From Acidovorax sp. 1608163 (GTDB lineage: Bacteria > Pseudomonadota > Gammaproteobacteria > Burkholderiales > Burkholderiaceae_C), in contig NZ_CP033069.1 in assembly GCF_003669015.1 (NCBI RefSeq), positions 3,916,501 to 3,980,500 on the forward strand: a DNA stretch of 64,000 nt, read 5' to 3'. The number at the start of each line of letters is the position of its first letter. Position 1 is the first letter of the stretch. The notes beneath the pieces are model-generated. The model was not told the origin of the DNA and made no database searches. It was given only the letters and a program-made list of their open reading frames with translations. The position numbers and the translations under genes were made by a program. This document shows, one piece after another, positions 1-64,000 of the stretch.

Positions 1-198
1 CAAAGCCCTGACGGGCTGCGCTGGTCCATCGCCCAAAGCGTGGAGCGCACTTTGTCGCCACAAGAGAGTAGCTATCCAGCGGGCAAAGCCACCGCCTTGC
101 AACGCTGGAAGGAACTGGCACAGGCCTTGTCTCCAGAGCCAGGCTTTGGCGGCATCGTCGTGCAGTCGTGGGAAGAATTTAAAGAGGCACGCCCTTGA
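1..198 (+). CDS. C-terminal end of an unidentified protein (cut by window edge)
   Basis: Frame 1 is open from the first base to a TGA at 196-198 and gives the last 65 residues of a protein. The end reads like the last beta strand and helix of an alpha/beta fold (GFGGIVVQSWEEFKEARP), but I do not recognise the family. The stop overlaps the TTG start of the next gene by three bases, so the two are probably translationally coupled and belong to the same unit upstream of the pel genes. The missing N-terminal part would be needed to name it. Confidence 0.6.
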   Translation, partial: QSPDGLRWSIAQSVERTLSPQESSYPAGKATALQRWKELAQALSPEPGFGGIVVQSWEEFKEARP

Positions 199-1276
199 AA
201 ATACAGTTTGATGTTCCTCCCAGCTCTCCACAGGAGAGCAATGGCCTGTCCGTGCGCTACGCTGCCTCCAAACGCCAGGTGCCACGTTGGCGCTGGTACC
301 TTCTGCTGGCCATGGTGCTCACACCTCCCGCCTACCTTATGGGACGGTTTGCCGTGTCGTACTGGTGGGAGACAACGCCCGGATTGGTCGTGACCGAACA
401 AGTGGTCGTTCGGGCGCCTGTGGCCGGTCAAGTTGCACGGATTGCTGACGTTGGCGAACGGCTGCGCGCTGGCCAGGCTTTGATGGACTTGGAGCAGGAA
501 CCATCGGCATTACCAGACGTGGCAACACCCGCCAACCCCCAACCCCCTGTGCAGCCCATCGCGGAGCCATTCGCGCCCAACCAACCCCTGGCCATCCGTT
601 TGTCCATGCAGGAGGAGACCCAACGTCTCACGCTGCAGCAACTGGCGCTTCAACAGGAAAAACTGAAAGCCTTGCAAGCCCTTCGTGCAGAGGGTGCTGC
701 GACGCGCAACGAAGTCGACAATGCCCAGGCCGTGGTGCTGCAAACACAAGCAGAAGCCAGCAGGGCCCGCGCTGCGGCCAGTGAATCTCGAAGCCTGCTC
801 GCGCAGGCACGTGTGGCCACACTCATCCCAACGCCAACTACCGCCACGTCCTCCAGATCCGACAAGACCCAACCCACCAGAACGCCGACGTTGAAGGCCC
901 CCTTTGACGCAATCGTAGTGCGACAGCTGGTTCGTTCCGGGGAACACGTAGAAGCAGGTGCCGATGTGGCCGTGGTGCAGGGCACAGCCAAATCCCCCTG
1001 GTACACGCCTACCTGCCCCCCGGACAAGCACGCTATGCCCAACCGGGCAGACTAGCCACCCTGCACTTCATGGATGGCCGCAGCCTGCGCGCCGAGGTAC
1101 TGGACGTGGTTGCAGAGGCAGAACGTACGCCTGCTGAGCGCGTCTCGCCCCTCACACCCCGCATGCCGTCGATCGTGGTGCGCCTCAAACCGCAGGCCGA
1201 TCTGCCACCCGGCTACCGCATTCACTACCTGCCATTGGATGTGCGGTTCGACTGGGTTTGGGGCGGATGGTGGTAA
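195..1276 (+). pseudogene. HlyD-like membrane-fusion (periplasmic adaptor) protein, frameshifted as read
   Basis: Start TTG at 195, preceded by AGAGG. Residues 34-56 form one membrane segment. A biotinyl-lipoyl-like half (APVAGQVARIADVGERLRAG) follows, then a coiled coil of about 70 residues rich in Q, A and L, then the second lipoyl half and a barrel. The first frame stops at 1055. Adding one C to the C5 run at 994-998 joins it to the frame ending at 1276 and gives about 360 residues. The joined part reads AYLPPGQARYAQPGRLATL, a normal HlyD C-terminal half. There is no PilZ domain as in Alg44. The family normally bridges an inner-membrane exporter and an outer-membrane channel. Its position just before pelA suggests a role in export or modification of the same polymer, but that is inference. 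Confidence 0.7.
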
Positions 1277-1723
1277 CAGCCCAAAGAAGCATCCGCGTCT
1301 AGTCCCGGTTCAGCAAATCTCGCTATCGCACGCGCACTTCATTCGCCTGGGCGAGTGAAGGTGAAGCAAGAACCGAAAGCCCCTTGCACCGGTGTGTGGC
1401 TGTACACCCACACCGGTCATGCACGGATTGCGAACAATGGTCAACACCTCAAGAACAAAGGCCGCGCTGACCGGGTAACTTTCCCAAAGCTCCAACGCGT
1501 CTCCACAACGATCTCGGGTGCACCGAGATAGCCACATTAGTGCGTACACACATCCACCATGCCCCTTTATTTATTGAGGATTTTCTTGATACGCATCTAG
1601 CGTCCTAAAATCAAAACCTTTTGTTACACCCATTGAGCAGCATGGGCATGCGAATGCTGTCGGGCATTGCCAAGTGATGGTCGGTCCTGCACCATGTACA
1701 GCACTCCGCTACCACCACACACC
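1277..1723 (+). promoter_or_regulatory. Gene-free interval upstream of pelA, probable pel promoter region
   Basis: About 450 bases without a credible reading frame. The last 170 bases are clearly more AT-rich than the surroundings (for example TTTATTTATTGAGG near 1565). This fits a promoter and regulatory region for the long pel operon. I could not pick a -35/-10 pair with proper spacing or a recognisable FleQ site by eye. Confidence 0.4.
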
Positions 1724-4568
1724 ATGATCTGGTCACTGCGCGGCTTCCTTCTATTGACGCTGAGTCTGGCCTCCCTGTGGGTGGCTGACGAGGCTTCGGC
1801 CAAGACCCGGCCCGCCATTGCACTGCACTATGGCCACAATGCGCCCCTGGAAGACTTGAAGGTGTTTGACATCGTCGTGGTGGAGCCAGACCACGGCTAT
1901 GACCCCATCGCACAGCGCGCCAAGGGAAGCGAGCTTTACGCCTACACCTCGGTGGCCGAGGTTCAACCCAGCCGCAGTTATTTCAAAGACATCCCGGCCG
2001 TTTGGCAACTGGCACGCAATGGCCATTGGAACTCTGTCGTCCTGGACCAGACGCCCGCGCCATGGCCCTCCTTCTTTGCGGACCGCGTGATTGCGCCGCT
2101 GTGGCAGCGCGGATACCGCGGCTTCTTTCTGGACACGATGGACTCTTACCGTCTTGCCAGCCATTTTGATGAAGCCGCACAGCAAGCGGGCCTGGTCCGC
2201 GTCATCCAGACGCTGCACGAGCGCTTTCCTGGCATCCGACTCATCATGAACCGGGGCTTTGACATCGTGCCCCGGGTCAAAGACAAGATCGAAATGGTGG
2301 CCGCAGAGTCCCTCTACCGCAGCTGGAATGCAGGAGCCAACCGATATGAAGAGGTGCCTGACGCCGACAGGCAGTGGCTGCTGACGCAACTGCGCACGAT
2401 CCAGACCCGTGACGGCATTCCCGTGCTGGCGATCGATTACGTTCCACCAAACGATAGAGCGTTGGCACGCGAAACCGCCAAGCGCATTCAGGCGGATGGG
2501 TTCACACCGTGGGTCAGCGACAGTCGCTTGGACACAGTGGGTATCGGCGCCGTCGAGCTGGTACCTCGGCGCATCCTGATCCTCTACAACGGAGCCGAAG
2601 CCCCTGCCGTCAACTACACCAGCGCCCATCGGTTCCTGCAGATGCCACTGAACCATATGGGGTATGTGGTGGACTATGCGGATGTGCGACAGCCACTTCC
2701 GAAAGACATTTACCGAGACCGCTACGTGGGTGTCGTCACCGCATTCAACGGATACATGCCCAGCGCACTGCGGCGCGAATTCAGCACATGGCTTCAAACG
2801 CTCAAAAACCAGGGTATGCCATTGGCCATCGTCGGTGACTTTGGTCTCGCCCCTGACAAGTCTTGGGCAGACATGTTTGGCATACAGGGCACCAGCCTCA
2901 GCATCTATCCTCCTTTGCAATCACAAAAGCAGCACCCCATGATGGGGCTAGAGGCGGCATCCCCCCTGTGGAAAAGGACTCCGCTCCAGCCCGCCTGGTA
3001 GGACCCCAAGCCGCCCAGGCCATCCCACTGGTTGAAATGAAAGATCAAAAGGGCCAGCGTTTCGTCGCCGCCGCGCTCATGCCTTGGGGTGGTTTTGTGC
3101 TGGACCCTTACGTGTACAACGAACTGCCTGGCACCGAGCAAACCCGCTGGGTCGTGGACCCTTTTGAATTTCTGCAAAAAGCACTGAGGCTGCCCTTTAT
3201 GCCTGTGCCCGACATCACCACCGAAAGCGGACGCAGGCTGCTCTTGGCCCATATTGACGGCGATGGATTTCCTTCACGCGCAGAGATGCCCGGAGCGCCA
3301 GTGGCAGCGCTAGTGCTGCTGAAGGAAATACTGGAGAAATACCGCATTCCGCAAACCGTGTCTGTGATCGAAGGCGAGATCGCACCTCATGGATTGCACC
3401 CTGAGCTAAGCGGGCAACTAGAGGACATTGCTCGCAAGATGTTCAAGCTGCCGCATGTGGAGATTGCCAGCCACAGTTTTTCGCACCCATACCTTTGGGA
3501 CACCGATGTCAAGCACGGCATTTTTTCCGACAGCAACGAAGTCGAGTACCACCTGAACATCCCCAACTACCAAGTGGACATGCTCAGGGAAACCCAAGGC
3601 TCGACCGACTACATCCGCAAAAACCTCGCGCCCGCAGGCAAGCCCGTGCGCGTTTTTCAATGGACGGGAGATACCGCCCCTAACGAAGCCGCATTGAAAG
3701 CCACCTACGACGCAGGGCTGCTCAACATCAACGGGGGAGACACCTTCATCTCTCGCAGCAACCCCTCGCTGACCGCTGTGCGGCCCCACGGAATCACCAA
3801 GGGCAACTACCTTCAGGTGTATGCCCCATCGCCAACGAGAACATCTTCACCAATCTGTGGAGAGGGCCCTTTTATGGATATGAACGGGTTTTGGAGACGT
3901 TTGAACTGACGGACACCCCCAGGCGTATCAAGCCCGTGGGCATTTACTACCACACGTATTCAGCCTCGAAAGTGGCAGGACTGCAGGCCTTGCGCAAGGT
4001 CTACAACTGGGCCCTGAACCAGCCTCTGCACCCGGTATTCACATCCGAGTTCATCCGCAAGGTTCAAGACTTTCACACCTACGCCATTGCAATAGAGGGC
4101 GAAGGCTGGCGCGTGCGCGGTGCAGGCCATCTGCGCACCTTGCGGTTCCCCATCGCAGCGGCAGCCATGGTGGCGCACCTGTCAGCCAGCGAAGGCGTTG
4201 CTGGCGTGAGTGAAGGCGTGGAAGGCAGCTACGTGCATTTGACCGGAGCACAGGCATGGGTCGCCAACCCCGCCTCAGCCTTGGGGCCAAGCGGATCCAC
4301 CTCAGAAACCCGCATCTGGCTGCACGATGCCAACGCACGCGTGACCCAATGGGAACGCAAACAGCAGGGCCTGCGCACCGACTTCAGCCTGCAAGGCTAC
4401 ATGCCGCTTCAATTCACACTTTCGGGCATGGTGCCCACTTGCAAGGTGAGTGCCAACGGCCAAACCTTGGCTGCGACCAAATCCTCTGAAAAAGAGCGCC
4501 CCGACCTGCGCACCTACCGCCTTCCTGATGCTGCCGCGCAAATCCAAATACTCTGCGCCGGTCGCTGA
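1724..4568 (+). pseudogene. pelA: PelA, periplasmic Pel deacetylase/hydrolase (two frameshifts as read)
   Basis: Periplasmic modification enzyme of Pel, the partly deacetylated GalNAc polymer. I prefer ATG 1724 because it gives a compact signal peptide ending near ASA; an earlier in-frame ATG is at 1667. The N-terminal glycosidase domain carries FFLDTMDSY at about residues 133-141. The deacetylase domain has DGDGF near residue 510 and the SHSFSHPY metal motif near 583. The reading frame breaks twice. One C is missing from the C6 run at 2961-2966 and one from the C4 run at 3824-3827. Restoring both gives one uninterrupted protein of about 949 residues, close to the Pseudomonas PelA length. Both breaks look like sequence errors rather than decay, because every motif is intact. 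It is the first gene of pelABCDEFG and overlaps pelB by 41 bases. Confidence 0.85.
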
Positions 4569-7500
4569 GCGCCCCGTCCTGGCCAGCTACTGGATCACCG
4601 CCTTGCTGGCGGTGTTGGTCAGTGGCGCACTGTGGCTGATGTACCCCCGCCAAGACCTGGAAAGGCGCTTGGTATCGTCCAGCCGCGACTCCAGCCTGTC
4701 TCTGGCGTACCTGAAGAACCTGCTGCGCAGCGACCCCACCAACGTGCAGTTGCAGCAACTGATGGCCCAGCGCGTTGCGGTGGAAGAAGAGCGCAAGAAA
4801 CGAGAAGAAGCTCTCGCCAATCGCAAGCCCACCGCCTGGACCCGCTGGAGCGATGCCATGGACGGCTTCCACGCTCTACCCCAGGCAGACGCCGAGGCAC
4901 GCAACGAACGGCGCACCGAACTGATAGCGCAATTGCACGAGCTGACGGCCGATGAGGTCCCTGCAGATGTACTTCCAGCGCTGGCGGAAAACGCCTTCCA
5001 ACTGGGCGACCGGCTGCTGGGCATTCAGCTCTATCGCAGGCTGGGAGACGCAGCAGACTCTGCAGAAAAAGCCGTGCCACTTTACGTGCGAGCAGCCCGT
5101 GAAGCCCTGGCGGTATCCGCACACCCACAGGCCGCCAGCCTTTACATGAAGGCCAGGCATGCAACGACCAGCCCAGAACAGGCCAAGGCGCTGTACCTGA
5201 GTGCGGTGGCGGCCATGCAGGCCTCTGGCAAGCCTGCGGAGGCTCTGGCCTTGGCACAGCAAGAAGTGGCAGGTCTGGACTCCGATCCTGTGGTCCTGCG
5301 GACCTTGGTCGAATTGGCACGCGCGGCAGGCAAACCCGCTGTGGCAGAGCAATACGTCAAGCGACTGCTCCACCTGGCTTTGCTGTTGCAGTGGCAAGCA
5401 GGTAACACGGTGCTGGCCGATGCCCCCTCGACGACGCATCCCGCGAGCCCAGCGCTTGTGCCCGCGTCCCATGCCGAGGGCTTCCCCATGGACCGACAAA
5501 GCGACCTGCAGCCCCGCTACGAAGATCGTGCCTATTTGCTGGACACTCGCCTGCTCAACCGCCCCACCCACATGGGCATGCAACGATGGACCACTGCCCA
5601 AGGCCAAGGACAGACAGCAGCCAAGGCAGGACCTGGCCTGCCCTTTGACAACCAGATCTACAGCCTGGGCTACCAGGTGTTTCTGGAAAACCGCAACCTC
5701 GAAGACGCTTGGTTGGTCGCCCGGTCTGCCGTGCAGCAGTCGCCTTCAGATTTACAGTGGCGTGAAAGGCTTGCGCAGGTAGCAGAGTGGACACAGCGCA
5801 GTGACGTAGCACTGGAGAACTGGCTGGTCATTGCCCGAACAACGCAAAAAGATGCCGCGTGGCAAGCCGTCTTGCGGCTCGCACCGGGCCTGTTTGACGA
5901 CACCGCTTTGATCGAGGGGCTGCGCTATGAATTACGCCGTGCGCCACACAACACCAAACTGACGCAGGAACTGGTCATGGCCTATGAGCGGGTGGGCACT
6001 CCCCAGCCAGCCATTGACTTTTTGACACACCAACCGCCCACGCCTGCCAACCTGGAATTGCTGGCAGACCTCGCCACGCGATCGGGGCAAATGGATTTGG
6101 CGCTGAACACCTGGGCGCAGCTGCTGCGCGACCCCGCCCAACTGACCCCTGAGCGCGCCTTGCGCGCCGCAACCCTGGCTGTGGTGCGCGGAAAGCCCAG
6201 CCTCGCCATGGAGTGGCTGGAAAACGCGCGCGCCACCCTGAAGCCAGACACCCCTGAAGCCACAGACTTTTGGCGCATGACAGGGCTGCTTGCAGAACGG
6301 CAACAGCGCGACGCCGTGGCCTTGGATGCCTACCGCCAACTGCTGGCCAGGCCAGATGCGGCCATTGCGGACTACGACGCAGCCATCCGGCTGCTGCAAA
6401 CCGACCACCCACTGCAAGCCGCCGAAGTGGCCGTACAAGCCTGGGACCGCTTCGACAAAGCACGCCACCTGATCCTGGCCATGACCACTTATGTGGGGCG
6501 CAGCCAGTGGAGCGATGTGAAACGCCTTCTGGACAAACTGGACCCCGCCAAAGAGGCCAGCCACCACGCCAGCGCCCCCCTGTGGCGCGAACCCCAATTC
6601 CTTCGCCTGGCGGGGACGTACTACCAAAATACGGGCAACATTCCTCGCGCGGGACAGATGCTGGAGGCTGGTTTGCGACTCGCCCCAGATTCAGCCGAAA
6701 TGCGCCAAGCCATCGTGTGGCTGCTCATCGACAGCAACGACAACGTGTCCTTGCGCAAGCTGCTGGCCACCCATGAACCCGATTGGAGCCAGGACAAGGA
6801 GATGCACGATGCCCTGGGTTCGGCCTACCAAGCACTGTCATTGCCTGCCGTGGCCCTGGCACGCTATTTCAAGCCACAGCTAGCAGAGCGCCAAGGCGAC
6901 TTCCTGTGGCTGATGAATTACGCCGATGCGCTGGACCAGAACCAGGAGACAGACAAGTCATGGCGCATGCGCAAGCACTTGCTGTCTGCCGAGTGGGCGC
7001 AGGCCCACCAAGGCCAGGCCATGACCCGGGCGCAAGCGCGTGAGCGCTGGCTGACCGAAGAGGGGTTGGAGGCCACTCGCCGCCTCGCCCGTGCACGGCT
7101 GCTGCTACAGCAAAAGCCCGGCGACCCGGCATTCGATACGCTGCGCGAATTGCTGCGGCTGGACCGCGATGCCCAGGGCAACCTGTCCAACGCGGCGGCA
7201 GAGACTGCCATAGGCTGGCTGCAAGATGCAGGCCAGTACGCGGCAGAGCGCGGACTTTTGTGGCAGCAGTACGCACGCAGCCAGAGCCTGCGCGCCAACC
7301 GGCCGCTGTGGGCCGACATCACGGTCGCCCTGGCAGAACAAGACAAGGCCACGACAGGGGCTTTGCTGGAGACCTTTGGCGAACGGCTGCCTCGCTACGA
7401 CCGCATCAACGCAGCAGTGGCCATCCAGGACTTGCGCCAAGCCCAAACCGTGGCCTTTGAAACACAGCAAGACCAGCCCGACGACAACCCCCTGCACCTG

Positions 7501-8463
7501 CAGCTGACAGAGAACCTGCTGGCTTTCAGCGACCATGCAGGGCCACAGTTGGAGTTGCGGAAGTTGGGTGATCTGGACGAAACAGAAGCCACCGCGCAGT
7601 GGCACATGGCCCTGAGCCCCCGCCTGTCCATGGACCTGAGCCTCACCCGCATCGAGCGCACCGTGGGGCTTTCAAGCCAGCTCAGCCATCCCTCGCAAGA
7701 ACGCGGAGTGAAGGTGGACCTGCGCTGGCAGGACCACGACTCCACCACCACCTTGCACCTGGCACGGCGCGAAAGCCTGGCCAGCTACACGCCCGTGCAA
7801 ATTGAGCAGGAATGGCGCATAGACAACCGACTGACACTGCGCATGGACCTGGGCTTGCAATTGCCCACGCAAGAAAGCACCGTCATGCGCATGGCCGGGA
7901 TGAAGGACCGTGCAGGCATCAGCCTGCGCTACCAAGCATCGCGCATCGACCAGTTCACCATGGAGCACTGGCGCGAGCGCTACAAGCTACAGACCGGGGG
8001 AGCGCTGGGCTCCGGCAGCCACTCGGCCCTAACGTACATGCACTCATACCGGGTCGAGGCCCCTAGCCTGGAGATGGGCGCGTTCTGGTCCCAGCATTCG
8101 TATGACCGGCGTGACCCCGGAGAGCTGGCTGGCCAGGACCTGGCCTTTTTGCAGTACCTTCCGCCCGAAGTGCGCCGCGTGAGCGACACCTACTTCCTGC
8201 CGGAGAACTTCAGCTACTACGGCCTGCAGATCTCGACCAACACGCGCTTTGAGCGCGACTACACCCGCGCACTGCAGCCCTATGGCAGCGTGGCCAGGAC
8301 TTGGCACAGCCGCCAAGGCCCCGGCTACAACCTGCGCCTGGGGCTGTCTGGCAGTGTCTGGGGGGCCGATCACCTCAACCTGGGCTGGAGCCTGGGCAAA
8401 GGGGGCACCCTCACCCAAGGCCTGACCCGAGAGATCCAGCTGCGCTACCGCAAACATTTCTGA
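4528..8463 (+). CDS. pelB: PelB, TPR scaffold and outer-membrane Pel export porin
   Basis: About 1311 residues. An N-terminal membrane anchor (YWITALLAVLVSGALWLMY, about residues 21-39) is followed by a very long helical repeat region rich in A, L and R (TPR type, roughly residues 100-1000). A C-terminal part of about 300 residues has alternating aromatic and polar residues and ends in a final strand with KHF, as expected for a beta-barrel. This is the PelB layout, and it is slightly longer than the Pseudomonas protein. ATG 4528 is chosen because it leaves a short basic N-terminus before the membrane segment; ATG 4450 is also in frame. It overlaps the end of pelA. In the family it guides Pel through the periplasm and out of the cell, working with PelA and PelC. 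Confidence 0.88.
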   Translation: MLPRKSKYSAPVAERPVLASYWITALLAVLVSGALWLMYPRQDLERRLVSSSRDSSLSLAYLKNLLRSDPTNVQLQQLMAQRVAVEEERKKREEALANRKPTAWTRWSDAMDGFHALPQADAEARNERRTELIAQLHELTADEVPADVLPALAENAFQLGDRLLGIQLYRRLGDAADSAEKAVPLYVRAAREALAVSAHPQAASLYMKARHATTSPEQAKALYLSAVAAMQASGKPAEALALAQQEVAGLDSDPVVLRTLVELARAAGKPAVAEQYVKRLLHLALLLQWQAGNTVLADAPSTTHPASPALVPASHAEGFPMDRQSDLQPRYEDRAYLLDTRLLNRPTHMGMQRWTTAQGQGQTAAKAGPGLPFDNQIYSLGYQVFLENRNLEDAWLVARSAVQQSPSDLQWRERLAQVAEWTQRSDVALENWLVIARTTQKDAAWQAVLRLAPGLFDDTALIEGLRYELRRAPHNTKLTQELVMAYERVGTPQPAIDFLTHQPPTPANLELLADLATRSGQMDLALNTWAQLLRDPAQLTPERALRAATLAVVRGKPSLAMEWLENARATLKPDTPEATDFWRMTGLLAERQQRDAVALDAYRQLLARPDAAIADYDAAIRLLQTDHPLQAAEVAVQAWDRFDKARHLILAMTTYVGRSQWSDVKRLLDKLDPAKEASHHASAPLWREPQFLRLAGTYYQNTGNIPRAGQMLEAGLRLAPDSAEMRQAIVWLLIDSNDNVSLRKLLATHEPDWSQDKEMHDALGSAYQALSLPAVALARYFKPQLAERQGDFLWLMNYADALDQNQETDKSWRMRKHLLSAEWAQAHQGQAMTRAQARERWLTEEGLEATRRLARARLLLQQKPGDPAFDTLRELLRLDRDAQGNLSNAAAETAIGWLQDAGQYAAERGLLWQQYARSQSLRANRPLWADITVALAEQDKATTGALLETFGERLPRYDRINAAVAIQDLRQAQTVAFETQQDQPDDNPLHLQLTENLLAFSDHAGPQLELRKLGDLDETEATAQWHMALSPRLSMDLSLTRIERTVGLSSQLSHPSQERGVKVDLRWQDHDSTTTLHLARRESLASYTPVQIEQEWRIDNRLTLRMDLGLQLPTQESTVMRMAGMKDRAGISLRYQASRIDQFTMEHWRERYKLQTGGALGSGSHSALTYMHSYRVEAPSLEMGAFWSQHSYDRRDPGELAGQDLAFLQYLPPEVRRVSDTYFLPENFSYYGLQISTNTRFERDYTRALQPYGSVARTWHSRQGPGYNLRLGLSGSVWGADHLNLGWSLGKGGTLTQGLTREIQLRYRKHF

Positions 8464-8494
8464 GCATTGAAGACTTCACCGAAAGGCAAACCCC

Positions 8495-9055
8495 ATGACA
8501 CGCCCATCCCGCCCTCGCCACGTTCTTCGCCCACTGAAAGTCATGGCCGTTGCGCTGCTGTTGACCGCCCTGGTCGCCTGCTCCACGGTAGACCGCGGCA
8601 AGGCACCTGCCCTGCAGGCCAATGCCGACTGGACCGTGCTGCCTTTTGCCAACCACACTGAAACCCCCATGGCCGGCAGCCGCGCTGAAAGCGTTGCCGA
8701 AGCCTTGCTGCACGCCCGTGGCGTGGGACGCATCAAGCGCTACACCAGCAGCGCCCAGGCCGAGGCATTGTTTGACGCAGCGGACACCAAGCGCCAGGAA
8801 CAAGCGCTGGCCTGGGCCAAAGAGCAAGGGGTGCGCTACGCCTTGGGCGGCGCGGTGGACGAGTGGCGCTACAAGGTGGGCGTAGACGGTGAGCCTGCGG
8901 CAGGCCTCACCTTGCACATCATCGATGTGCAAAGCGGAGAGATCCTGTGGAGTGGTGCAGGCGGCAAGTCGGGCTGGAGCCGAGAAGCGCTGTCGGCCGT
9001 CGCCCAAAAACTGATCCGTGAACTATTGAATGCCGGTTTGTCCGGCACACGTTAA
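8495..9055 (+). CDS. pelC: PelC, outer-membrane-associated lipoprotein
   Basis: 186 residues. It has a basic N-terminus, a hydrophobic run and a lipobox LVAC with the acylated cysteine at residue 29. The remainder matches the PelC pattern of a small alpha/beta domain with repeated A-E-A-L helices and LGGAVDEWRYK near the middle. PelC forms a ring under the PelB barrel in the periplasm and helps funnel the polymer. It lies 31 bases after pelB and 28 bases before pelD in the same operon. Confidence 0.85.
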   Translation: MTRPSRPRHVLRPLKVMAVALLLTALVACSTVDRGKAPALQANADWTVLPFANHTETPMAGSRAESVAEALLHARGVGRIKRYTSSAQAEALFDAADTKRQEQALAWAKEQGVRYALGGAVDEWRYKVGVDGEPAAGLTLHIIDVQSGEILWSGAGGKSGWSREALSAVAQKLIRELLNAGLSGTR

Positions 9056-9083
9056 ACCGCCATAGCAACACCACAGAGCCCGC

Positions 9084-10460
9084 ATGCCACCCAACGCCCG
9101 CGCCCCCGAAGCGCCCGCCACCGAAGACACCGCACCATCGCCCGCGCGCAAGCCCGGCTTTGCAGGCGCCCCCTTGGGCAAATTGACGGCCGTGGGAGAC
9201 CGCCCGCTGCTGGTGGCGCTGGAGTCCCTGGCCGTGCCCTGCATTGCCGTGGCACTGGGCTGGGTGGTGAGCCCACAAGACCCCTTGGGGGTGCAAGCCG
9301 ACTTCCACTGGTCGTGGCTGGCACCGATCATTGTGGCGTTGCGCTACGGGCCGCTGGCGGGCCTGGGGGCGGCAGCCGTGTTGCTGTTGGCCTGGATGGC
9401 TCTCAACCTGGGGCAGATGGAGCAGTTTCCCCAAATCTTTTTCCTGGGTGGGCTCATCACCGTGATGCTGGTGGGCGAGTTCTCCAGCCTGTGGAGGGCC
9501 CGCACCCGCCGTGCGGAGGTCGTTCAGCACTACCTGGACCAGCGACTGGAGCATTTGATTCGCCAGTACTACCTTCTGCGCCTGTCACACGACCGGCTGG
9601 AGCAGGAGCTGATTGGCCGCCCCATGTCCATGCGCGATGCCCTCAAGACGCTGCGCGGGCTGGGCGACGCCCACGAGGACGCGCAGGCGCTGTTGCGCCT
9701 GCTGGCACAGTACTGCCAGATCAGCTCTGCCGCGCTGCACCAAGTGCGCGCCGATACGCTGGAGACCACCGCCGTTGCCAGCATCGGTTCGCCCGTCGCG
9801 CTGGATGCCAAAGACCCACTCTTGCTCCAAGCACTGGAAACCCGAACCCTGTGCCATGTGGTGCAAGCCACCGTTCGCCAAGAGTCCACACGCTATCTGG
9901 TGGCAGCCCCCCTGCTGGACATTGGTGGCGATGTGCACGCCATACTGCTGATTGATGACTTGCCCTTTTTCTCGTTGCAAGACGAAAGCCTGCAAACCAT
10001 CAACCTCCTGCTGGGTTACTACACCGATGGCCTTTCCACCCAGGCCCTGGCAGCCCCGCTGATCCAGGAAGTGCCCCAGTGCCCGCCAGAGTTTGCGTTT
10101 GAGCTGCAACGCCTTTGGCGCATGCACCAAAGCACGCAAGTCCCCAGCATGGTCGTCGCCCTGGAGTTCAACCAGGCGGCCATGGCAAAAGACTTACCCC
10201 AGCAGTTCTCGCGCCTCAAGCGCCTCATGGACGAAAGCTGGGCGATTGCCGGGGAGACGCGGCACATCCTCGCAGTTCTGATGCCGCTGGGCGAGGCATC
10301 CACCGCCGAAGGGTTCATTGCACGGCTGGAGGAGTGGATCGACCGCAAGGACGGCACCACACTGGCACAAGCGGGCATCTACCCCCACCAATTGCCTCTG
10401 GCCGACTCCGGCGGGCCCTCAGCCTTGCTGAACAAACTCCAGCAGTTGGCCCATGCTTAA
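9084..10460 (+). CDS. pelD: PelD, inner-membrane cyclic di-GMP receptor of Pel synthesis
   Basis: 458 residues. An N-terminal stretch with several membrane segments (about residues 45-135) precedes a GAF-like domain (VARHL-type core around 230-330) and a degenerate GGDEF domain. No GG(D/E)EF active site is visible, but an RxxD inhibitory-site motif (KRLMDES, R380 and D383) is kept. That is where PelD binds cyclic di-GMP to switch on Pel polymerisation. Retention of RxxD suggests the locus is still controlled by cyclic di-GMP. It overlaps pelE by eight bases. Confidence 0.87.
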   Translation: MPPNARAPEAPATEDTAPSPARKPGFAGAPLGKLTAVGDRPLLVALESLAVPCIAVALGWVVSPQDPLGVQADFHWSWLAPIIVALRYGPLAGLGAAAVLLLAWMALNLGQMEQFPQIFFLGGLITVMLVGEFSSLWRARTRRAEVVQHYLDQRLEHLIRQYYLLRLSHDRLEQELIGRPMSMRDALKTLRGLGDAHEDAQALLRLLAQYCQISSAALHQVRADTLETTAVASIGSPVALDAKDPLLLQALETRTLCHVVQATVRQESTRYLVAAPLLDIGGDVHAILLIDDLPFFSLQDESLQTINLLLGYYTDGLSTQALAAPLIQEVPQCPPEFAFELQRLWRMHQSTQVPSMVVALEFNQAAMAKDLPQQFSRLKRLMDESWAIAGETRHILAVLMPLGEASTAEGFIARLEEWIDRKDGTTLAQAGIYPHQLPLADSGGPSALLNKLQQLAHA

Positions 10461-11469
10461 TACCAAATGGGGGCTGTGGGCCGTCTTGATGGAGCTGACC
10501 GCCTGGGCAGGCCCCACGCTGCTCGACGGCCACTCCAACGCGGCGTTGCTCAGCTACCTGCTGGCCCATGCAGGGGCCTGTGTGCTGCTGGCGCTGTTCA
10601 CCCTGCCACTGCTGACGGCCGAGCAGTCACGCCCCCGATTGCCCATGCTGGCGCTGATGGCCGTGTGCAGCTACGCCGTACCCATTGCAGGCTTTGTGGG
10701 TGTTTTGATTGGCACGCTGGTCTTGCGGTTTTACCGGGCCGCCCGCCCGCAGGAGGATTTTGAATCCATCCATCTACCAGAGTTTGACCTGCACCAGCGT
10801 ATGAAGAGCGGGTTTCGCCAAACAGGTCTGCGGGCCGTTCTGGGCAACAGCGAGGTGCCTGTGCGCTCGCGCATGCGCGCCATGGTCGCGCTGCAGCACA
10901 TGTCCGGACGCATTTCATCGCCGCTGCTGCGCAATGTGCTCAACGACTCCAGCGAAGACCTGCGACTGCTGGCCTACGGCATGCTCGACGCGCTGGAGCG
11001 CAACATCAGCCGCTCCATTGACCAGGAACTGAGTACCTTGCGCACAGCCCAAGCCGAAGAAGGCGCCAACCCGCTGGGGCCTACAGGGTTGCAAGCGGCG
11101 GAAAAGCTCTCTGCGCTGTACTGGGAGCTGGTCTACCAAAACCTGGCGCAAGGCGACATGCGCGAATACGCAATCCGCGAATCATTGCGCTATGGCGAAC
11201 AGGTGCTGGCGCAGCAACCCCACCAGGCACAACACCACTTGCGGCGCGGATTGCTGCTGCATGCGCTGGGCCAATTGGAGGATGCCGAAGAGGCCTATGT
11301 CCAAGCCCAGCAATTGGGCCTGCCTGCCACCCGTGTGCTGCCGTACCTGGCAGAGCTGAGCTTTGCGCAGCGCGATTTTGAAAAGACACGGCAACTGATG
11401 CAGCAACTGGACGAATGGAGCGCCCTGCCCCGCCTGCGCCCGGTCATCGACTACTGGAGTGCGCGATGA
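10453..11469 (+). CDS. pelE: PelE, inner-membrane TPR-containing Pel synthase subunit
   Basis: 338 residues. Two or three N-terminal membrane segments (roughly residues 10-95) are followed by a cytoplasmic helical domain with TPR-like pairs (HQAQHHLRRGLLLHALGQLEDAEEAY). Its length and position between pelD and pelF match PelE, which holds PelD, PelF and PelG together at the inner membrane. Its end overlaps the pelF start in an ATGA. Confidence 0.83.
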   Translation: MLNTKWGLWAVLMELTAWAGPTLLDGHSNAALLSYLLAHAGACVLLALFTLPLLTAEQSRPRLPMLALMAVCSYAVPIAGFVGVLIGTLVLRFYRAARPQEDFESIHLPEFDLHQRMKSGFRQTGLRAVLGNSEVPVRSRMRAMVALQHMSGRISSPLLRNVLNDSSEDLRLLAYGMLDALERNISRSIDQELSTLRTAQAEEGANPLGPTGLQAAEKLSALYWELVYQNLAQGDMREYAIRESLRYGEQVLAQQPHQAQHHLRRGLLLHALGQLEDAEEAYVQAQQLGLPATRVLPYLAELSFAQRDFEKTRQLMQQLDEWSALPRLRPVIDYWSAR

Positions 11470-13022
11470 CCCACCCCAAGGCCACGGAAGCGGACATTGC
11501 ACTGCTGCTGGAGGGCACCTTTCCCTATGTGAGCGGAGGCGTCTCCAGCTGGATCAACCAGATCATCCGAGCGTTTCCGGAGTACCGGTTTGCCATCGTG
11601 TTTTTAGGTAGCCAGCGCTCGGACTACAGCAAGTTCAAGTACGAGCTTCCGGCCAACGTTGTGCACTTTGAAGAGCACTTTCTGTATGACAACCTCTCGG
11701 CCCAGCACCTGCCGCGCGCGCGCGAGGGAGACCCCGCCACCTTTGACGTGCTGCGGGGCATTGTGACCACCCTGCGCGAGGGCCAGGCAGGCACCGAGCA
11801 GACGCTGCACATGCTGCGTGCCGTGACCCGCGAGATGGCGCCAGGGGGCAAATTTCCACTGGACGATTTTCTGTACAGCGAACGCTCTTGGGAGTTGATC
11901 CGGGACACCTACCGCGAGTACTGCACCGACCCCTCATTCGTGGACTACTTCTGGACCGTTCGCATCATGTTCCAGCCGCTGTGGACGTTGGCACGCGTGG
12001 CAGAGCAACTCATCCCCGTACGGATGCTGCACAGCGCATCCACCGGCTACGCAGGCTTTTTGGGCGCACTGCTGCACGACTCCCGCAGCATTCCGCTGGC
12101 ACTGTCCGAGCACGGCATCTACACCAAAGAGCGGCAGATTGACTTGCTCAAGAGCGAGTGGATTCGCGACAACCGCAACGTCTTTCAGCGCGATCCCACC
12201 GAACTCTCGTACTTTCGCCAGATGTGGATCCGGCTGTTTGAGTGGATGGGCCGCTATTGCTACGCTGCGGCCGACCCCATCATCGCCCTGTACGAAACCA
12301 ACCGACTGCGCCAAGTGCAAGACGGGGCCGATGCTGCACGCACCTTCAACATCCCCAATGGCATCCAACTTGCGCGCTTTGCCCCCATGCGCGACAAGCG
12401 CCCGGCAGACGTGCCACCTGTGCTGTGCCTCATTGGCCGGGTGGTGCCCATCAAGGACGTCAAAACCTTCATCCGTGCCATGCGCCGTGTAGTGAACCAG
12501 CTCCCCAACGCCGAGGGTTGGATTGCAGGACCCACCGACGAAGACCAAACCTATGCCCAGGAATGCCAAAACCTGGTGCGCAGTCTGGGACTGGAAGAGC
12601 ACGTGAAGTTTCTGGGCTTTCAAAAGGTCGAAGACCTCATGCCCAAAATCGGGCTGGTGGTGCTCTCCTCCATCAGCGAAGCGCTTCCATTGGTCATTCT
12701 GGAAGGCTATGCCGCCGGCGTGCCTACCGTGTCCACCGATGTGGGATCGTGCCGCCAACTCATCGAGGGCCTGGACGAACCCGATCGCGCCTTGGGCGCC
12801 AGCGGCAGCGTTGTCGGCATTGCCGACCCCCAAGCTTTGGCAGACGCCGCTATCGCGCTGTTGCGGGACCCGGCGGAATGGAACAGAGCCAGCCAAGCCG
12901 CCATTGCCCGCGTAGAGCGCTATTACACCGACAGCATGATGTTTGGCAGCTACCGCAACGTCTACCAGAAGGCACTGGGCGAGACCGCACTGAACGCGCC
13001 CCACAACGAGGAGGCCTGCTGA
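11466..13022 (+). CDS. pelF: PelF, cytoplasmic GT4 glycosyltransferase (Pel polymerase)
   Basis: 518 residues from ATG 11466; a longer in-frame start at 11415 would overlap pelE. The N-terminal Rossmann domain opens with LLLEGTFPYVSGGVSSW, typical of PelF. The C-terminal domain has the GT4 EX7E motif EALPLVILE and a GRVVPIKDVKTF donor-site strand. It polymerises the Pel chain from a UDP-sugar in the cytoplasm and delivers it to PelG. It is translationally coupled to pelE by a 4-base overlap, and pelG starts two bases after its stop. Confidence 0.9.
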   Translation: MTHPKATEADIALLLEGTFPYVSGGVSSWINQIIRAFPEYRFAIVFLGSQRSDYSKFKYELPANVVHFEEHFLYDNLSAQHLPRAREGDPATFDVLRGIVTTLREGQAGTEQTLHMLRAVTREMAPGGKFPLDDFLYSERSWELIRDTYREYCTDPSFVDYFWTVRIMFQPLWTLARVAEQLIPVRMLHSASTGYAGFLGALLHDSRSIPLALSEHGIYTKERQIDLLKSEWIRDNRNVFQRDPTELSYFRQMWIRLFEWMGRYCYAAADPIIALYETNRLRQVQDGADAARTFNIPNGIQLARFAPMRDKRPADVPPVLCLIGRVVPIKDVKTFIRAMRRVVNQLPNAEGWIAGPTDEDQTYAQECQNLVRSLGLEEHVKFLGFQKVEDLMPKIGLVVLSSISEALPLVILEGYAAGVPTVSTDVGSCRQLIEGLDEPDRALGASGSVVGIADPQALADAAIALLRDPAEWNRASQAAIARVERYYTDSMMFGSYRNVYQKALGETALNAPHNEEAC

Positions 13023-13023
13023 C

Positions 13024-14397
13024 ATGGCTGGCATTGGATTTGAACTGCGCCGCATGCTGCGCAAAAACACCCTGACGGGGCTGCTGCAAGCCTATGCCTA
13101 TGCTGGGGTGATTGGCTCCGGGCCTTGGGTGTTTTCCATCATTGGCATCTTGCTGGTGGGTATCTTCAGCGCCAGCGTGGTGGTGCCCAACTACCTGGTG
13201 ACCCAATTCCAGACCTCAGTCACCTACCTGGTGGCCTGCAGTTTGATTTTGACGGGCTTCGTGCAATTGGCCTTCACCCGCTTTGTGTCAGACCGGCTCT
13301 TTGAAAAACACCGCGAGTCGATCCTGCCCAACCTGCACGGGTTGCTGCTGGGGGTGATAGGGGTGGCCGCCGTGCTGGGCAGCCTGTCTTTGTTTGTCGT
13401 GTTTCCGGGCGAGCGGCTGCTGTACCGCATGCTCATGCTGGCGGGCTTTTGCATCATGTGCGGCGTGTGGGTGCTGGCGATTTTGCTGTCTGGCATGAAG
13501 CGCTACCGGGCTATCACCATCTTGTTTGGCGGGGCCTATGCCCTCATCGTCATCTCGGCGCTGTTGATGCGCCCCTGGGGACTGGAGGGCTTACTCGGCG
13601 GCTTCGTGCTGGGCAACTTTGTGCTGCTGGCAGGCATGTGGGTGCTGGTGGTGCGCGAGTTCAGTCCCAAAGGTCGGCTCATTGCGTTTGACTTTGCCGA
13701 ACGCAAACTGCTGTACCCGTCCCTGGTGCTGGTGGGCTTGCTCTACAACGTGGCGATCTGGGCGGACAAGTTCATGTTCTGGTACTTCACGCCCACATCG
13801 GAGCCCATCATCGGCGGGCTGCGCGCCTCGCTCATCTATGACCTGCCGGTGTTCCTGTCGTACCTCTCCATCATCCCTGGCATGGCGGTGTTCTTGGTGC
13901 GCATCGAGACCGACTTCGTCGAGTTCTACGACAAGTTCTATGACGCGGTGCGCAGCGGCGGCTCGCTGGAATACATCGAGTCCATGCGCGATGAAATGGT
14001 CTACGCCATACAGCAGGGGCTGGGCGAGATTGCCAAAATCCAGACCCTGGCCGTGCTGGTGACCTTTGTGGCCGGCCCCGCCGTGCTGGATGCCCTGGGC
14101 ATTTCCAGTCTGTACTTGCCACTGCTGCACGTGCAGGTCATCGGCGCAGGGCTGCAGGTGGGCTTGATGGCGATTTTGAATGTCTTCTTCTACCTGGACC
14201 AGCGCCGCATTGTGCTGCTGCTGTGTGCCGAGATGGTGGTGCTGAACATCGGTCTCACCGCCGTCACGCTGAACCTGGGCGCCGCGTTCTATGGCTATGG
14301 GTTTGCGGGGTCCATGCTCATCACGCTGTGCACGGGCATTGTGCTGCTCACGCGCCAACTCAACCGCCTGGAATACGAGACCTTCATGCTGCAGTGA
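13024..14397 (+). CDS. pelG: PelG, inner-membrane Pel exporter
   Basis: 457 residues with about twelve hydrophobic membrane segments throughout. The opening MAGIGFELRRMLRKNTLTG is the usual PelG start. It is a MOP/MATE-like permease that moves the growing chain across the inner membrane with PelD, PelE and PelF. It is the last canonical pel gene and ends 128 bases before the GH135-like lipoprotein gene. Confidence 0.9.
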   Translation: MAGIGFELRRMLRKNTLTGLLQAYAYAGVIGSGPWVFSIIGILLVGIFSASVVVPNYLVTQFQTSVTYLVACSLILTGFVQLAFTRFVSDRLFEKHRESILPNLHGLLLGVIGVAAVLGSLSLFVVFPGERLLYRMLMLAGFCIMCGVWVLAILLSGMKRYRAITILFGGAYALIVISALLMRPWGLEGLLGGFVLGNFVLLAGMWVLVVREFSPKGRLIAFDFAERKLLYPSLVLVGLLYNVAIWADKFMFWYFTPTSEPIIGGLRASLIYDLPVFLSYLSIIPGMAVFLVRIETDFVEFYDKFYDAVRSGGSLEYIESMRDEMVYAIQQGLGEIAKIQTLAVLVTFVAGPAVLDALGISSLYLPLLHVQVIGAGLQVGLMAILNVFFYLDQRRIVLLLCAEMVVLNIGLTAVTLNLGAAFYGYGFAGSMLITLCTGIVLLTRQLNRLEYETFMLQ

Positions 14398-14525
14398 CAG
14401 CCCGCGCAGAAGCTGCGCAACTCCCGGCCCAGCATCTCGCCCACAAGTGCTTTACAAAAATACGCGCGGCGATGCGACCCGATTGCAGTACCATTTTTTC
14501 ACGTTCCACACCGTCTACAGCCGCC

Positions 14526-15707
14526 ATGCACACCCCACTGAACGCACTCTTTCGCACTGCATCCCTGATGTCTGCGGCAGCCCTGGCCACCGCCTGCGGC
14601 GGTGGAGGCGGTGGCAGTGACACCCCGGTGGCCAGCAATGTGCAGGTCACTGTGTCCACCCCCACCACCAGCGGTGGCGTGTTTTCGGTACAGGCGCCCA
14701 TCGCGGTGCAGGCACAGGTCACGGTCAACGGTACAGCGGCCAGCGATGGCACGGCGGTTGCCTTGTCCCTGCCGGGTGGCAGCTTTGCACCAGTAGCACC
14801 ACAAACGCGCGCCGGCACGGCGTCCAGCACCCTGACAGGCACCACACCAGGGCCCCAGGCCCTGACAGCCAGCACCACAGTGAACGGCACCACCGGCTCA
14901 GGCACCCAGACGATTTACCTGCGGCCCGTACCTGCCGCGCTGGAGCTGCTGGTGCCCGCCTACTTCCACCCCTCCACCAACACCGGCTGGTCGCAACTGG
15001 CGACCTCGGCCAGCGCGGCGCCATCGGTGTCCATCACCGCCATCCTGAACCCATCCAACGGCGTGTTCACTGCGGCAGACAGCCAAACCCTGCAAGCCGC
15101 CCGCAACCTGGTCAACGCCGGGGGCAAGGTGGTGGGCTACGTGTACACCCGCTATGGCACGGGCACACGCAGCCTGGCCGACATCAAGACCAACATCGAC
15201 CGGTACTTTGACCTGTACGGCAGCAGTGTGGTCAGTGGCATTTTTCTGGATGAAATGGCCTCGGCGGCAGGCCAGGTTGAGTTCTACCGCGAGATCTACC
15301 AGTACATCAAAGCCCGCAACGCCAACCTGCGTGTGATTGGCAACCCCGGTGCCATTCCGGCTGCCTCTGCCTACACCGGGGTGGCCGATGCGCTGGTGAG
15401 CTTTGAGGGCACGGCCACCACCTTCCAGGGCTTTGACCCGCGCACCAGCGCACCGTGGATGTACACCTTGGCCAACACGCGCAACGCAGCGCTGGTGCAC
15501 AACGCCGACACCTGCGCTGCCATGCAGACCGCCGTGCAAACCGCAGCCACGGCCCGCTACAACCATGGTCTGGTGTATGCCACCGACCTGCAGTACAACC
15601 CCACCACCCAGGTAGGCAACCCCTGGGCCAGCCTGCCCAGTTATTGGGGGGCGCTGGTGGGCACCGTGCAAGCGGTCAATGCCGGGACGGCACTGCCCAG
15701 CTGCTGA
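14526..15707 (+). CDS. Secreted Spherulin-4/GH135-like lipoprotein beside the pel genes
   Basis: 393 residues from ATG 14526. The signal peptide ends in a lipobox (LATAC, Cys24), followed by a glycine-rich linker. An Ig-like beta domain rich in T, S and V covers about residues 35-135, with an A-S-D-G-T core. The rest is a TIM-barrel-like domain beginning LLVPAYFHP. It contains the conserved GIFLDEM strand (D242, E243), the expected acidic site of the spherulation-specific family 4 fold. The characterised fungal member Sph3 (GH135) cuts the GalNAc-containing galactosaminogalactan. Pel is a GalNAc-based polymer, so a Pel-cleaving or Pel-trimming outer-membrane enzyme is a reasonable inference. 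The family call is good; the substrate is not shown by the sequence. Confidence 0.75.
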   Translation: MHTPLNALFRTASLMSAAALATACGGGGGGSDTPVASNVQVTVSTPTTSGGVFSVQAPIAVQAQVTVNGTAASDGTAVALSLPGGSFAPVAPQTRAGTASSTLTGTTPGPQALTASTTVNGTTGSGTQTIYLRPVPAALELLVPAYFHPSTNTGWSQLATSASAAPSVSITAILNPSNGVFTAADSQTLQAARNLVNAGGKVVGYVYTRYGTGTRSLADIKTNIDRYFDLYGSSVVSGIFLDEMASAAGQVEFYREIYQYIKARNANLRVIGNPGAIPAASAYTGVADALVSFEGTATTFQGFDPRTSAPWMYTLANTRNAALVHNADTCAAMQTAVQTAATARYNHGLVYATDLQYNPTTQVGNPWASLPSYWGALVGTVQAVNAGTALPSC

Positions 15708-15747
15708 GCCCCACGGCAGCGGAAAGTCACAGTAGCCCCCAAACGCA

Positions 15748-15789
15748 CCAAGGGCCTGAACCGGTATCGCACCCGCTTCAGGCCCTTGG
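15748..15789. terminator. Hairpin between convergent pel-side and his-side genes
   Basis: A perfect 13-base inverted repeat (CCAAGGGCCTGAA and TTCAGGCCCTTGG) is separated by a 16-base loop. It sits between the end of the lipoprotein gene and the end of hisA. There is no U-tract on either side, so it may be a bidirectional or Rho-assisted end. Confidence 0.55.
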
Positions 15790-15858
15790 GCATTCAGAAG
15801 TGGCCAAGCCCTGATGGCCTGGCGTCACGGGCCCTGCAGACCCGCAGCTTGCCGAAGA

Positions 15859-16602
15859 TCAGCCCTCGCCCAGCTCGTCCGCACGCGCCTGCGCCGCAGC
15901 AAAGTCCAGGTCGCCGCTGTAGATGGCACGGCCGCAAATGACGCCCTCCACCCCTTCGGATTCGACGGCGCACAGCTGCTCGATATCGGCCATATTGGAC
16001 AGGCCGCCCGAGGCGATCACGGGGATGCTCAGCGATTGGGCCAGCTTGACGGTGGCGTCGATGTTGATGCCCGAGAGCATGCCGTCGCGGCCGATGTCGG
16101 TGTAGATGATGGACTCAACGCCCCAGTCTTCGAACTTCTTGGCCAGGTCCACCACTTCGTGGCCGGTGAGCTTGCTCCAGCCGTCGGTGGCCACCTTGCC
16201 GTCCTTGGCATCCAGGCCCACGATGATGTGGCCGCCAAAGGCGCTGCAAGCGTCCTTCAAAAAGCCTGGGTTCTTCACCGCAGCGGTGCCGATGATGACG
16301 TAGCGCAGGCCGCCATCGATGTACTTTTCAATGGTGTCCAGATCGCGGATACCGCCACCCAGCTGCACGGGAATGTCGCTGCCCACCTCTTTGAGGATGG
16401 ACTTGATGGCGCTGTAATTTTTCGGAACACCCGCAAAGGCGCCGTTCAAATCCACCAGGTGCAGGCGGCGCGCGCCCGCATCCACCCACTTGCGGGCCAT
16501 GGCCGCAGGGTCTTCACCAAAGGTGGTGGATTGGTCCATATCGCCTTGCTTGAGGCGAACGCAGTGGCCGTCTTTGAGATCGATGGCGGGGATGAGCAGC
16601 AT
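15859..16602 (-). CDS. hisA: HisA, ProFAR isomerase
   Basis: 247 residues, full length. It starts [12 protein letters not shown], which carries the catalytic Asp on the first strand. It also has VQLGGGIRD and VIASGGLSN phosphate-binding loops of the (beta/alpha)8 barrel. It opens the ring of the phosphoribosyl intermediate in histidine synthesis. It is the last his gene of this cluster. The hisF gene that usually follows in Burkholderiales is absent; the pel-side lipoprotein gene faces it instead. Confidence 0.95.
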
Positions 16603-16658
16603 GATGGGTTCGGGAGGAAAAGGGCGAGGTGAAACTCGGCCCGAACGGGTTGAGGGAT

Positions 16659-17327
16659 TCAGGGATTCCAGTGCAGAAAGTTGCGGTACAGGGCCAAGCC
16701 GTGTTCCGCGCTTTTCTCGGGGTGAAATTGCGCGGCAAAAATATTATCGCGCGCAATGGCTGCGGCGAATACTCCGCCGTAGTCTGCTTCTCCGGCACAG
16801 TGCGCCGCGCTGTGCGGGCGCGCATAAAAGCTGTGCACGAAGTAAAAGTAGCTGTTGTCAGGAATACCGGCCCACACCGGGTGCACAGCACCACCATGGG
16901 GCACTTGGCGCACCTGGTTCCAGCCCATTTGCGGCACCTTGAAGCGGCTGCCATCGGGCTGGGTGCGGCCGGCCAGGTCAAACTTGATGACTTCGCCAGG
17001 GATCAAGCCCAGGCCCGGTGTGTCGCCCTCGGCACTGTGGTTGAGCAGCATCTGCATGCCCACGCACACGCCAAACAAGGGCTTGGACGCGGCGGCTTCC
17101 AGCACGGATTCCTGCAGACCCGACTCGCGCAGCTCGCGCATGCAGTCGGGCATGGCACCCTGCCCTGGCAACACCACGCGCTGGGCAGCGCGCACGGCGT
17201 CGGGGCTGGAGGTGACGACCACCGTCCAGCCAGTGCCTTGCGCCGCAGCCTGCACGGCCTGCGAGACCGACCGCAGATTGCCCATGCCGTAGTCCACCAC
17301 GGCGACTGTTTTTGCTTCTGTATTCAT
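16659..17327 (-). CDS. hisH: HisH, glutaminase subunit of imidazole glycerol phosphate synthase
   Basis: 222 residues. It is a class I glutamine amidotransferase with the nucleophile in LFGVCVGMQ and the His/Glu pair in AQFHPEKS. It supplies ammonia to HisF, which is not in this window, so its partner must be encoded elsewhere. It lies 56 bases upstream of hisA and downstream of hisB, with a short repeat between hisB and hisH. Confidence 0.94.
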
Positions 17328-17378
17328 AGCTGTTAGCGCTTATTGGATGGGCGCTAGAGGCCTTTTTGGCTTAAAAAA
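17325..17378. repeat. Short intergenic repeat, family A copy 1
   Basis: This fills the whole hisB-hisH gap: TAGCTGTTAGCGCTTATTGG, then GGGCGCTAGAGGCC, then an A/T-rich end. The pattern is an AGCTG block, an AGCGCTTAT hairpin arm, its partner, and an AGAGGC block. The same layout recurs near 19.9, 27.1, 28.0, 35.3, 38.5 and 43.8 kb. Confidence 0.6.
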
Positions 17379-18014
17379 TCAGAGACTGCCCTTGGTGGAC
17401 GGGATGGTGCCAGCAGCGCGCGGATCGCGCGTGAGCGCGGAGCGCAGCGCACGGGCAAACGCCTTGAACACCGTCTCGCACTGGTGGTGGGCGTTGATGC
17501 CCTTGAGGTTGTCGATGTGCAGCGTCACGCCCGCGTGGTTCACGAAGCCCTGGAAGAATTCGTAGGTGAGCTGGGTGTCAAAGCCGCCAATGCTGCCCGC
17601 AGTGAAAGGGATGTGCAGGTGCAAACCGGGGCGGCCCGAGAAGTCGACCACCACGCGGCTCAATGCTTCGTCCAGCGGCACGTAGGCGTGGCCATAGCGC
17701 GAGATGCCCTTCTTGTCGCCCACGGCCCGCGCAAACGCTTGGCCCAGGGTGATACCCACGTCTTCCACCGTGTGGTGGCCGTCGATGTGCAGGTCGCCCG
17801 CGCAGTCGATGTCCAGGTCGATCAGGCCGTGGCGGGCGATCTGGTCGAGCATGTGGTCAAAAAAGCCAATGCCCGTGTGCAACTTGGACTGGCCCGTGCC
17901 GTCGAGGTTGATGCGCACGGTGATGCGCGTCTCTGCGGTGTTGCGGCTGACTTCGGCAATGCGGTCGGCTGCGGAATCGGTGGCGGTGGAAGTGACGAGT
18001 GCGGAGGAGGTCAT
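17379..18014 (-). CDS. hisB: HisB, imidazoleglycerol-phosphate dehydratase
   Basis: 211 residues, the monofunctional form without a phosphatase domain. The manganese-binding His/Glu motif is visible in [11 protein letters not shown] and again in [13 protein letters not shown]. It dehydrates IGP to imidazole acetol phosphate. Its start overlaps the hisC stop in an ATGA, so the two are translationally coupled. About 15 extra residues precede the conserved core. Confidence 0.95.
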
Positions 18015-19156
18015 AGGGAGGCTTGGAGTGCGGCCAGCATGGTGGCGTTGTCCTGGGCGTTGCCCACGGTCAGGCGCAAACAGTTGTGCAGCAATGGGTG
18101 CATTGTAGAAACGTTCTTGATGAGGACCTTACGGGTTTTCATGCCCTCGTAGGTCTTGCCCGCGTCGGCCACGCGCACCAGCACCATGTTGGCCTCGCTG
18201 TTCCACACCTTTTCGATGCCCGGCATGGCACGCAAGGCCGCGATGAGCACGGTGCGCTGCGCACGCAACTCGGCCGCCTGGGCGGCAAACACATCGGCAT
18301 GCTCCAGCGCAAACAGGGCAGCTTCGCAGTTGAGCACGCTCACGTTGTAGGGCGGGCGCACCTTGTCGATCTCGGCCACCAGCGCAGGCTGCCCCAGCAT
18401 GTAGCCCAGGCGCACACCGGCCAGGCCGAACTTGCTGAGCGTGCGCATCAGCAGCACATGGGCATTGCGCGCGGGCTCTGCCTGCATGCGGGTGAGCCAG
18501 GTGCGGCTGGCAAAGGGCTGGTAGGCCTCGTCCACCGCCACGATGCCGCCTTGTGCGCCCACGGCGTCGATGATGCGCTGCACCACGACCTCATCCCACA
18601 GGGTGGCGGTGGGGTTGTTGGGGTAGGCTATGTAGGTGATGGCGGGCTTGTGCTGCGCGATGGCGGCCAGCATGGCGGGCTCATCCAGTTCAAAGTCAGG
18701 CGTCAACGGCACGCCCACAAAGTCGAGCCCCTGCAGTTGTGCGCTCATGGGGTACATCACAAACCCCGGCATGGGGGCCAGCAGGGTGGCGCGGTGGCCA
18801 GTGCCGGGCTGCGCGCAGGCCAGGGCCAGCAGCGTGATGAGCTCATCCGAGCCATTGCCCAGCACCACGTCGTATCCCGTGGGAGCCCCTGCGTAGGCAG
18901 CCAGCGCGGCTTTCAGGTCGTTCTGCCGTGCACCGGGGTAACGGTTGAGCGCCAGTGCGCCCAGCCGCTGGCCCAGCGCGGCCTGCAGGGCCTCGGGCAA
19001 GGCAAAGGGGTTCTCCATCGCATCCATTTTGAGCATGCCGGTGGACGGCTGCACCACGTACGAGTGCATGGCGCGCACATCGGGGCGGATGCGGCTCAGG
19101 GCATTAGCTAGTACGTTAGCGAACGTATCGGCAGACATGGCAGTGGCGGAGTTCAT
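18011..19156 (-). CDS. hisC: HisC, histidinol-phosphate aminotransferase
   Basis: 381 residues from ATG 19156, or 375 from the internal ATG at 19138. It is a class I/II aminotransferase with the substrate loop [20 protein letters not shown] for phosphate binding, YPNNPTA, and the PLP lysine in [14 protein letters not shown]. It transfers the amino group in histidine synthesis. The reading frame stays open for 120 codons upstream, but that part is the antisense-like shadow of vapC. The ATG at 19156 overlaps the vapC stop in an ATGA, so hisC appears to be expressed behind a toxin-antitoxin pair. Confidence 0.94.
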
Positions 19157-19605
19157 ACGGCAGTGTCCAGTTCGTTGGGGGCCAAAACAAAGGGGTTGAT
19201 GGCGCGCACGGCGTCCAGCACCTGGTCGTGCGGCAAGGCTTCGGTCAGCAAGTAGCGGCAGCCCTGCTGGTGGGCGGACGAGACGATGAGCGCATCCCAA
19301 TAGCCCAGGCCGTAGCGGTCTTGCAGGTCCCAGGCGCCATCGACGGTGTAGGCGTCCAAGTGCGGCGGCAGCCACACGCGCAGGCGGCGCACCTGGGCGC
19401 GCACTTGCTGCAGCACGTGGGGGCCGGAAAAACGCTGGATGGCTTGGTTGTACAACTCGTTGAGCACCTGCGAGCTGATGCGCCCGCTGCGCGTTTGCCA
19501 GCAAAAAGTGAGCCATTCGCGCGCACGCGCCTGGCGCTCGGGGTCACGCTCGTCCACGCTGGCGAGCAGCACTTCGGTGTCGACAAAAATGAGGGGGGTG
19601 CTCAT
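19153..19605 (-). CDS. vapC: VapC-type PIN-domain toxin (ribonuclease fold)
   Basis: 150 residues. PIN-domain acidic motifs are FVDTEVLLAS (first Asp), SSQVLNELY (Glu) and YWDALIVSSA (third Asp). The fourth position, usually Asp in an S/T-E-D-L context, reads LLTEALPH here, so that acid is Ala. Activity may depend on the neighbouring Glu or be reduced. The start overlaps vapB (4 bases) and the stop overlaps hisC (ATGA). VapC toxins are RNases neutralised by the cognate VapB. Confidence 0.85.
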   Translation of the reverse strand: MSTPLIFVDTEVLLASVDERDPERQARAREWLTFCWQTRSGRISSQVLNELYNQAIQRFSGPHVLQQVRAQVRRLRVWLPPHLDAYTVDGAWDLQDRYGLGYWDALIVSSAHQQGCRYLLTEALPHDQVLDAVRAINPFVLAPNELDTAV

Positions 19606-19826
19606 CGCTGAAACAAGGTTTCGCGTGGCACATAGGGGCCTGATGAGGTGCCCCAGCTCTCAAACGCCAGGGCCTCGCGCATGGCCTGGGCGTAGGCGTC
19701 TTCCTGGCGCATTTTCTCGGCCAGCCATTCACCCATGAGGCGAGAGACGCTGCTGCCGCGCTTGGCAGCCTCTACCCGCACCCACTCGGCCACGGTGTCG
19801 TCCATCGTGATGGTGACGTTTTTCAT
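19602..19826 (-). CDS. vapB: VapB-like ribbon-helix-helix antitoxin
   Basis: 74 residues. MKNVTITMDDTVAEWVRVEA followed by SVSRLMGEWL is a ribbon-helix-helix DNA-binding core. The acidic and aromatic tail (FESWGTSSGPYVPRETLF) should bind the toxin. It overlaps vapC. A strong palindrome 13 bases upstream of the start fits autoregulation by the complex. Confidence 0.82.
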   Translation of the reverse strand: MKNVTITMDDTVAEWVRVEAAKRGSSVSRLMGEWLAEKMRQEDAYAQAMREALAFESWGTSSGPYVPRETLFQR

Positions 19827-19839
19827 GGAGGTCAGTTTA

Positions 19840-19868
19840 CACGAACTTCGTGGCCCACGAAGTTCGTG
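19840..19868. promoter_or_regulatory. Palindromic operator upstream of vapBC
   Basis: Perfect 13-base arms CACGAACTTCGTG and CACGAAGTTCGTG are separated by GCC, just upstream of the vapB start. Each arm is itself nearly palindromic. Arrays of this kind are typical binding sites of RHH antitoxin-toxin complexes. Confidence 0.6.
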
Positions 19869-19932
19869 CAGCCACCTGTCTCAGCGCACTCGCCGTAAGG
19901 GAGGGGTGGCGTCAGCCCCTGAAACTTGAGGA

Positions 19933-19990
19933 AAAATTGGCCTCTAGCGCACTATCAATAAGCGCAAGCAGCTACTAAAATATAGCAAAA
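19933..19990. repeat. Short intergenic repeat, family A copy 2
   Basis: GCCTCTAGCGCACTATCAAT followed by AAGCGCAAGCAGCTAC and an A-rich tail, between msrQ and vapB. Same layout as the copy at 35.3 kb. Confidence 0.65.
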
Positions 19991-20680
19991 CCAGCGGAGT
20001 GGGTAACGGGACTCCACCAGAGTCAGCCCTTCAGCCTGCGCCACAGCCGCCAGCCCAACAGCGCCGCGATGATGGCGGCGTACACAGCCACTTCGGCAAA
20101 GTTGTTTTTGCCAGCGCGCATCCAAAAGAAATGCAGCACCGCCAGCAATGCGGCGGCATACACCGAGCGGTGCAGCGCCTGCCAACGCTTGCCCCCCAGC
20201 GCCCGAATGGCCCGCTGGAACGAGGTAGCCGCCAGCGCAAACAGCACCAAAAATGCCAGCGTGCCGACCAGGATGAAGGGCCGCTTGGCGATATCGGCCA
20301 GGATGTCTGGCACGTCCAGCCCCATATCGAGCCAGCTGTAGCTGAGCACATGCAAGCAGACGTAGAAGAACGCAAACAGACCCAGCATGCGCCGCCACCG
20401 CGCCAGCGCGGGCACGGCAAACGCCACGCGCAGCGGGGTCAAGGCCAGCACCAGGCACAGCGCCCGCAGGGCCCAGTCGCCGGTGGAGCGGATCAGCGCT
20501 TCAGCCGGGTTGGCGCCCAGCTGGTCTGTGGCTGCGGCCACCACCAGCCACACCGCAGGCAGCAGCGCTACGCAGAACAACAGCGGCTTGGCGGCGGGGT
20601 GCAGCAAAGCCTTGCGCCAGTCGCCCTGCGCGCGCACAGGGCTGGTAGCGCTGGCAGGGCGGCTTGTATCTGCCCGCACG

Positions 20681-21679
<999 letters not shown>

Positions 21680-21850
21680 GGGAAGTCTCCGGTAATTGGG
21701 CACTGAGGGCTGGTGTGCATAGGAGCACACTGGCGACTGTTAGTTCGCACTACAGACCGATCAGGTTACACCGGGGACGCAATAGTTGCAGACGGAGGGG
21801 AAAGCCCCGCCTCTCGCGCTCTGCATCGCACCAAGAGGTCGTCGAAAATG

Positions 21851-21908
21851 CATTCGGGCTGAGCCATCGAAGCACCATGCGAGGCTTCGACGGGCTCAGC
21901 CCGAACGG
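21851..21908. repeat. REP-like inverted repeat, family B copy 1
   Basis: ATTCGGGCTGAGCCATCGAA and its partner TTCGACGGGCTCAGCCCGAA flank a short loop in the msrP-resC gap. This is the same palindrome as at 45.2 kb. It resembles the CTTCGAC/GGCTCAG repeats scattered through many betaproteobacterial genomes. Confidence 0.6.
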
Positions 21909-21951
21909 TTTGGGAGTGGGAATGGATCGGCAGCGCCCCCACCCCAAAGGC

Positions 21952-23289
21952 TTACAACGTGCCGTAGCTGTGCAGCCCACTCAAGAACATGTTCACCCCC
22001 AGGAAGGCGAAGGTGGTGACCACCAGCCCCACCAGCGCCCACCAGGCAGAGATGGCGCCGCGCAGGCCCTTCATCAGGCGCATGTGCAGCCAGGCCGCGT
22101 AGTTCAGCCACACGATCAGCGCCCAGGTTTCCTTGGGGTCCCAGCTCCAGTAGCCGCCCCAGGCCTCAGCCGCCCACAGGGCGCCCAGTACGGTGGCAAT
22201 GGTGAAGAAGGCAAAGCCCACCGCGATGGACTTGTACATGACATCGTCCAGCACCTCAAAGGTGGGCAGGCGCTCCGCAATGCGTTTGCGGCCAAACAAG
22301 ATGCTCGCCACGATCAGCGCTGACACGCCGAAATACACCATCCAGTAGCTGCTGCCGCCTTCGGTGGCGTTCTGGCGAAACACGATGGGCTCAAAACACA
22401 GCACCACGCCCAGCAGCCACAGCGGCGCCAGCTTGTACCAGCGGGTCTCGCTGGCTTGCAGCTTGATCAGGTAGGCAAAGGCCACCATGGCAGCCAACGC
22501 AAACGTGCCGTAGCCAATGAAGTTGGCGGGCACATGCAGCTTCATCCACCAGCTTTTGAGGGCGGGCACCAGGGGTTGGATTTCATGCGCCTCGCGCACC
22601 ACGGTGTACCAGAGCAAAAAGCCCACCGCCGCGCTCACCACCAGCATGACGAAGGCGCCCAGCGAGCGGGTTTCGTACTGCTCTTCGTAGTACAGGTAAA
22701 ACGCCGCCGTCATCCAGCAGAACATCACGAACACTTCGTAGAGGTTGCTGACCGGGATGTGGCCGATGTCGGGGCCGATGAGGTAGCTCTCGTACCAGCG
22801 CACCAGCGTGCCAATGAGGGCCATGGCCACCGCCACCCACGCGATGCGCGAGCCGATCATGCCCATGGTGTGCCCCTCGCCGCGCGAGAACATGCCCACC
22901 CAGTAAAACGCCGTGCTCATGAAGAACAGCATGCTCATCCACAAGATGGCGGACTGGCTGGAGAGGAAGTATTTGAGCCCAAACACCGTGTCCGCCCGCG
23001 CCAGGTTGCCCACGCCGTCTTGCTGGTACAACCCAATCGCCATGAGGGCAACGGCCGCCACGGCCAGCATCAGCCCCCGCAAGGGCCGCCAGAACCAGCC
23101 CAGCCACACGGTGCACGGCACGGCGCCAATCAAGATGCCTTTTTCATACACATCCATGTAGGCGCTGTAGCGCTGAAACGCATACAGCCCCCCGATGGCG
23201 ACCACGGCGGCAAACAGCCAGTCAAGCCAGTTGCGGCGGGTGAAGAAGCCCTCGTTCAGGGTGATGGTGGTGGTCGTAGCGGTGTTCAT
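21952..23289 (-). CDS. ccsB: ResC/CcsA-type cytochrome c haem lyase subunit
   Basis: 445 residues from ATG 23289. Eight or more membrane segments surround the tryptophan-rich WGGYWSWDPKETW motif that handles haem. Conserved histidines flank the segments (HVPANFIGYG, HSYGTL). With ResB it forms the system II machine that attaches haem to c-type cytochromes in the periplasm. In betaproteobacteria the gene is called ccsB, resC or ccsA. After correction of a frameshift in resB its start overlaps the resB stop in an ATGA. Confidence 0.92.
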   Translation of the reverse strand: MNTATTTTITLNEGFFTRRNWLDWLFAAVVAIGGLYAFQRYSAYMDVYEKGILIGAVPCTVWLGWFWRPLRGLMLAVAAVALMAIGLYQQDGVGNLARADTVFGLKYFLSSQSAILWMSMLFFMSTAFYWVGMFSRGEGHTMGMIGSRIAWVAVAMALIGTLVRWYESYLIGPDIGHIPVSNLYEVFVMFCWMTAAFYLYYEEQYETRSLGAFVMLVVSAAVGFLLWYTVVREAHEIQPLVPALKSWWMKLHVPANFIGYGTFALAAMVAFAYLIKLQASETRWYKLAPLWLLGVVLCFEPIVFRQNATEGGSSYWMVYFGVSALIVASILFGRKRIAERLPTFEVLDDVMYKSIAVGFAFFTIATVLGALWAAEAWGGYWSWDPKETWALIVWLNYAAWLHMRLMKGLRGAISAWWALVGLVVTTFAFLGVNMFLSGLHSYGTL

Positions 23290-23398
23290 GCGTGGCCTGC
23301 TGGGGTCTGGGGCTGCGGCTGGGCCCCGATCAGTTTTTGAGCGAGCTGGACAAATTCCTTGTCCCCGTCCATCGTTTTGCGGTTGGTGGAGAGCGCCA

Positions 23399-25453
23399 TC
23401 AAAGCATGCGAGCCCTGGCCTTGGGGGATAACCACACCCAGACGCGGCGTTCACGGATGTAGAGCATGGCAAAAACGCCCAGGATCAGCAAGGCGCAGCC
23501 CAGATAGACAATGTTCTTGCCGGGGGCACGCGCCACCTGGAACACGCTGGCCTGCACCTGGGTGAAGTCTTTGAGTTCAAACGCGATCGGCGCGGGGTAC
23601 ATCACCGCATCGCTGAGCGACAGCACCGCCTGCGTCATGAAGCCCCGCGTGCGGTCGTCTTGTTCCAACGGTTTCAGCCCGGCGTTTTCACGGGTCAGTT
23701 GCGCTAGCTCAAACAATGAGCCGTTGAGGATGCGGATCAGCACCTCCCCCGCACGCGAGCGTTCGGCCTCGGGCACGTTGGCTTCCATGAAGTCGGAAAT
23801 GGCCTGCAACCCACCGGCAGGCTTGCCCTGTGCCGCTGGCAGTGCCCCGGCAAACACGGCCAGGGCGCGCGATGCGGATTGCGAGAGCTGCTCGGCCAGC
23901 TCGCGGCGCGAGGGCTCGATGGCCTGGGCCACGTAGCGGCGCACGGCTTTTTCACGCGCCGCCGGGTCGGCCAGCGCCGCCCGCATGCGCACAAAGCCGT
24001 CCATGCCGCCCTGGTCGTCTGCGGGCACACGCAGGTAGCGGAAGGGCTCGGACGGTGTTTCACGCACGCCCAGCAAGAAGACCGGCGTGCCATCGCCCGT
24101 GTCCACGGGCAGCATGTAGTTGTGGAACTCGCGGGCCTGGCCTGCGGCATCGCGCAGTTTGTAGCTCACGCTGGGGCCTACATTGCGCAGCTCTTTCTTG
24201 GTCACGGTCTTGTTGGCCGCGCCCAGGCGCGATTCGACCGATTCGCGCAAATCCACCTTGCGCACATCGGCGCCCGAGAGGTTCTCTGCCCCACCAGCAA
24301 AGTTCTCGACGTTGATGGTGCGCAGCGCCGTGAACTCCAGCGTCAGGGTGTCGCTGCCAGCTGCACCGCCGTTGTTGGTGAGCTGGGTGGAGCTGCCCAC
24401 CACGCCTTCCACATCAAACGCCTTGGCGCCCGCCACCATGGGCACGGCGCGCAGCTTCAGGCGCGAGCCGCCGTCGTCAAAGCTCGACTGGTAGATCTCG
24501 ATGCCTTTGTAGCTGGCAGGGTGGTTCACCTCCACCCGGGCCGGAATCTTCTCGCCCGTGGCCTTGTCGTGGATGATGATTTCGCTGGCAAACAGCTTGG
24601 GCATGCCGGTGGAGTAGTGCTCGACGATGAACTTCTTGAGCTCCACCGCAAAAGGCAGCTCTTGCAGCAGCACGCCGTCCGACTGGTTCAGGATGGCGGT
24701 GCTCGATTGCGTGCCCTCGGCCACCAGCAGGTTGCCCCGGAAGGTGGGGTTGCGCTCAGACAAGCGGTGTTCTGGCTTCACCTCGGCAATCAAGCCACCG
24801 CCTGCGTAAGGCGTTTTGCCGCCCAGCAGCATCTGGGCGCGCACGATCAGGTCACCGTCAAGCAAGCCGCCCACGCACACCAGCACGATGGCGCTGTGCG
24901 CCGCGATGTAGCCGATCTTGTTGGCAGCCCCCGCCTTGGCCGCCACCATCCAGCCCGTGCCAGGGCCGGCAGCGGTGTCGCGCTGCTGCAGTCGCACCTT
25001 CCAGCCGCCGCTGGCCAGCATGCCGCCAATGCGCCGCGCTTCGGCTTCGGTGGTCTGCGCGAGGGGGCTTTCGGCCTTGTGGTGGAAGGCGCGCAGGCTC
25101 TGCTCGCGGATATTTTCTTTATAGGCTTTGATGTCGCTCAAAAACTTGGGGGTGTTTCGGGCGATGCACAGCGAGGTGCTGACCACCAAAAAGGCCAGGA
25201 TCAGCAAAAACCACCACGCGCTGTACACCGCATTGAGCTGCACGGCGCCAAACAATTCGGCCCAGAACGGCCCGAACTGGTTGACGTAGTTCACCGCAGG
25301 CTCGTGCTGCTTGAGCACGGTGCCAATGACCGAGGCGATGCAGATCACCGTCAACAGCGCAATGGCAAACCGCATGGAAGACAGCAGCTCAACCCCTGCG
25401 CGCAGGGCCCGTGAGCCAGACTGGACGCGAACGCCTTGGGTGGTTTCAGACAT
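23399..25453 (-). CDS. resB: ResB-like cytochrome c biogenesis protein, 3' end frameshifted as read
   Basis: 684 residues as read, from ATG 25453. Membrane segments lie near the N-terminus (MRFAIALLTVICIASVIGT) and in the middle, followed by a large periplasmic domain and a last membrane segment. It partners ResC in system II haem delivery. The C-terminus as read (LSPKARARML) is wrong for the family. Adding one G to the run at 23423-23427 gives LSPQGQGSHALMALSTNR and continues to a stop at 23286-23288. That stop overlaps the resC start in an ATGA, and the protein ends like other ResB proteins. I take the break as a sequence error. Confidence 0.88.
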   Translation of the reverse strand: MSETTQGVRVQSGSRALRAGVELLSSMRFAIALLTVICIASVIGTVLKQHEPAVNYVNQFGPFWAELFGAVQLNAVYSAWWFLLILAFLVVSTSLCIARNTPKFLSDIKAYKENIREQSLRAFHHKAESPLAQTTEAEARRIGGMLASGGWKVRLQQRDTAAGPGTGWMVAAKAGAANKIGYIAAHSAIVLVCVGGLLDGDLIVRAQMLLGGKTPYAGGGLIAEVKPEHRLSERNPTFRGNLLVAEGTQSSTAILNQSDGVLLQELPFAVELKKFIVEHYSTGMPKLFASEIIIHDKATGEKIPARVEVNHPASYKGIEIYQSSFDDGGSRLKLRAVPMVAGAKAFDVEGVVGSSTQLTNNGGAAGSDTLTLEFTALRTINVENFAGGAENLSGADVRKVDLRESVESRLGAANKTVTKKELRNVGPSVSYKLRDAAGQAREFHNYMLPVDTGDGTPVFLLGVRETPSEPFRYLRVPADDQGGMDGFVRMRAALADPAAREKAVRRYVAQAIEPSRRELAEQLSQSASRALAVFAGALPAAQGKPAGGLQAISDFMEANVPEAERSRAGEVLIRILNGSLFELAQLTRENAGLKPLEQDDRTRGFMTQAVLSLSDAVMYPAPIAFELKDFTQVQASVFQVARAPGKNIVYLGCALLILGVFAMLYIRERRVWVWLSPKARARML

Positions 25454-25493
25454 GGAGATAAAGGAACGAGAAGCGAAGGAGGTGAGACGAAAG

Positions 25494-25534
25494 AAAAAGG
25501 GCGGGGCCATCAGTGTGATGGACCCGCCCTTTTT
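25494..25534 (-). terminator. Strong intrinsic terminator downstream of cytochrome c4
   Basis: On the minus strand AAAAAGGGCGGGTCCATCA pairs with TGATGGCCCCGCCCTTTTT, leaving a very short loop and a run of T. It lies 70 bases after the cytochrome stop. Its A-rich side would also work in the other direction. Confidence 0.85.
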
Positions 25535-25603
25535 GGGGTTGTTATTGGCGGTAGGTTCCGTGCTGCCCGGTCAAACAGGCCACGGTTTGTTGACCAAGAT
25601 CAA

Positions 25604-26233
25604 TCAGCGCAGGCCAGCGATGTAATCCGCCACGGCCTTGATTTCCTTGTCGTTGAGCTTGGCGGCCACCTGGGTCATCTGGGTGCTGTTGGCGCGGGTG
25701 CCGTCGCGGAAGGTGTTCAGCTGGGCCACGGTGTAGTCAGCGTGCTGGCCCGACAGGCGGGGGTACTGGGCAGGAATGCCTGCACCGTTGGGGCTGTGGC
25801 AGCCTGCGCAGGCGGCGATGTTGCGGTCTGCAATGCCACCGCGGTAGATGCGCTCACCCAGTGCCACCAGGTCTTTGTCCTTGGCAAAACCGGCCTTGGC
25901 GGGCTTGGAGGCCACCCAGTAGGCAACGTTCTTCATGTCCTCGTCCGACAGCATGGAGGCAAAGCCCTTCATGACCGCGTTGTTGCGCTTGCCGGACTTG
26001 AATTCCTGCAGCTGCTTGACCAGGTACTCAGGGTGCTGCTGCGACAACTTGGGGTTGGCAGCAATGGCCGAGTTACCGTCAGCACCGTGGCATGCCGCGC
26101 ACACCGCAGTGAAGCTGGCCTCGCCCTTGACGAGATCCGGCTTGGCCGCTTTGGGTGCATCACCCGCTGCAAAGGCCGTGAAAACAGGTGCTGCGAGTAC
26201 GGCAGCCGTCAGCAAGGAGGCGAGCAACTTCAT
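25604..26233 (-). CDS. Dihaem cytochrome c4
   Basis: 209 residues. A signal peptide ends near FAAGD. Two haem c sites follow, CAACHGADG (about residue 35) and CAGCHSPNG (about 140), in two similar halves, as in cytochrome c4. It is a periplasmic electron carrier towards terminal oxidases. It lies upstream of resB in the same orientation but is separated from it by a strong terminator. Confidence 0.92.
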   Translation of the reverse strand: MKLLASLLTAAVLAAPVFTAFAAGDAPKAAKPDLVKGEASFTAVCAACHGADGNSAIAANPKLSQQHPEYLVKQLQEFKSGKRNNAVMKGFASMLSDEDMKNVAYWVASKPAKAGFAKDKDLVALGERIYRGGIADRNIAACAGCHSPNGAGIPAQYPRLSGQHADYTVAQLNTFRDGTRANSTQMTQVAAKLNDKEIKAVADYIAGLR

Positions 26234-26307
26234 ATCGAGGGTGTGTTGTTTGTGTGCGCAAAAGCGTCACGATTCTACAATGAGGCTCCAGAGCATCCCA
26301 ACTTTCC

Positions 26308-27072
26308 ATGACTACCCCACCTTCCACGCCAGTTGACGGCGCCCCTGTGCTTGTGCCAGACGCTAAAACGGCCATGGGCTGGATGCACACCGCACGTTTT
26401 TTGACCACCGCGGCCCAATTGCACCACCTGCCGCCCATCGATGTGCCCGAAATCGCCTTCGTGGGCCGCTCCAACGCGGGCAAGTCCACGTGCATCAACA
26501 CCCTCACCCAGCAAAAGCAGCTGGCCTTTGCCTCCAAGAAGCCTGGCCGCACCCAGCACATCAACCTGTTCTCGCTGGGCAAGCAGGGCGTGACCGACGC
26601 CGTGCTGGCCGACCTGCCTGGCTACGGCTATGCCGCCGTGTCACGCTCGGACAAGGTGCGCTGGCAGCAGGTGATGGTCAATTACTTGGTAAGCCGCCCC
26701 AGCCTGACCGGCATCGTGCTGCTGTGCGACCCCCGCCTGGGCATGACCGAGCTGGACGAAGCCCTGCTCGAAGTGGTGCGCCCGCGCGTTGAAGAGGGGC
26801 TGAAATTCCTCATCGTGCTGACCAAGGCTGACAAGCTCACGCGGTCTGAGCAAGCCAAGGTGCTGTCCATTACGCGACTGAACGCGGGCGGCGGAGAGGT
26901 GAAGATGTTCTCGGCCCTCAAGAAGCAAGGCGTGGACGATGTGGCACAGCTGCTGTGGCAATGGGCGCACCCCGTGCGCGCAGAAGGCACACCAGCCGCC
27001 GCCGATGGTGCCCCGGGTGCCGCCGCATCCACCGAGCCCGCCAGCGACGACGAGGAATCACAGCAAAAATAG
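26308..27072 (+). CDS. engB: EngB/YsxC ribosome-assembly GTPase
   Basis: 254 residues. GTPase motifs are GRSNAGKST (P loop), DLPGYGYA (G3) and TKADK (G4). A basic loop near residues 70-80 and an acidic, alanine-rich tail of about 30 residues are extra to the core. It helps assemble the 50S subunit. It is divergent from the cytochrome c4 gene, a common Burkholderiales pairing. Confidence 0.94.
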   Translation: MTTPPSTPVDGAPVLVPDAKTAMGWMHTARFLTTAAQLHHLPPIDVPEIAFVGRSNAGKSTCINTLTQQKQLAFASKKPGRTQHINLFSLGKQGVTDAVLADLPGYGYAAVSRSDKVRWQQVMVNYLVSRPSLTGIVLLCDPRLGMTELDEALLEVVRPRVEEGLKFLIVLTKADKLTRSEQAKVLSITRLNAGGGEVKMFSALKKQGVDDVAQLLWQWAHPVRAEGTPAAADGAPGAAASTEPASDDEESQQK

Positions 27073-27120
27073 CCTCTAGCGCTTGATGAGAAAGCACGAG
27101 AAGCTATCAAACCCATAGCA
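27066..27120. repeat. Short intergenic repeat, family A copy 3
   Basis: ATAGCCTCTAGCGCTTGATG followed by GAGAAGCTATCAAACCCATA. It starts at the engB stop codon and ends just before the next gene, so it forms the entire gap. Confidence 0.65.
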
Positions 27121-27127
27121 ACTCGCC

Positions 27128-28036
27128 ATGATCCAAACCCGCACCGCCCTCCTGCCCCACGGCGTTTCATTGCAGTGCCGCGAAAGCGGCATGCCTGGCA
27201 GGCCGGTGCTGGTGTTTTTGCATGGTTTCCCCGAGGGGGCGTTCATCTGGGACGAGTTGCTGCTGCACTTTGCCCGGCCCGAGAACGGCGGCTACCACTG
27301 CATCGCCCCCTACCTGCGGGGCTTTGGCGAATCCAGCAGCCCCCCGGCCACCGAGGCCTACCGTGCCAAGCACCTGGTGCAAGACCTGATCGCCCTGATT
27401 TCCACCACCTGCCCCACTGGTGCGGTGGAATGCCTGGTGGCCCATGACTGGGGCGGCGCCGTGGCCTGGAACCTGGCCAACCAGCAGCCCCAGTGGCTCA
27501 AGCGCCTGGCCATCATCAACTCACCCCACCCCGGGACCTTTTTGCGCGAACTGCAAAGCAACCCGGCGCAACAGGCCGCCAGCCAGTACATGCACTTTTT
27601 GTGCAGGCCCGACGCTGAAGCGCTGCTGGCAGAAAACGACTTTGAGCGCCTCTTCGCCTTTTTCAACACCCCCGAGGGCCAGGCGCCCGCTTGGCTGACC
27701 GCCCCCGTGCGCGAGCAGTACCGCGCCCTGTGGCGCCAGGGCCTGACGGGCGCCTGCAACTACTACCGCGCCAGCCCCCTGCGCCCGCCGCGCGAGGGCG
27801 ACCGCGCCGCGCTGGACGTGGAACTGCCCGAGTCGATGCTGCGCGTGGACGTGCCCACACTGGTGCTGTGGGCCATGGACGACCCGGCCTTGCTGCCAGG
27901 CCTGCTGCATGGCCTGCCCGACTGGGTGCACCGGCTGCAGCTGCGCCAGATCGAGCAGGCATCGCACTGGGTAGTGCACGAGCACCCCGAGCGCATCGCC
28001 CAGGAGCTGGGGCACTTCTTGCAGCTGAACTGGTAA
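27128..28036 (+). CDS. Alpha/beta hydrolase, epoxide hydrolase / dehalogenase type
   Basis: 302 residues. The nucleophile elbow VAHDWGGAVAW has Asp as nucleophile. The oxyanion motif is FLHGFPEGAF, the acid region lies near DDPALLPG, and the catalytic His is in EQASHWVVHEHPE. The Asp nucleophile with HGFPE is typical of epoxide hydrolases and related dehalogenases. The substrate cannot be told from sequence. It is followed by a family A repeat. Confidence 0.85.
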   Translation: MIQTRTALLPHGVSLQCRESGMPGRPVLVFLHGFPEGAFIWDELLLHFARPENGGYHCIAPYLRGFGESSSPPATEAYRAKHLVQDLIALISTTCPTGAVECLVAHDWGGAVAWNLANQQPQWLKRLAIINSPHPGTFLRELQSNPAQQAASQYMHFLCRPDAEALLAENDFERLFAFFNTPEGQAPAWLTAPVREQYRALWRQGLTGACNYYRASPLRPPREGDRAALDVELPESMLRVDVPTLVLWAMDDPALLPGLLHGLPDWVHRLQLRQIEQASHWVVHEHPERIAQELGHFLQLNW

Positions 28037-28094
28037 GCTATTAAATCAATAGCTGCTAGCGCTTATTCTGCAAGCGCTAGCGGCCATTTTTTTA
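28036..28094. repeat. Short intergenic repeat, family A copy 4, possible terminator
   Basis: A perfect 10-base stem (GCTAGCGCTT and AAGCGCTAGC) with a short loop, followed within a few bases by seven T. This copy could act as an intrinsic terminator of the hydrolase gene. Confidence 0.65.
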
Positions 28095-28151
28095 TCTACT
28101 TCTACGCTCAATAGCCACCGACCGCCGCTGCAGCCACTGCGTGGAGCCCCC

Positions 28152-29021
28152 TCACTCGTACACCGAAGCCTGCGCCTCAGGCCGCGTCTTGAAGCGCTTG
28201 TGCACCCAGTAGTACTGGCCGGGCATGGTGTTGATGTAGGTCTCCAGCTCGCGGTTCATGCGGGCGGTGTCGGCTTCCACATCGTCGGTGGGGTAGTGGT
28301 CCCAGGCGGGGGTCAGCTCGGCCACATAGCCCTCGGGGGTCAGGCGCGTGTACATGCCGATCACCTTGGCACGGCCCAGGCGCGCAAAGCGCGAGAGCGA
28401 CGGCACGGTGGCCGTCTGCACACCGTAAAAGGGCACAAAGATCGACTCGCCCGCGCCAAAGTCCATGTCGGGCAGCAGGTACAGCAGGCCGCCCTTGCGC
28501 AGGTTGCCGATGATGGGCTTGACGCCATCGGCCCGATTGAGCATGCGCACATCGCCAAAGCGCTGGCGCCCCTGCATGAACCACTTGTCAATGGCCGGGT
28601 CCGGGTGGGTGGAGAAGATCGAGGTGAATGCGCGCTGCGTGCGCAGCGGCAGCACCAGGCCGCCCGCGTCCATGCCGTAAAAATGGGGGGCGAAGATGAT
28701 GGTGGGCACGTCCCCTTCCAGCTCGTGCACGGCGCCTTTCAGCTTCACGCGCCGCTCCACCACCGACTGCGGGGCCGACCACAGCCAGCTGCGGTCCAGC
28801 CAGGTCTGGCAAAACACGATGAAGCTCTCACGCGCCCACTGTGTGCGCTGGGCTGCAGACGCTTCAGGAAAGCACAGCTCCAGGTTGCGCAGGGTGATCT
28901 TGCGCCGGGGCGCCGCCAGCACAAACAACACCCGCCCCAGCAGCGCGCCTATGCCGCGCAGCAGCGGCAGCGGCAGATGGGCCAGCACGCCCATGAACCA
29001 CACACCCAGCCGACTCATCAT
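28152..29021 (-). CDS. LpxL/LpxM-type lipid A acyltransferase
   Basis: 289 residues. It has an N-terminal membrane anchor and the acyltransferase HX4D motif in FAPHFYGMD, with a downstream ADGVKPIIGNLRKGG region and LLPDMDFGAGES. It adds secondary acyl chains to lipid A at the inner membrane. It is the second gene of a tandem pair, overlapping the first by four bases, so the two probably add different chains or prefer different acyl donors. Confidence 0.88.
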   Translation of the reverse strand: MMSRLGVWFMGVLAHLPLPLLRGIGALLGRVLFVLAAPRRKITLRNLELCFPEASAAQRTQWARESFIVFCQTWLDRSWLWSAPQSVVERRVKLKGAVHELEGDVPTIIFAPHFYGMDAGGLVLPLRTQRAFTSIFSTHPDPAIDKWFMQGRQRFGDVRMLNRADGVKPIIGNLRKGGLLYLLPDMDFGAGESIFVPFYGVQTATVPSLSRFARLGRAKVIGMYTRLTPEGYVAELTPAWDHYPTDDVEADTARMNRELETYINTMPGQYYWVHKRFKTRPEAQASVYE

Positions 29022-29869
29022 GCGGACACCTCGGGCTGCGGCGCATCAGCGCGGGGTTGCTTGTAGCGGCCGTAGCCCCACAGGTACTGGCCGGGGCATT
29101 GGCGAATCACATGTTCCATGGCGCTGTTGATCTGCCCTACGGCGGTGTTGAGGTCACTATCGAGCGGCTGGGGCAATGGCTCGGCATACATCACAAAGCC
29201 ACGCCCGGCGCTCTCGCGCTCGCAGCGCACCAGCAGCACGGTGGCCCCGGTCTGCAGTGCCAGGCGGGCGGCCAGGGTCATGGTGTAGGCCTCTTTGCCA
29301 AACACGGGCGACCACACGCCCAGCCCCTCGGGCGGCACCTGGTCGGGCAGCAGGCCCACGGCCTCGCCACGGCGCAGGGCCTTGATCATCTGCCGCACGC
29401 CCGACAACGTGGTCGGCACGGCCTGCATGCCAGGGCGGTTGCGGGCGGTTTCCTGCACCTTGGCCAGCCAGGCCTGGCGCGCAGGGCGGTACAGCACGGT
29501 GATGGGGCCCTGCTGCGCGCTCCAGCGCGTGGCAATGGCCTGGGCCGACATCTCAAAACACCCCAGGTGGGGGGTGAGAAAAATCACGCCACGCCCGGCG
29601 GCCCACGCCTGCTCCACACAGGGCTCGCCCTCAATGCGCACAGGCACGGGCGTGCCCAGCCACAGCCGGGGCAGCTCGGCCACCATGCGCCCGGCGTGCC
29701 CCACGGCGGCGCGCACTTGTGCAAACGAATACCCCGCCAACGCGGCATTGGCCAAGAAACGCTTGCGATACACCCCAGAGGCAGCGAAAGCCACCCAGCC
29801 CAGCACGCACCCGATGCTGTGGAGCAACCACAGCGGGAACGCGGAAAAGAAACGGAAGACGACTGGCAT
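29018..29869 (-). CDS. LpxL-type lipid A acyltransferase (first of tandem pair)
   Basis: 283 residues. An N-terminal membrane helix precedes LTPHLGCFEMS (HX4E catalytic motif), MIKALRRGEAVGLLPDQVPP and a conserved WGYGRYKQPR ending. It is a lauroyl/myristoyl-ACP-dependent Kdo-lipid acyltransferase homologue. It is divergent from metK, as in many Burkholderiales, and translationally coupled to the downstream paralogue. Confidence 0.88.
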   Translation of the reverse strand: MPVVFRFFSAFPLWLLHSIGCVLGWVAFAASGVYRKRFLANAALAGYSFAQVRAAVGHAGRMVAELPRLWLGTPVPVRIEGEPCVEQAWAAGRGVIFLTPHLGCFEMSAQAIATRWSAQQGPITVLYRPARQAWLAKVQETARNRPGMQAVPTTLSGVRQMIKALRRGEAVGLLPDQVPPEGLGVWSPVFGKEAYTMTLAARLALQTGATVLLVRCERESAGRGFVMYAEPLPQPLDSDLNTAVGQINSAMEHVIRQCPGQYLWGYGRYKQPRADAPQPEVSA

Positions 29870-30000
29870 TAAAATATGTGGGTCGCTGAGTTAAATGAGC
29901 AACTTGCAGGGCGACGTAAAAAAAATCTGCTAAAGCGTTCGCCAAAGCTCCCTAGGCTGCGGGCGACGCCCAAAATGCCGGAACACAGGAGTTTATTCAA
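29870..30000. promoter_or_regulatory. Divergent lpxL-metK control region with metK leader
   Basis: 130 bases with both promoters. The metK side has a good ribosome site (AGGAG, 11 bases before ATG). A GCGTTCGCC segment lies opposite GGGCGACGC, which could fold over the leader. It does not match any SAM riboswitch class I can recall. Confidence 0.35.
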
Positions 30001-31182
30001 ATGGCGAACGACTTTCTTTTTACCTCGGAATCCGTCTCTGAAGGCCACCCCGACAAGGTGGCAGACCAGATCTCTGACGCGATCCTGGACGCAATCTTCG
30101 AACAAGACCCCAAGAGCCGTGTGGCCGCTGAGACGCTGACCAACACCGGCCTCGTCGTGCTGGCCGGTGAGATCACCACCAACGCCCACGTCGACTACAT
30201 CCAGGTCGCACGCGACACCATCAAGCGCATTGGCTACGACAACACCGAGTACGGCATCGACTACAAGGGCTGCGCCGTGCTGGTGGCCTACGACAAGCAA
30301 TCCAACGACATCGCCCAGGGCGTGGACCATGCGTCTGACGACCACCTGAACATTGGCGCGGGCGACCAGGGCCTGATGTTTGGCTACGCCTGCGACGAAA
30401 CGCCCGAGCTGATGCCCGCCCCCATCTACTACGCCCACCGCGTGGTCGAACGCCAGGCCCAGTTGCGCAAGGACGGCCGCCTGCCCTTCCTGCGCCCCGA
30501 CGCCAAGAGCCAGATCACGATGCGCTACGTGGACGGCAAGCCCCACAGCATCGACACCGTGGTGCTCTCCACCCAGCACAGCCCCGACCAGTCGGAGACC
30601 GCCACCAAGATGAAGGCCAGCTTCTACGAGGCCTGCATCGAAGAAATCATCAAACCCGTTCTGCCCAAAGAGTGGCTGCAGGACACCAAGTACCTGATCA
30701 ACCCCACCGGCCGCTTCGTCATCGGCGGCCCGCAAGGCGACTGTGGCCTGACTGGCCGCAAGATCATCGTGGACACCTACGGCGGTGCCTGCCCCCACGG
30801 CGGCGGTGCGTTCAGCGGCAAGGATCCCAGCAAGGTGGACCGCTCGGCCGCCTACGCTGCCCGCTACGTGGCCAAGAACATCGTGGCCGCAGGCCTGGCG
30901 CGCCAGTGCCAGATCCAGGTGGCGTACGCCATTGGCGTGGCACGCCCGATGAACATCACCGTGTACACCGAAGGCACTGGCGTGATCCCTGACCACGAGA
31001 TCGCCAAGCTGGTGGAGGCCCACTTTGACCTGCGCCCCAAGGGCATCATCCAGATGCTGGACCTGCTGCGCCCCATCTACAGCAAGACCGCCGCCTACGG
31101 CCACTTCGGCCGCGAAGAACCCGAGTTCACTTGGGAGAAGACCGATAAAGCTGCTGCGCTGCGCGCAGCAGCCGGGCTGTAA
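30001..31182 (+). CDS. metK: MetK, S-adenosylmethionine synthase
   Basis: 393 residues, full length. Family signatures are [22 protein letters not shown] and [16 protein letters not shown]. It makes SAM from ATP and methionine in the cytoplasm. It is a single-gene unit with its own leader and a downstream terminator hairpin. Confidence 0.97.
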
Positions 31183-31293
31183 GCCCGCCGCGCTGACAGC
31201 GCGGTATCGGTCTTCGGGCGAAGTTCATATCGCGTCGGCGATGTGAACGCAGACCAAGGTACGGACAAGGCGGCAAACATCGCCTCTTCCTTC

Positions 31294-31314
31294 AGGGCCC
31301 TTCGGGCCCTTTTT
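31294..31314 (+). terminator. Intrinsic terminator downstream of metK
   Basis: AGGGCCC, TTC, GGGCCC then five T: a short GC stem with a T tract, about 110 bases after the metK stop. A second imperfect hairpin (TTCATATCGC with GCGATGTGAA) lies at 31224-31247. The rest of the 315-base gap up to the DUF1328 gene shows no gene. Confidence 0.8.
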
Positions 31315-31497
31315 CATGCCCGACTCCAATGGCAGGGCCATCGCCCCACAGGCACCTTGCGCGTGCGCCCCTCTTGCGTGCACCTCCTACACACCGCAGC
31401 TCGGCAGGCCTACAGCGCCGCTGCCAGCCCGCACCTATCGTGGAGGCTCTTGGCAACCCGCAGGTTGCCCTCTACACCACCCACGGAGGACGTTCCC

Positions 31498-31683
31498 ATG
31501 CTCAAGTACGCGATCATCTTTGCCCTGATTTCCCTGGTGGCCGGGGCGCTGGGTTTTACGGGCGTAGCGGCCGGGGCCGCTGGCATTGCAAAAATCCTGT
31601 TTGTGCTGTTCCTGGTGCTCGCGGTGGTGTTTGTGGTGCTCGCCATCAAGGGCGCCAGTGCTGTGCGCAGTGCGCTGAAGTGA
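31498..31683 (+). CDS. DUF1328 small membrane protein
   Basis: 61 residues from ATG 31498, preceded by GGAGG. Two membrane segments cover nearly the whole chain ([20 protein letters not shown], then [16 protein letters not shown]). This is the DUF1328/YtjA type, a stress-associated inner-membrane protein of unknown function. It lies ten bases before a hemerythrin gene, so the two are probably cotranscribed. Confidence 0.85.
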
Positions 31684-31692
31684 GGGCGCGCG

Positions 31693-32154
31693 ATGACCAT
31701 TTTTGAAGCCTTGCGCCAAAGCCATGAACTGCAACGCACGTTGGCAGCCAAGATGCTGCAAACCAGCGGCGACACCCCCGACCGCCACAGCCTCTTTGCC
31801 ACGCTGAAAGACGAATTGGCCGTGCACGCGCTGGCCGAAGAGCGGCACTTCTACATTCCGCTCATGCAACTCGATCCGGGCGTGGACCTCTCGCGCCACG
31901 CGATTGCCGAGCACCACGCGATCGACGAACTGGTCGAGGCGCTGCAAGCCACCGATGCCTCCAGCCCCGGCTGGCTGCCCCTGGCGCGCAAGCTGGCAGA
32001 CAAGGTGACACACCACCTGCACGAAGAGGAGCAGCGCTTCTTTCAGATGGCCGGCAAGCTGCTGACCGACGCGCAAAAATCCACGCTGGCCGGGGGCTAC
32101 GTCAGCGAGTACGCGGCGGCCAAGGCGAGCCTGGCCTCTTCGGCCGCGGCGTGA
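31693..32154 (+). CDS. Hemerythrin HHE domain protein
   Basis: 153 residues of helical bundle. Iron-binding pattern residues are HELQR, HALAEERHF, HHAIDELVE and HHLHEEEQRFF. Such proteins bind a di-iron centre and have been linked to oxygen or oxidative stress handling. It ends with an alanine-rich tail. Its partner upstream is a stress-type membrane protein. Confidence 0.88.
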   Translation: MTIFEALRQSHELQRTLAAKMLQTSGDTPDRHSLFATLKDELAVHALAEERHFYIPLMQLDPGVDLSRHAIAEHHAIDELVEALQATDASSPGWLPLARKLADKVTHHLHEEEQRFFQMAGKLLTDAQKSTLAGGYVSEYAAAKASLASSAAA

Positions 32155-32175
32155 CCGCCCCAGCCGCTGCGCTCA

Positions 32176-33425
32176 TCACGCGGCCGCGCCAGGCTCCTTC
32201 GCCTGCACCACGCAGTTACGGCCCTGCGACTTGGCCACGTACAGGGCCTCGTCTGCGCGCTTGATGAGGGCATGGCTGTCTTCCTTGTGGTCCCAGGTGG
32301 CCACGCCAAAGCTGGCGCTCACATGGCCCACCGCGTCAAACGGCGTGCCTGCAATGCGCGCACGCACCGCCTCGGCGATGGCCATGGCGGCGTCCAGCGG
32401 GGTTTCCTTGAGCAAGATGATGAACTCCTCCCCCCGAAGCGGGCCGCGCAGTCGGACGAGCGCAGCAGCTCGCGCACGCGCAGCGCCGTGCTCTTGAGCA
32501 CCACGTCGCCCGAGTCATGCCCGAAGGTGTCGTTGATACGTTTGAAGAAGTCGATGTCGAACATCACCACCGACAGGCTGCTGTTCTTGACGCGGATGGC
32601 CGACATCTCGGTCTCCAGCCGCTCAAAGAAGCGGCGGCGGTTGACCAAGTCGGTCAGGAAGTCCTTCGTGGCCAGGTCTTCGAGCTTGAGGTTCAGCCGC
32701 GCCATGGGCTCGATCACCAGCGACGACAGCGACAGGTTGAGCCCCACGAACAACAGCACAAAGCTGCCCACCAGCGCGCCCATCACGGTGTAGAACGTTT
32801 GCCGCGCCTTCTCCAGCGGGTAGAACATGGGCACCTTCACCACCTGCACGCCCACCGTCTCGTTCATGGCCCAGCCAAAGCCGTTCTTCTCGCCGTAGAT
32901 CTTGAGCATGGTGGGCGGTGCCACGGCCGGGCTGCTATGGCAGGCCATGCACTGCGGCTGCTTGATGGTGATGGGGCGGGCCACGTACAGCGCGCGGTGC
33001 ATGCCCTCGCCCACCTCGCCGCTGACTTCCTGCTTCAGGTCCACCTTGCCATCGCGAAAGTCCTGGATCACGCGCTCCTCCCACTCATTGGCGCGGTCGC
33101 GCGCGTTGGTGGGGTTGAGCACGGCCTCTTTGTACTCGTAGCCCGGGAAACGGTTTTGCAGGCGCTTGAGGGTTTCGGTGGCCGCATAGGCGGGCACCGT
33201 CTGGGGCAGGAATTTCTCTTCCAGCTTCTCGTCCAAGTGCGGCTTGACCAGCTCGGTCGTGTAGTCGCGGATCGCCATGGCCGAATGCATCATCAGCTGC
33301 GAGTTGTGGCGCACCTCATCAATGGCGGCCTTTTGCAAAAAGCCATGCACATAAAAGCCCGCGCCCGCCGCCGCCAGCAGCAGCACCACCGCCAGCACCA
33401 GATTGAATTTGAGTCGTATCGACAT
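32176..33425 (-). pseudogene. Haem-c sensor (DUF3365) diguanylate cyclase, frameshifted as read
   Basis: From ATG 33425. An N-terminal membrane segment precedes a periplasmic DUF3365/Tll0287-like domain with a haem c site (CMACHSS, about residues 163-169). A second membrane segment (about 216-240) and a GGDEF domain follow. As read, the frame breaks at the active site. One C is missing from the run at 32430-32435. Restoring it gives RFGGEEFIILL and continues to the stop at 32176, total about 416 residues, with RxxD-like and SFGVA elements intact. It would make cyclic di-GMP in response to haem redox state or a gas ligand in the periplasm (inference). I treat the break as a likely sequence error. 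Confidence 0.82.
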
Positions 33426-33616
33426 CCACACTCCCGCGTCTCGGCACCGGAGCCGACACATGCATCATGAGAAAAATAGTGCGCGCCGCTCAGCAGCAGC
33501 CCCGCGCGTTGGGTGCAGTGACCTTACCCGCCCTGTGTGACAGGCCACCGTGGCTGCGGTTGTGCCAGATTCGGCACCACCCGTCCAACAAATTTCTGCC
33601 AAACCGCCGCAATGGC

Positions 33617-34288
33617 CTACAAACCACGGCTGCTGGTTGACAAGCTGCCCCGAAACCCCGGCTTGATGCAGTACAGCTGCGCAGGCCGGTGCGCCGCCCC
33701 AGTCTGCAGCGCCCCCGGCACGGGCTCCAGCATGGCCAGCTCGTCCATCTTGCGGCGAAAGCTCACCTTGTTGACGGGCTCGCCCAGCACCGCCTCGTAC
33801 ACGGCCTGCAGCTGCGGCAGCGTGAACGGCTCGGCACACAGGTGCACGGGCATGGACGAATACTGGCTTTTGCTGCGCACGCGGGCCACGGCAGCATCGA
33901 CCATGGCACGGTGGTCAAACGGCAGCGCGGGCAGCCCGGCCACTGGCACCAATGTGAACGGCGTGCCCGCCAGCACCTCGGGCGGCACCAGGGCGCAATA
34001 CGCCACGGCCAGCGACCAGCCCCGAGGGTCGCGCACCGGGCCAGAGAAGGTAGCCAGTTGCTCCAGGTACGGGCTCTGCAGCCCCGCCTTGTCGCGCAGC
34101 ACACGGGCCGCGCTGGCCTGGGCATCGGCATCCTCTTGCGCATGGATGTAGCCCCCCGGCAGCGCCAGGGCCCCGGCAAACGGCGCACGCTCGCGGCGCA
34201 ACAGGGCCACTTGCAACGCGCCTTGCTGCAGGGTCAGCAGCACCACATCGACGGTACAGATCACAGCGGGCATGGTGGGTTCGGTCAT
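33617..34288 (-). CDS. nrtR: NrtR-like Nudix-fold transcriptional repressor of NAD genes
   Basis: 223 residues. The N-terminal Nudix fold has a degraded Nudix box: the segment after GGYIHAQEDADAQ reads AARVLRDKAG where an active enzyme has REUXEEXG. Catalysis is therefore unlikely. The C-terminal half has a winged-helix (FTLPQLQAVYEAVLGEPVNK, VSFRRKMDE), which is the NrtR layout. NrtR senses ADP-ribose and represses NAD salvage genes. It is divergent from the pncA-pncB-nadE-nadM cluster, with a candidate operator between. Confidence 0.85.
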   Translation of the reverse strand: MTEPTMPAVICTVDVVLLTLQQGALQVALLRRERAPFAGALALPGGYIHAQEDADAQASAARVLRDKAGLQSPYLEQLATFSGPVRDPRGWSLAVAYCALVPPEVLAGTPFTLVPVAGLPALPFDHRAMVDAAVARVRSKSQYSSMPVHLCAEPFTLPQLQAVYEAVLGEPVNKVSFRRKMDELAMLEPVPGALQTGAAHRPAQLYCIKPGFRGSLSTSSRGL

Positions 34289-34394
34289 GCGCCGAGTTTG
34301 TCACAAGCATGAACAAACCAAGACCGGCCTCAGGCACGGCTCCTTCGAGAGCGAATTCCTCGCACTTTCCATGAAACAAGTCTTTTCAACTTAC

Positions 34395-34415
34395 TTAGTT
34401 TATTTTTTGTACTAA
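34395..34415. promoter_or_regulatory. Candidate NrtR operator
   Basis: TTAGT and ACTAA arms separated by eleven A/T-rich bases, inside the divergent nrtR-pncA promoter region. The TTAGT/ACTAA symmetry resembles NrtR boxes, but I am matching from memory. Confidence 0.5.
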
Positions 34416-34452
34416 CAAGATTACACTGCACCCACACACCAAGGAGAAGACC

Positions 34453-35310
34453 ATGGCCCGCAACATCCAGCTGCTGGTGATCGACCCGCAAAACGACTTT
34501 TGCGACCTGCCTGCCGCATGGCAGCCCGTGGATGCCCTCACCGGCCAGCGCACCGCGCCCGCCCTGCCCGTGCCGGGCGCCCATGCAGATATGCAGCGCC
34601 TGGCCCAGTTCATCCGCCAGCAAGGCGGCCACTTTGACGACATCACCGTCACGCTCGACTCGCACCAGCGTTTTGACATCGCCCACCCCGGCTTTTGGCA
34701 GACCGGCGCGGGGGCCGATGTGGCGCCCTTCACCCCCATCACCGCCGCCCAGGTGCGTGCGGCTGAGTTCACACCGCGCAACCCCGCCGCCCTGCCCCGC
34801 ACCTTGCAGTACCTGGACGCACTCGAAGCCCAAGGCCGCTACACGCTGATGGTGTGGCCCGTGCACTGCGAGGTGGGCAGCTGGGGCCACGGCGTGCATG
34901 CCGACGTGCTGGCCGCCTGCGGCGCATGGCAACTGCAGCGCCAGCGCGCCGTGCGCAACGTGTTCAAGGGCACCAACCCCTGGACCGAGCACTACAGCGC
35001 CATCGAGGCCGAGGTGCCCGATGCTGCGGACGAGAGCACCGCCCTCAACACCGCCCTGCTACGCCAGCTGGGCCAGGCCGATGTGCTGCTGATTGCGGGC
35101 GAGGCCAGCAGCCACTGTGTGCGATCGACCACCGAACACATCGTGCAGCACCTGCCGCGCCTGTTGCCGGGTTGGCAGGCCAGCCGCATCGTGCTGCTGA
35201 CCGATGGCATGGGCCCCGTGGGCGGGTTCGAGGCGCAGCACCAGGCGTTTCTGGAGGGCATGCGCGCTGCGGGCGCACAGCTTGCAAATATGAATGAAAT
35301 CAGCCTCTAG
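34453..35310 (+). CDS. pncA: Nicotinamidase-like cysteine hydrolase
   Basis: 285 residues with a strong ribosome site (AAGGAGAAG). Isochorismatase-like fold: catalytic Asp in VIDPQNDFCD, metal-site DSHQRFDIAHP, and nucleophile Cys in GEASSHCVRST. It is longer than the E. coli enzyme (about 210 residues), with extra sequence in the middle. Position as first gene of the NAD cluster supports nicotinamide to nicotinate conversion. Confidence 0.85.
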   Translation: MARNIQLLVIDPQNDFCDLPAAWQPVDALTGQRTAPALPVPGAHADMQRLAQFIRQQGGHFDDITVTLDSHQRFDIAHPGFWQTGAGADVAPFTPITAAQVRAAEFTPRNPAALPRTLQYLDALEAQGRYTLMVWPVHCEVGSWGHGVHADVLAACGAWQLQRQRAVRNVFKGTNPWTEHYSAIEAEVPDAADESTALNTALLRQLGQADVLLIAGEASSHCVRSTTEHIVQHLPRLLPGWQASRIVLLTDGMGPVGGFEAQHQAFLEGMRAAGAQLANMNEISL

Positions 35311-35345
35311 CGCTTATCCATAAAGCGCAAGCAGCTATTAATAAG
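35287..35345. repeat. Short intergenic repeat, family A copy 5
   Basis: CAGCCTCTAGCGCTTATCCA followed by TAAAGCGCAAGCAGCTATTA. It overlaps the last codons of pncA and reaches the pncB start region. The stem is GCGCTTAT against ATAAAGCGC. Confidence 0.7.
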
Positions 35346-35356
35346 TGAGCATTACC

Positions 35357-36547
35357 ATGCAACCCGTCATCACCAGCCTGCTCGACACCGACCTCTACAA
35401 GTTCACCATGTGGCAGGCGCTGCTGCACCGCCACCCGCAAACGCAAAGCGAGTACCGCTTTGTGTGCCGCAACACGCCCGCCTACCCGCTGGCCGAACTG
35501 CTGCCCGAGGTGAACGCCGCGCTGGACCACCTGTGCACGCTGCGCTTCACGCCCGATGAGCTGGCCTACGTGGCCGGGCTGCGCTACATCCAAAGCGACT
35601 TTGTGGACTTTCTGCGCATCTTCCAGTTCCAGCGCAGCTTCATCAGCGCCTGGGCCGAAGGCGAGCAACTGCACATCGTGGCGCGTGGCCCGCAGGTGCA
35701 TGTGATGGGGTTTGAGATTTTTGTGCTGGCCATAGTCAACGAGCTGTACTTCCGCCGTTTCGATGCCACTGCAGCCCTCGCCAGCGGCCGCAAGCGCCTG
35801 GCCGCCAAGGTGCAGCAGTTGCAGGCCCTGGCGCAAAAAGCCACGCTGCGCCACCCGTTCGAGCTGTTCGACTTTGGCCTGCGCCGCCGCTACAGCGGGG
35901 CCTGGCAGCGCGAGGTGGTGCAGACCTTTGCCACCCAAACACCGCAGTGGTTCAAGGGCACCAGCAACGTGCTGCTGGCGCGCGATCTGGGCCTGGTGCC
36001 CATCGGCACCATGGCGCACGAATACCTGCAAAGCTACCAGGCCCTGGGCGTGCGGCTGCGCGACTTTCAAAAGGCCGCGCTCGAAGACTGGGTGCAGGAG
36101 TACCGCGGCGACCTCGGCATTGCGCTGACCGACACCGTGGGCATGGACGCCTTTCTGGCCGACTTTGACCTGTACTTCGCCAAGCTGTTTGATGGCCTGC
36201 GCCACGACTCGGGCGACCCGGTGGCCTGGGGCGAGAAGGCCCTCGCGCACTACGCCCGCCTGCGCATCGACGCCCACACCAAGCGGCTGGTGTTCTCCGA
36301 TGGCCTCGACCTGGAACGCGCCCTGATGCTGTACCGCCACTTTGGCGACCGCACGCAGCTCGGGTTTGGCATTGGCACGAACCTCACCAACGACATGGGC
36401 GCGGACCACAAGCCACTGAACATCGTGATGAAACTCGTGCGCGCCAACGGGCAACCCGTGGCCAAGCTGTCGGACACGCCCGGCAAGACGCTGTGCGACG
36501 ATGAAACGTACCTGGCCTATCTGCGCCAAGTCTTCCATGTTGCATAA
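35357..36547 (+). CDS. pncB: Nicotinate phosphoribosyltransferase
   Basis: 396 residues from ATG 35357; a GTG at 35345 is also in frame. The opening [13 protein letters not shown] and the phosphorylated-His loop [11 protein letters not shown] are diagnostic. It makes nicotinate mononucleotide from nicotinate and PRPP. It lies downstream of pncA, upstream of nadE. Confidence 0.95.
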
Positions 36548-36549
36548 GA

Positions 36550-36675
36550 AGCCCCCCTGAGCCGCTTCGCGCCTTCCCCCCAGGGGGACGACGCCCTCGC
36601 TGCGGGGCGGCACGGCCGGCATAGGCCCTTGCTCGGCGTCCCTGGCATGGGCTGCGCCAGGGGCGGCGGCTACCG
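36550..36675. repeat. Intergenic repeat, family C copy 1
   Basis: This almost fills the pncB-nadE gap. It contains CCCCCTGAGCCGCTTCGCGC, CTTCCCCCCAGGGGGACGAC, then a GC-rich tail with GGCATAGGCCC and GGCGTCCCTGGC. A related block in reverse orientation lies at 39631-39731. Confidence 0.55.
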
Positions 36676-36693
36676 ACGAACTCGAACCTTAGG

Positions 36694-38406
36694 ATGAATG
36701 ACACCATGCTCCGCATCACCCTCGCCCAGCTCAACGTCACCGTGGGTGACATCGAAGGCAACGTGGCCCGCATGGTGGCCGCCGCGCAGCAAGCGACCCG
36801 CGAGCAGGCCGACCTCGTCGTGTTCAGCGAGCTGTCGCTGTGCGGCTACTACCCCGGCGACCTGCTGGAGGAAAGCGGCTTTCAGCAACGCATCGCGGCT
36901 GGCCTGGCCGCGCTGCAGCAGGCCTCTGCCACCCTGCCGCAATTGCACTGGGTGGTGGGTGCGCCCACGCCCGCGCAAGGCCCCGGCAAAAAGCTGCACA
37001 ACAGCCTGCTGGTGCTGCAAGGCGGCGCCGTTCGCCTGCAATACGCCAAGCAGCTGCTGCCCACCTACAACATCTTTGACGAACGCCGCCACTTTGAGCC
37101 TGGCCCGGACGTGGCCAAGGTGCTGCGCATCGGCAGCGCCCAGGTAGGCCTGCTGATCTGCGAAGACGGCTGGAACGACCACGGCGCCGACTACGCCACC
37201 AACCCCTTCGAGCGCCTGCGCGACGCCGCGCCCGACCTGGTGGTGAGCATCAACGCCAGCCCCAGCCACATCGGCAAACGCGAACAGCGCCACCAGATTT
37301 TTGGCGACGCAGCACGCCGCCACGGCCTGCCCATCCTGTACGTGAACCAGGTCGGCGGGCACGACCAGCTGGTGTACGACGGCGCTTCGTTTGCCGCCGA
37401 GCCCGATGCGGGCGTAGTGTTTGAGGCCGCGCGCTTTGTGGAGGATGTGCGCACCCTGCAGTTTGACAACGGCCACTTCCGCACCGCCGAAGGCGCAACC
37501 CCCGCACACGTGCCCGCCAAGGGTCTGCCCACCATGGACTTCTACCGCCAGCAGATCGTGCTGGGTCTGCGCGACTACGCCCAGCGCTGCGGCTTCCAGC
37601 AAGTGGTGGTGGGCAGCTCGGGCGGCATCGACAGCGCGCTCACGCTGGCGCTTGCTGTGGAGGCACTGGGTGCGGACAACGTGGTGGGCATCACCATGCC
37701 CTCGCGCTACTCCAGCAGCGGCTCGGTCGATGATTCCGTGGCGCTGTGCCAGAACCTAGGCGTGCGACTCTTCACGCACCCGATCGCCGAGCTGGTGGCG
37801 GGCTACGCCCAGCAGTTTGAGGCCAGCTTTGGCCAGCCACTGGCAGGCCTGCCGCTTGAAAACCTGCAGGCCCGCATTCGCGGCACGGTGCTGATGGAAT
37901 ACTCCAACGCCTTTGGCCACCTGCTGCTCACTACGGGCAACAAGAGCGAAATCTCGGTGGGCTACTGCACGCTGTATGGCGACACCAACGGCGGCCTGGG
38001 CCTGATTGGCGACCTCTACAAGACCGAAGTGTTTGCCCTCTCGCGCCACGTCAACGAACACGCGGGGCGCGCGCTGATACCGCAGGCCATCATCGACAAA
38101 GAACCCTCTGCCGAACTGGCCCCCGGCCAGCGCGATGTGGACAGCCTGCCGCCCTACCCGGTGCTGGACGAAGTGCTCAAGCTGCTCATCGAAGGCGACC
38201 GCCTGTCTGCCGCCGAGCACACGGCGGCCCAGAATTTTGTGGCCCAGCTGCAAACCGACGACGCAGGCCGCGCCCTGGTGCAGCGCGTGCGCATGATGGT
38301 GGCGCGCAACGAATACAAGCGCCGCCAGGCCCCGCCCATCGTACGTGTGCGGGCCCGGGCCTTTGGCAGCGGGCGGCAGATGCCGATTGCTGCCAGGTAT
38401 GTTTGA
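36694..38406 (+). CDS. nadE: Glutamine-dependent NAD synthetase
   Basis: 570 residues; ATG 36706 is an alternative start. The N-terminal nitrilase-like glutaminase has Glu in FSELSLCGYYP, Lys in YAKQLLPTYN and Cys in LLICEDGWND. The C-terminal synthetase has the SSGGIDSALTLALA ATP loop. It amidates nicotinate adenine dinucleotide to NAD. It ends properly with QMPIAARY. Confidence 0.95.
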   Translation: MNDTMLRITLAQLNVTVGDIEGNVARMVAAAQQATREQADLVVFSELSLCGYYPGDLLEESGFQQRIAAGLAALQQASATLPQLHWVVGAPTPAQGPGKKLHNSLLVLQGGAVRLQYAKQLLPTYNIFDERRHFEPGPDVAKVLRIGSAQVGLLICEDGWNDHGADYATNPFERLRDAAPDLVVSINASPSHIGKREQRHQIFGDAARRHGLPILYVNQVGGHDQLVYDGASFAAEPDAGVVFEAARFVEDVRTLQFDNGHFRTAEGATPAHVPAKGLPTMDFYRQQIVLGLRDYAQRCGFQQVVVGSSGGIDSALTLALAVEALGADNVVGITMPSRYSSSGSVDDSVALCQNLGVRLFTHPIAELVAGYAQQFEASFGQPLAGLPLENLQARIRGTVLMEYSNAFGHLLLTTGNKSEISVGYCTLYGDTNGGLGLIGDLYKTEVFALSRHVNEHAGRALIPQAIIDKEPSAELAPGQRDVDSLPPYPVLDEVLKLLIEGDRLSAAEHTAAQNFVAQLQTDDAGRALVQRVRMMVARNEYKRRQAPPIVRVRARAFGSGRQMPIAARYV

Positions 38407-38449
38407 CGGAGTCCTCCACCATGCATGCCATACCCCGCCGCTTAAAATC

Positions 38450-38512
38450 ACTACAAAAACAATAGCTGCTTGCGCTGATCTATCAAGCGCAAGAGCGCAA
38501 TTTCTATCAAAA
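38450..38512. repeat. Short intergenic repeat, family A copy 6
   Basis: AATAGCTGCTTGCGCTGATC followed by TATCAAGCGCAAGAGCGC, in reverse orientation relative to the copy at 35.3 kb, between nadE and nadM. Confidence 0.6.
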
Positions 38513-38525
38513 GCACTGGAGACCC

Positions 38526-39599
38526 ATGCACGACACCGCCCTCCTCATCGGCCGCTTTGAACCCGTGCACAGCGGCCACCTGGCTCTGCTGCAAGAGGCC
38601 CTGCGGCAGGCGCCCCAGGTCATAGTGGTGGTGGGATCGGCCTGGCAGGCCCGCTCGCCCAAGAACCCCTTCACCTGGCAAGAACGCCAGGCCATGCTGC
38701 TGCAAGCCCTGCCCGAAGCCGACCGCGCCCGCGTGCAAGTGCTGCCGGTGCGCGACTACTACAACGAAGCCGTGTGGGTGCAGGCCGTGCGCGCTGGCGT
38801 GGCCGAGCGCACACAGCCCGGTGCACGCATCGCGCTGGTGGGCCACTTCAAAGACGCGACCAGCAGCTACCTGCGCGCCTTTCCGGGCTGGTCCCTCATC
38901 GACCTGCCGCGCCAGGGCAGCATGGACGCCACCACCATCCGAGACGCCTACTTTGGCGCCACCGCAGACACCGTGGGCGAAGCACTGGCGCCACTGGCGG
39001 CAGACATCCCAGCCAGCACACGGGCGCAGTTGCAGGCCCTGGCCCAGACCCCGCACTACACGGCGCTGCAGCAAGAGTGGCGCATGCTGCGCGGCTACCG
39101 CGAAGCCTGGGCCAAGGCGCCCTACCCGCCCGTGTTCGTCACCGTGGACGCCGTGCTGCGTTGCCAAAACCATGTGCTACTGATCCGCCGTGCCCACGCC
39201 CCCGGCAAGGGCCAGCTGGCGGTGCCCGGCGGCTTCATCGAGCAGCGCGAAACCGTGTGGCAGTCGTGCCTGCGCGAGCTGGTGGAGGAAACCCACTGCC
39301 ACCTGCCCGAGGCCACCATGCAGGCCGCCTTGCAATCGGTGGCCGTGTTCGACCACCCTGACCGCAGCCAGCGCGGGCGCACGCTGACGCACGCGCACTA
39401 CTTTGACCTGGGGGATGCGCCGTTTCCGGTGGTGCAGGCCGACGACGATGCGGCGCTGGTGCAGTGGACGCGCATCGACCAGCTGGCGGGCCTGGAAGAA
39501 GAGTTCTTTGAAGACCACTTCCACATGCTGGACCACTTTTTGGGACTGACAGGCTCATTGATGTCCAGCGAACAGCTCAGCAGTACGAAACGGGCTTAG
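38526..39599 (+). CDS. nadM: Bifunctional NMN adenylyltransferase / Nudix hydrolase
   Basis: 357 residues. The N-terminal nucleotidyltransferase has the GRFEPVHSGH motif and a late STTI-like turn (DATTIRDAYF). The C-terminal Nudix domain has an intact box (GGFIEQRETVWQSCLRELVEE). It joins NMN or NaMN to AMP; the Nudix part hydrolyses ADP-ribose or similar compounds in known relatives. Good ribosome site (GGAG). It is the last gene of the NAD cluster. Confidence 0.92.
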   Translation: MHDTALLIGRFEPVHSGHLALLQEALRQAPQVIVVVGSAWQARSPKNPFTWQERQAMLLQALPEADRARVQVLPVRDYYNEAVWVQAVRAGVAERTQPGARIALVGHFKDATSSYLRAFPGWSLIDLPRQGSMDATTIRDAYFGATADTVGEALAPLAADIPASTRAQLQALAQTPHYTALQQEWRMLRGYREAWAKAPYPPVFVTVDAVLRCQNHVLLIRRAHAPGKGQLAVPGGFIEQRETVWQSCLRELVEETHCHLPEATMQAALQSVAVFDHPDRSQRGRTLTHAHYFDLGDAPFPVVQADDDAALVQWTRIDQLAGLEEEFFEDHFHMLDHFLGLTGSLMSSEQLSSTKRA

Positions 39600-39630
39600 C
39601 GGCTAAAGCGGACGCGGCCCCAGACCGGAG

Positions 39631-39731
39631 CCCCCCGTGCAAGGGCCGCCCCGCCACACCGGGGGCGTCCCCCTCCGCATTGCGCAGCAATGCCAGAGAG
39701 GGGGAAGGCGCGAAGCGACTCAGGGGGTGCT
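39631..39731. repeat. Intergenic repeat, family C copy 2 (reverse)
   Basis: GGGGGAAGGCGCGAAGCGAC followed by TCAGGGGGT closes the block. Reverse-complemented, this matches the CCCCCTGAG-CGCTTCGCGCCTTCCCCC core of the copy at 36.55 kb. It separates the convergent nadM and chemoreceptor genes. Confidence 0.55.
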
Positions 39732-39734
39732 CAC

Positions 39735-41258
39735 TCACCCCACACGGAACTTGCCCACCGTTTGCGACAGGGCCACGGCCTGGTGGCTGAGCGACTGCGC
39801 GGCGGCCAGGGCTTCTTCGACCAAGGCTGCGTTTTGCTGCGTGCCCTGGTCCATCTGCGTGATGGCCTGGTTGACCTGGGCAATGCCCGCGCTTTGCTCG
39901 CTGCTGGCGGCGCTGATCTGGCCCACCATCGCCGTGACACTCTGCACGCCCGTCACCACCTCGCTCATGGTGCTGCCCGCGCGTTCGACCAGCTCGGCGC
40001 CCACCCCCACCTTGGCGACGGAGTCGTCGATCAAGGCCTTGATCTCCTTGGCCGCAGCGGCGCTGCGCTGGGCCAGCCCGCGCACTTCGCTGGCCACCAC
40101 GGCAAAGCCTCGGCCTTGTTCTCCGGCTCGGGCCGCTTCCACCGCCGCATTCAGCGCCAAGATGTTGGTCTGGAACGCAATGCCGTCGATCACGCTGATG
40201 ATGTCCACGATCTTGCGCGAGGACTGGTTGATGGAACTCATGGTGCCGACCACTTCGTGCACCACCTCGCCCCCTCGCACCGCCATGTCAGAGGCGGCAC
40301 GCGCCAGCTCGTCGGCACGGCGCGCATTGGTGGCGTTTTGCTGCACGGTGGAGGTCAGTTGCTCCATGGAGGCGGCCGTCTCTTGCAGCGCACTGGCCTG
40401 CGACTCGGTGCGGGCCGACAGGTCGCCGTTGCCCGCGGCGATCTCGGACGATGCGGTGGTGATGGAGTCGGTGCTGTCGCGCACCTGGCGCACCAGGTGG
40501 GCCAGGTTGTCGCGCATGGCGCGAATGGCATGCAGGATGCTGGTGGTGTCGCCCGGCAGGGTCTTCACATCCACCGCCAGGTTGCCTTCGGCGATCTGCG
40601 TGACCACATCGGCGGCATATTGCGGCTCGCCACCCAGTTGGTGCACCAGGGTGCGCAGCATTTGCCAGGCCATCAGGGCGATCACCAGCATCAGCACCGC
40701 GCCAATCGACAGCAGGATAGCGGTGTTGCGCCAGAATGCGTTTTCAATGTCGTCCACATAGTCGCCAAACCCAATGATCCAGTCCCAGGGCTCGAACTTG
40801 ATGATGGCGTAGAGCTTGTCCACCGGCTCCTTCGCACCGGGGCGGGTGCCCGGCGCCGTGACGGTGCCGATGGTGACGCCTTGCAGTGCCGCGCGGTAAC
40901 GCACACCGGCTTCCTTGCCGCCCTTTTCATCGACGATGCCGATGCGCTTGGGGTTGGGGTGCACGTAGTTCACATCGTTGCTGAAACCGCGCACAAAGAA
41001 GTATTTGTCCTTGTCCACAAAGCTGCCAATGGTGCGGGTGGCTTCTTTGATCGCATCCTCGCGCGAGAGGGCACCGCTCTTTTCCTTGTCGTGCGCTTTT
41101 TGCGCGGCTGCGTGGGCCAGCACCACCAGGTTGGACAGCTGCGCAGTGCGCTCTTTCATCATCGACTGGTACAGCGTGGTGAGCGCCACGGCCGACAACA
41201 CGACCAGGCCCAGCAGGGTGGCAGCGCACAGCCACAGGATTCGGGTTTTCAGCTTCAT
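39735..41258 (-). CDS. Methyl-accepting chemotaxis protein with single Cache domain
   Basis: 507 residues. The first membrane segment is residues 7-27. A periplasmic sCache-type domain covers about 30-185, with [20 protein letters not shown] and [14 protein letters not shown]. The second membrane segment is about 190-212, followed by HAMP and a cytoplasmic hairpin with the tip [20 protein letters not shown]. It is a sensor for chemotaxis; the ligand is unknown, though sCache receptors often bind small organic acids. Confidence 0.92.
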
Positions 41259-41395
41259 GCTTGCGTGATCTCAAAAGAGGTGAAAAAGTAACCAGACGAT
41301 ACACCGAGATGTCACAGCAACGTGGTAACCCAATGCATTTGAGCGTTGGCTTTGTGGCGTAAATACAGCGCCTAACAACCGAAGTGGGTGAGCGC

Positions 41396-43531
41396 CTACG
41401 CGCCCCCAAGGGCGCGGTTTTTCAGCAGTGCGGTGAACTGCCCCACCGGCAAAGGCCGGGCATACAGGTAGCCCTGGTACTGTGCGATGCCCTGCGCCAC
41501 CACCCAGTCCAGCTGCTCCTGCGTCTCCACCCCTTCGGCCACGGCCGTGAGCTTCATCAGCTGGCACAGCGACACGATCAGCTCGGCCAGCGAACGGTTG
41601 GCGTCCGAGCCCTGGATGAAGGTCTTGTCGATCTTGAGGGTGTGGATGGGAAAGCGCTGCAGGTAGGCAAGGTTGGAGTAGCCCGTGCCAAAGTCATCGA
41701 GCGCAATCGACAGCCCCAGCGCGGCAATGGACTGCAACACCGCCAGCTGCCGGGGGTCGTGCCCCAGCAGCATGGACTCGGTGATCTCCACCTCCAGGCG
41801 CTTGGGGTCTGCCCCCGCTTGCTGCAGTGCCCGGGTCAGGTCGGCCAGCAGCTCGGGGTGCATGAACTGGCGGGCCGACAGGTTGACCGACACCACCATG
41901 TCAAACCCCTGCGCCGCCCACGCCACCTGCTGCTGCGCAGCGCGGGCAAACACCCACAGCCCCAGTTGCCGGATGAGCCCGGTGGTTTCGCACAGAGGGA
42001 TGAACTGATCGGGCGACACCAGCCCCAGGCGCGGATGGTTCCAGCGCACCAGCGCCTCCACCCCCATGATGGCGTTGCTGCCCGCCGCCACGCGCGGCTG
42101 GTAATACACCTCGAACTCCTGGCGCGCCAGGGCGTGGCGCAGCTCGGCCTCCAGCTCGGTGCGGCTGCGCACGGTTTGCGCCATGTGCTCGTCATAGAAC
42201 GCCATGGTGTCGCGCCCCTGGTCTTTGGCGGCGTACATGGCCAGGTCGGCGTTGCGCAGCAGGATCTCGATGGTGTCCCCATCGCGCGGGTGCAACGCCA
42301 CGCCCACGCTGGGGGTCACGCGGGCGTCCACATCGCCAATGCGCACCGGGGTCGATACGGCGGCAGAGATGCGGTCGTGCAGCGCCGCCAGGTCTTTGCG
42401 GATGTCGGCCGACATCACCAGCACCAAAAACTCATCGCCACCCCAGCGCGCCACCATGTCGGTGCTGCGCTTGGCGTGGCGCAGGCGCTGGGCCATGGTC
42501 ACCAGCAACTGGTCGCCCGCCGCGTGCCCCAGGGTGTCGTTCACGTCCTTAAAGTGGTCCAGGTCGATGAAGAGCAGCGCCACCTCCTGCCCCTGCGCCT
42601 GGGCCTCGGACACCGCCCAGGCAAAGCGCTGCATGAAGTGCGTGCGATTGGGCAGGCCGGTGAGCGCGTCGTGCAGGGCCTGGAAGTTGGCCCGCTCTTC
42701 GGTGCGTTTGATGGCGCTGATGTCCGCCTCGCTCACCAGCACGGCATGTTGCCCCGTCACCGCGTCGCGGCACTGGCGGGCCGATAGCTCGTGCCAGCGC
42801 TGCCCTGTGGGCGTGGGCACCGACAAGGTCAAGGTGCCCACGCCTTGGCTGGCCAGGCTGGCGGCCAGCGCGGCATAGGCAGCCGGGTCGCCCACGCGGT
42901 CTTCCAGGCGTTCGTCGGGCTGGAACACGGCAGCGCGCGCCGCCGGGTTGCGGTACAGCGCATGGCCGTCTTGCCCGTACAGCGTGATCATCACCGCGGT
43001 GTGCAGCAGTGCCTCGACCGAGCGCAGGGATTCGGGCGCCACGCTGCCCACGGGCTCGGCCTCGCACAGCATGCACATGCGCCCATCGGGCAGCCGGTGG
43101 CCGCTGAAGCGCACATTGAGTGACACGGGCACCCCGTCCGGGTACACCGTCCACTGTTCGTTAAAGCGTGCATCCGAGGCGGCAAAGTCGCTCTGGTACT
43201 GGGCCAGCCGCTGGGCCACAGAGCCCGACATGTCGCGCCCCATGTCCCGCGCGCACAGCGCCTGCAGCGATTCGGCCTGCCACACCGACAGCGCCGCCGT
43301 GTTGGCCCAATGCACCCGCTTGTGGTCGATGTCGAACACCCACACGGGGCGCGACAGCCACTCCAGCGCGGCGTAGCGCTGGGCCCGCTCAGCCAGCGCC
43401 AAGGCGTCTGGCGCGCGCAGGGGGATGGCTGAAGCCGCGGGGGGATTTCTGGGAAGGACGGGGGAAACCACGGTGCCCAGCCTCACGCCCGCCAGCCCAA
43501 GGGCCGGACACAGACAAGGGCATCCCACCAA
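41396..43531 (-). CDS. PAS-GGDEF-EAL cyclic di-GMP turnover protein
   Basis: Up to 711 residues; the first about 20 residues look non-native, so the start may lie nearer 43474. Two PAS-like regions (about 45-150 and 170-270) precede GGDEF with intact RWGGDEFLV and EAL with EALVRW, NLSARQF and DDFGTGYSNL. Both catalytic motifs look competent, so it may synthesise or degrade cyclic di-GMP. No membrane segment, so it is cytoplasmic. Possible input to PelD. Confidence 0.88.
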   Translation of the reverse strand: MVGCPCLCPALGLAGVRLGTVVSPVLPRNPPAASAIPLRAPDALALAERAQRYAALEWLSRPVWVFDIDHKRVHWANTAALSVWQAESLQALCARDMGRDMSGSVAQRLAQYQSDFAASDARFNEQWTVYPDGVPVSLNVRFSGHRLPDGRMCMLCEAEPVGSVAPESLRSVEALLHTAVMITLYGQDGHALYRNPAARAAVFQPDERLEDRVGDPAAYAALAASLASQGVGTLTLSVPTPTGQRWHELSARQCRDAVTGQHAVLVSEADISAIKRTEERANFQALHDALTGLPNRTHFMQRFAWAVSEAQAQGQEVALLFIDLDHFKDVNDTLGHAAGDQLLVTMAQRLRHAKRSTDMVARWGGDEFLVLVMSADIRKDLAALHDRISAAVSTPVRIGDVDARVTPSVGVALHPRDGDTIEILLRNADLAMYAAKDQGRDTMAFYDEHMAQTVRSRTELEAELRHALARQEFEVYYQPRVAAGSNAIMGVEALVRWNHPRLGLVSPDQFIPLCETTGLIRQLGLWVFARAAQQQVAWAAQGFDMVVSVNLSARQFMHPELLADLTRALQQAGADPKRLEVEITESMLLGHDPRQLAVLQSIAALGLSIALDDFGTGYSNLAYLQRFPIHTLKIDKTFIQGSDANRSLAELIVSLCQLMKLTAVAEGVETQEQLDWVVAQGIAQYQGYLYARPLPVGQFTALLKNRALGGA

Positions 43532-43635
43532 GTGGGCAAAGGAGCGGGAACAAACATGGGAAGGCAGCGCAGTCGGTACGCAAAAAGGGCGGAGAGGACA
43601 CCTGAGGCCAAAGGCCTGCTCTGAGAACCTGCTTC

Positions 43636-43655
43636 AAAAGCCGTTACAGGCTTTT
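43636..43655. terminator. Possible weak terminator
   Basis: AAAAGCC and GGCTTTT around a six-base loop, in the 339-base gap between the pyrimidine operon end and the GGDEF-EAL gene. Short stem with a T run, usable on either strand. The rest of the gap holds a family A repeat and nothing else I recognise. Confidence 0.4.
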
Positions 43656-43805
43656 ACATACTCTCATAACCCGCGCATTTTTCCACGCACTTTTTGACCC
43701 AAGGCAGAGGGGGACTGCTTACGCAGGCCCAGCGCCCCCGGGCGGCGCAGCGCAAACGCGCACTCTCTTCTCCCACCCCATAGGCCTTGCAGGTTTGTGC
43801 AGAAA

Positions 43806-43868
43806 TTTTAATAAAAACAGGCTCTAGAGCTTTATTTAAAAGCGCCAGAAGCTATGTTTTTAATAGCA
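43806..43868. repeat. Short intergenic repeat, family A copy 7
   Basis: AGGCTCTAGAGCTTTATTTA followed by AAAGCGCCAGAAGCTATG and TTTTTAATAGC, directly at the 3' end of the ureidopropionase-type gene. It is more degenerate than the other copies. Confidence 0.5.
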
Positions 43869-43870
43869 AA

Positions 43871-45127
43871 TCAGACCAAAGCACGCTCCAGCATGGCGTG
43901 CAGCAGCACGTTGCACCCGGCCGTGATGTGTGCGGGCTGGGCGTCTTCAATCTCGTTGTGGCTGATGCCGTCCTTGCAGGGGATGAAGATCATCCCCGCC
44001 GGGGCGAGCTTGGCCATGTACACCGCGTCGTGCCCCGCGCCGGACACCGCAGGCATGTGGCTGTAGCCCAGCTTGGCGGCGGCGCGGCCCACGGCCTGCA
44101 CGCATTCGGCGTGGAACTGCTGGGCCGGGTAGCTGGAGACGAGGTCGATCTGCACCTGCACACCATGCTCTTTGGCCACCTGGTCAGCAAAGGCCTTGAC
44201 CTCGGCCACCATGGCATCGACCAGCGCATCGGTGCTGTTGCGCAGGTCGATGCTGAACTTGACCCGGCCCGGAATCACGTTGCGGCTGTTGGGAAACACC
44301 TGCACCATGCCCACGGTGCCGCGCCCGTGCGGCGGGTGGCGGTGGGCAGCGGCCACCACGTCTTGCATGATGCGCGTGGCTGCCAGCATCGCGTCCTTGC
44401 GCAGCGCCATGGGTGTGGGGCCCGCGTGGGCCTCCATGCCCGTCACCGTGCAGTCAAACCAGCGGATGCCGAGCACGCCTTCGACCACGCCGATGGTCTT
44501 GTCGTGGTCCTCCAGCACCGGGCCTTGTTCGATGTGGGTTTCAAAGTAGGCGCCGATGGGGTGGTCGCCCGGCTCCTGCTCGCCGATGTAGCCAATGCGT
44601 TCGAGCTCGCCCTTCACCGTCTTGCCCTCGGTGTCGGTCGCGGCGTAGGCATGCTCCAGCGTGAAGGCCTTGGCGAACACGCCCGAGCCCATCATCACGG
44701 GCACAAAGCGGCTGCCTTCTTCGTTGGTCCAGAACGCCACCTCAATGGGCGCTTCCGTTTCGATGCCGTGGTCATTGAGGGTGCGCACCACCTCAATACC
44801 CGCGAGCACGCCGTAATTGCCGTCGAACTTGCCGCCTGTAGGCTGGGTGTCGATGTGGCTGCCGGTCATGATGGGTGGCAGGCTGTTGTTGCGCCCGGGG
44901 CGGCGCATGAAGGCGTTGCCGATCTTGTCGATGGTGACGCTCATGCCCGCTTCGCGGGCCCAGCCCAGCACCAGGTCACGGCCCTGCTTGTCCAGGTCGG
45001 TCAGCGTCAAGCGGCACACGCCGCCCTTGGGGGTGGCGCCGATCTGCGCCAGCTCCATCAGCGATGCCCACAGGCGGTCGCCGTTGATGCGCAGGTTTTC
45101 GATGTTGGGTTTGACTTGGGTGTCCAT
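43871..45127 (-). CDS. M20-family N-carbamoyl amidohydrolase (beta-ureidopropionase type)
   Basis: 418 residues. Metal and substrate motifs of the AmaB/HyuC/allantoate amidohydrolase family: GSHIDT, NEEGSRF, HIEQGP, and SGAGHDA. As last gene of the pyrimidine operon it most likely hydrolyses N-carbamoyl-beta-alanine, the final step of reductive uracil breakdown. Hydantoinase-type carbamoylase activity on amino acids is the alternative. Confidence 0.88.
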   Translation of the reverse strand: MDTQVKPNIENLRINGDRLWASLMELAQIGATPKGGVCRLTLTDLDKQGRDLVLGWAREAGMSVTIDKIGNAFMRRPGRNNSLPPIMTGSHIDTQPTGGKFDGNYGVLAGIEVVRTLNDHGIETEAPIEVAFWTNEEGSRFVPVMMGSGVFAKAFTLEHAYAATDTEGKTVKGELERIGYIGEQEPGDHPIGAYFETHIEQGPVLEDHDKTIGVVEGVLGIRWFDCTVTGMEAHAGPTPMALRKDAMLAATRIMQDVVAAAHRHPPHGRGTVGMVQVFPNSRNVIPGRVKFSIDLRNSTDALVDAMVAEVKAFADQVAKEHGVQVQIDLVSSYPAQQFHAECVQAVGRAAAKLGYSHMPAVSGAGHDAVYMAKLAPAGMIFIPCKDGISHNEIEDAQPAHITAGCNVLLHAMLERALV

Positions 45128-45170
45128 GGTGTTCTCCGGGGGATGTCTGGGATGTTGAATGCTTCCACCA

Positions 45171-45236
45171 CCGTTCGGGCTGAGCCCGTCGAAGCCGGGG
45201 CACGAAGGCCGCCTTCGACAAGCTCAGGCAGAACGG
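45171..45236. repeat. REP-like inverted repeat, family B copy 2
   Basis: CCGTTCGGGCTGAGCCCGTC and GACAAGCTCAGGCAGAACGG form the arms around a loop in the gap between the dihydropyrimidinase and amidohydrolase genes. The core GGGCTGAGCC and CTTCGAC match the copy at 21.85 kb. Being inside an operon, it could modulate mRNA stability. Confidence 0.65.
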
Positions 45237-45295
45237 TCTGGGGGAGTTGCGAAACTGTGGAAATCCCCATCTCTGTTCGCCTGCGGTTCGCGCCG

Positions 45296-48333
<3,038 letters not shown>

Positions 48334-48445
48334 TCAGCTTCTCCTCAACAGGTTAAGGGGGCCACCAGGGTGTCCGGGGAGTTCACACAATCGCCGCCGC
48401 TCTGGGCCGTGGCACAAGCACGCAGCCTTTGCCATCACGCAACAG

Positions 48446-49759
48446 TCATGCCTGCGCCGCCACGCGCTGCGGATTGTTCGGGTGCGTGGTCCAGTTGGCG
48501 TATTCGCCGGTGACCTTCTTGCCCGTGCGCACATCGACCTCGCCCGGCTCCAGCGCCCGCATGGTGATGCACTCGGGCACGGGGCAGATCGACACACACA
48601 GGTTACAGCCCACGCACTCGGCCTCGTTGATCTCGAACTTGCGCACGCCGCCCTCCTTGGTGAAGGTGATGGCCTGGTGCGAGGTGTCTTCGCACACCAC
48701 ATGGCAGCGGCCGCACTGGATGCAGGCATCCTGGTTGATGACAGCCTTTTCGATGTGGTTGAGGTTGAGGTTCTTCCAGTCCTTGACCGTGGGCACGGCC
48801 TGGCCCTTGAAGTCGTCGAGCGTGGCGTACCCGTGCTCGTCCATGAAGTTCGACAGCCCGTCGCACATGTCCTGCACGATCTTGAAGCCATACACCATGG
48901 CGGCCGTGCACACCTGCACCGTGCCGCAGCCGAGCGCAATGTATTCGGCCGCGTCGCGCCAGGTGGTGATGCCGCCGATGCCGCTGATGGGCAGGCCAGC
49001 CGTCTGCGCGTCGCGTGCAATCTCGGCCACCATGTTGAGCGCAATAGGCTTGACGGCCGGGCCGCAGTAGCCGCCGTGCGAACCCCAGCCGTCCGTGCTC
49101 GGACTCATCACCATGCGGTCCAGGTCCACACCCATGATGGAGTTGATGGTGTTGATGAGCGACACCGCATCCGCCCCGCCCGCCTTGGCAGCGCGTGCGG
49201 GCTGGCGCACATCGGTGATGTTGGGCGTGAGCTTCACGATCACGGGCAGCTTGCTGTAGTGCTTGCACCAGGCCGTGACCATCTGGATGTATTCAGGCAC
49301 CTGGCCCACGGCCGCGCCCATGCCGCGCTCGCTCATGCCGTGCGGGCAGCCGAAGTTGAGTTCAATGCCGTCGGCGCCGGTGTCTTCCACGAGCGGCAGG
49401 ATGCTCTTCCAGCTCTGCTCCTCGCACGGCACCATGAGCGAAACGATCATGGCGCGGTCCGGCCAGTTGCGTTTGACGCGCTTGATCTCTTCGAGGTTGG
49501 TGTGCAGCGGCCGGTCGGTGATCAGCTCGATGTTGTTCAAGCCGATCACGCGGCGGTCTTGCGACATCAGCGTGGAGTAGCGCGGGCCGTTGACGTTGAC
49601 CACCGAGGGGTCTTCGCCCAGCGTCTTCCACACCACGCCGCCCCAGCCCGCCTCAAAGGCGCGGGTGACGTTGATCTCTTTGTCGGTGGGCGGTGCGGAG
49701 GCCAGCCAGAAGGGGTTGGGGCTTTGGATGCCCAGAAAATTGCTGCGAATGTCTGCCAT
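48446..49759 (-). CDS. preA: PreA, NAD-dependent dihydropyrimidine dehydrogenase catalytic subunit
   Basis: 437 residues. The N-terminal dihydroorotate-dehydrogenase-like FMN barrel has NFGCPHGMSERGMG and GIGGITTWRDAAEY. The C-terminal ferredoxin domain has two [4Fe-4S] sets (CIQCGRCHVVC and CVGCNLCVSICPVPEC). With PreT it reduces uracil and thymine. It starts 45 bases after preT. Confidence 0.95.
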   Translation of the reverse strand: MADIRSNFLGIQSPNPFWLASAPPTDKEINVTRAFEAGWGGVVWKTLGEDPSVVNVNGPRYSTLMSQDRRVIGLNNIELITDRPLHTNLEEIKRVKRNWPDRAMIVSLMVPCEEQSWKSILPLVEDTGADGIELNFGCPHGMSERGMGAAVGQVPEYIQMVTAWCKHYSKLPVIVKLTPNITDVRQPARAAKAGGADAVSLINTINSIMGVDLDRMVMSPSTDGWGSHGGYCGPAVKPIALNMVAEIARDAQTAGLPISGIGGITTWRDAAEYIALGCGTVQVCTAAMVYGFKIVQDMCDGLSNFMDEHGYATLDDFKGQAVPTVKDWKNLNLNHIEKAVINQDACIQCGRCHVVCEDTSHQAITFTKEGGVRKFEINEAECVGCNLCVSICPVPECITMRALEPGEVDVRTGKKVTGEYANWTTHPNNPQRVAAQA

Positions 49760-49804
49760 GGGGTGCTCCCGTGTGTTGTGCTGTGTGGGGGATGCCGCTG
49801 CGCG

Positions 49805-51172
49805 TCAGGCAGCCTGGGCAACGGGGGCCGTCAGTGCGGCATGGATGGACACTGCGGCCACCTTGCCGTGCTCCACAGCCTCTACCGTGAGGTCGCGCCC
49901 ACCAGCGCGGCAGTCACCACCCGCCCACACGCGTGGCAGGCTGGTCTGGCCCTCAGCGTCCGTGGCGATGCGGCCCGACTCCAAGGCTATGGTCTTGCCC
50001 GCAGGCCCGGCCACATAGGTCTGCCCAATGGCCTTGAGCACCATGTCGGCTTCGAGCGTGAAGGTCTCTCCGGTTTCCACCAGCTTGCCGCCGCTCAGGG
50101 CCGTGGCAGCAAAGCGAACGCCCTTCACCGCACCGCCTTCGCTCAGCACTTCTTTCGGTGCCGCCCAGTGGCGGATGGTCACGCCATTGGTCTGCGCCCA
50201 CTGCTGCTCTACCGCCGATGCGGACATGGCGTCAGCGCCACGGCGGTAGACGATGGTCACCTCTTCGGAGCCCAGCTTGCGCGACTGCACGGCGGCGTCC
50301 ACCGCCGTCATGCCACCACCAATCACCACCACGCGGCGGCCCACGGGCAGGGTCGAGAGGTCGGCGCTCTGGCGCAACTCAGCGATGAAGTCGACCGCAT
50401 TGCGCAAACCCGTCACCATGGGCTCTGCCACACCCAAGGCATTGACGCCCTGCAAGCCCAGGCCCAAAAACACGGCGTCGTAGGCGCCCAGCAGGCGGTC
50501 GAGCGTGATGTCGCGGCCCAGTTGCTGGCCGGTGCGCACCTCGATGCCGCCGATGGACAGCAGCCACTCCACTTCCTTCTGCGCAAAATTGTTCGTCGTC
50601 TTGTAGCTGGCCAGACCATATTCATTGAGGCCACCGAGCTTGGGACGCGCCTCAAACAGCACCACGCCATGCCCGCGCACGGCCAGGCCATGCGCACAGG
50701 CCAGGCCCGCAGGCCCTGCGCCCACCACGGCCACGCGCTTGCCGGTGGCGGCTGCGCGCTGGAACAGCGGTGCACCGGGCTGGACAAAGAAGGCGTCGGT
50801 GGCGTAGCGCTGCAGTGAGCCGATCTCTACCGGCTTGTCCTCGTTGGTGTTGCGCACGCAGGCCTGCTCGCACAGCACCTCGGTGGGGCAGACGCGGGCG
50901 CACATGCCGCCCAGCGGGTTTGCCTCCAGGATGGCGCGGGCAGCGCCCCGGTTGTTGTCCTGCGCAATGCGGTGGATGAACGACGGGATGTCGATGCCCG
51001 TAGGGCACGCCGTGGCGCAAGGCGCATCGTGACAGTAGTAGCAACGCTCGGCCTCGATCAGGGCCTGGGGCTTGGTCAGCGGCGGGTGCGCATCACTGAA
51101 GTTGGCGGCGTAGTCGGCCAGGTTCAGGCGTGCGGCATGAATGCCGCAGGCACGGCTTGCGGGTGTGTCCAT
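49805..51172 (-). CDS. preT: PreT, dihydropyrimidine dehydrogenase NADH-binding subunit
   Basis: 455 residues. Cysteine-rich N-terminus (CYYCHDAPCATACPTGID, then CARVCPTEVLCEQAC) for Fe-S clusters. Two dinucleotide motifs follow, VVGAGPAGLACAHG (FAD) and VIGGGMTAVDAA (NAD), as in the GltD family. It feeds electrons to PreA. It is the first gene of the pyrimidine operon and diverges from the TetR gene. Confidence 0.94.
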   Translation of the reverse strand: MDTPASRACGIHAARLNLADYAANFSDAHPPLTKPQALIEAERCYYCHDAPCATACPTGIDIPSFIHRIAQDNNRGAARAILEANPLGGMCARVCPTEVLCEQACVRNTNEDKPVEIGSLQRYATDAFFVQPGAPLFQRAAATGKRVAVVGAGPAGLACAHGLAVRGHGVVLFEARPKLGGLNEYGLASYKTTNNFAQKEVEWLLSIGGIEVRTGQQLGRDITLDRLLGAYDAVFLGLGLQGVNALGVAEPMVTGLRNAVDFIAELRQSADLSTLPVGRRVVVIGGGMTAVDAAVQSRKLGSEEVTIVYRRGADAMSASAVEQQWAQTNGVTIRHWAAPKEVLSEGGAVKGVRFAATALSGGKLVETGETFTLEADMVLKAIGQTYVAGPAGKTIALESGRIATDAEGQTSLPRVWAGGDCRAGGRDLTVEAVEHGKVAAVSIHAALTAPVAQAA

Positions 51173-51375
51173 CAGAAAGCCTCCGGAAGGTGGAGAGTGG
51201 GTGAGGGGTGGGGGGCGGGCAAAGCTGCCGCACGGCGCCGTCGCGGCACCACAGCCTGGAGCCCAGGCGTGCCAGCGCTTGCAATTTCCGGAGGTTTCAT
51301 CGTGGTCCTCGGTAGGGCGGCTGATGCCCGGCGTTTGGATCGCTCGGTGCTCGGCCAGTGGTTCAATTTACTCAC

Positions 51376-51400
51376 TGGTAAAAATTTACCAATTGGTAAA
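51376..51400. promoter_or_regulatory. RutR-like operator in the divergent preT-tetR region
   Basis: TTTACCAATTGGTAAA (51385-51400) is a perfect 16-base palindrome. A third half-site TGGTAAA overlaps on the left (51376-51382). E. coli RutR binds TTGACCA-N2-TGGTCAA, so the ACCA-N2-TGGT core is shared. The 287-base gap around it holds both divergent promoters. Confidence 0.7.
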
Positions 51401-51459
51401 ATCCCTAGAGCAAAGCCTGTGCCAGCTTCTAGCGGCTGCGCTTGTTCCACAATGGTGCG

Positions 51460-52193
51460 ATGACAGCCGCACGCCCACTCCATACATCTCCAACCCCATC
51501 CCCGGCCCGCCAACGCACCGCCGCAGCCCGAGCTCCTGCCAACCCGTCAACCACAGAGCCCACCGCGCGAGCCCCAAGCCATCACGCTTACTGAAAGAGC
51601 GCGGCATCCTCCAGGAAGCCCAGAGCCATTTCGCCCAGTTTGGGTTTGAAGGCGCATCCCTTGAGAACATTGCCGCGGCAGCGGGCTTGAGCCGTCATAA
51701 CCTGCTGTATTACTTTCCCAGCAAGGAGGCGCTGTACCAGCGCGTGCTGGATGACGTGCTGAACCAATGGCTGGCAGGTATGGACGACCTGTCGCACAGC
51801 AACGAGCCAGAGGCCGCCCTGCGCCAATACATCCAGGCCAAACTGCGGTATTCCCGTGAGCACCCCGATGGCGCCAAAGTGTTCACCAAAGAGGTGATTG
51901 CCGGTGCACCACGTTACGGCAAAGCCATCACCGAGCGCGTTGGCCCTCGCCTCAAAGCCGAAGTACGCACCTTCGAGCGCTGGGCCAAGGAAGGCCGCAT
52001 CGCCAAGGTCAACTTCACCCACCTGATGTTCATCATCTGGTCGGTCACCCAGGCCTACGCCGACCAGGAGGCGCAATTTGCGCTGCTGCTGGGCAAGCCT
52101 GCGCTGACGGAGAAGGACTATGAGAAGGCGGAGGCGCTGATCTGCCAATTGGTCTTGTCAGGATTAGGCCTCCAGACCCGACCCAGCACATGA
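51460..52193 (+). CDS. TetR-family regulator, RutR-like (frameshift near N-terminus as read)
   Basis: The TetR HTH is clear: HFAQFGFEGASLENIAAAAG then LSRHNLLYYFPSKEALY, followed by the RutR-type C-terminal domain. ATG 51460 is the best start but lies in another frame. Adding one C to the run at 51572-51575 joins the two into about 244 residues with a Pro/Ala-rich N-terminal tail. Without the correction, a start further upstream in the second frame would be needed and would run over the operator. It faces preT and likely represses the pyrimidine operon in the absence of uracil. Confidence 0.82.
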
Positions 52194-52353
52194 GTGCGGC
52201 CTCCTGCTCAGGCGCGCACGCCTGAGCAGCGGTGACTTGGGAACTGTTAACCAAAGCCCCGCATGGCTTAGACTCGCTCCGACCCGTTTGCCTGCCTGTG
52301 ACTGCCTGTATCGCACAGTCGGCAAACCCTGGCATTCCTCCTCAAAAATTCTT

Positions 52354-54363
52354 ATGGCTACATCGCGCAAAGCAACCTACCTATTTGCCATTGCCCTTGT
52401 TTTGGCAGTGCTGGGCATTTACCTGCCTGGCATTCGCAATGATTTGCTGTTTGATGACCTGCGATTGAGCGACGGCACCATCTTTGGCCAATACGGCAGC
52501 CTGCTCCAATTCAAACAGCGGATGCTGTCTTATGGAAGCTTCGTTTGGCTACAAAGTTTGTTCGGCGAAGGGTGGTGGAAACAGCGATTTCTGAATATCG
52601 CGTTGCACCTGGGCACGGTCGCTTGCATTTATGCGCTACTGAAAGCGCTGTTGAGCCAAGCCAAATTTCCCCAAGAGTTTGAGGATCAAACGCACTTTGA
52701 GGCCTCCCGCACCGCCGCATTGCAGGTGGGAGTCGCACTGTTCGCATTGAATCCGGTCGCCGTCTACGCGGTGGGGTACTTGGTTCAGCGCTCTATCGTG
52801 ATGGCGACATTGTTTGCGGTGCTGGCCTGCTGGCTCTTCGTTCGCGGCCTGCAAACGGGGCGCGCTGGCTGGTACGCAGGGGCTTTGGGTAGCTATGTGC
52901 TGGCCGTGCTGTCCAAAGAGTATGCCGTCATGACAGCCGCCATGGCCGTGCCGCTGTACATCTACATCCGCCGCCCCGGCTGGAAAGCTATTGCTGTTGT
53001 CGCCGGCGGCGCGTTACTGGTGTTGGCACTCGCTGCCGCTGCGTTTTTTGGCATTTATGGGGCAGTGCTGGGCAAGGTGTTTGACCCACGCTCTGCAGCA
53101 TTGGTGCAGCAGCTGGAGGCCATGCGCCCCGGAATCACAGCCCAGATTTACCCTTTGAGCCTGCTGAACGAAGCGGCACTGTTTTTTGCATATGGCCTGC
53201 TGTGGTTTGTCCCCAACGTGCAGTGGATGTCAGTCGACCTGCGTCCGGCGTTTCCGCTGGGGTTTGCTTCGTGGGGGCATTTGGCTGGTGCTTTGGGATA
53301 TGTCTGCTTGCTTGGGATAGCGATTTGGATGGTGGTACGCCGCAAAGATGCGCTGGGTTTGGCCGGTCTGATCCTGCTGTTCCCGCTGCTTTGGTTTGCA
53401 ACCGAATTTGCCACGGTCTGGGTGCAAGACCCGTTTGTGCTGTACCGCAGTTACTTGTGGGCTGTGGCCGTCCCCGGCCTTGTTGCCATTGTGCTGACCG
53501 GCTTTAAGCCCAAGACGATTTACGCCGTGGGTGTCTTGATTGCGTTGATCTTTGGCGGATTGGCATTGGAGCGCAACCTCTCCCTCAGGGATGAAGGCAC
53601 TGCCTGGGCTGACGCGGCCGAAAAAGTCGACACTAAAGCCCCAGCCAATGCCGTTGGGCGCAGCCGCCCATTCTTGAACCTGGGCGCCTATCACCTTGAA
53701 AAAGGATCCCTCGCATTGGCAGAGCGTGCCTTTCTGACGGCCGATGCTCTGGGGGACTTGGGCGGGAATGCTCGCTTCAATATTGGGGTCACGCTGCAGC
53801 AGCAAAAGAAGCATGCAGAAGCGCTGCAGGCGTTTGCCGCGGCGCAGGCCAAGGGCTTCAGCGGGCAATTGCTGCACTACCACCGGGGCGAGTCGGCCTT
53901 CGCTCTGGGCCAATTCCCATTGGCGTTCGAGAGCTTTGGCACAGCCCTGAAAGACGCGCCCCAAGGAAACAACACCGATAAGAAAATGCAAGTATTGCTG
54001 CTGCAACGGCATGCTGATGCAGGCATTGCCGCCCAGCAATATGACGCAGCCATCAGCGACTTTGAAACCCTGCTGCAAATGAGCCCCAAACATCCCCGGC
54101 TCTTGCTGGGTATGGGCATGGCAATGGTTGGCAAGGGCGATACGCAAAAGGCGATCCCCCTGTTTGACGATTTAATCGCATCTGCACCTAGTGCCCCTGC
54201 TTACTACGGAAGAGGCGTTGCGTTGTACCGTGCGGGCAAACTGAATGATGGCCTGAAAGATATCGATGAGGCGATCAAGCTGGAGCCACGCAATGCGCAG
54301 TATCGGCAAGTGCGCGAGCAGCTGGCCGCATCCACCAAACCATCCAACAAGTCCAAGCCCTGA
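52354..54363 (+). CDS. TMTC-like multi-pass membrane protein with C-terminal TPRs
   Basis: 669 residues from ATG 52354. About ten membrane segments cover residues 1-400, with a loop DLLFDDLRLSDG after the first segment. NPVAVYAVGYLVQRS and LSKEYAVMTAAMAVPLY follow, the pattern of TMTC/GT-C type proteins. Residues about 430-665 contain five or so TPRs (for example LLGMGMAMVGKGDTQKAIPL). Eukaryotic relatives are O-mannosyltransferases, and GT-C proteins use lipid-linked sugars. Here it would glycosylate a protein or glycan on the periplasmic side (inference). It is followed 20 bases later by a glycosyltransferase gene. Confidence 0.7.
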   Translation: MATSRKATYLFAIALVLAVLGIYLPGIRNDLLFDDLRLSDGTIFGQYGSLLQFKQRMLSYGSFVWLQSLFGEGWWKQRFLNIALHLGTVACIYALLKALLSQAKFPQEFEDQTHFEASRTAALQVGVALFALNPVAVYAVGYLVQRSIVMATLFAVLACWLFVRGLQTGRAGWYAGALGSYVLAVLSKEYAVMTAAMAVPLYIYIRRPGWKAIAVVAGGALLVLALAAAAFFGIYGAVLGKVFDPRSAALVQQLEAMRPGITAQIYPLSLLNEAALFFAYGLLWFVPNVQWMSVDLRPAFPLGFASWGHLAGALGYVCLLGIAIWMVVRRKDALGLAGLILLFPLLWFATEFATVWVQDPFVLYRSYLWAVAVPGLVAIVLTGFKPKTIYAVGVLIALIFGGLALERNLSLRDEGTAWADAAEKVDTKAPANAVGRSRPFLNLGAYHLEKGSLALAERAFLTADALGDLGGNARFNIGVTLQQQKKHAEALQAFAAAQAKGFSGQLLHYHRGESAFALGQFPLAFESFGTALKDAPQGNNTDKKMQVLLLQRHADAGIAAQQYDAAISDFETLLQMSPKHPRLLLGMGMAMVGKGDTQKAIPLFDDLIASAPSAPAYYGRGVALYRAGKLNDGLKDIDEAIKLEPRNAQYRQVREQLAASTKPSNKSKP

Positions 54364-54383
54364 CGCAGACAAGCAGCTCGACC

Positions 54384-56249
54384 ATGACGTTGCGAATCCT
54401 CCATGTCGGCAAGTTCTTTCCACCATACATGGGCGGGATGGAAGTCTTTTTGGCAGACCTGATTCAAGAGCAGCGACGCCAGGGCATCGACGCTCATGCC
54501 ATGGTGCATGGAACCTCCTTGCCTGATGACCCCCCTTGGGTGCACAGGGTTCCAGTGCAGTTCAATTTGGTGTACGCGCCCATGGCCGTTGGCTTTCGGC
54601 GCGCGCTCGGACAAGCCATCGACCGCATCAAGCCGGATGTGCTGCACTTGCACATGCCCAACAACTCGGCGCTCTGGGCACTAACGCTCCCTAGTGCACG
54701 TAAAGTGCCTTGGGTGGTGCACTGGCATTCGGACGTGGTGGTGTCGAATATCAAGTGGTCTGTGGCTTTGGCCTACATGCTGTACCGGCCTTTTGAGCAA
54801 GCTCTTCTGGAACGTGCACAACAGATCTTCGCAACATCACCGCCCTACTTGCAGGCCAGCGCAGCACTGCGACCTTGGCTCGATAAATGTGACGTGGTGC
54901 CGCTGGGTATCAATCTGCAAGACAGTGCTCCTGGAGCGGAGGCCAGAGCACAAGCAATATCACTTTGGCGGGCAGAGACCCAATTCAGACTCCTATCGAT
55001 CGGCCGGCTCACCTACTACAAGGGCTTTGAAATCCTGATTAAAGCGGTCTCCACACTGCCCGGTGTGGAACTGCTGATTGTCGGAAGTGGCGAGCTTCAC
55101 GACTCTCTTGAAGAGCTGGTGCGCAGCACAACCCCTGCTGGTACTGCGCCCGCCACCCGACTCTTAGGTGCTGTGGATGATGCCCAAAAGCATGCTCTGT
55201 TGGCGCAGTGCGACCTTTTTTGCTTGGCATCGCGCGAGCGCACGGAGGCGTTTGGAGTGGTGCTGCTGGAGGCCATGCAGCACTCACGCCCCTGTCTCGT
55301 GACGGATTTGCCGGGCTCTGGGATGCCGTGGGTTGTTTCACACGCCCATTGCGGACTGCACGTTCCTTTTGAAGATGTGGAAGCCTGGCGCAGCACCATA
55401 GCCCGCCTGCAACATGATCCCGGCTTGCGTCAACGTTTGGGCAAAGCAGGCAACAAAGCACTGCAAGAGCACTTTGGGATTGGCCCTTGCGAGCGCGCCA
55501 CTGCCCGCCATTACAGAAGCATGGCACCGGGCAGAAATACAGAGTCCTCCACACGCGGCTTGATGGTGGTGATTGCCACCCATAACAATGCCGCAGACAT
55601 CGCCCCTCTGCTTCAGCGCGTGCGCGCCTTGGTCAACGCTCCAGTGCTTGTGGTTGATAACCGCAGCACTGACGCAACCTGCCACTTGGCTGAGCAGCAC
55701 GGGGCACGGGTGCTGCGCCCTCTTCTGAAAATGACGACCTGGGGCAGCTTGCAGACCGGCATCCGTCATGCGCTTGTGCAAGGCTACTCTTGCGCCATCA
55801 CCATCGACGCTGAGGGCCGCTATGAAGTAGAGGAACTACCGGCGCTACTTGCTGCGGGCAATGAAGCTGACATGGCAGTAGCCTATTTCGCAAGCAGCAA
55901 CAGCCTGCCGCGCCGTGCAGCCTGGCAGTGGTTTCGGTGGTTGACAGGCTTGGGATTGCGTGATTTTGTGTCGGGATTTCGGCTGTATAACCGCGCAGCC
56001 ATGCAAGTGGCTGCATCTGCCGAGGCCACGCTGCTGGACTACCAGGACATCGGAACGTTGTTGCTGATGAGACGCGAAGGTAAGCGAATTGCCGAGGTGC
56101 CGCTTGCAATGCACACCTCCAAGATAGATCGCTCCAAAATTTTCAGATCCTGGGCCTATGCAGTGCGATACATGGTTGTATCAACACTTGTTGGCATTGC
56201 GCATGGGAGGCGTGCAAACAAGACCAGAAAAATTTCGCAAACCGCATAG
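54384..56249 (+). CDS. GT4-GT2 fusion glycosyltransferase
   Basis: 621 residues. Residues 1-385 form a GT4 enzyme (FFPPYMGGMEVFLADL at the start, ERTEAFGVVLLE as EX7E). Residues 395-600 form a GT2 domain of the dolichol-phosphate mannosyltransferase type (VVIATHNNAADI, VDNRSTDAT, ITIDAEG for the DxD position, FVSGFRLYNRAAM). A DPM1-like module makes polyprenyl-phosphate sugar, the donor type used by GT-C enzymes such as the gene upstream. The two probably work in one pathway. The link between the domains is continuous, with no sign of frameshift. Confidence 0.82.
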   Translation: MTLRILHVGKFFPPYMGGMEVFLADLIQEQRRQGIDAHAMVHGTSLPDDPPWVHRVPVQFNLVYAPMAVGFRRALGQAIDRIKPDVLHLHMPNNSALWALTLPSARKVPWVVHWHSDVVVSNIKWSVALAYMLYRPFEQALLERAQQIFATSPPYLQASAALRPWLDKCDVVPLGINLQDSAPGAEARAQAISLWRAETQFRLLSIGRLTYYKGFEILIKAVSTLPGVELLIVGSGELHDSLEELVRSTTPAGTAPATRLLGAVDDAQKHALLAQCDLFCLASRERTEAFGVVLLEAMQHSRPCLVTDLPGSGMPWVVSHAHCGLHVPFEDVEAWRSTIARLQHDPGLRQRLGKAGNKALQEHFGIGPCERATARHYRSMAPGRNTESSTRGLMVVIATHNNAADIAPLLQRVRALVNAPVLVVDNRSTDATCHLAEQHGARVLRPLLKMTTWGSLQTGIRHALVQGYSCAITIDAEGRYEVEELPALLAAGNEADMAVAYFASSNSLPRRAAWQWFRWLTGLGLRDFVSGFRLYNRAAMQVAASAEATLLDYQDIGTLLLMRREGKRIAEVPLAMHTSKIDRSKIFRSWAYAVRYMVVSTLVGIAHGRRANKTRKISQTA

Positions 56250-56288
56250 CGTTTGTCAATTGGCCTCGATAGCGCCCCCAAGTTTGCG

Positions 56289-57089
56289 TCATACCATCAC
56301 CTTGATCCCCGCCGCCATTAATACCATCGCGAGAGCCAACTGAATCCATCGGCCCGCAATTTTTCCAGCGAGCAGGCTCCCCAAAAGCACCGCAGGAACA
56401 GAACCCACCAACAAGCTGCCAAGCATCCATAGGTCCACCATTCCGGCAAACAGATAACCAATTCCAGCAACGGCCGCCAATGGAACCGCGTGCACGATAT
56501 CGGTGGCGACTAGGCGATGAGGGGTCATCCGGAGTGGATAGAGATATAGCAACATTACAGTACCCAGCGCTCCTGCTCCTACCGAGGTAAGGGCTACACA
56601 CAACCCCAAAACTGCGCCAGCAACCACCGTCAGCAACGGCTGAATGGCCTTAAAACGCACCGGTTCTTCGATACGCTGCTGGCGCGCAAGAGCCCTTAGA
56701 TATGGCGCAGCCAGCAAGCCTGCGGCAGTGATAAGCACAACAATGCCAATCGTTTTGGTTAGCCACTCCACCTGCGCCATCCGAACACCGAAGCTGACTA
56801 TCACAACGATGACCAGTGCTACCGGCAAGCTCCCCATCCACAAGCGTTTAGCTACCCGCCAGTCCACATGGCCACTGGCATGGTGTGCACGTGCTCCAAC
56901 AAGTTTGGTGATGGCCGCAAACCACAAGTCAGTAGCGATGGCAGTGATTGGAGACACGCCAAAGACAATGAGCAAAATGGGCGTCATTAGTGCGCCGCCA
57001 CCCACACCCGTGATGCCCACGACCAAACCGGTCAACGCACCGGCTAGCGCATAAGACGAATCAATCACTCGGGCATCCAGGCCATGCAA
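56289..57089 (-). CDS. TauE/SafE-family sulfite or anion exporter
   Basis: 266 residues with eight membrane segments in two halves. The first half begins GLVVGITGVGGGALMTPILL, the family signature. Members export sulfite or other organosulfonates. It starts inside the 3' end of cysQ (25-base overlap), so both were one unit, in line with a sulfur-related job. Confidence 0.87.
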   Translation of the reverse strand: MHGLDARVIDSSYALAGALTGLVVGITGVGGGALMTPILLIVFGVSPITAIATDLWFAAITKLVGARAHHASGHVDWRVAKRLWMGSLPVALVIVVIVSFGVRMAQVEWLTKTIGIVVLITAAGLLAAPYLRALARQQRIEEPVRFKAIQPLLTVVAGAVLGLCVALTSVGAGALGTVMLLYLYPLRMTPHRLVATDIVHAVPLAAVAGIGYLFAGMVDLWMLGSLLVGSVPAVLLGSLLAGKIAGRWIQLALAMVLMAAGIKVMV

Positions 57090-57347
57090 CCAGCGGCAAC
57101 GAACGAGGGATTGAATACCTCAGGTTTGCCATAACGCAGGGGGCGGCCTTGCAGGTCCAGCACCAAGCCCCCTGCGCCCTCTAATACGGCTTGTGCAGCT
57201 GCCGTATCCCACTCACAAGTGGGAGCCAAGCGTGGGTACATGTCAGCCTCACCTTCCGCGATCCGGCAAAACTTCAATGAACTGCCCGCTTGCATCAACT
57301 GCACGGGTCCCAGCCGGTCGATCATTACCTTTGTATCGACATCCAAG
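57065..57347 (-). pseudogene. cysQ: cysQ 3' fragment (PAP phosphatase C-terminus)
   Basis: About 94 residues matching the CysQ C-terminus: QAGSSLKFCRIAEGEADMYP and CEWDTAAAQAVLEGAGG. It is cut by the IS3-family element on its 5' side. The ATG now at 57373 lies within the IS end and creates a short false ORF. Confidence 0.88.
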
Positions 57348-57376
57348 TGGACTTCACCCGGTTTCGTAGACATATT

Positions 57377-58237
57377 TCAACTTCCGTTTCGAAGTTGTTC
57401 GAATGCCAGCGGACTCAGTTGGTCTAGGTGACTGTGCCGACGGATTCGATTGTAAAAACCTTCGATGTAGTCAAACACATCTGACTTGGCGTCTTGCCTG
57501 GTGGCATAGATATGGCGTTTGATTCTCTCCTTCTTCAAGCTGCTGAAGAAGGACTCTGCTACCGCGTTGTCCCAACAGTTTCCACGTCGGCTCATGCTTG
57601 GCACCAATTGGTTGTCCTTGCACCAGCGGGCGAAGTCGTCACTGCCAAACTGACTTCCTTGGTCGGAATGGATCATCACTGGACCCGTTGGGCGCCTGCG
57701 CCACACTGCCATCGTGAGCGCATCCAACACCAACTCTGTAGCCATGCTGGAGTTCATCGCCCAGCCGACCACCATGCGCGAGTACAGGTCAATTACGGCC
57801 GTTAGGTACAACCAGCCCTCATGGGTTCGGATATAGGTAATGTCGGTGACCCACACTTGGTTCGGTAGCGTGACCGTGAACTCACGTTGCAACCGGTTCG
57901 GTGCGGCAGTCGCAGGAAGACCGACTCGGTAGCGTGGCCGCTTGTAACCACGCACTGAGCGCAGTTGGGCCTGGCGCATCAGGCGTGCTACACGTTTTTG
58001 ACCGCACGCCATACCGTCCTCTCGCAAGTCCCGCAGGATGCGTGGGCTTCCATAAATCCCGTGGCTGTCGTCAAAGGATTGCCGAATGCTTGCCAGCAAG
58101 ACATCGTCGGCTAAGGCGCGTTTGGACTTTGGATTGGCCTTCCAAGCGTAATAGCCACTGCGCTGTACGCGCAGAACGCGGCACATGCTGCTGAGCCGGA
58201 ACTGGCCTTTATGTTCGGCCATGAATGCGCACTTCAC
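57377..58237 (-). CDS. IS3-family transposase OrfB
   Basis: 286 residues from GTG 58237. An HTH-21-like part is followed by an integrase core with DDE: VWVTDITYI, IHSDQGSQFGS and DNAVAESFFSSLKKE. Probably translated as an OrfAB fusion by a -1 shift on the A6G stretch near 58265-58271. Confidence 0.93.
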   Translation of the reverse strand: MKCAFMAEHKGQFRLSSMCRVLRVQRSGYYAWKANPKSKRALADDVLLASIRQSFDDSHGIYGSPRILRDLREDGMACGQKRVARLMRQAQLRSVRGYKRPRYRVGLPATAAPNRLQREFTVTLPNQVWVTDITYIRTHEGWLYLTAVIDLYSRMVVGWAMNSSMATELVLDALTMAVWRRRPTGPVMIHSDQGSQFGSDDFARWCKDNQLVPSMSRRGNCWDNAVAESFFSSLKKERIKRHIYATRQDAKSDVFDYIEGFYNRIRRHSHLDQLSPLAFEQLRNGS

Positions 58238-58515
58238 CCGGACAGCTTGGCAAAGTACGTTGCGGCCTTTTTTAGGATGTCGCGCTCCTCATTGGCCCTT
58301 TTGAGCTCCGCTTTGAGCCGGGATACCTCGGCCTTGAGCTGGCTTGTCTCTGCCCCCCCTGCGCTCGATTGCTCTTTGGCAAGCCGCACCCACAGGTACA
58401 GGCTTTTGTCCGACATGCCCAATCGCTTGGCTACATCCACTACCCCATGACCACGCTCGGTCACCTGTTTGACGGCTTCTGCCTTGAACTCAGCCGGGTA
58501 TCGCACTCTCTTCAT
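58234..58515 (-). CDS. IS3-family transposase OrfA
   Basis: 93 residues: an HTH_Tnp_1 domain (MKRVRYPAEFKAEAVKQV) followed by a leucine-zipper coiled coil ending ILKKAATYFAK. CTAAAAAAG near its end is a classical slippery site leading into OrfB. Confidence 0.93.
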   Translation of the reverse strand: MKRVRYPAEFKAEAVKQVTERGHGVVDVAKRLGMSDKSLYLWVRLAKEQSSAGGAETSQLKAEVSRLKAELKRANEERDILKKAATYFAKLSG

Positions 58516-58575
58516 TTCTCACTCTCCAGTTCAATTTCGACCTTGATAGGTGTCTATTGAACCGGGTGAAGTCCA

Positions 58576-58793
58576 GACTCCTCAGACACTACGGGGCAGT
58601 CCGGCAGCAATTGTTGCAAGTGATGAACCAACACCTGATGGGCAGACAAATCCGCTTGCGTCAATGGGGAAGTGTCTTTCTTCAACGTTGCCGCGAATTG
58701 CTCTGTGGCGTACACAGCCATCACTGCGCTGCCAGCAAGGCGTGCAATAGGCAGCAGCTTTTCGAGCAATTTAGTGACCTCAACATGTCGCAT
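58576..58793 (-). pseudogene. cysQ: cysQ 5' fragment (PAP phosphatase N-terminus)
   Basis: About 73 residues: LLPIARLAGSAVMAVYATE, DTSPLTQADLSAHQV and CPVVSEES match the CysQ N-terminus. The next section of a normal CysQ, with the metal-binding DPLDGT motif, is absent on either side of the IS. About 85 residues were lost with the insertion. CysQ would hydrolyse PAP, the by-product of PAPS use. Confidence 0.87.
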
Positions 58794-58823
58794 ATTGCAA
58801 AATTACCAAAATTTGTCGAAGAT

Positions 58824-59416
58824 ATGAATCCTATCACTCAATTTTCCCTAAATAAATTGAAAAACAATCAAATTGCGACAAATCTCGCTCAAGCGTTGCT
58901 AGGCCTTGATGCCAAGCAGGTTTGGGATACGGAGCTTGCATACTCGCACCTGAAGAAATGTGGCGAAGCCGACACCAAACGAACCGCCGAGCGCAGACTC
59001 AACGCGCTAGGACTACTCCCACAGGGACTGAACGACGGTGATTTGCGAGACGAGCAAGGCCTCCCCCCAAACGCTTGGTGCTGAACTGGGCGATGGAGCA
59101 AGCACGCAAACGACGCGACCGTGTTCTTTTTGCCCAGCTAAGCCCGCTACCGAATGGTGCACCCTGCCTGCATGCGAACGACGCGCGCGGCGCCCGCATC
59201 TGGGTACCACTGCCAGACTCGCAAAAAGAAACCATTTGGCAAGCCCTGCTGGCGCTGCAAAAACACATCAGCAAGCCCGTCGCGCTGTTTCCGCACGGTG
59301 CGCTGGTCGAAGCCCTGCGAACTGCACCAAACGCACCAGGCATCAACGTTCACTTACAGGCGTACCGATCCGCAATGCCCAACGGCAGGCATCCACAAAA
59401 GGGCAATTTTTCGTCG
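58824..59416 (+). other. Unrecognised ORF upstream of and in frame with cysD (frameshifted as read)
   Basis: The first frame (from ATG 58824, or 58785) reads MNPITQFSLNKLKNN onwards and stops at 59084. One extra C in the run at 59063-59068 joins it to a second frame with [20 protein letters not shown] and [19 protein letters not shown]. It then reads, without stop, into cysD. The joined product would be about 200 residues before the CysD start. I recognise no family. The first 100 bases are AT-rich compared with the rest, which may mean foreign origin. It could be a separate small gene whose stop is hidden by another error, or a true N-terminal extension. Confidence 0.4.
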
Positions 59417-60319
59417 ATGCCCCTCTCGCCACATCTCAGACAACTCGAGGCGGAAAGCATTTACATCCTCCGAGAAGCAGTGGCCGAGTCCCAAAACCCT
59501 GCAATGTTGTATTCCATTGGAAAAGACAGCAGCGTGATGCTGCACCTAGCGCGCAAGGCGTTTTATCCCGGGGTGCCCCCGTTCCCCCTGCTACATGTAG
59601 ACACCCGGTGGAAGTTTCAGGAGATGTACGACTTCCGGGACTGGATGGCTCGCGAAAGTGGGATGCAGCTGCTGACACACATCAACCCGGATGCCATTGA
59701 GAAAAACATCAATCCTTTTGACCATGGCTCGGCCCTTCACACCGACATTACCAAGACCGAGGCATTGAAGCAGTCACTCAACCAGCACCAGTTTGACGTG
59801 GTGTTTGGCGGGGCGCGACGAGACGAAGAACAATCTCGGGCCAAAGAACGTGTGTTCTCGTTTCGCACCGCCAATCATCAATGGGACCCTAAGAACCAAC
59901 GCCCCGAGCTCTGGAATTTGTACAACACGCGCAAAACCTCCGGGGAAGGCATACGGGTGTTTCCACTGTCGAATTGGACCGAACTGGACGTCTGGCAATA
60001 CATCCTCCACGAGGGGATCCCGGTTGTGCCGCTTTACTTTGCCACGCCACGCCCTGTCGTGGTGCGCCCAGGAATGATCATGCTGGTAGACGATGATCGC
60101 TGCCAGCTACTGCCTGGGGAGGAAATTCAAATACGTAAGGTGCGCTTTCGCACGCTGGGGTGCTACCCACTGACGGGCGCCATCGAGTCTGAAGCAGACA
60201 CACTGGAAGACATCCTGTTGGAACTTATCAACACCCGCCAGTCCGAACGACAGGGCCGCAAGATTGACACCGACAGCGCGGGATCAATGGAAAAGAAGAA
60301 GCAGGAGGGTTACTTCTGA
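59417..60319 (+). CDS. cysD: CysD, sulfate adenylyltransferase subunit 2
   Basis: 300 residues from ATG 59417, chosen because [19 protein letters not shown] is the normal CysD opening. PP-loop motif [18 protein letters not shown], then [17 protein letters not shown] and the C-terminal [16 protein letters not shown] are all typical. With CysN it forms APS from sulfate and ATP. The stop overlaps cysN by one base (TGATG). Confidence 0.94.
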
Positions 60320-62232
60320 TGGCACACACCACCCAATCGCAAACAGCCCCATACCCGGCACGCAATAGCGACACAACCCACCTAGGCGACTGGCTCGCAC
60401 GGCAGGCAGAACAAGACACGCTACGTTTTATCACTTGCGGCAGCGTAGACGACGGCAAAAGTACCCTGATAGGGCGTCTTTTGTGGGAATCTCACCATAT
60501 TTTTGACGACCAACTGGCTGCGGTAACTGCCGCTTCTAAACGGCATGGAACACAAGGCGACAACATTGACTTGGCGCTATTGCTAGACGGCCTGTCTGCC
60601 GAGCGGGAACAAGGCATCACCATCGACGTGGCCTACCGATTCTTCGGCACAGCACGGCGCAAGTTCATCGTGGCAGACACTCCAGGGCATGAGCAATACA
60701 CCCGGAACATGGTGACTGGCGCCTCTACCGCCGACTTGGCGGTCATCCTGATCGATGCAAGAAAAGGCTTGCTGATGCAAACACGGCGGCACGCCCGCCT
60801 AGTTTCACTGATGGGCATTCGTCACATAACGTTGGCCATCAACAAGATGGATTTGGTAGGGTTTGACGCCAAAGTGTTTGAACGCATCGCACATGACTTT
60901 GGCACGCTGGCCGAAGGCCTGCAGTTTGGCACCGTGACAGCTATCCCAATCTCTGCATTGCAGGGCGACAACATCACCACCCGCTCTGCCCGAACACCCT
61001 GGTATAGCGGCCCCACACTCTTGGGATACCTGGAAACGGCGCAAATCCATCCAGCCACCGACCAGCGATTGGTATTTCCCGTGCAATACGTCAACCGGCC
61101 CCAGGCCGATTTCAGAGGCTTGAGCGGCACCGTTGCTAGTGGACGAATCGCTGTGGGGACCGCGGTCCGTGTTACGGCATCGGGCCAAACCGCGCAAATT
61201 AAACGCATCATTACCCCGGCCGGAGACGCCTCAGAAGCCTTGCCAGGAAGCTCCATCACCGTAGTGCTGGACAAAGAAGTGGATGCATCGCGCGGCGACA
61301 TCCTTGCCAGCGCGGACGCGCCGCTTGAAATGACCGACCAGTTCACCGCAACCGTGATCTGGATGCATGAAGACAAAGGTATGGTGGGCCGAAACTACGA
61401 ACTAAAACTGGCAGGCCAATGGTCAGGCGCATCGCTGACCAGCATCAAGCACCGCATCGACGTCAACACTGGCGCTCACGAATCGTGCCGACAACTCGGT
61501 CTGAACGACATTGCCGCATGCAATCTGGCCCTAAGCCGCCCAGTGGTGTTTGACGCCTACATCACATCGCACACGCTGGGTGCCTTTATTTTGGTAGACC
61601 GCTTCACCCAGGCCACCGTGGCCGCAGGCCTGATTACACACAACCTGCGCCGCGCAGACAACGTGCACCGGCAAGCCCTCAGCATCACTCTGCAAGACCG
61701 CGAGCGGCTAAACGGCCATAAAGGCAAAGTAATCTGGTTCACCGGTCTTTCTGGCTCTGGTAAATCCACCATTGCCAATGCGCTGGAAAAAGAACTGCAT
61801 GCCCAAGGCAAACGTACCTACATTCTGGATGGCGACAACATTCGCCAAGGGTTGAACAGAGACTTGGGCTTTACCGATGCTGACCGGGTGGAGAACATCC
61901 GCCGCGTGGCAGAGGTGGCCAAACTCATGATGGATGCAGGCTTGATAGTGATGACTGCCTTCATTTCCCCTTTCCGCCAAGAGCGTGAAATGGCACGTGC
62001 ACTCATCGGTAAGGAAAACTTTGTAGAGGTGTTTGTCGCGACCCCCCTCACGGAGTGCGAACGGCGTGATCCCAAAGGCCTCTACAAAAAGGCGCGGAAT
62101 GGATTGCTGCCCAATATGACCGGAATCAGCAGCCCCTATGAACAGCCGAACAATCCATCCGTCGTGATCGAAACCGCTGCCAACGCTATTGACGGCATCG
62201 TCAAACAACTACTGCAGGAATTATCCAAGTGA
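60319..62232 (+). CDS. cysN: CysNC, ATP sulfurylase GTPase subunit fused to APS kinase
   Basis: 637 residues. The GTPase part (about 1-445) has GSVDDGKSTL, DTPGHEQYTRNM and NKMDLVG. The APS kinase part (about 465-635) has GLSGSGKST, LDGDNIRQGLNRDLGF, FISPFRQERE and KGLYKKARNG. The fusion makes PAPS directly, either for sulfate assimilation or for sulfation reactions. With cysD and the broken cysQ it forms a PAPS cassette next to glycosyltransferase genes. Confidence 0.95.
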   Translation: MAHTTQSQTAPYPARNSDTTHLGDWLARQAEQDTLRFITCGSVDDGKSTLIGRLLWESHHIFDDQLAAVTAASKRHGTQGDNIDLALLLDGLSAEREQGITIDVAYRFFGTARRKFIVADTPGHEQYTRNMVTGASTADLAVILIDARKGLLMQTRRHARLVSLMGIRHITLAINKMDLVGFDAKVFERIAHDFGTLAEGLQFGTVTAIPISALQGDNITTRSARTPWYSGPTLLGYLETAQIHPATDQRLVFPVQYVNRPQADFRGLSGTVASGRIAVGTAVRVTASGQTAQIKRIITPAGDASEALPGSSITVVLDKEVDASRGDILASADAPLEMTDQFTATVIWMHEDKGMVGRNYELKLAGQWSGASLTSIKHRIDVNTGAHESCRQLGLNDIAACNLALSRPVVFDAYITSHTLGAFILVDRFTQATVAAGLITHNLRRADNVHRQALSITLQDRERLNGHKGKVIWFTGLSGSGKSTIANALEKELHAQGKRTYILDGDNIRQGLNRDLGFTDADRVENIRRVAEVAKLMMDAGLIVMTAFISPFRQEREMARALIGKENFVEVFVATPLTECERRDPKGLYKKARNGLLPNMTGISSPYEQPNNPSVVIETAANAIDGIVKQLLQELSK

Positions 62233-62281
62233 GACTCTTTCAATTTTTGCAGCAATAAGTCCGCCCTGAACAATTCCGTTC

Positions 62282-62885
62282 TCAGCCCCAGACAGATCGG
62301 CGGTCACCGGGAGCGACGAGCAGTGCCGCGATGACCGCCTGCATCGTCAACCTGAATCGGGCGCATAGAAGCCGCAGCGCGGCCAGGATCAAGCGCAGGT
62401 TGTGCCCGGCACCGCACATCACCGCGTGCAGCGCATCGCCCAGCGCGCACTTGAGTTGATTGCGGGCGAGCCTCCCGTCGATCTTCATGTGCCCGATAGC
62501 CGACTCGATGGCGCTGTGCCTTTTGATCATGGCCTTGAGCGTTCGGGTGATGCCACGCTTTTGACCTGACATCAGAATGCGCACACCCTCAACCTTCACG
62601 CCACGGTAACCCTTGTCCACGATGGCCGTGGCCGGCGGCTTGTCCGTGCCGGTGAGGATGCCCAATTGCTCCAGCGTCTCGGCCAGCGTTTGGCTGTCAT
62701 ACGGATTGCCCGGCATGCTCCTCATGTCCACCACCAGGTTATCCCTGAGCGTGGTGGCGATGCTGACCTTCACGCCGAACTTATACGATGTCTTGCCCTT
62801 GCCCTTGCTGACGTATTCCACCTCAGGTGCATGCAATGCGTACAGCTTGTTCTGGTCTTTGGTGCGCTGGGTCAGGAAGCGGCCC
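62282..62885 (-). pseudogene. Outer IS5-family transposase, C-terminal part
   Basis: Reads from KDQNKLYALHAPEVEYVS through SYKFGVKVSIATT, AIVDKGYRGV and RHSAIESAIGHMKIDGRL to the end, typical of this IS5-like DDE group. It is cut at 62885 by the inner IS, leaving it without an N-terminus. Confidence 0.82.
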
Positions 62886-62896
62886 TAAGAACCTGT

Positions 62897-63430
62897 TCAA
62901 GATCTTTTGAGCAGCAGAGCCAAGAATGCCAGATGGACGAACTGCAAGCTGGTGTTCAGCAACCTCTCGCAGTTCTTCCACAACCGCCTGTTCTTCTCCA
63001 ACCAGGCAAAGCTGCGCTCCACCACCCAACGCTGGGGCATCACCTTGAACGTATGCAGTTCACTGCGCTTGGCGATCTGTGCCACGACGTGTCCGCCCAG
63101 AATGTCTTGGACGCCCTGGGCAAACGGCCGGCCCACATAGCCGCTGTCACACAACAGGGCTTGCACCCGGCTCAAAGCAGGTTTGCAGCGCTGCAGTGCC
63201 TGCAAAGCCCCTTTGCGGTCCGTCACCTCTGCCGTCGTCACCGCAACGGCGTGCGGCAGCCCTAGCGTGTCCACTGCAATATGGCGCTTGATTCCCGAGA
63301 CTTTCTTGCCCGCGTCATAGCCCTTGCTGCCCGCCGTTTCCGTGTTCTTCACGCTCTGCGCGTCCACGATCAAGAACGTGCTTGAGGCGTTGCGCCCCAG
63401 TTTCTCTCGGGCCGCGCCAACCTGATTTTT
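62897..63430 (-). CDS. IS427-like transposase, second ORF
   Basis: Carries the catalytic core: IVDAQSVKNTETAGSKGYD (first Asp), ALLCDSGYVGRPF (second Asp) and RWVVERSFAWLEKNRRL (Glu). It lies +1 relative to the first ORF. The A7 stretch on the minus strand (63426-63432) is a probable slip site. Confidence 0.87.
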   Translation of the reverse strand, partial: KNQVGAAREKLGRNASSTFLIVDAQSVKNTETAGSKGYDAGKKVSGIKRHIAVDTLGLPHAVAVTTAEVTDRKGALQALQRCKPALSRVQALLCDSGYVGRPFAQGVQDILGGHVVAQIAKRSELHTFKVMPQRWVVERSFAWLEKNRRLWKNCERLLNTSLQFVHLAFLALLLKRS

Positions 63431-63689
63431 TTAAAGCCTGCTCCAGCAGGCTGCCTCCCTCACGCGGCTCGCTCCAGATGGCAAAGTACGCATGCACCGT
63501 GCGCCACTTGGGAAAGTCACTGGGCAACGCCCGCCACTGGCAACCGGTGCGCAGCAAATAGAGCACTGCGCAGAACACCTCATACAGATCAACACTGCGT
63601 GGGCGCGTACTCTTGCGGGCACTCTCCAGCAAGGCACGGATGGGTTCAAATTGCTCGGGGCTAATGTCGCTGGGGTACTTGGCTCTCAT
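63315..63689 (-). CDS. IS427-like transposase, first ORF
   Basis: 124 residues as read: YPSDISPEQFEPIRALLES, VFCAVLYLLRTGCQWRALP and KWRTVHAYFAIW are the DUF4096-like N-terminal domain of these transposases. Residues after about 88 (QALKK) are read in the wrong frame when no slip occurs. Confidence 0.87.
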   Translation of the reverse strand: MRAKYPSDISPEQFEPIRALLESARKSTRPRSVDLYEVFCAVLYLLRTGCQWRALPSDFPKWRTVHAYFAIWSEPREGGSLLEQALKKSGWRGPRETGAQRLKHVLDRGRAEREEHGNGGQQGL

Positions 63690-63767
63690 GGAGCACGCAG
63701 CTTAGCTTCAGTCACAGTCAGCCTGCTATCAGTACCTCATCGGGAAAAGATTTTGAACAGGTTCTTA

Positions 63768-64000
63768 CGGCTGAGCAGGTCCTGGACTTTGGCCTTGGCC
63801 ACTTCAGGTAGCGCGTGCAGTTGGCTGTCGGTGGGGTGGCTAATGGCCTTGGGCATGACGGTGGTGTCCACTAGTCGCCTGCTGTGTGCTGAACTTCTGG
63901 ATGACGCCGCCACGCCAGACCGCCTCGATGCTGGCCGCCAGCAGCGTCTCCACGCCTTCTTCTGCAATGCGCTTTCTCCAGCGCGTCAGGCTGGACGGGT
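63768..64000 (-). pseudogene. Outer IS5-family transposase, N-terminal fragment
   Basis: SSLTRWRKRIAEEGVETLL in one frame and VDTTVMPKAISHPTDSQL in another show a frameshift around 63880. After HPTDSQL, the expected helical middle region is missing. The rest of the N-terminus is outside the window. Confidence 0.75.

Follow-up and report, generated by a model that had tools for sequence, protein, structure and literature searches.

Why would a pel operon whose PelA already carries a hydrolase domain end in a gene for another putative polymer-cutting enzyme? The question is raised by a 64,000-nt stretch of DNA (here, the window) from Acidovorax sp. 1608163 (GCF_003669015.1, NZ_CP033069.1 3,916,501 to 3,980,500), in which a GH135/Spherulin4 gene stands directly after pelG (Table 1). 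A sequence-only reading of the window had described this open reading frame and its orientation, and both were confirmed: the gene, coding for 393 aa, is the last in the pel direction and starts 128 bp past the pelG stop on the same strand, followed downstream by a His_biosynth gene on the opposite strand.

Table 1. Features of the pel operon and the GH135 gene (positions in the window)
Feature	Position	Strand	Basis
pelA, three open frames (1637-3001, 2857-3909, 3684-4568)	1637..4568	+	PDB PelA 9cgy for two pieces
pelB	4450..8463	+	PF24604, E 3e-93
pelC	8495..9055	+	position between pelB and pelD as in relatives; weak LpoB Pfam match
pelD	9084..10460	+	PF16963, E 1.4e-31
pelE	10453..11469	+	position, weak TPR matches; same place in relatives
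pelF	11415..13022	+	NF038011, E 1e-241
pelG	13024..14397	+	PF16933, E 2.7e-155
Gap pelG to GH135 gene, 128 bp	14398..14525	+	coordinates
GH135/Spherulin4 gene, 393 aa	14526..15707	+	ATG to TGA
Signal peptide and lipobox-like ALATAC, Cys24, then Gly-rich stretch	14526..14597	+	read from translation
Predicted Ig-like domain, residues about 39-133	14640..14924	+	AlphaFold2 model
Spherulin4/GH135 barrel, residues 141-381	14946..15668	+	PF12138
Asp242 (Sph3 D166) and neighbor Glu243 (Sph3 E167)	15249..15254	+	alignment with Sph3
Glu294 (Sph3 Glu222, acid/base)	15405..15407	+	alignment with Sph3

PelB, PelD, PelF and PelG were assigned by Pfam or NCBIfam, and PelC and PelE by position and by matches in relatives. 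The three pieces of pelA were searched separately; two matched the PelA structure 9cgy (window positions 1667-3001 at 1.6e-59), and the third had no Pfam match. A scan of the gap after pelG found no terminator-like or promoter-like site. A block running from CTTTACAAAA to GTACCATTTTTT at 14458-14525, just before the start codon, is similar in four of six aligned genomes and is possibly a regulatory site.

The C-terminal part of the protein matches Pfam Spherulin4 at 7.4e-44 (150.5 bits, against a curated cut-off of 30.2), and the gene is the only match to this family at E<=0.001 in the 5.05-Mb genome. The sole PDB sequence matches at E<=1 were the two structures of Aspergillus clavatus Sph3 (5c5g and 5d6t, E about 3e-12). 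Structure prediction gave an Sph3-like barrel fold, with 26% identity over the aligned barrel, and the Foldseek matches ranked under Sph3 were generic barrels. The GIFLDEM motif pointed out in the sequence-only reading (residues 238-244) contains two of the acids that align with Sph3. Glu222 of Sph3 is described as the acid/base (PMC12054363), and a D166 variant as inactive (PMC8546845). The catalytic pair is printed as Asp196/Glu222 in PMC12054363; we number the aspartate 166 because this is the residue aligned in the structure comparison. All three acids, D242, E243 and E294, were retained in the 42 pel-adjacent rows from named genomes, the window included, and the overlapping sets of pel-linked copies gave the same result (42/42, 10/10 and 20/20). 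The assignment to a GH135/Spherulin-4 barrel with its catalytic acids thus withstood profile, PDB and structural comparison.

Other assignments were rejected. The hydrolase domain of PelA (GH166; 5tcb, 9cgy) shares the proposed chemistry and polymer, but no chain of it was matched by the window protein in the PDB at E<=1, and PelA is present in addition. Membership of GH114 (Ega3) or GH191 (TM1410) was discarded, as neither PF03537 nor a GH114/GH191 chain matched (Pfam; PDB at E<=1) and the relation is one of fold only. A chance or stray annotation was rejected on the E-values, the single copy and the conservation of the gene.

The N terminus, MHTPLNALFRTASLMSAAALATAC-GGGGGG, is lipobox-like, but the lipobox is weak, with Ala at -3 and the first positive charge at R10. 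Of the 42 other pel-adjacent copies in the named-genome survey, 41 carry a simple lipobox pattern ahead of the barrel, and we consider the window protein probably lipid-anchored. Between the lipobox and the barrel, structure prediction (AlphaFold2, pLDDT blocks of 89-98 for residues 41-140) gives a beta-sandwich at residues about 39-133, in agreement with the Ig-like linker proposed earlier. Pfam Big_1, an Ig-like family, matched 9 of the 21 members of alignment A1 at E<=1, with no match in the window protein at that threshold; the Ig domain was hardly covered in VIA-align.

To what extent the gene belongs to pel was evaluated in genome samples of different taxonomic depth. Ten of the 47 genomes of the genus sample have PelG, and the GH135 gene lies directly after pelG in all ten (449-604 bases separate the PelG and Spherulin4 domain matches), while none of the 37 PelG-free genomes has a Spherulin4 copy that keeps the acids. 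The order sample (399 genomes, own included) contained Spherulin4 in 12, PelG in 43 and both in 11 genomes, versus 1.3 expected, and the family sample (299 genomes, own included) in 36, 41 and 26, versus 4.9 expected, with Fisher values, kinship ignored, of 7e-11 and 5e-19, respectively. Two further family genomes with PelG matches below the cut-off were left out of these counts. Co-occurrence at the class level (229 genomes; Spherulin4 in 3, PelG in 15 and the two together in 2, the window's own genome included) was dropped as evidence because there were too few genomes. Of the family genomes with PelG, 41 in all, 15 had the gene directly after pelG on the same strand, 2 at 16.5 kb on the other strand and 9 elsewhere; 15 lacked it.

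The presence of the gene followed the relatedness of pel itself. We compared 56 pelG loci, the best-scoring of the 77 PelG genomes in the order and family samples. Where PelG was at least 68% identical to that of the window, the gene was present in 19/19 genomes (15 adjacent, 2 at 16.5 kb and 2 elsewhere); at the 37 loci with PelG less than 64% identical, it was never adjacent, with 5 copies elsewhere and none in 32. The remaining 21 PelG genomes had it adjacent in none and elsewhere in 7. That every pel operon carries the gene is rejected, since 32 of the 56 loci compared are in genomes without Spherulin4. The GH135 gene belongs to, and is co-inherited with, pel in one pel clade, not pel generally, and it is not part of the core Pel machine. 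Conservation beside pel, the lack of which would have counted against the sequence-only reading, holds in this close clade (15/19 adjacent, 10/10 in the genus); at distant pel loci it fails, the gene being either missing or located elsewhere.

The survey of named genomes covered 77 loci, of which 32 were pel-adjacent, with too little upstream sequence at 2 loci and little at several others. This figure favors linkage because 15 of the 21 sequences in the query alignment were pel-adjacent copies and the survey was confined to the 80 best of 134 matches; the order, family and genus samples are free of the query-alignment bias. Pel-adjacent genera include Acidovorax (with a linked copy in A. temperans DSM 7270, L094), Paracidovorax, Giesbergeria, Simplicispira, Xylophilus and Paenacidovorax. 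Ten pel-adjacent loci (L102, L103, L105, L106, L111, L115, L121-L123 and L126) have a tandem pair of GH135 genes; the pairs, which follow pelG and occur in Paracidovorax, Xylophilus and others, consist of lipoproteins that keep the acids, and the first and second copies of Paracidovorax fall in separate tree branches. Four PelG genomes of the order sample (G121, G196, G226 and G315, f35/g44) have more distant Spherulin4 proteins without the lipobox pattern, located on another contig or 845 kb from pelG; four other PelG genomes of genus g44 are without Spherulin4.

That PelA has a glycosidase domain of its own was also corroborated: PelA from all 20 relatives compared (16 from genomes with Spherulin4 and 4 from genomes without) shows both the D and the E motif of GH166, so that the GH135 protein would be a second hydrolase. 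The idea that it replaces a lost PelA hydrolase was, by the same count, not borne out. In the window pelA is split into three frames, and therefore this strain may not make Pel. The gene is one frame in 19/19 relatives with all three parts and in 5/5 genus members with pelA in the stretch compared (a sixth stretch ends before pelA), among them G713, whose PelG is 99.3% identical to that of the window. The three-frame pelA may be a real break or an assembly error.

Spherulin4 copies away from pel provided a comparison within the same genus. Of the 15 unlinked copies in the genus sample (L220-L234), 12 come from genomes lacking PelG and 3 from genomes with it. Every one has the lipobox pattern and keeps D242 with Gly243 and Ala294, versus all three acids (DEE) in 10/10 pel-linked copies. 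Among named genomes, 17 acid-less copies (L140-L143, L145-L152, L154-L156, L158 and L159), with Ala, Thr or Asn at 294, form one clade (support 99/89) nested among pel-type proteins, and their nearest sister, L144, keeps the acids; the truncated L153 and L160 were dropped from the tree and the residue table. A model of L148, built on an alignment of 14 sequences that included active relatives, has Ig-like strands and the barrel pattern (pLDDT 85). Barrel dN/dS in the eight closest of 78 pairs, from 13 of the 15 orphan copies (the near-copies L224 and L226 were dropped), ranged from 0.03 to 0.27 with a median of 0.15. The acid-less paralogue is thus under purifying selection and is a probable pseudoenzyme, with a hint of a binding role; a narrow literature search found nothing on hydrolase pseudoenzymes. 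Because the acids go with pel linkage in the genus while the acid-less protein is still selected, this pattern supports Pel as the substrate of the linked enzyme. The conservation of a close paralogue clade without E243 and E294 would also fit a linked protein that chiefly binds Pel as an outer-membrane tether and cuts it secondarily or not at all. Against this, D242, E243 and E294 are retained by the pel-linked copies examined, and we regard such a tether as very improbable.

Outside the genus, acids and linkage correspond less neatly: the unlinked copies of the family sample were DEE in 11/13 cases in PelG genomes and in 7/11 in PelG-free genomes, plus one DQE. With 8 of 11 copies in PelG-free genomes keeping D, E or Q, E, the Spherulin4 domain has other uses, as would be expected if the window enzyme cut a foreign alpha-1,4-GalNAc polymer, adjacent to pel for co-regulation only. 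Fungal galactosaminogalactan or another bacterium's matrix, both improbable in our view, would be the candidate substrates. The absence of acid-keeping copies from the 37 PelG-free genomes of the genus is the opposite of what a free-standing forager would give, and 6 of the 8 acid-keeping copies in PelG-free family genomes (G570, G586, G585, G441, G427, G683 and G532) have no lipobox pattern and look like a different secreted type; an enzyme for foreign polymers is accordingly given little chance. Lipid anchoring seems, from these patterns, to go with pel.

A second copy in G612 (L193) is unlinked and carries Gly at the position of the catalytic Asp (GEE), a loss separate from those of the paralogue; it stands beside an AI-2E-type transporter gene. 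Ten neighbors of unlinked copies, one or two at each of six loci, were scanned: AI-2E-type transporters (L148, L193), FlgO and PEP carboxylase (L138), RadC and Smr (L136), GntR/FCD and sulfate permease (L161) and two without a match (L148, L191). There were no polysaccharide genes among these ten.

Outer-membrane lipoproteins by default face the periplasm, and Gly after the lipobox Cys points to the outer membrane in lipoprotein sorting. Polymer-cutting enzymes are also known in other exopolysaccharide operons, such as the hydrolase BcsZ and the lyase AlgL; going by general descriptions of them, they are operon-encoded and cut on the periplasmic side, the mode proposed here, but belong to other families. 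We propose that the GH135 protein is an endo-alpha-1,4-N-acetylgalactosaminidase serving the Pel system of Acidovorax and its relatives in the Comamonadaceae as an accessory, on top of the GH166 domain that PelA carries. As a lipoprotein of the outer membrane, with the Ig-like spacer holding the barrel off the membrane near PelB/PelC, it would face the periplasm and cut stretches of Pel that are still acetylated. It could trim chains in transit from PelG to PelA/PelB, or clear polymer left un-deacetylated by PelA. An active GH135 enzyme acting on Pel is quite probable, and for such an enzyme the periplasmic side appears likelier than the surface; the whole statement, a clade-specific Pel accessory that cuts acetylated Pel as a periplasm-facing outer-membrane lipoprotein, we hold to be somewhat better than an even bet.

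An alternative, that of the sequence-only reading, places the lipoprotein on the cell surface, where it would trim or release matrix Pel for dispersal. The Gly-rich stretch and the Ig spacer after the Cys would suit surface display, and accessory hydrolases near pel can limit biofilm. Bacillus cereus without PelAH makes more biofilm, which added enzyme disperses (PMC7112168), and Sph3 broke up the GalNAc-rich Pel aggregates of Streptococcus intermedius (PMC12345266). Against it stands the default orientation mentioned above. The PelC ring, too, faces the periplasm (PMC12141448), and PelA of Pseudomonas aeruginosa itself already generates secreted Pel (PMC9894940). Sph3 degraded Pel that had been re-N-acetylated and failed on the native polymer, whereas GalN is tolerated by PelAH, and Ega3 cuts native rather than re-acetylated Pel (PMC9135694). 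Sph3 is also said not to disrupt P. aeruginosa Pel biofilms (PMC12345266). Dispersal at the surface thus appears possible but rather unlikely.

PelA of P. aeruginosa removes part of the acetyl groups of the GalNAc polymer and also cuts it, and PelB/PelC export the product (PMC12022489, PMC12141448). For fungal Sph3, whose specificity is for fully acetylated polymer, a position at the synthase has been suggested (PMC12054363). If the acetyl preference is shared, the natural substrate of the window enzyme would be Pel before deacetylation, in the periplasm. We prefer periplasmic trimming or clearing to surface dispersal since this preference and the default lipoprotein orientation agree. Cutting of mature Pel is doubtful for an enzyme with the specificity of Sph3, and the failure of Sph3 on native P. 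aeruginosa Pel means that Pel may be a poor substrate for the window enzyme. Such enzymes can also be dispensable, as Neurospora crassa hyphae were still adherent after deletion of a fungal GH135 (PMC11356417).

Among known systems, the Aspergillus GH135 enzyme Sph3 is alike in Pfam family, barrel fold and acids and in lying in a GalNAc-polymer cluster with a deacetylase; it is membrane-bound, as the window protein probably is. It differs in having a TM segment where the bacterial protein has a lipobox-like motif and a predicted Ig-like spacer, and the latter protein is found beside a PelA already equipped with a GH166 domain. A separate hydrolase gene beside pel is shared with the Gram-positive accessory hydrolases BCE_5582 of B. 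cereus and SIR_1591 of S. intermedius; the pel loci of this kind have a PelA homologue without hydrolase domain, often with the separate gene nearby (PMC7112168, PMC12345266). BCE_5582 is described as PelA-hydrolase-like (PMC7112168) and SIR_1591 as a TIM barrel with DUF4832 (PMC12345266), and GH135 was not found named for either in the available parts of these two papers. BcsZ is called a periplasmic hydrolase in PMC7112194.

GH135 enzymes, characterized so far in fungi, and accessory hydrolases at pel loci are thus already known kinds. As the sequence-only reading had supposed, no description of GH135 in a pel system was found in the accessible open-licence literature, among the matches listed. 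Acidovorax does not occur in the main text of a pel survey (PMC7112194), nor was mention of a GH135-type gene found in its available portions. Where named, the 120 relatives listed are "spherulation-specific family 4" or hypothetical proteins.

What is understood of the hydrolase step of Pel comes mostly from PelA. One pel clade would have two hydrolases of different families, the GH135 one being of a type restricted, in fungi, to acetylated polymer, which makes it testable why a polymer-making machine carries polymer-cutting enzymes; bacterial GH135 enzymes are thereby of interest in the search for biofilm-dispersing enzymes. Linked copies that keep the acids and unlinked copies that lack them, in one genus, are a natural experiment on the purpose of the enzyme. 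A bolder reading, which we consider unlikely as a whole, is that this clade has an extra Pel step in which periplasmic GH135 races the PelA deacetylase and whose unlinked descendant, deprived of the acid/base Glu and of the Glu next to the nucleophile, binds a Pel-like polymer instead of cutting it. If true, the chain length or quality of Pel would be set by this race, and the paralogue would serve in binding, for instance holding the matrix of other species, also in Acidovorax without PelG.
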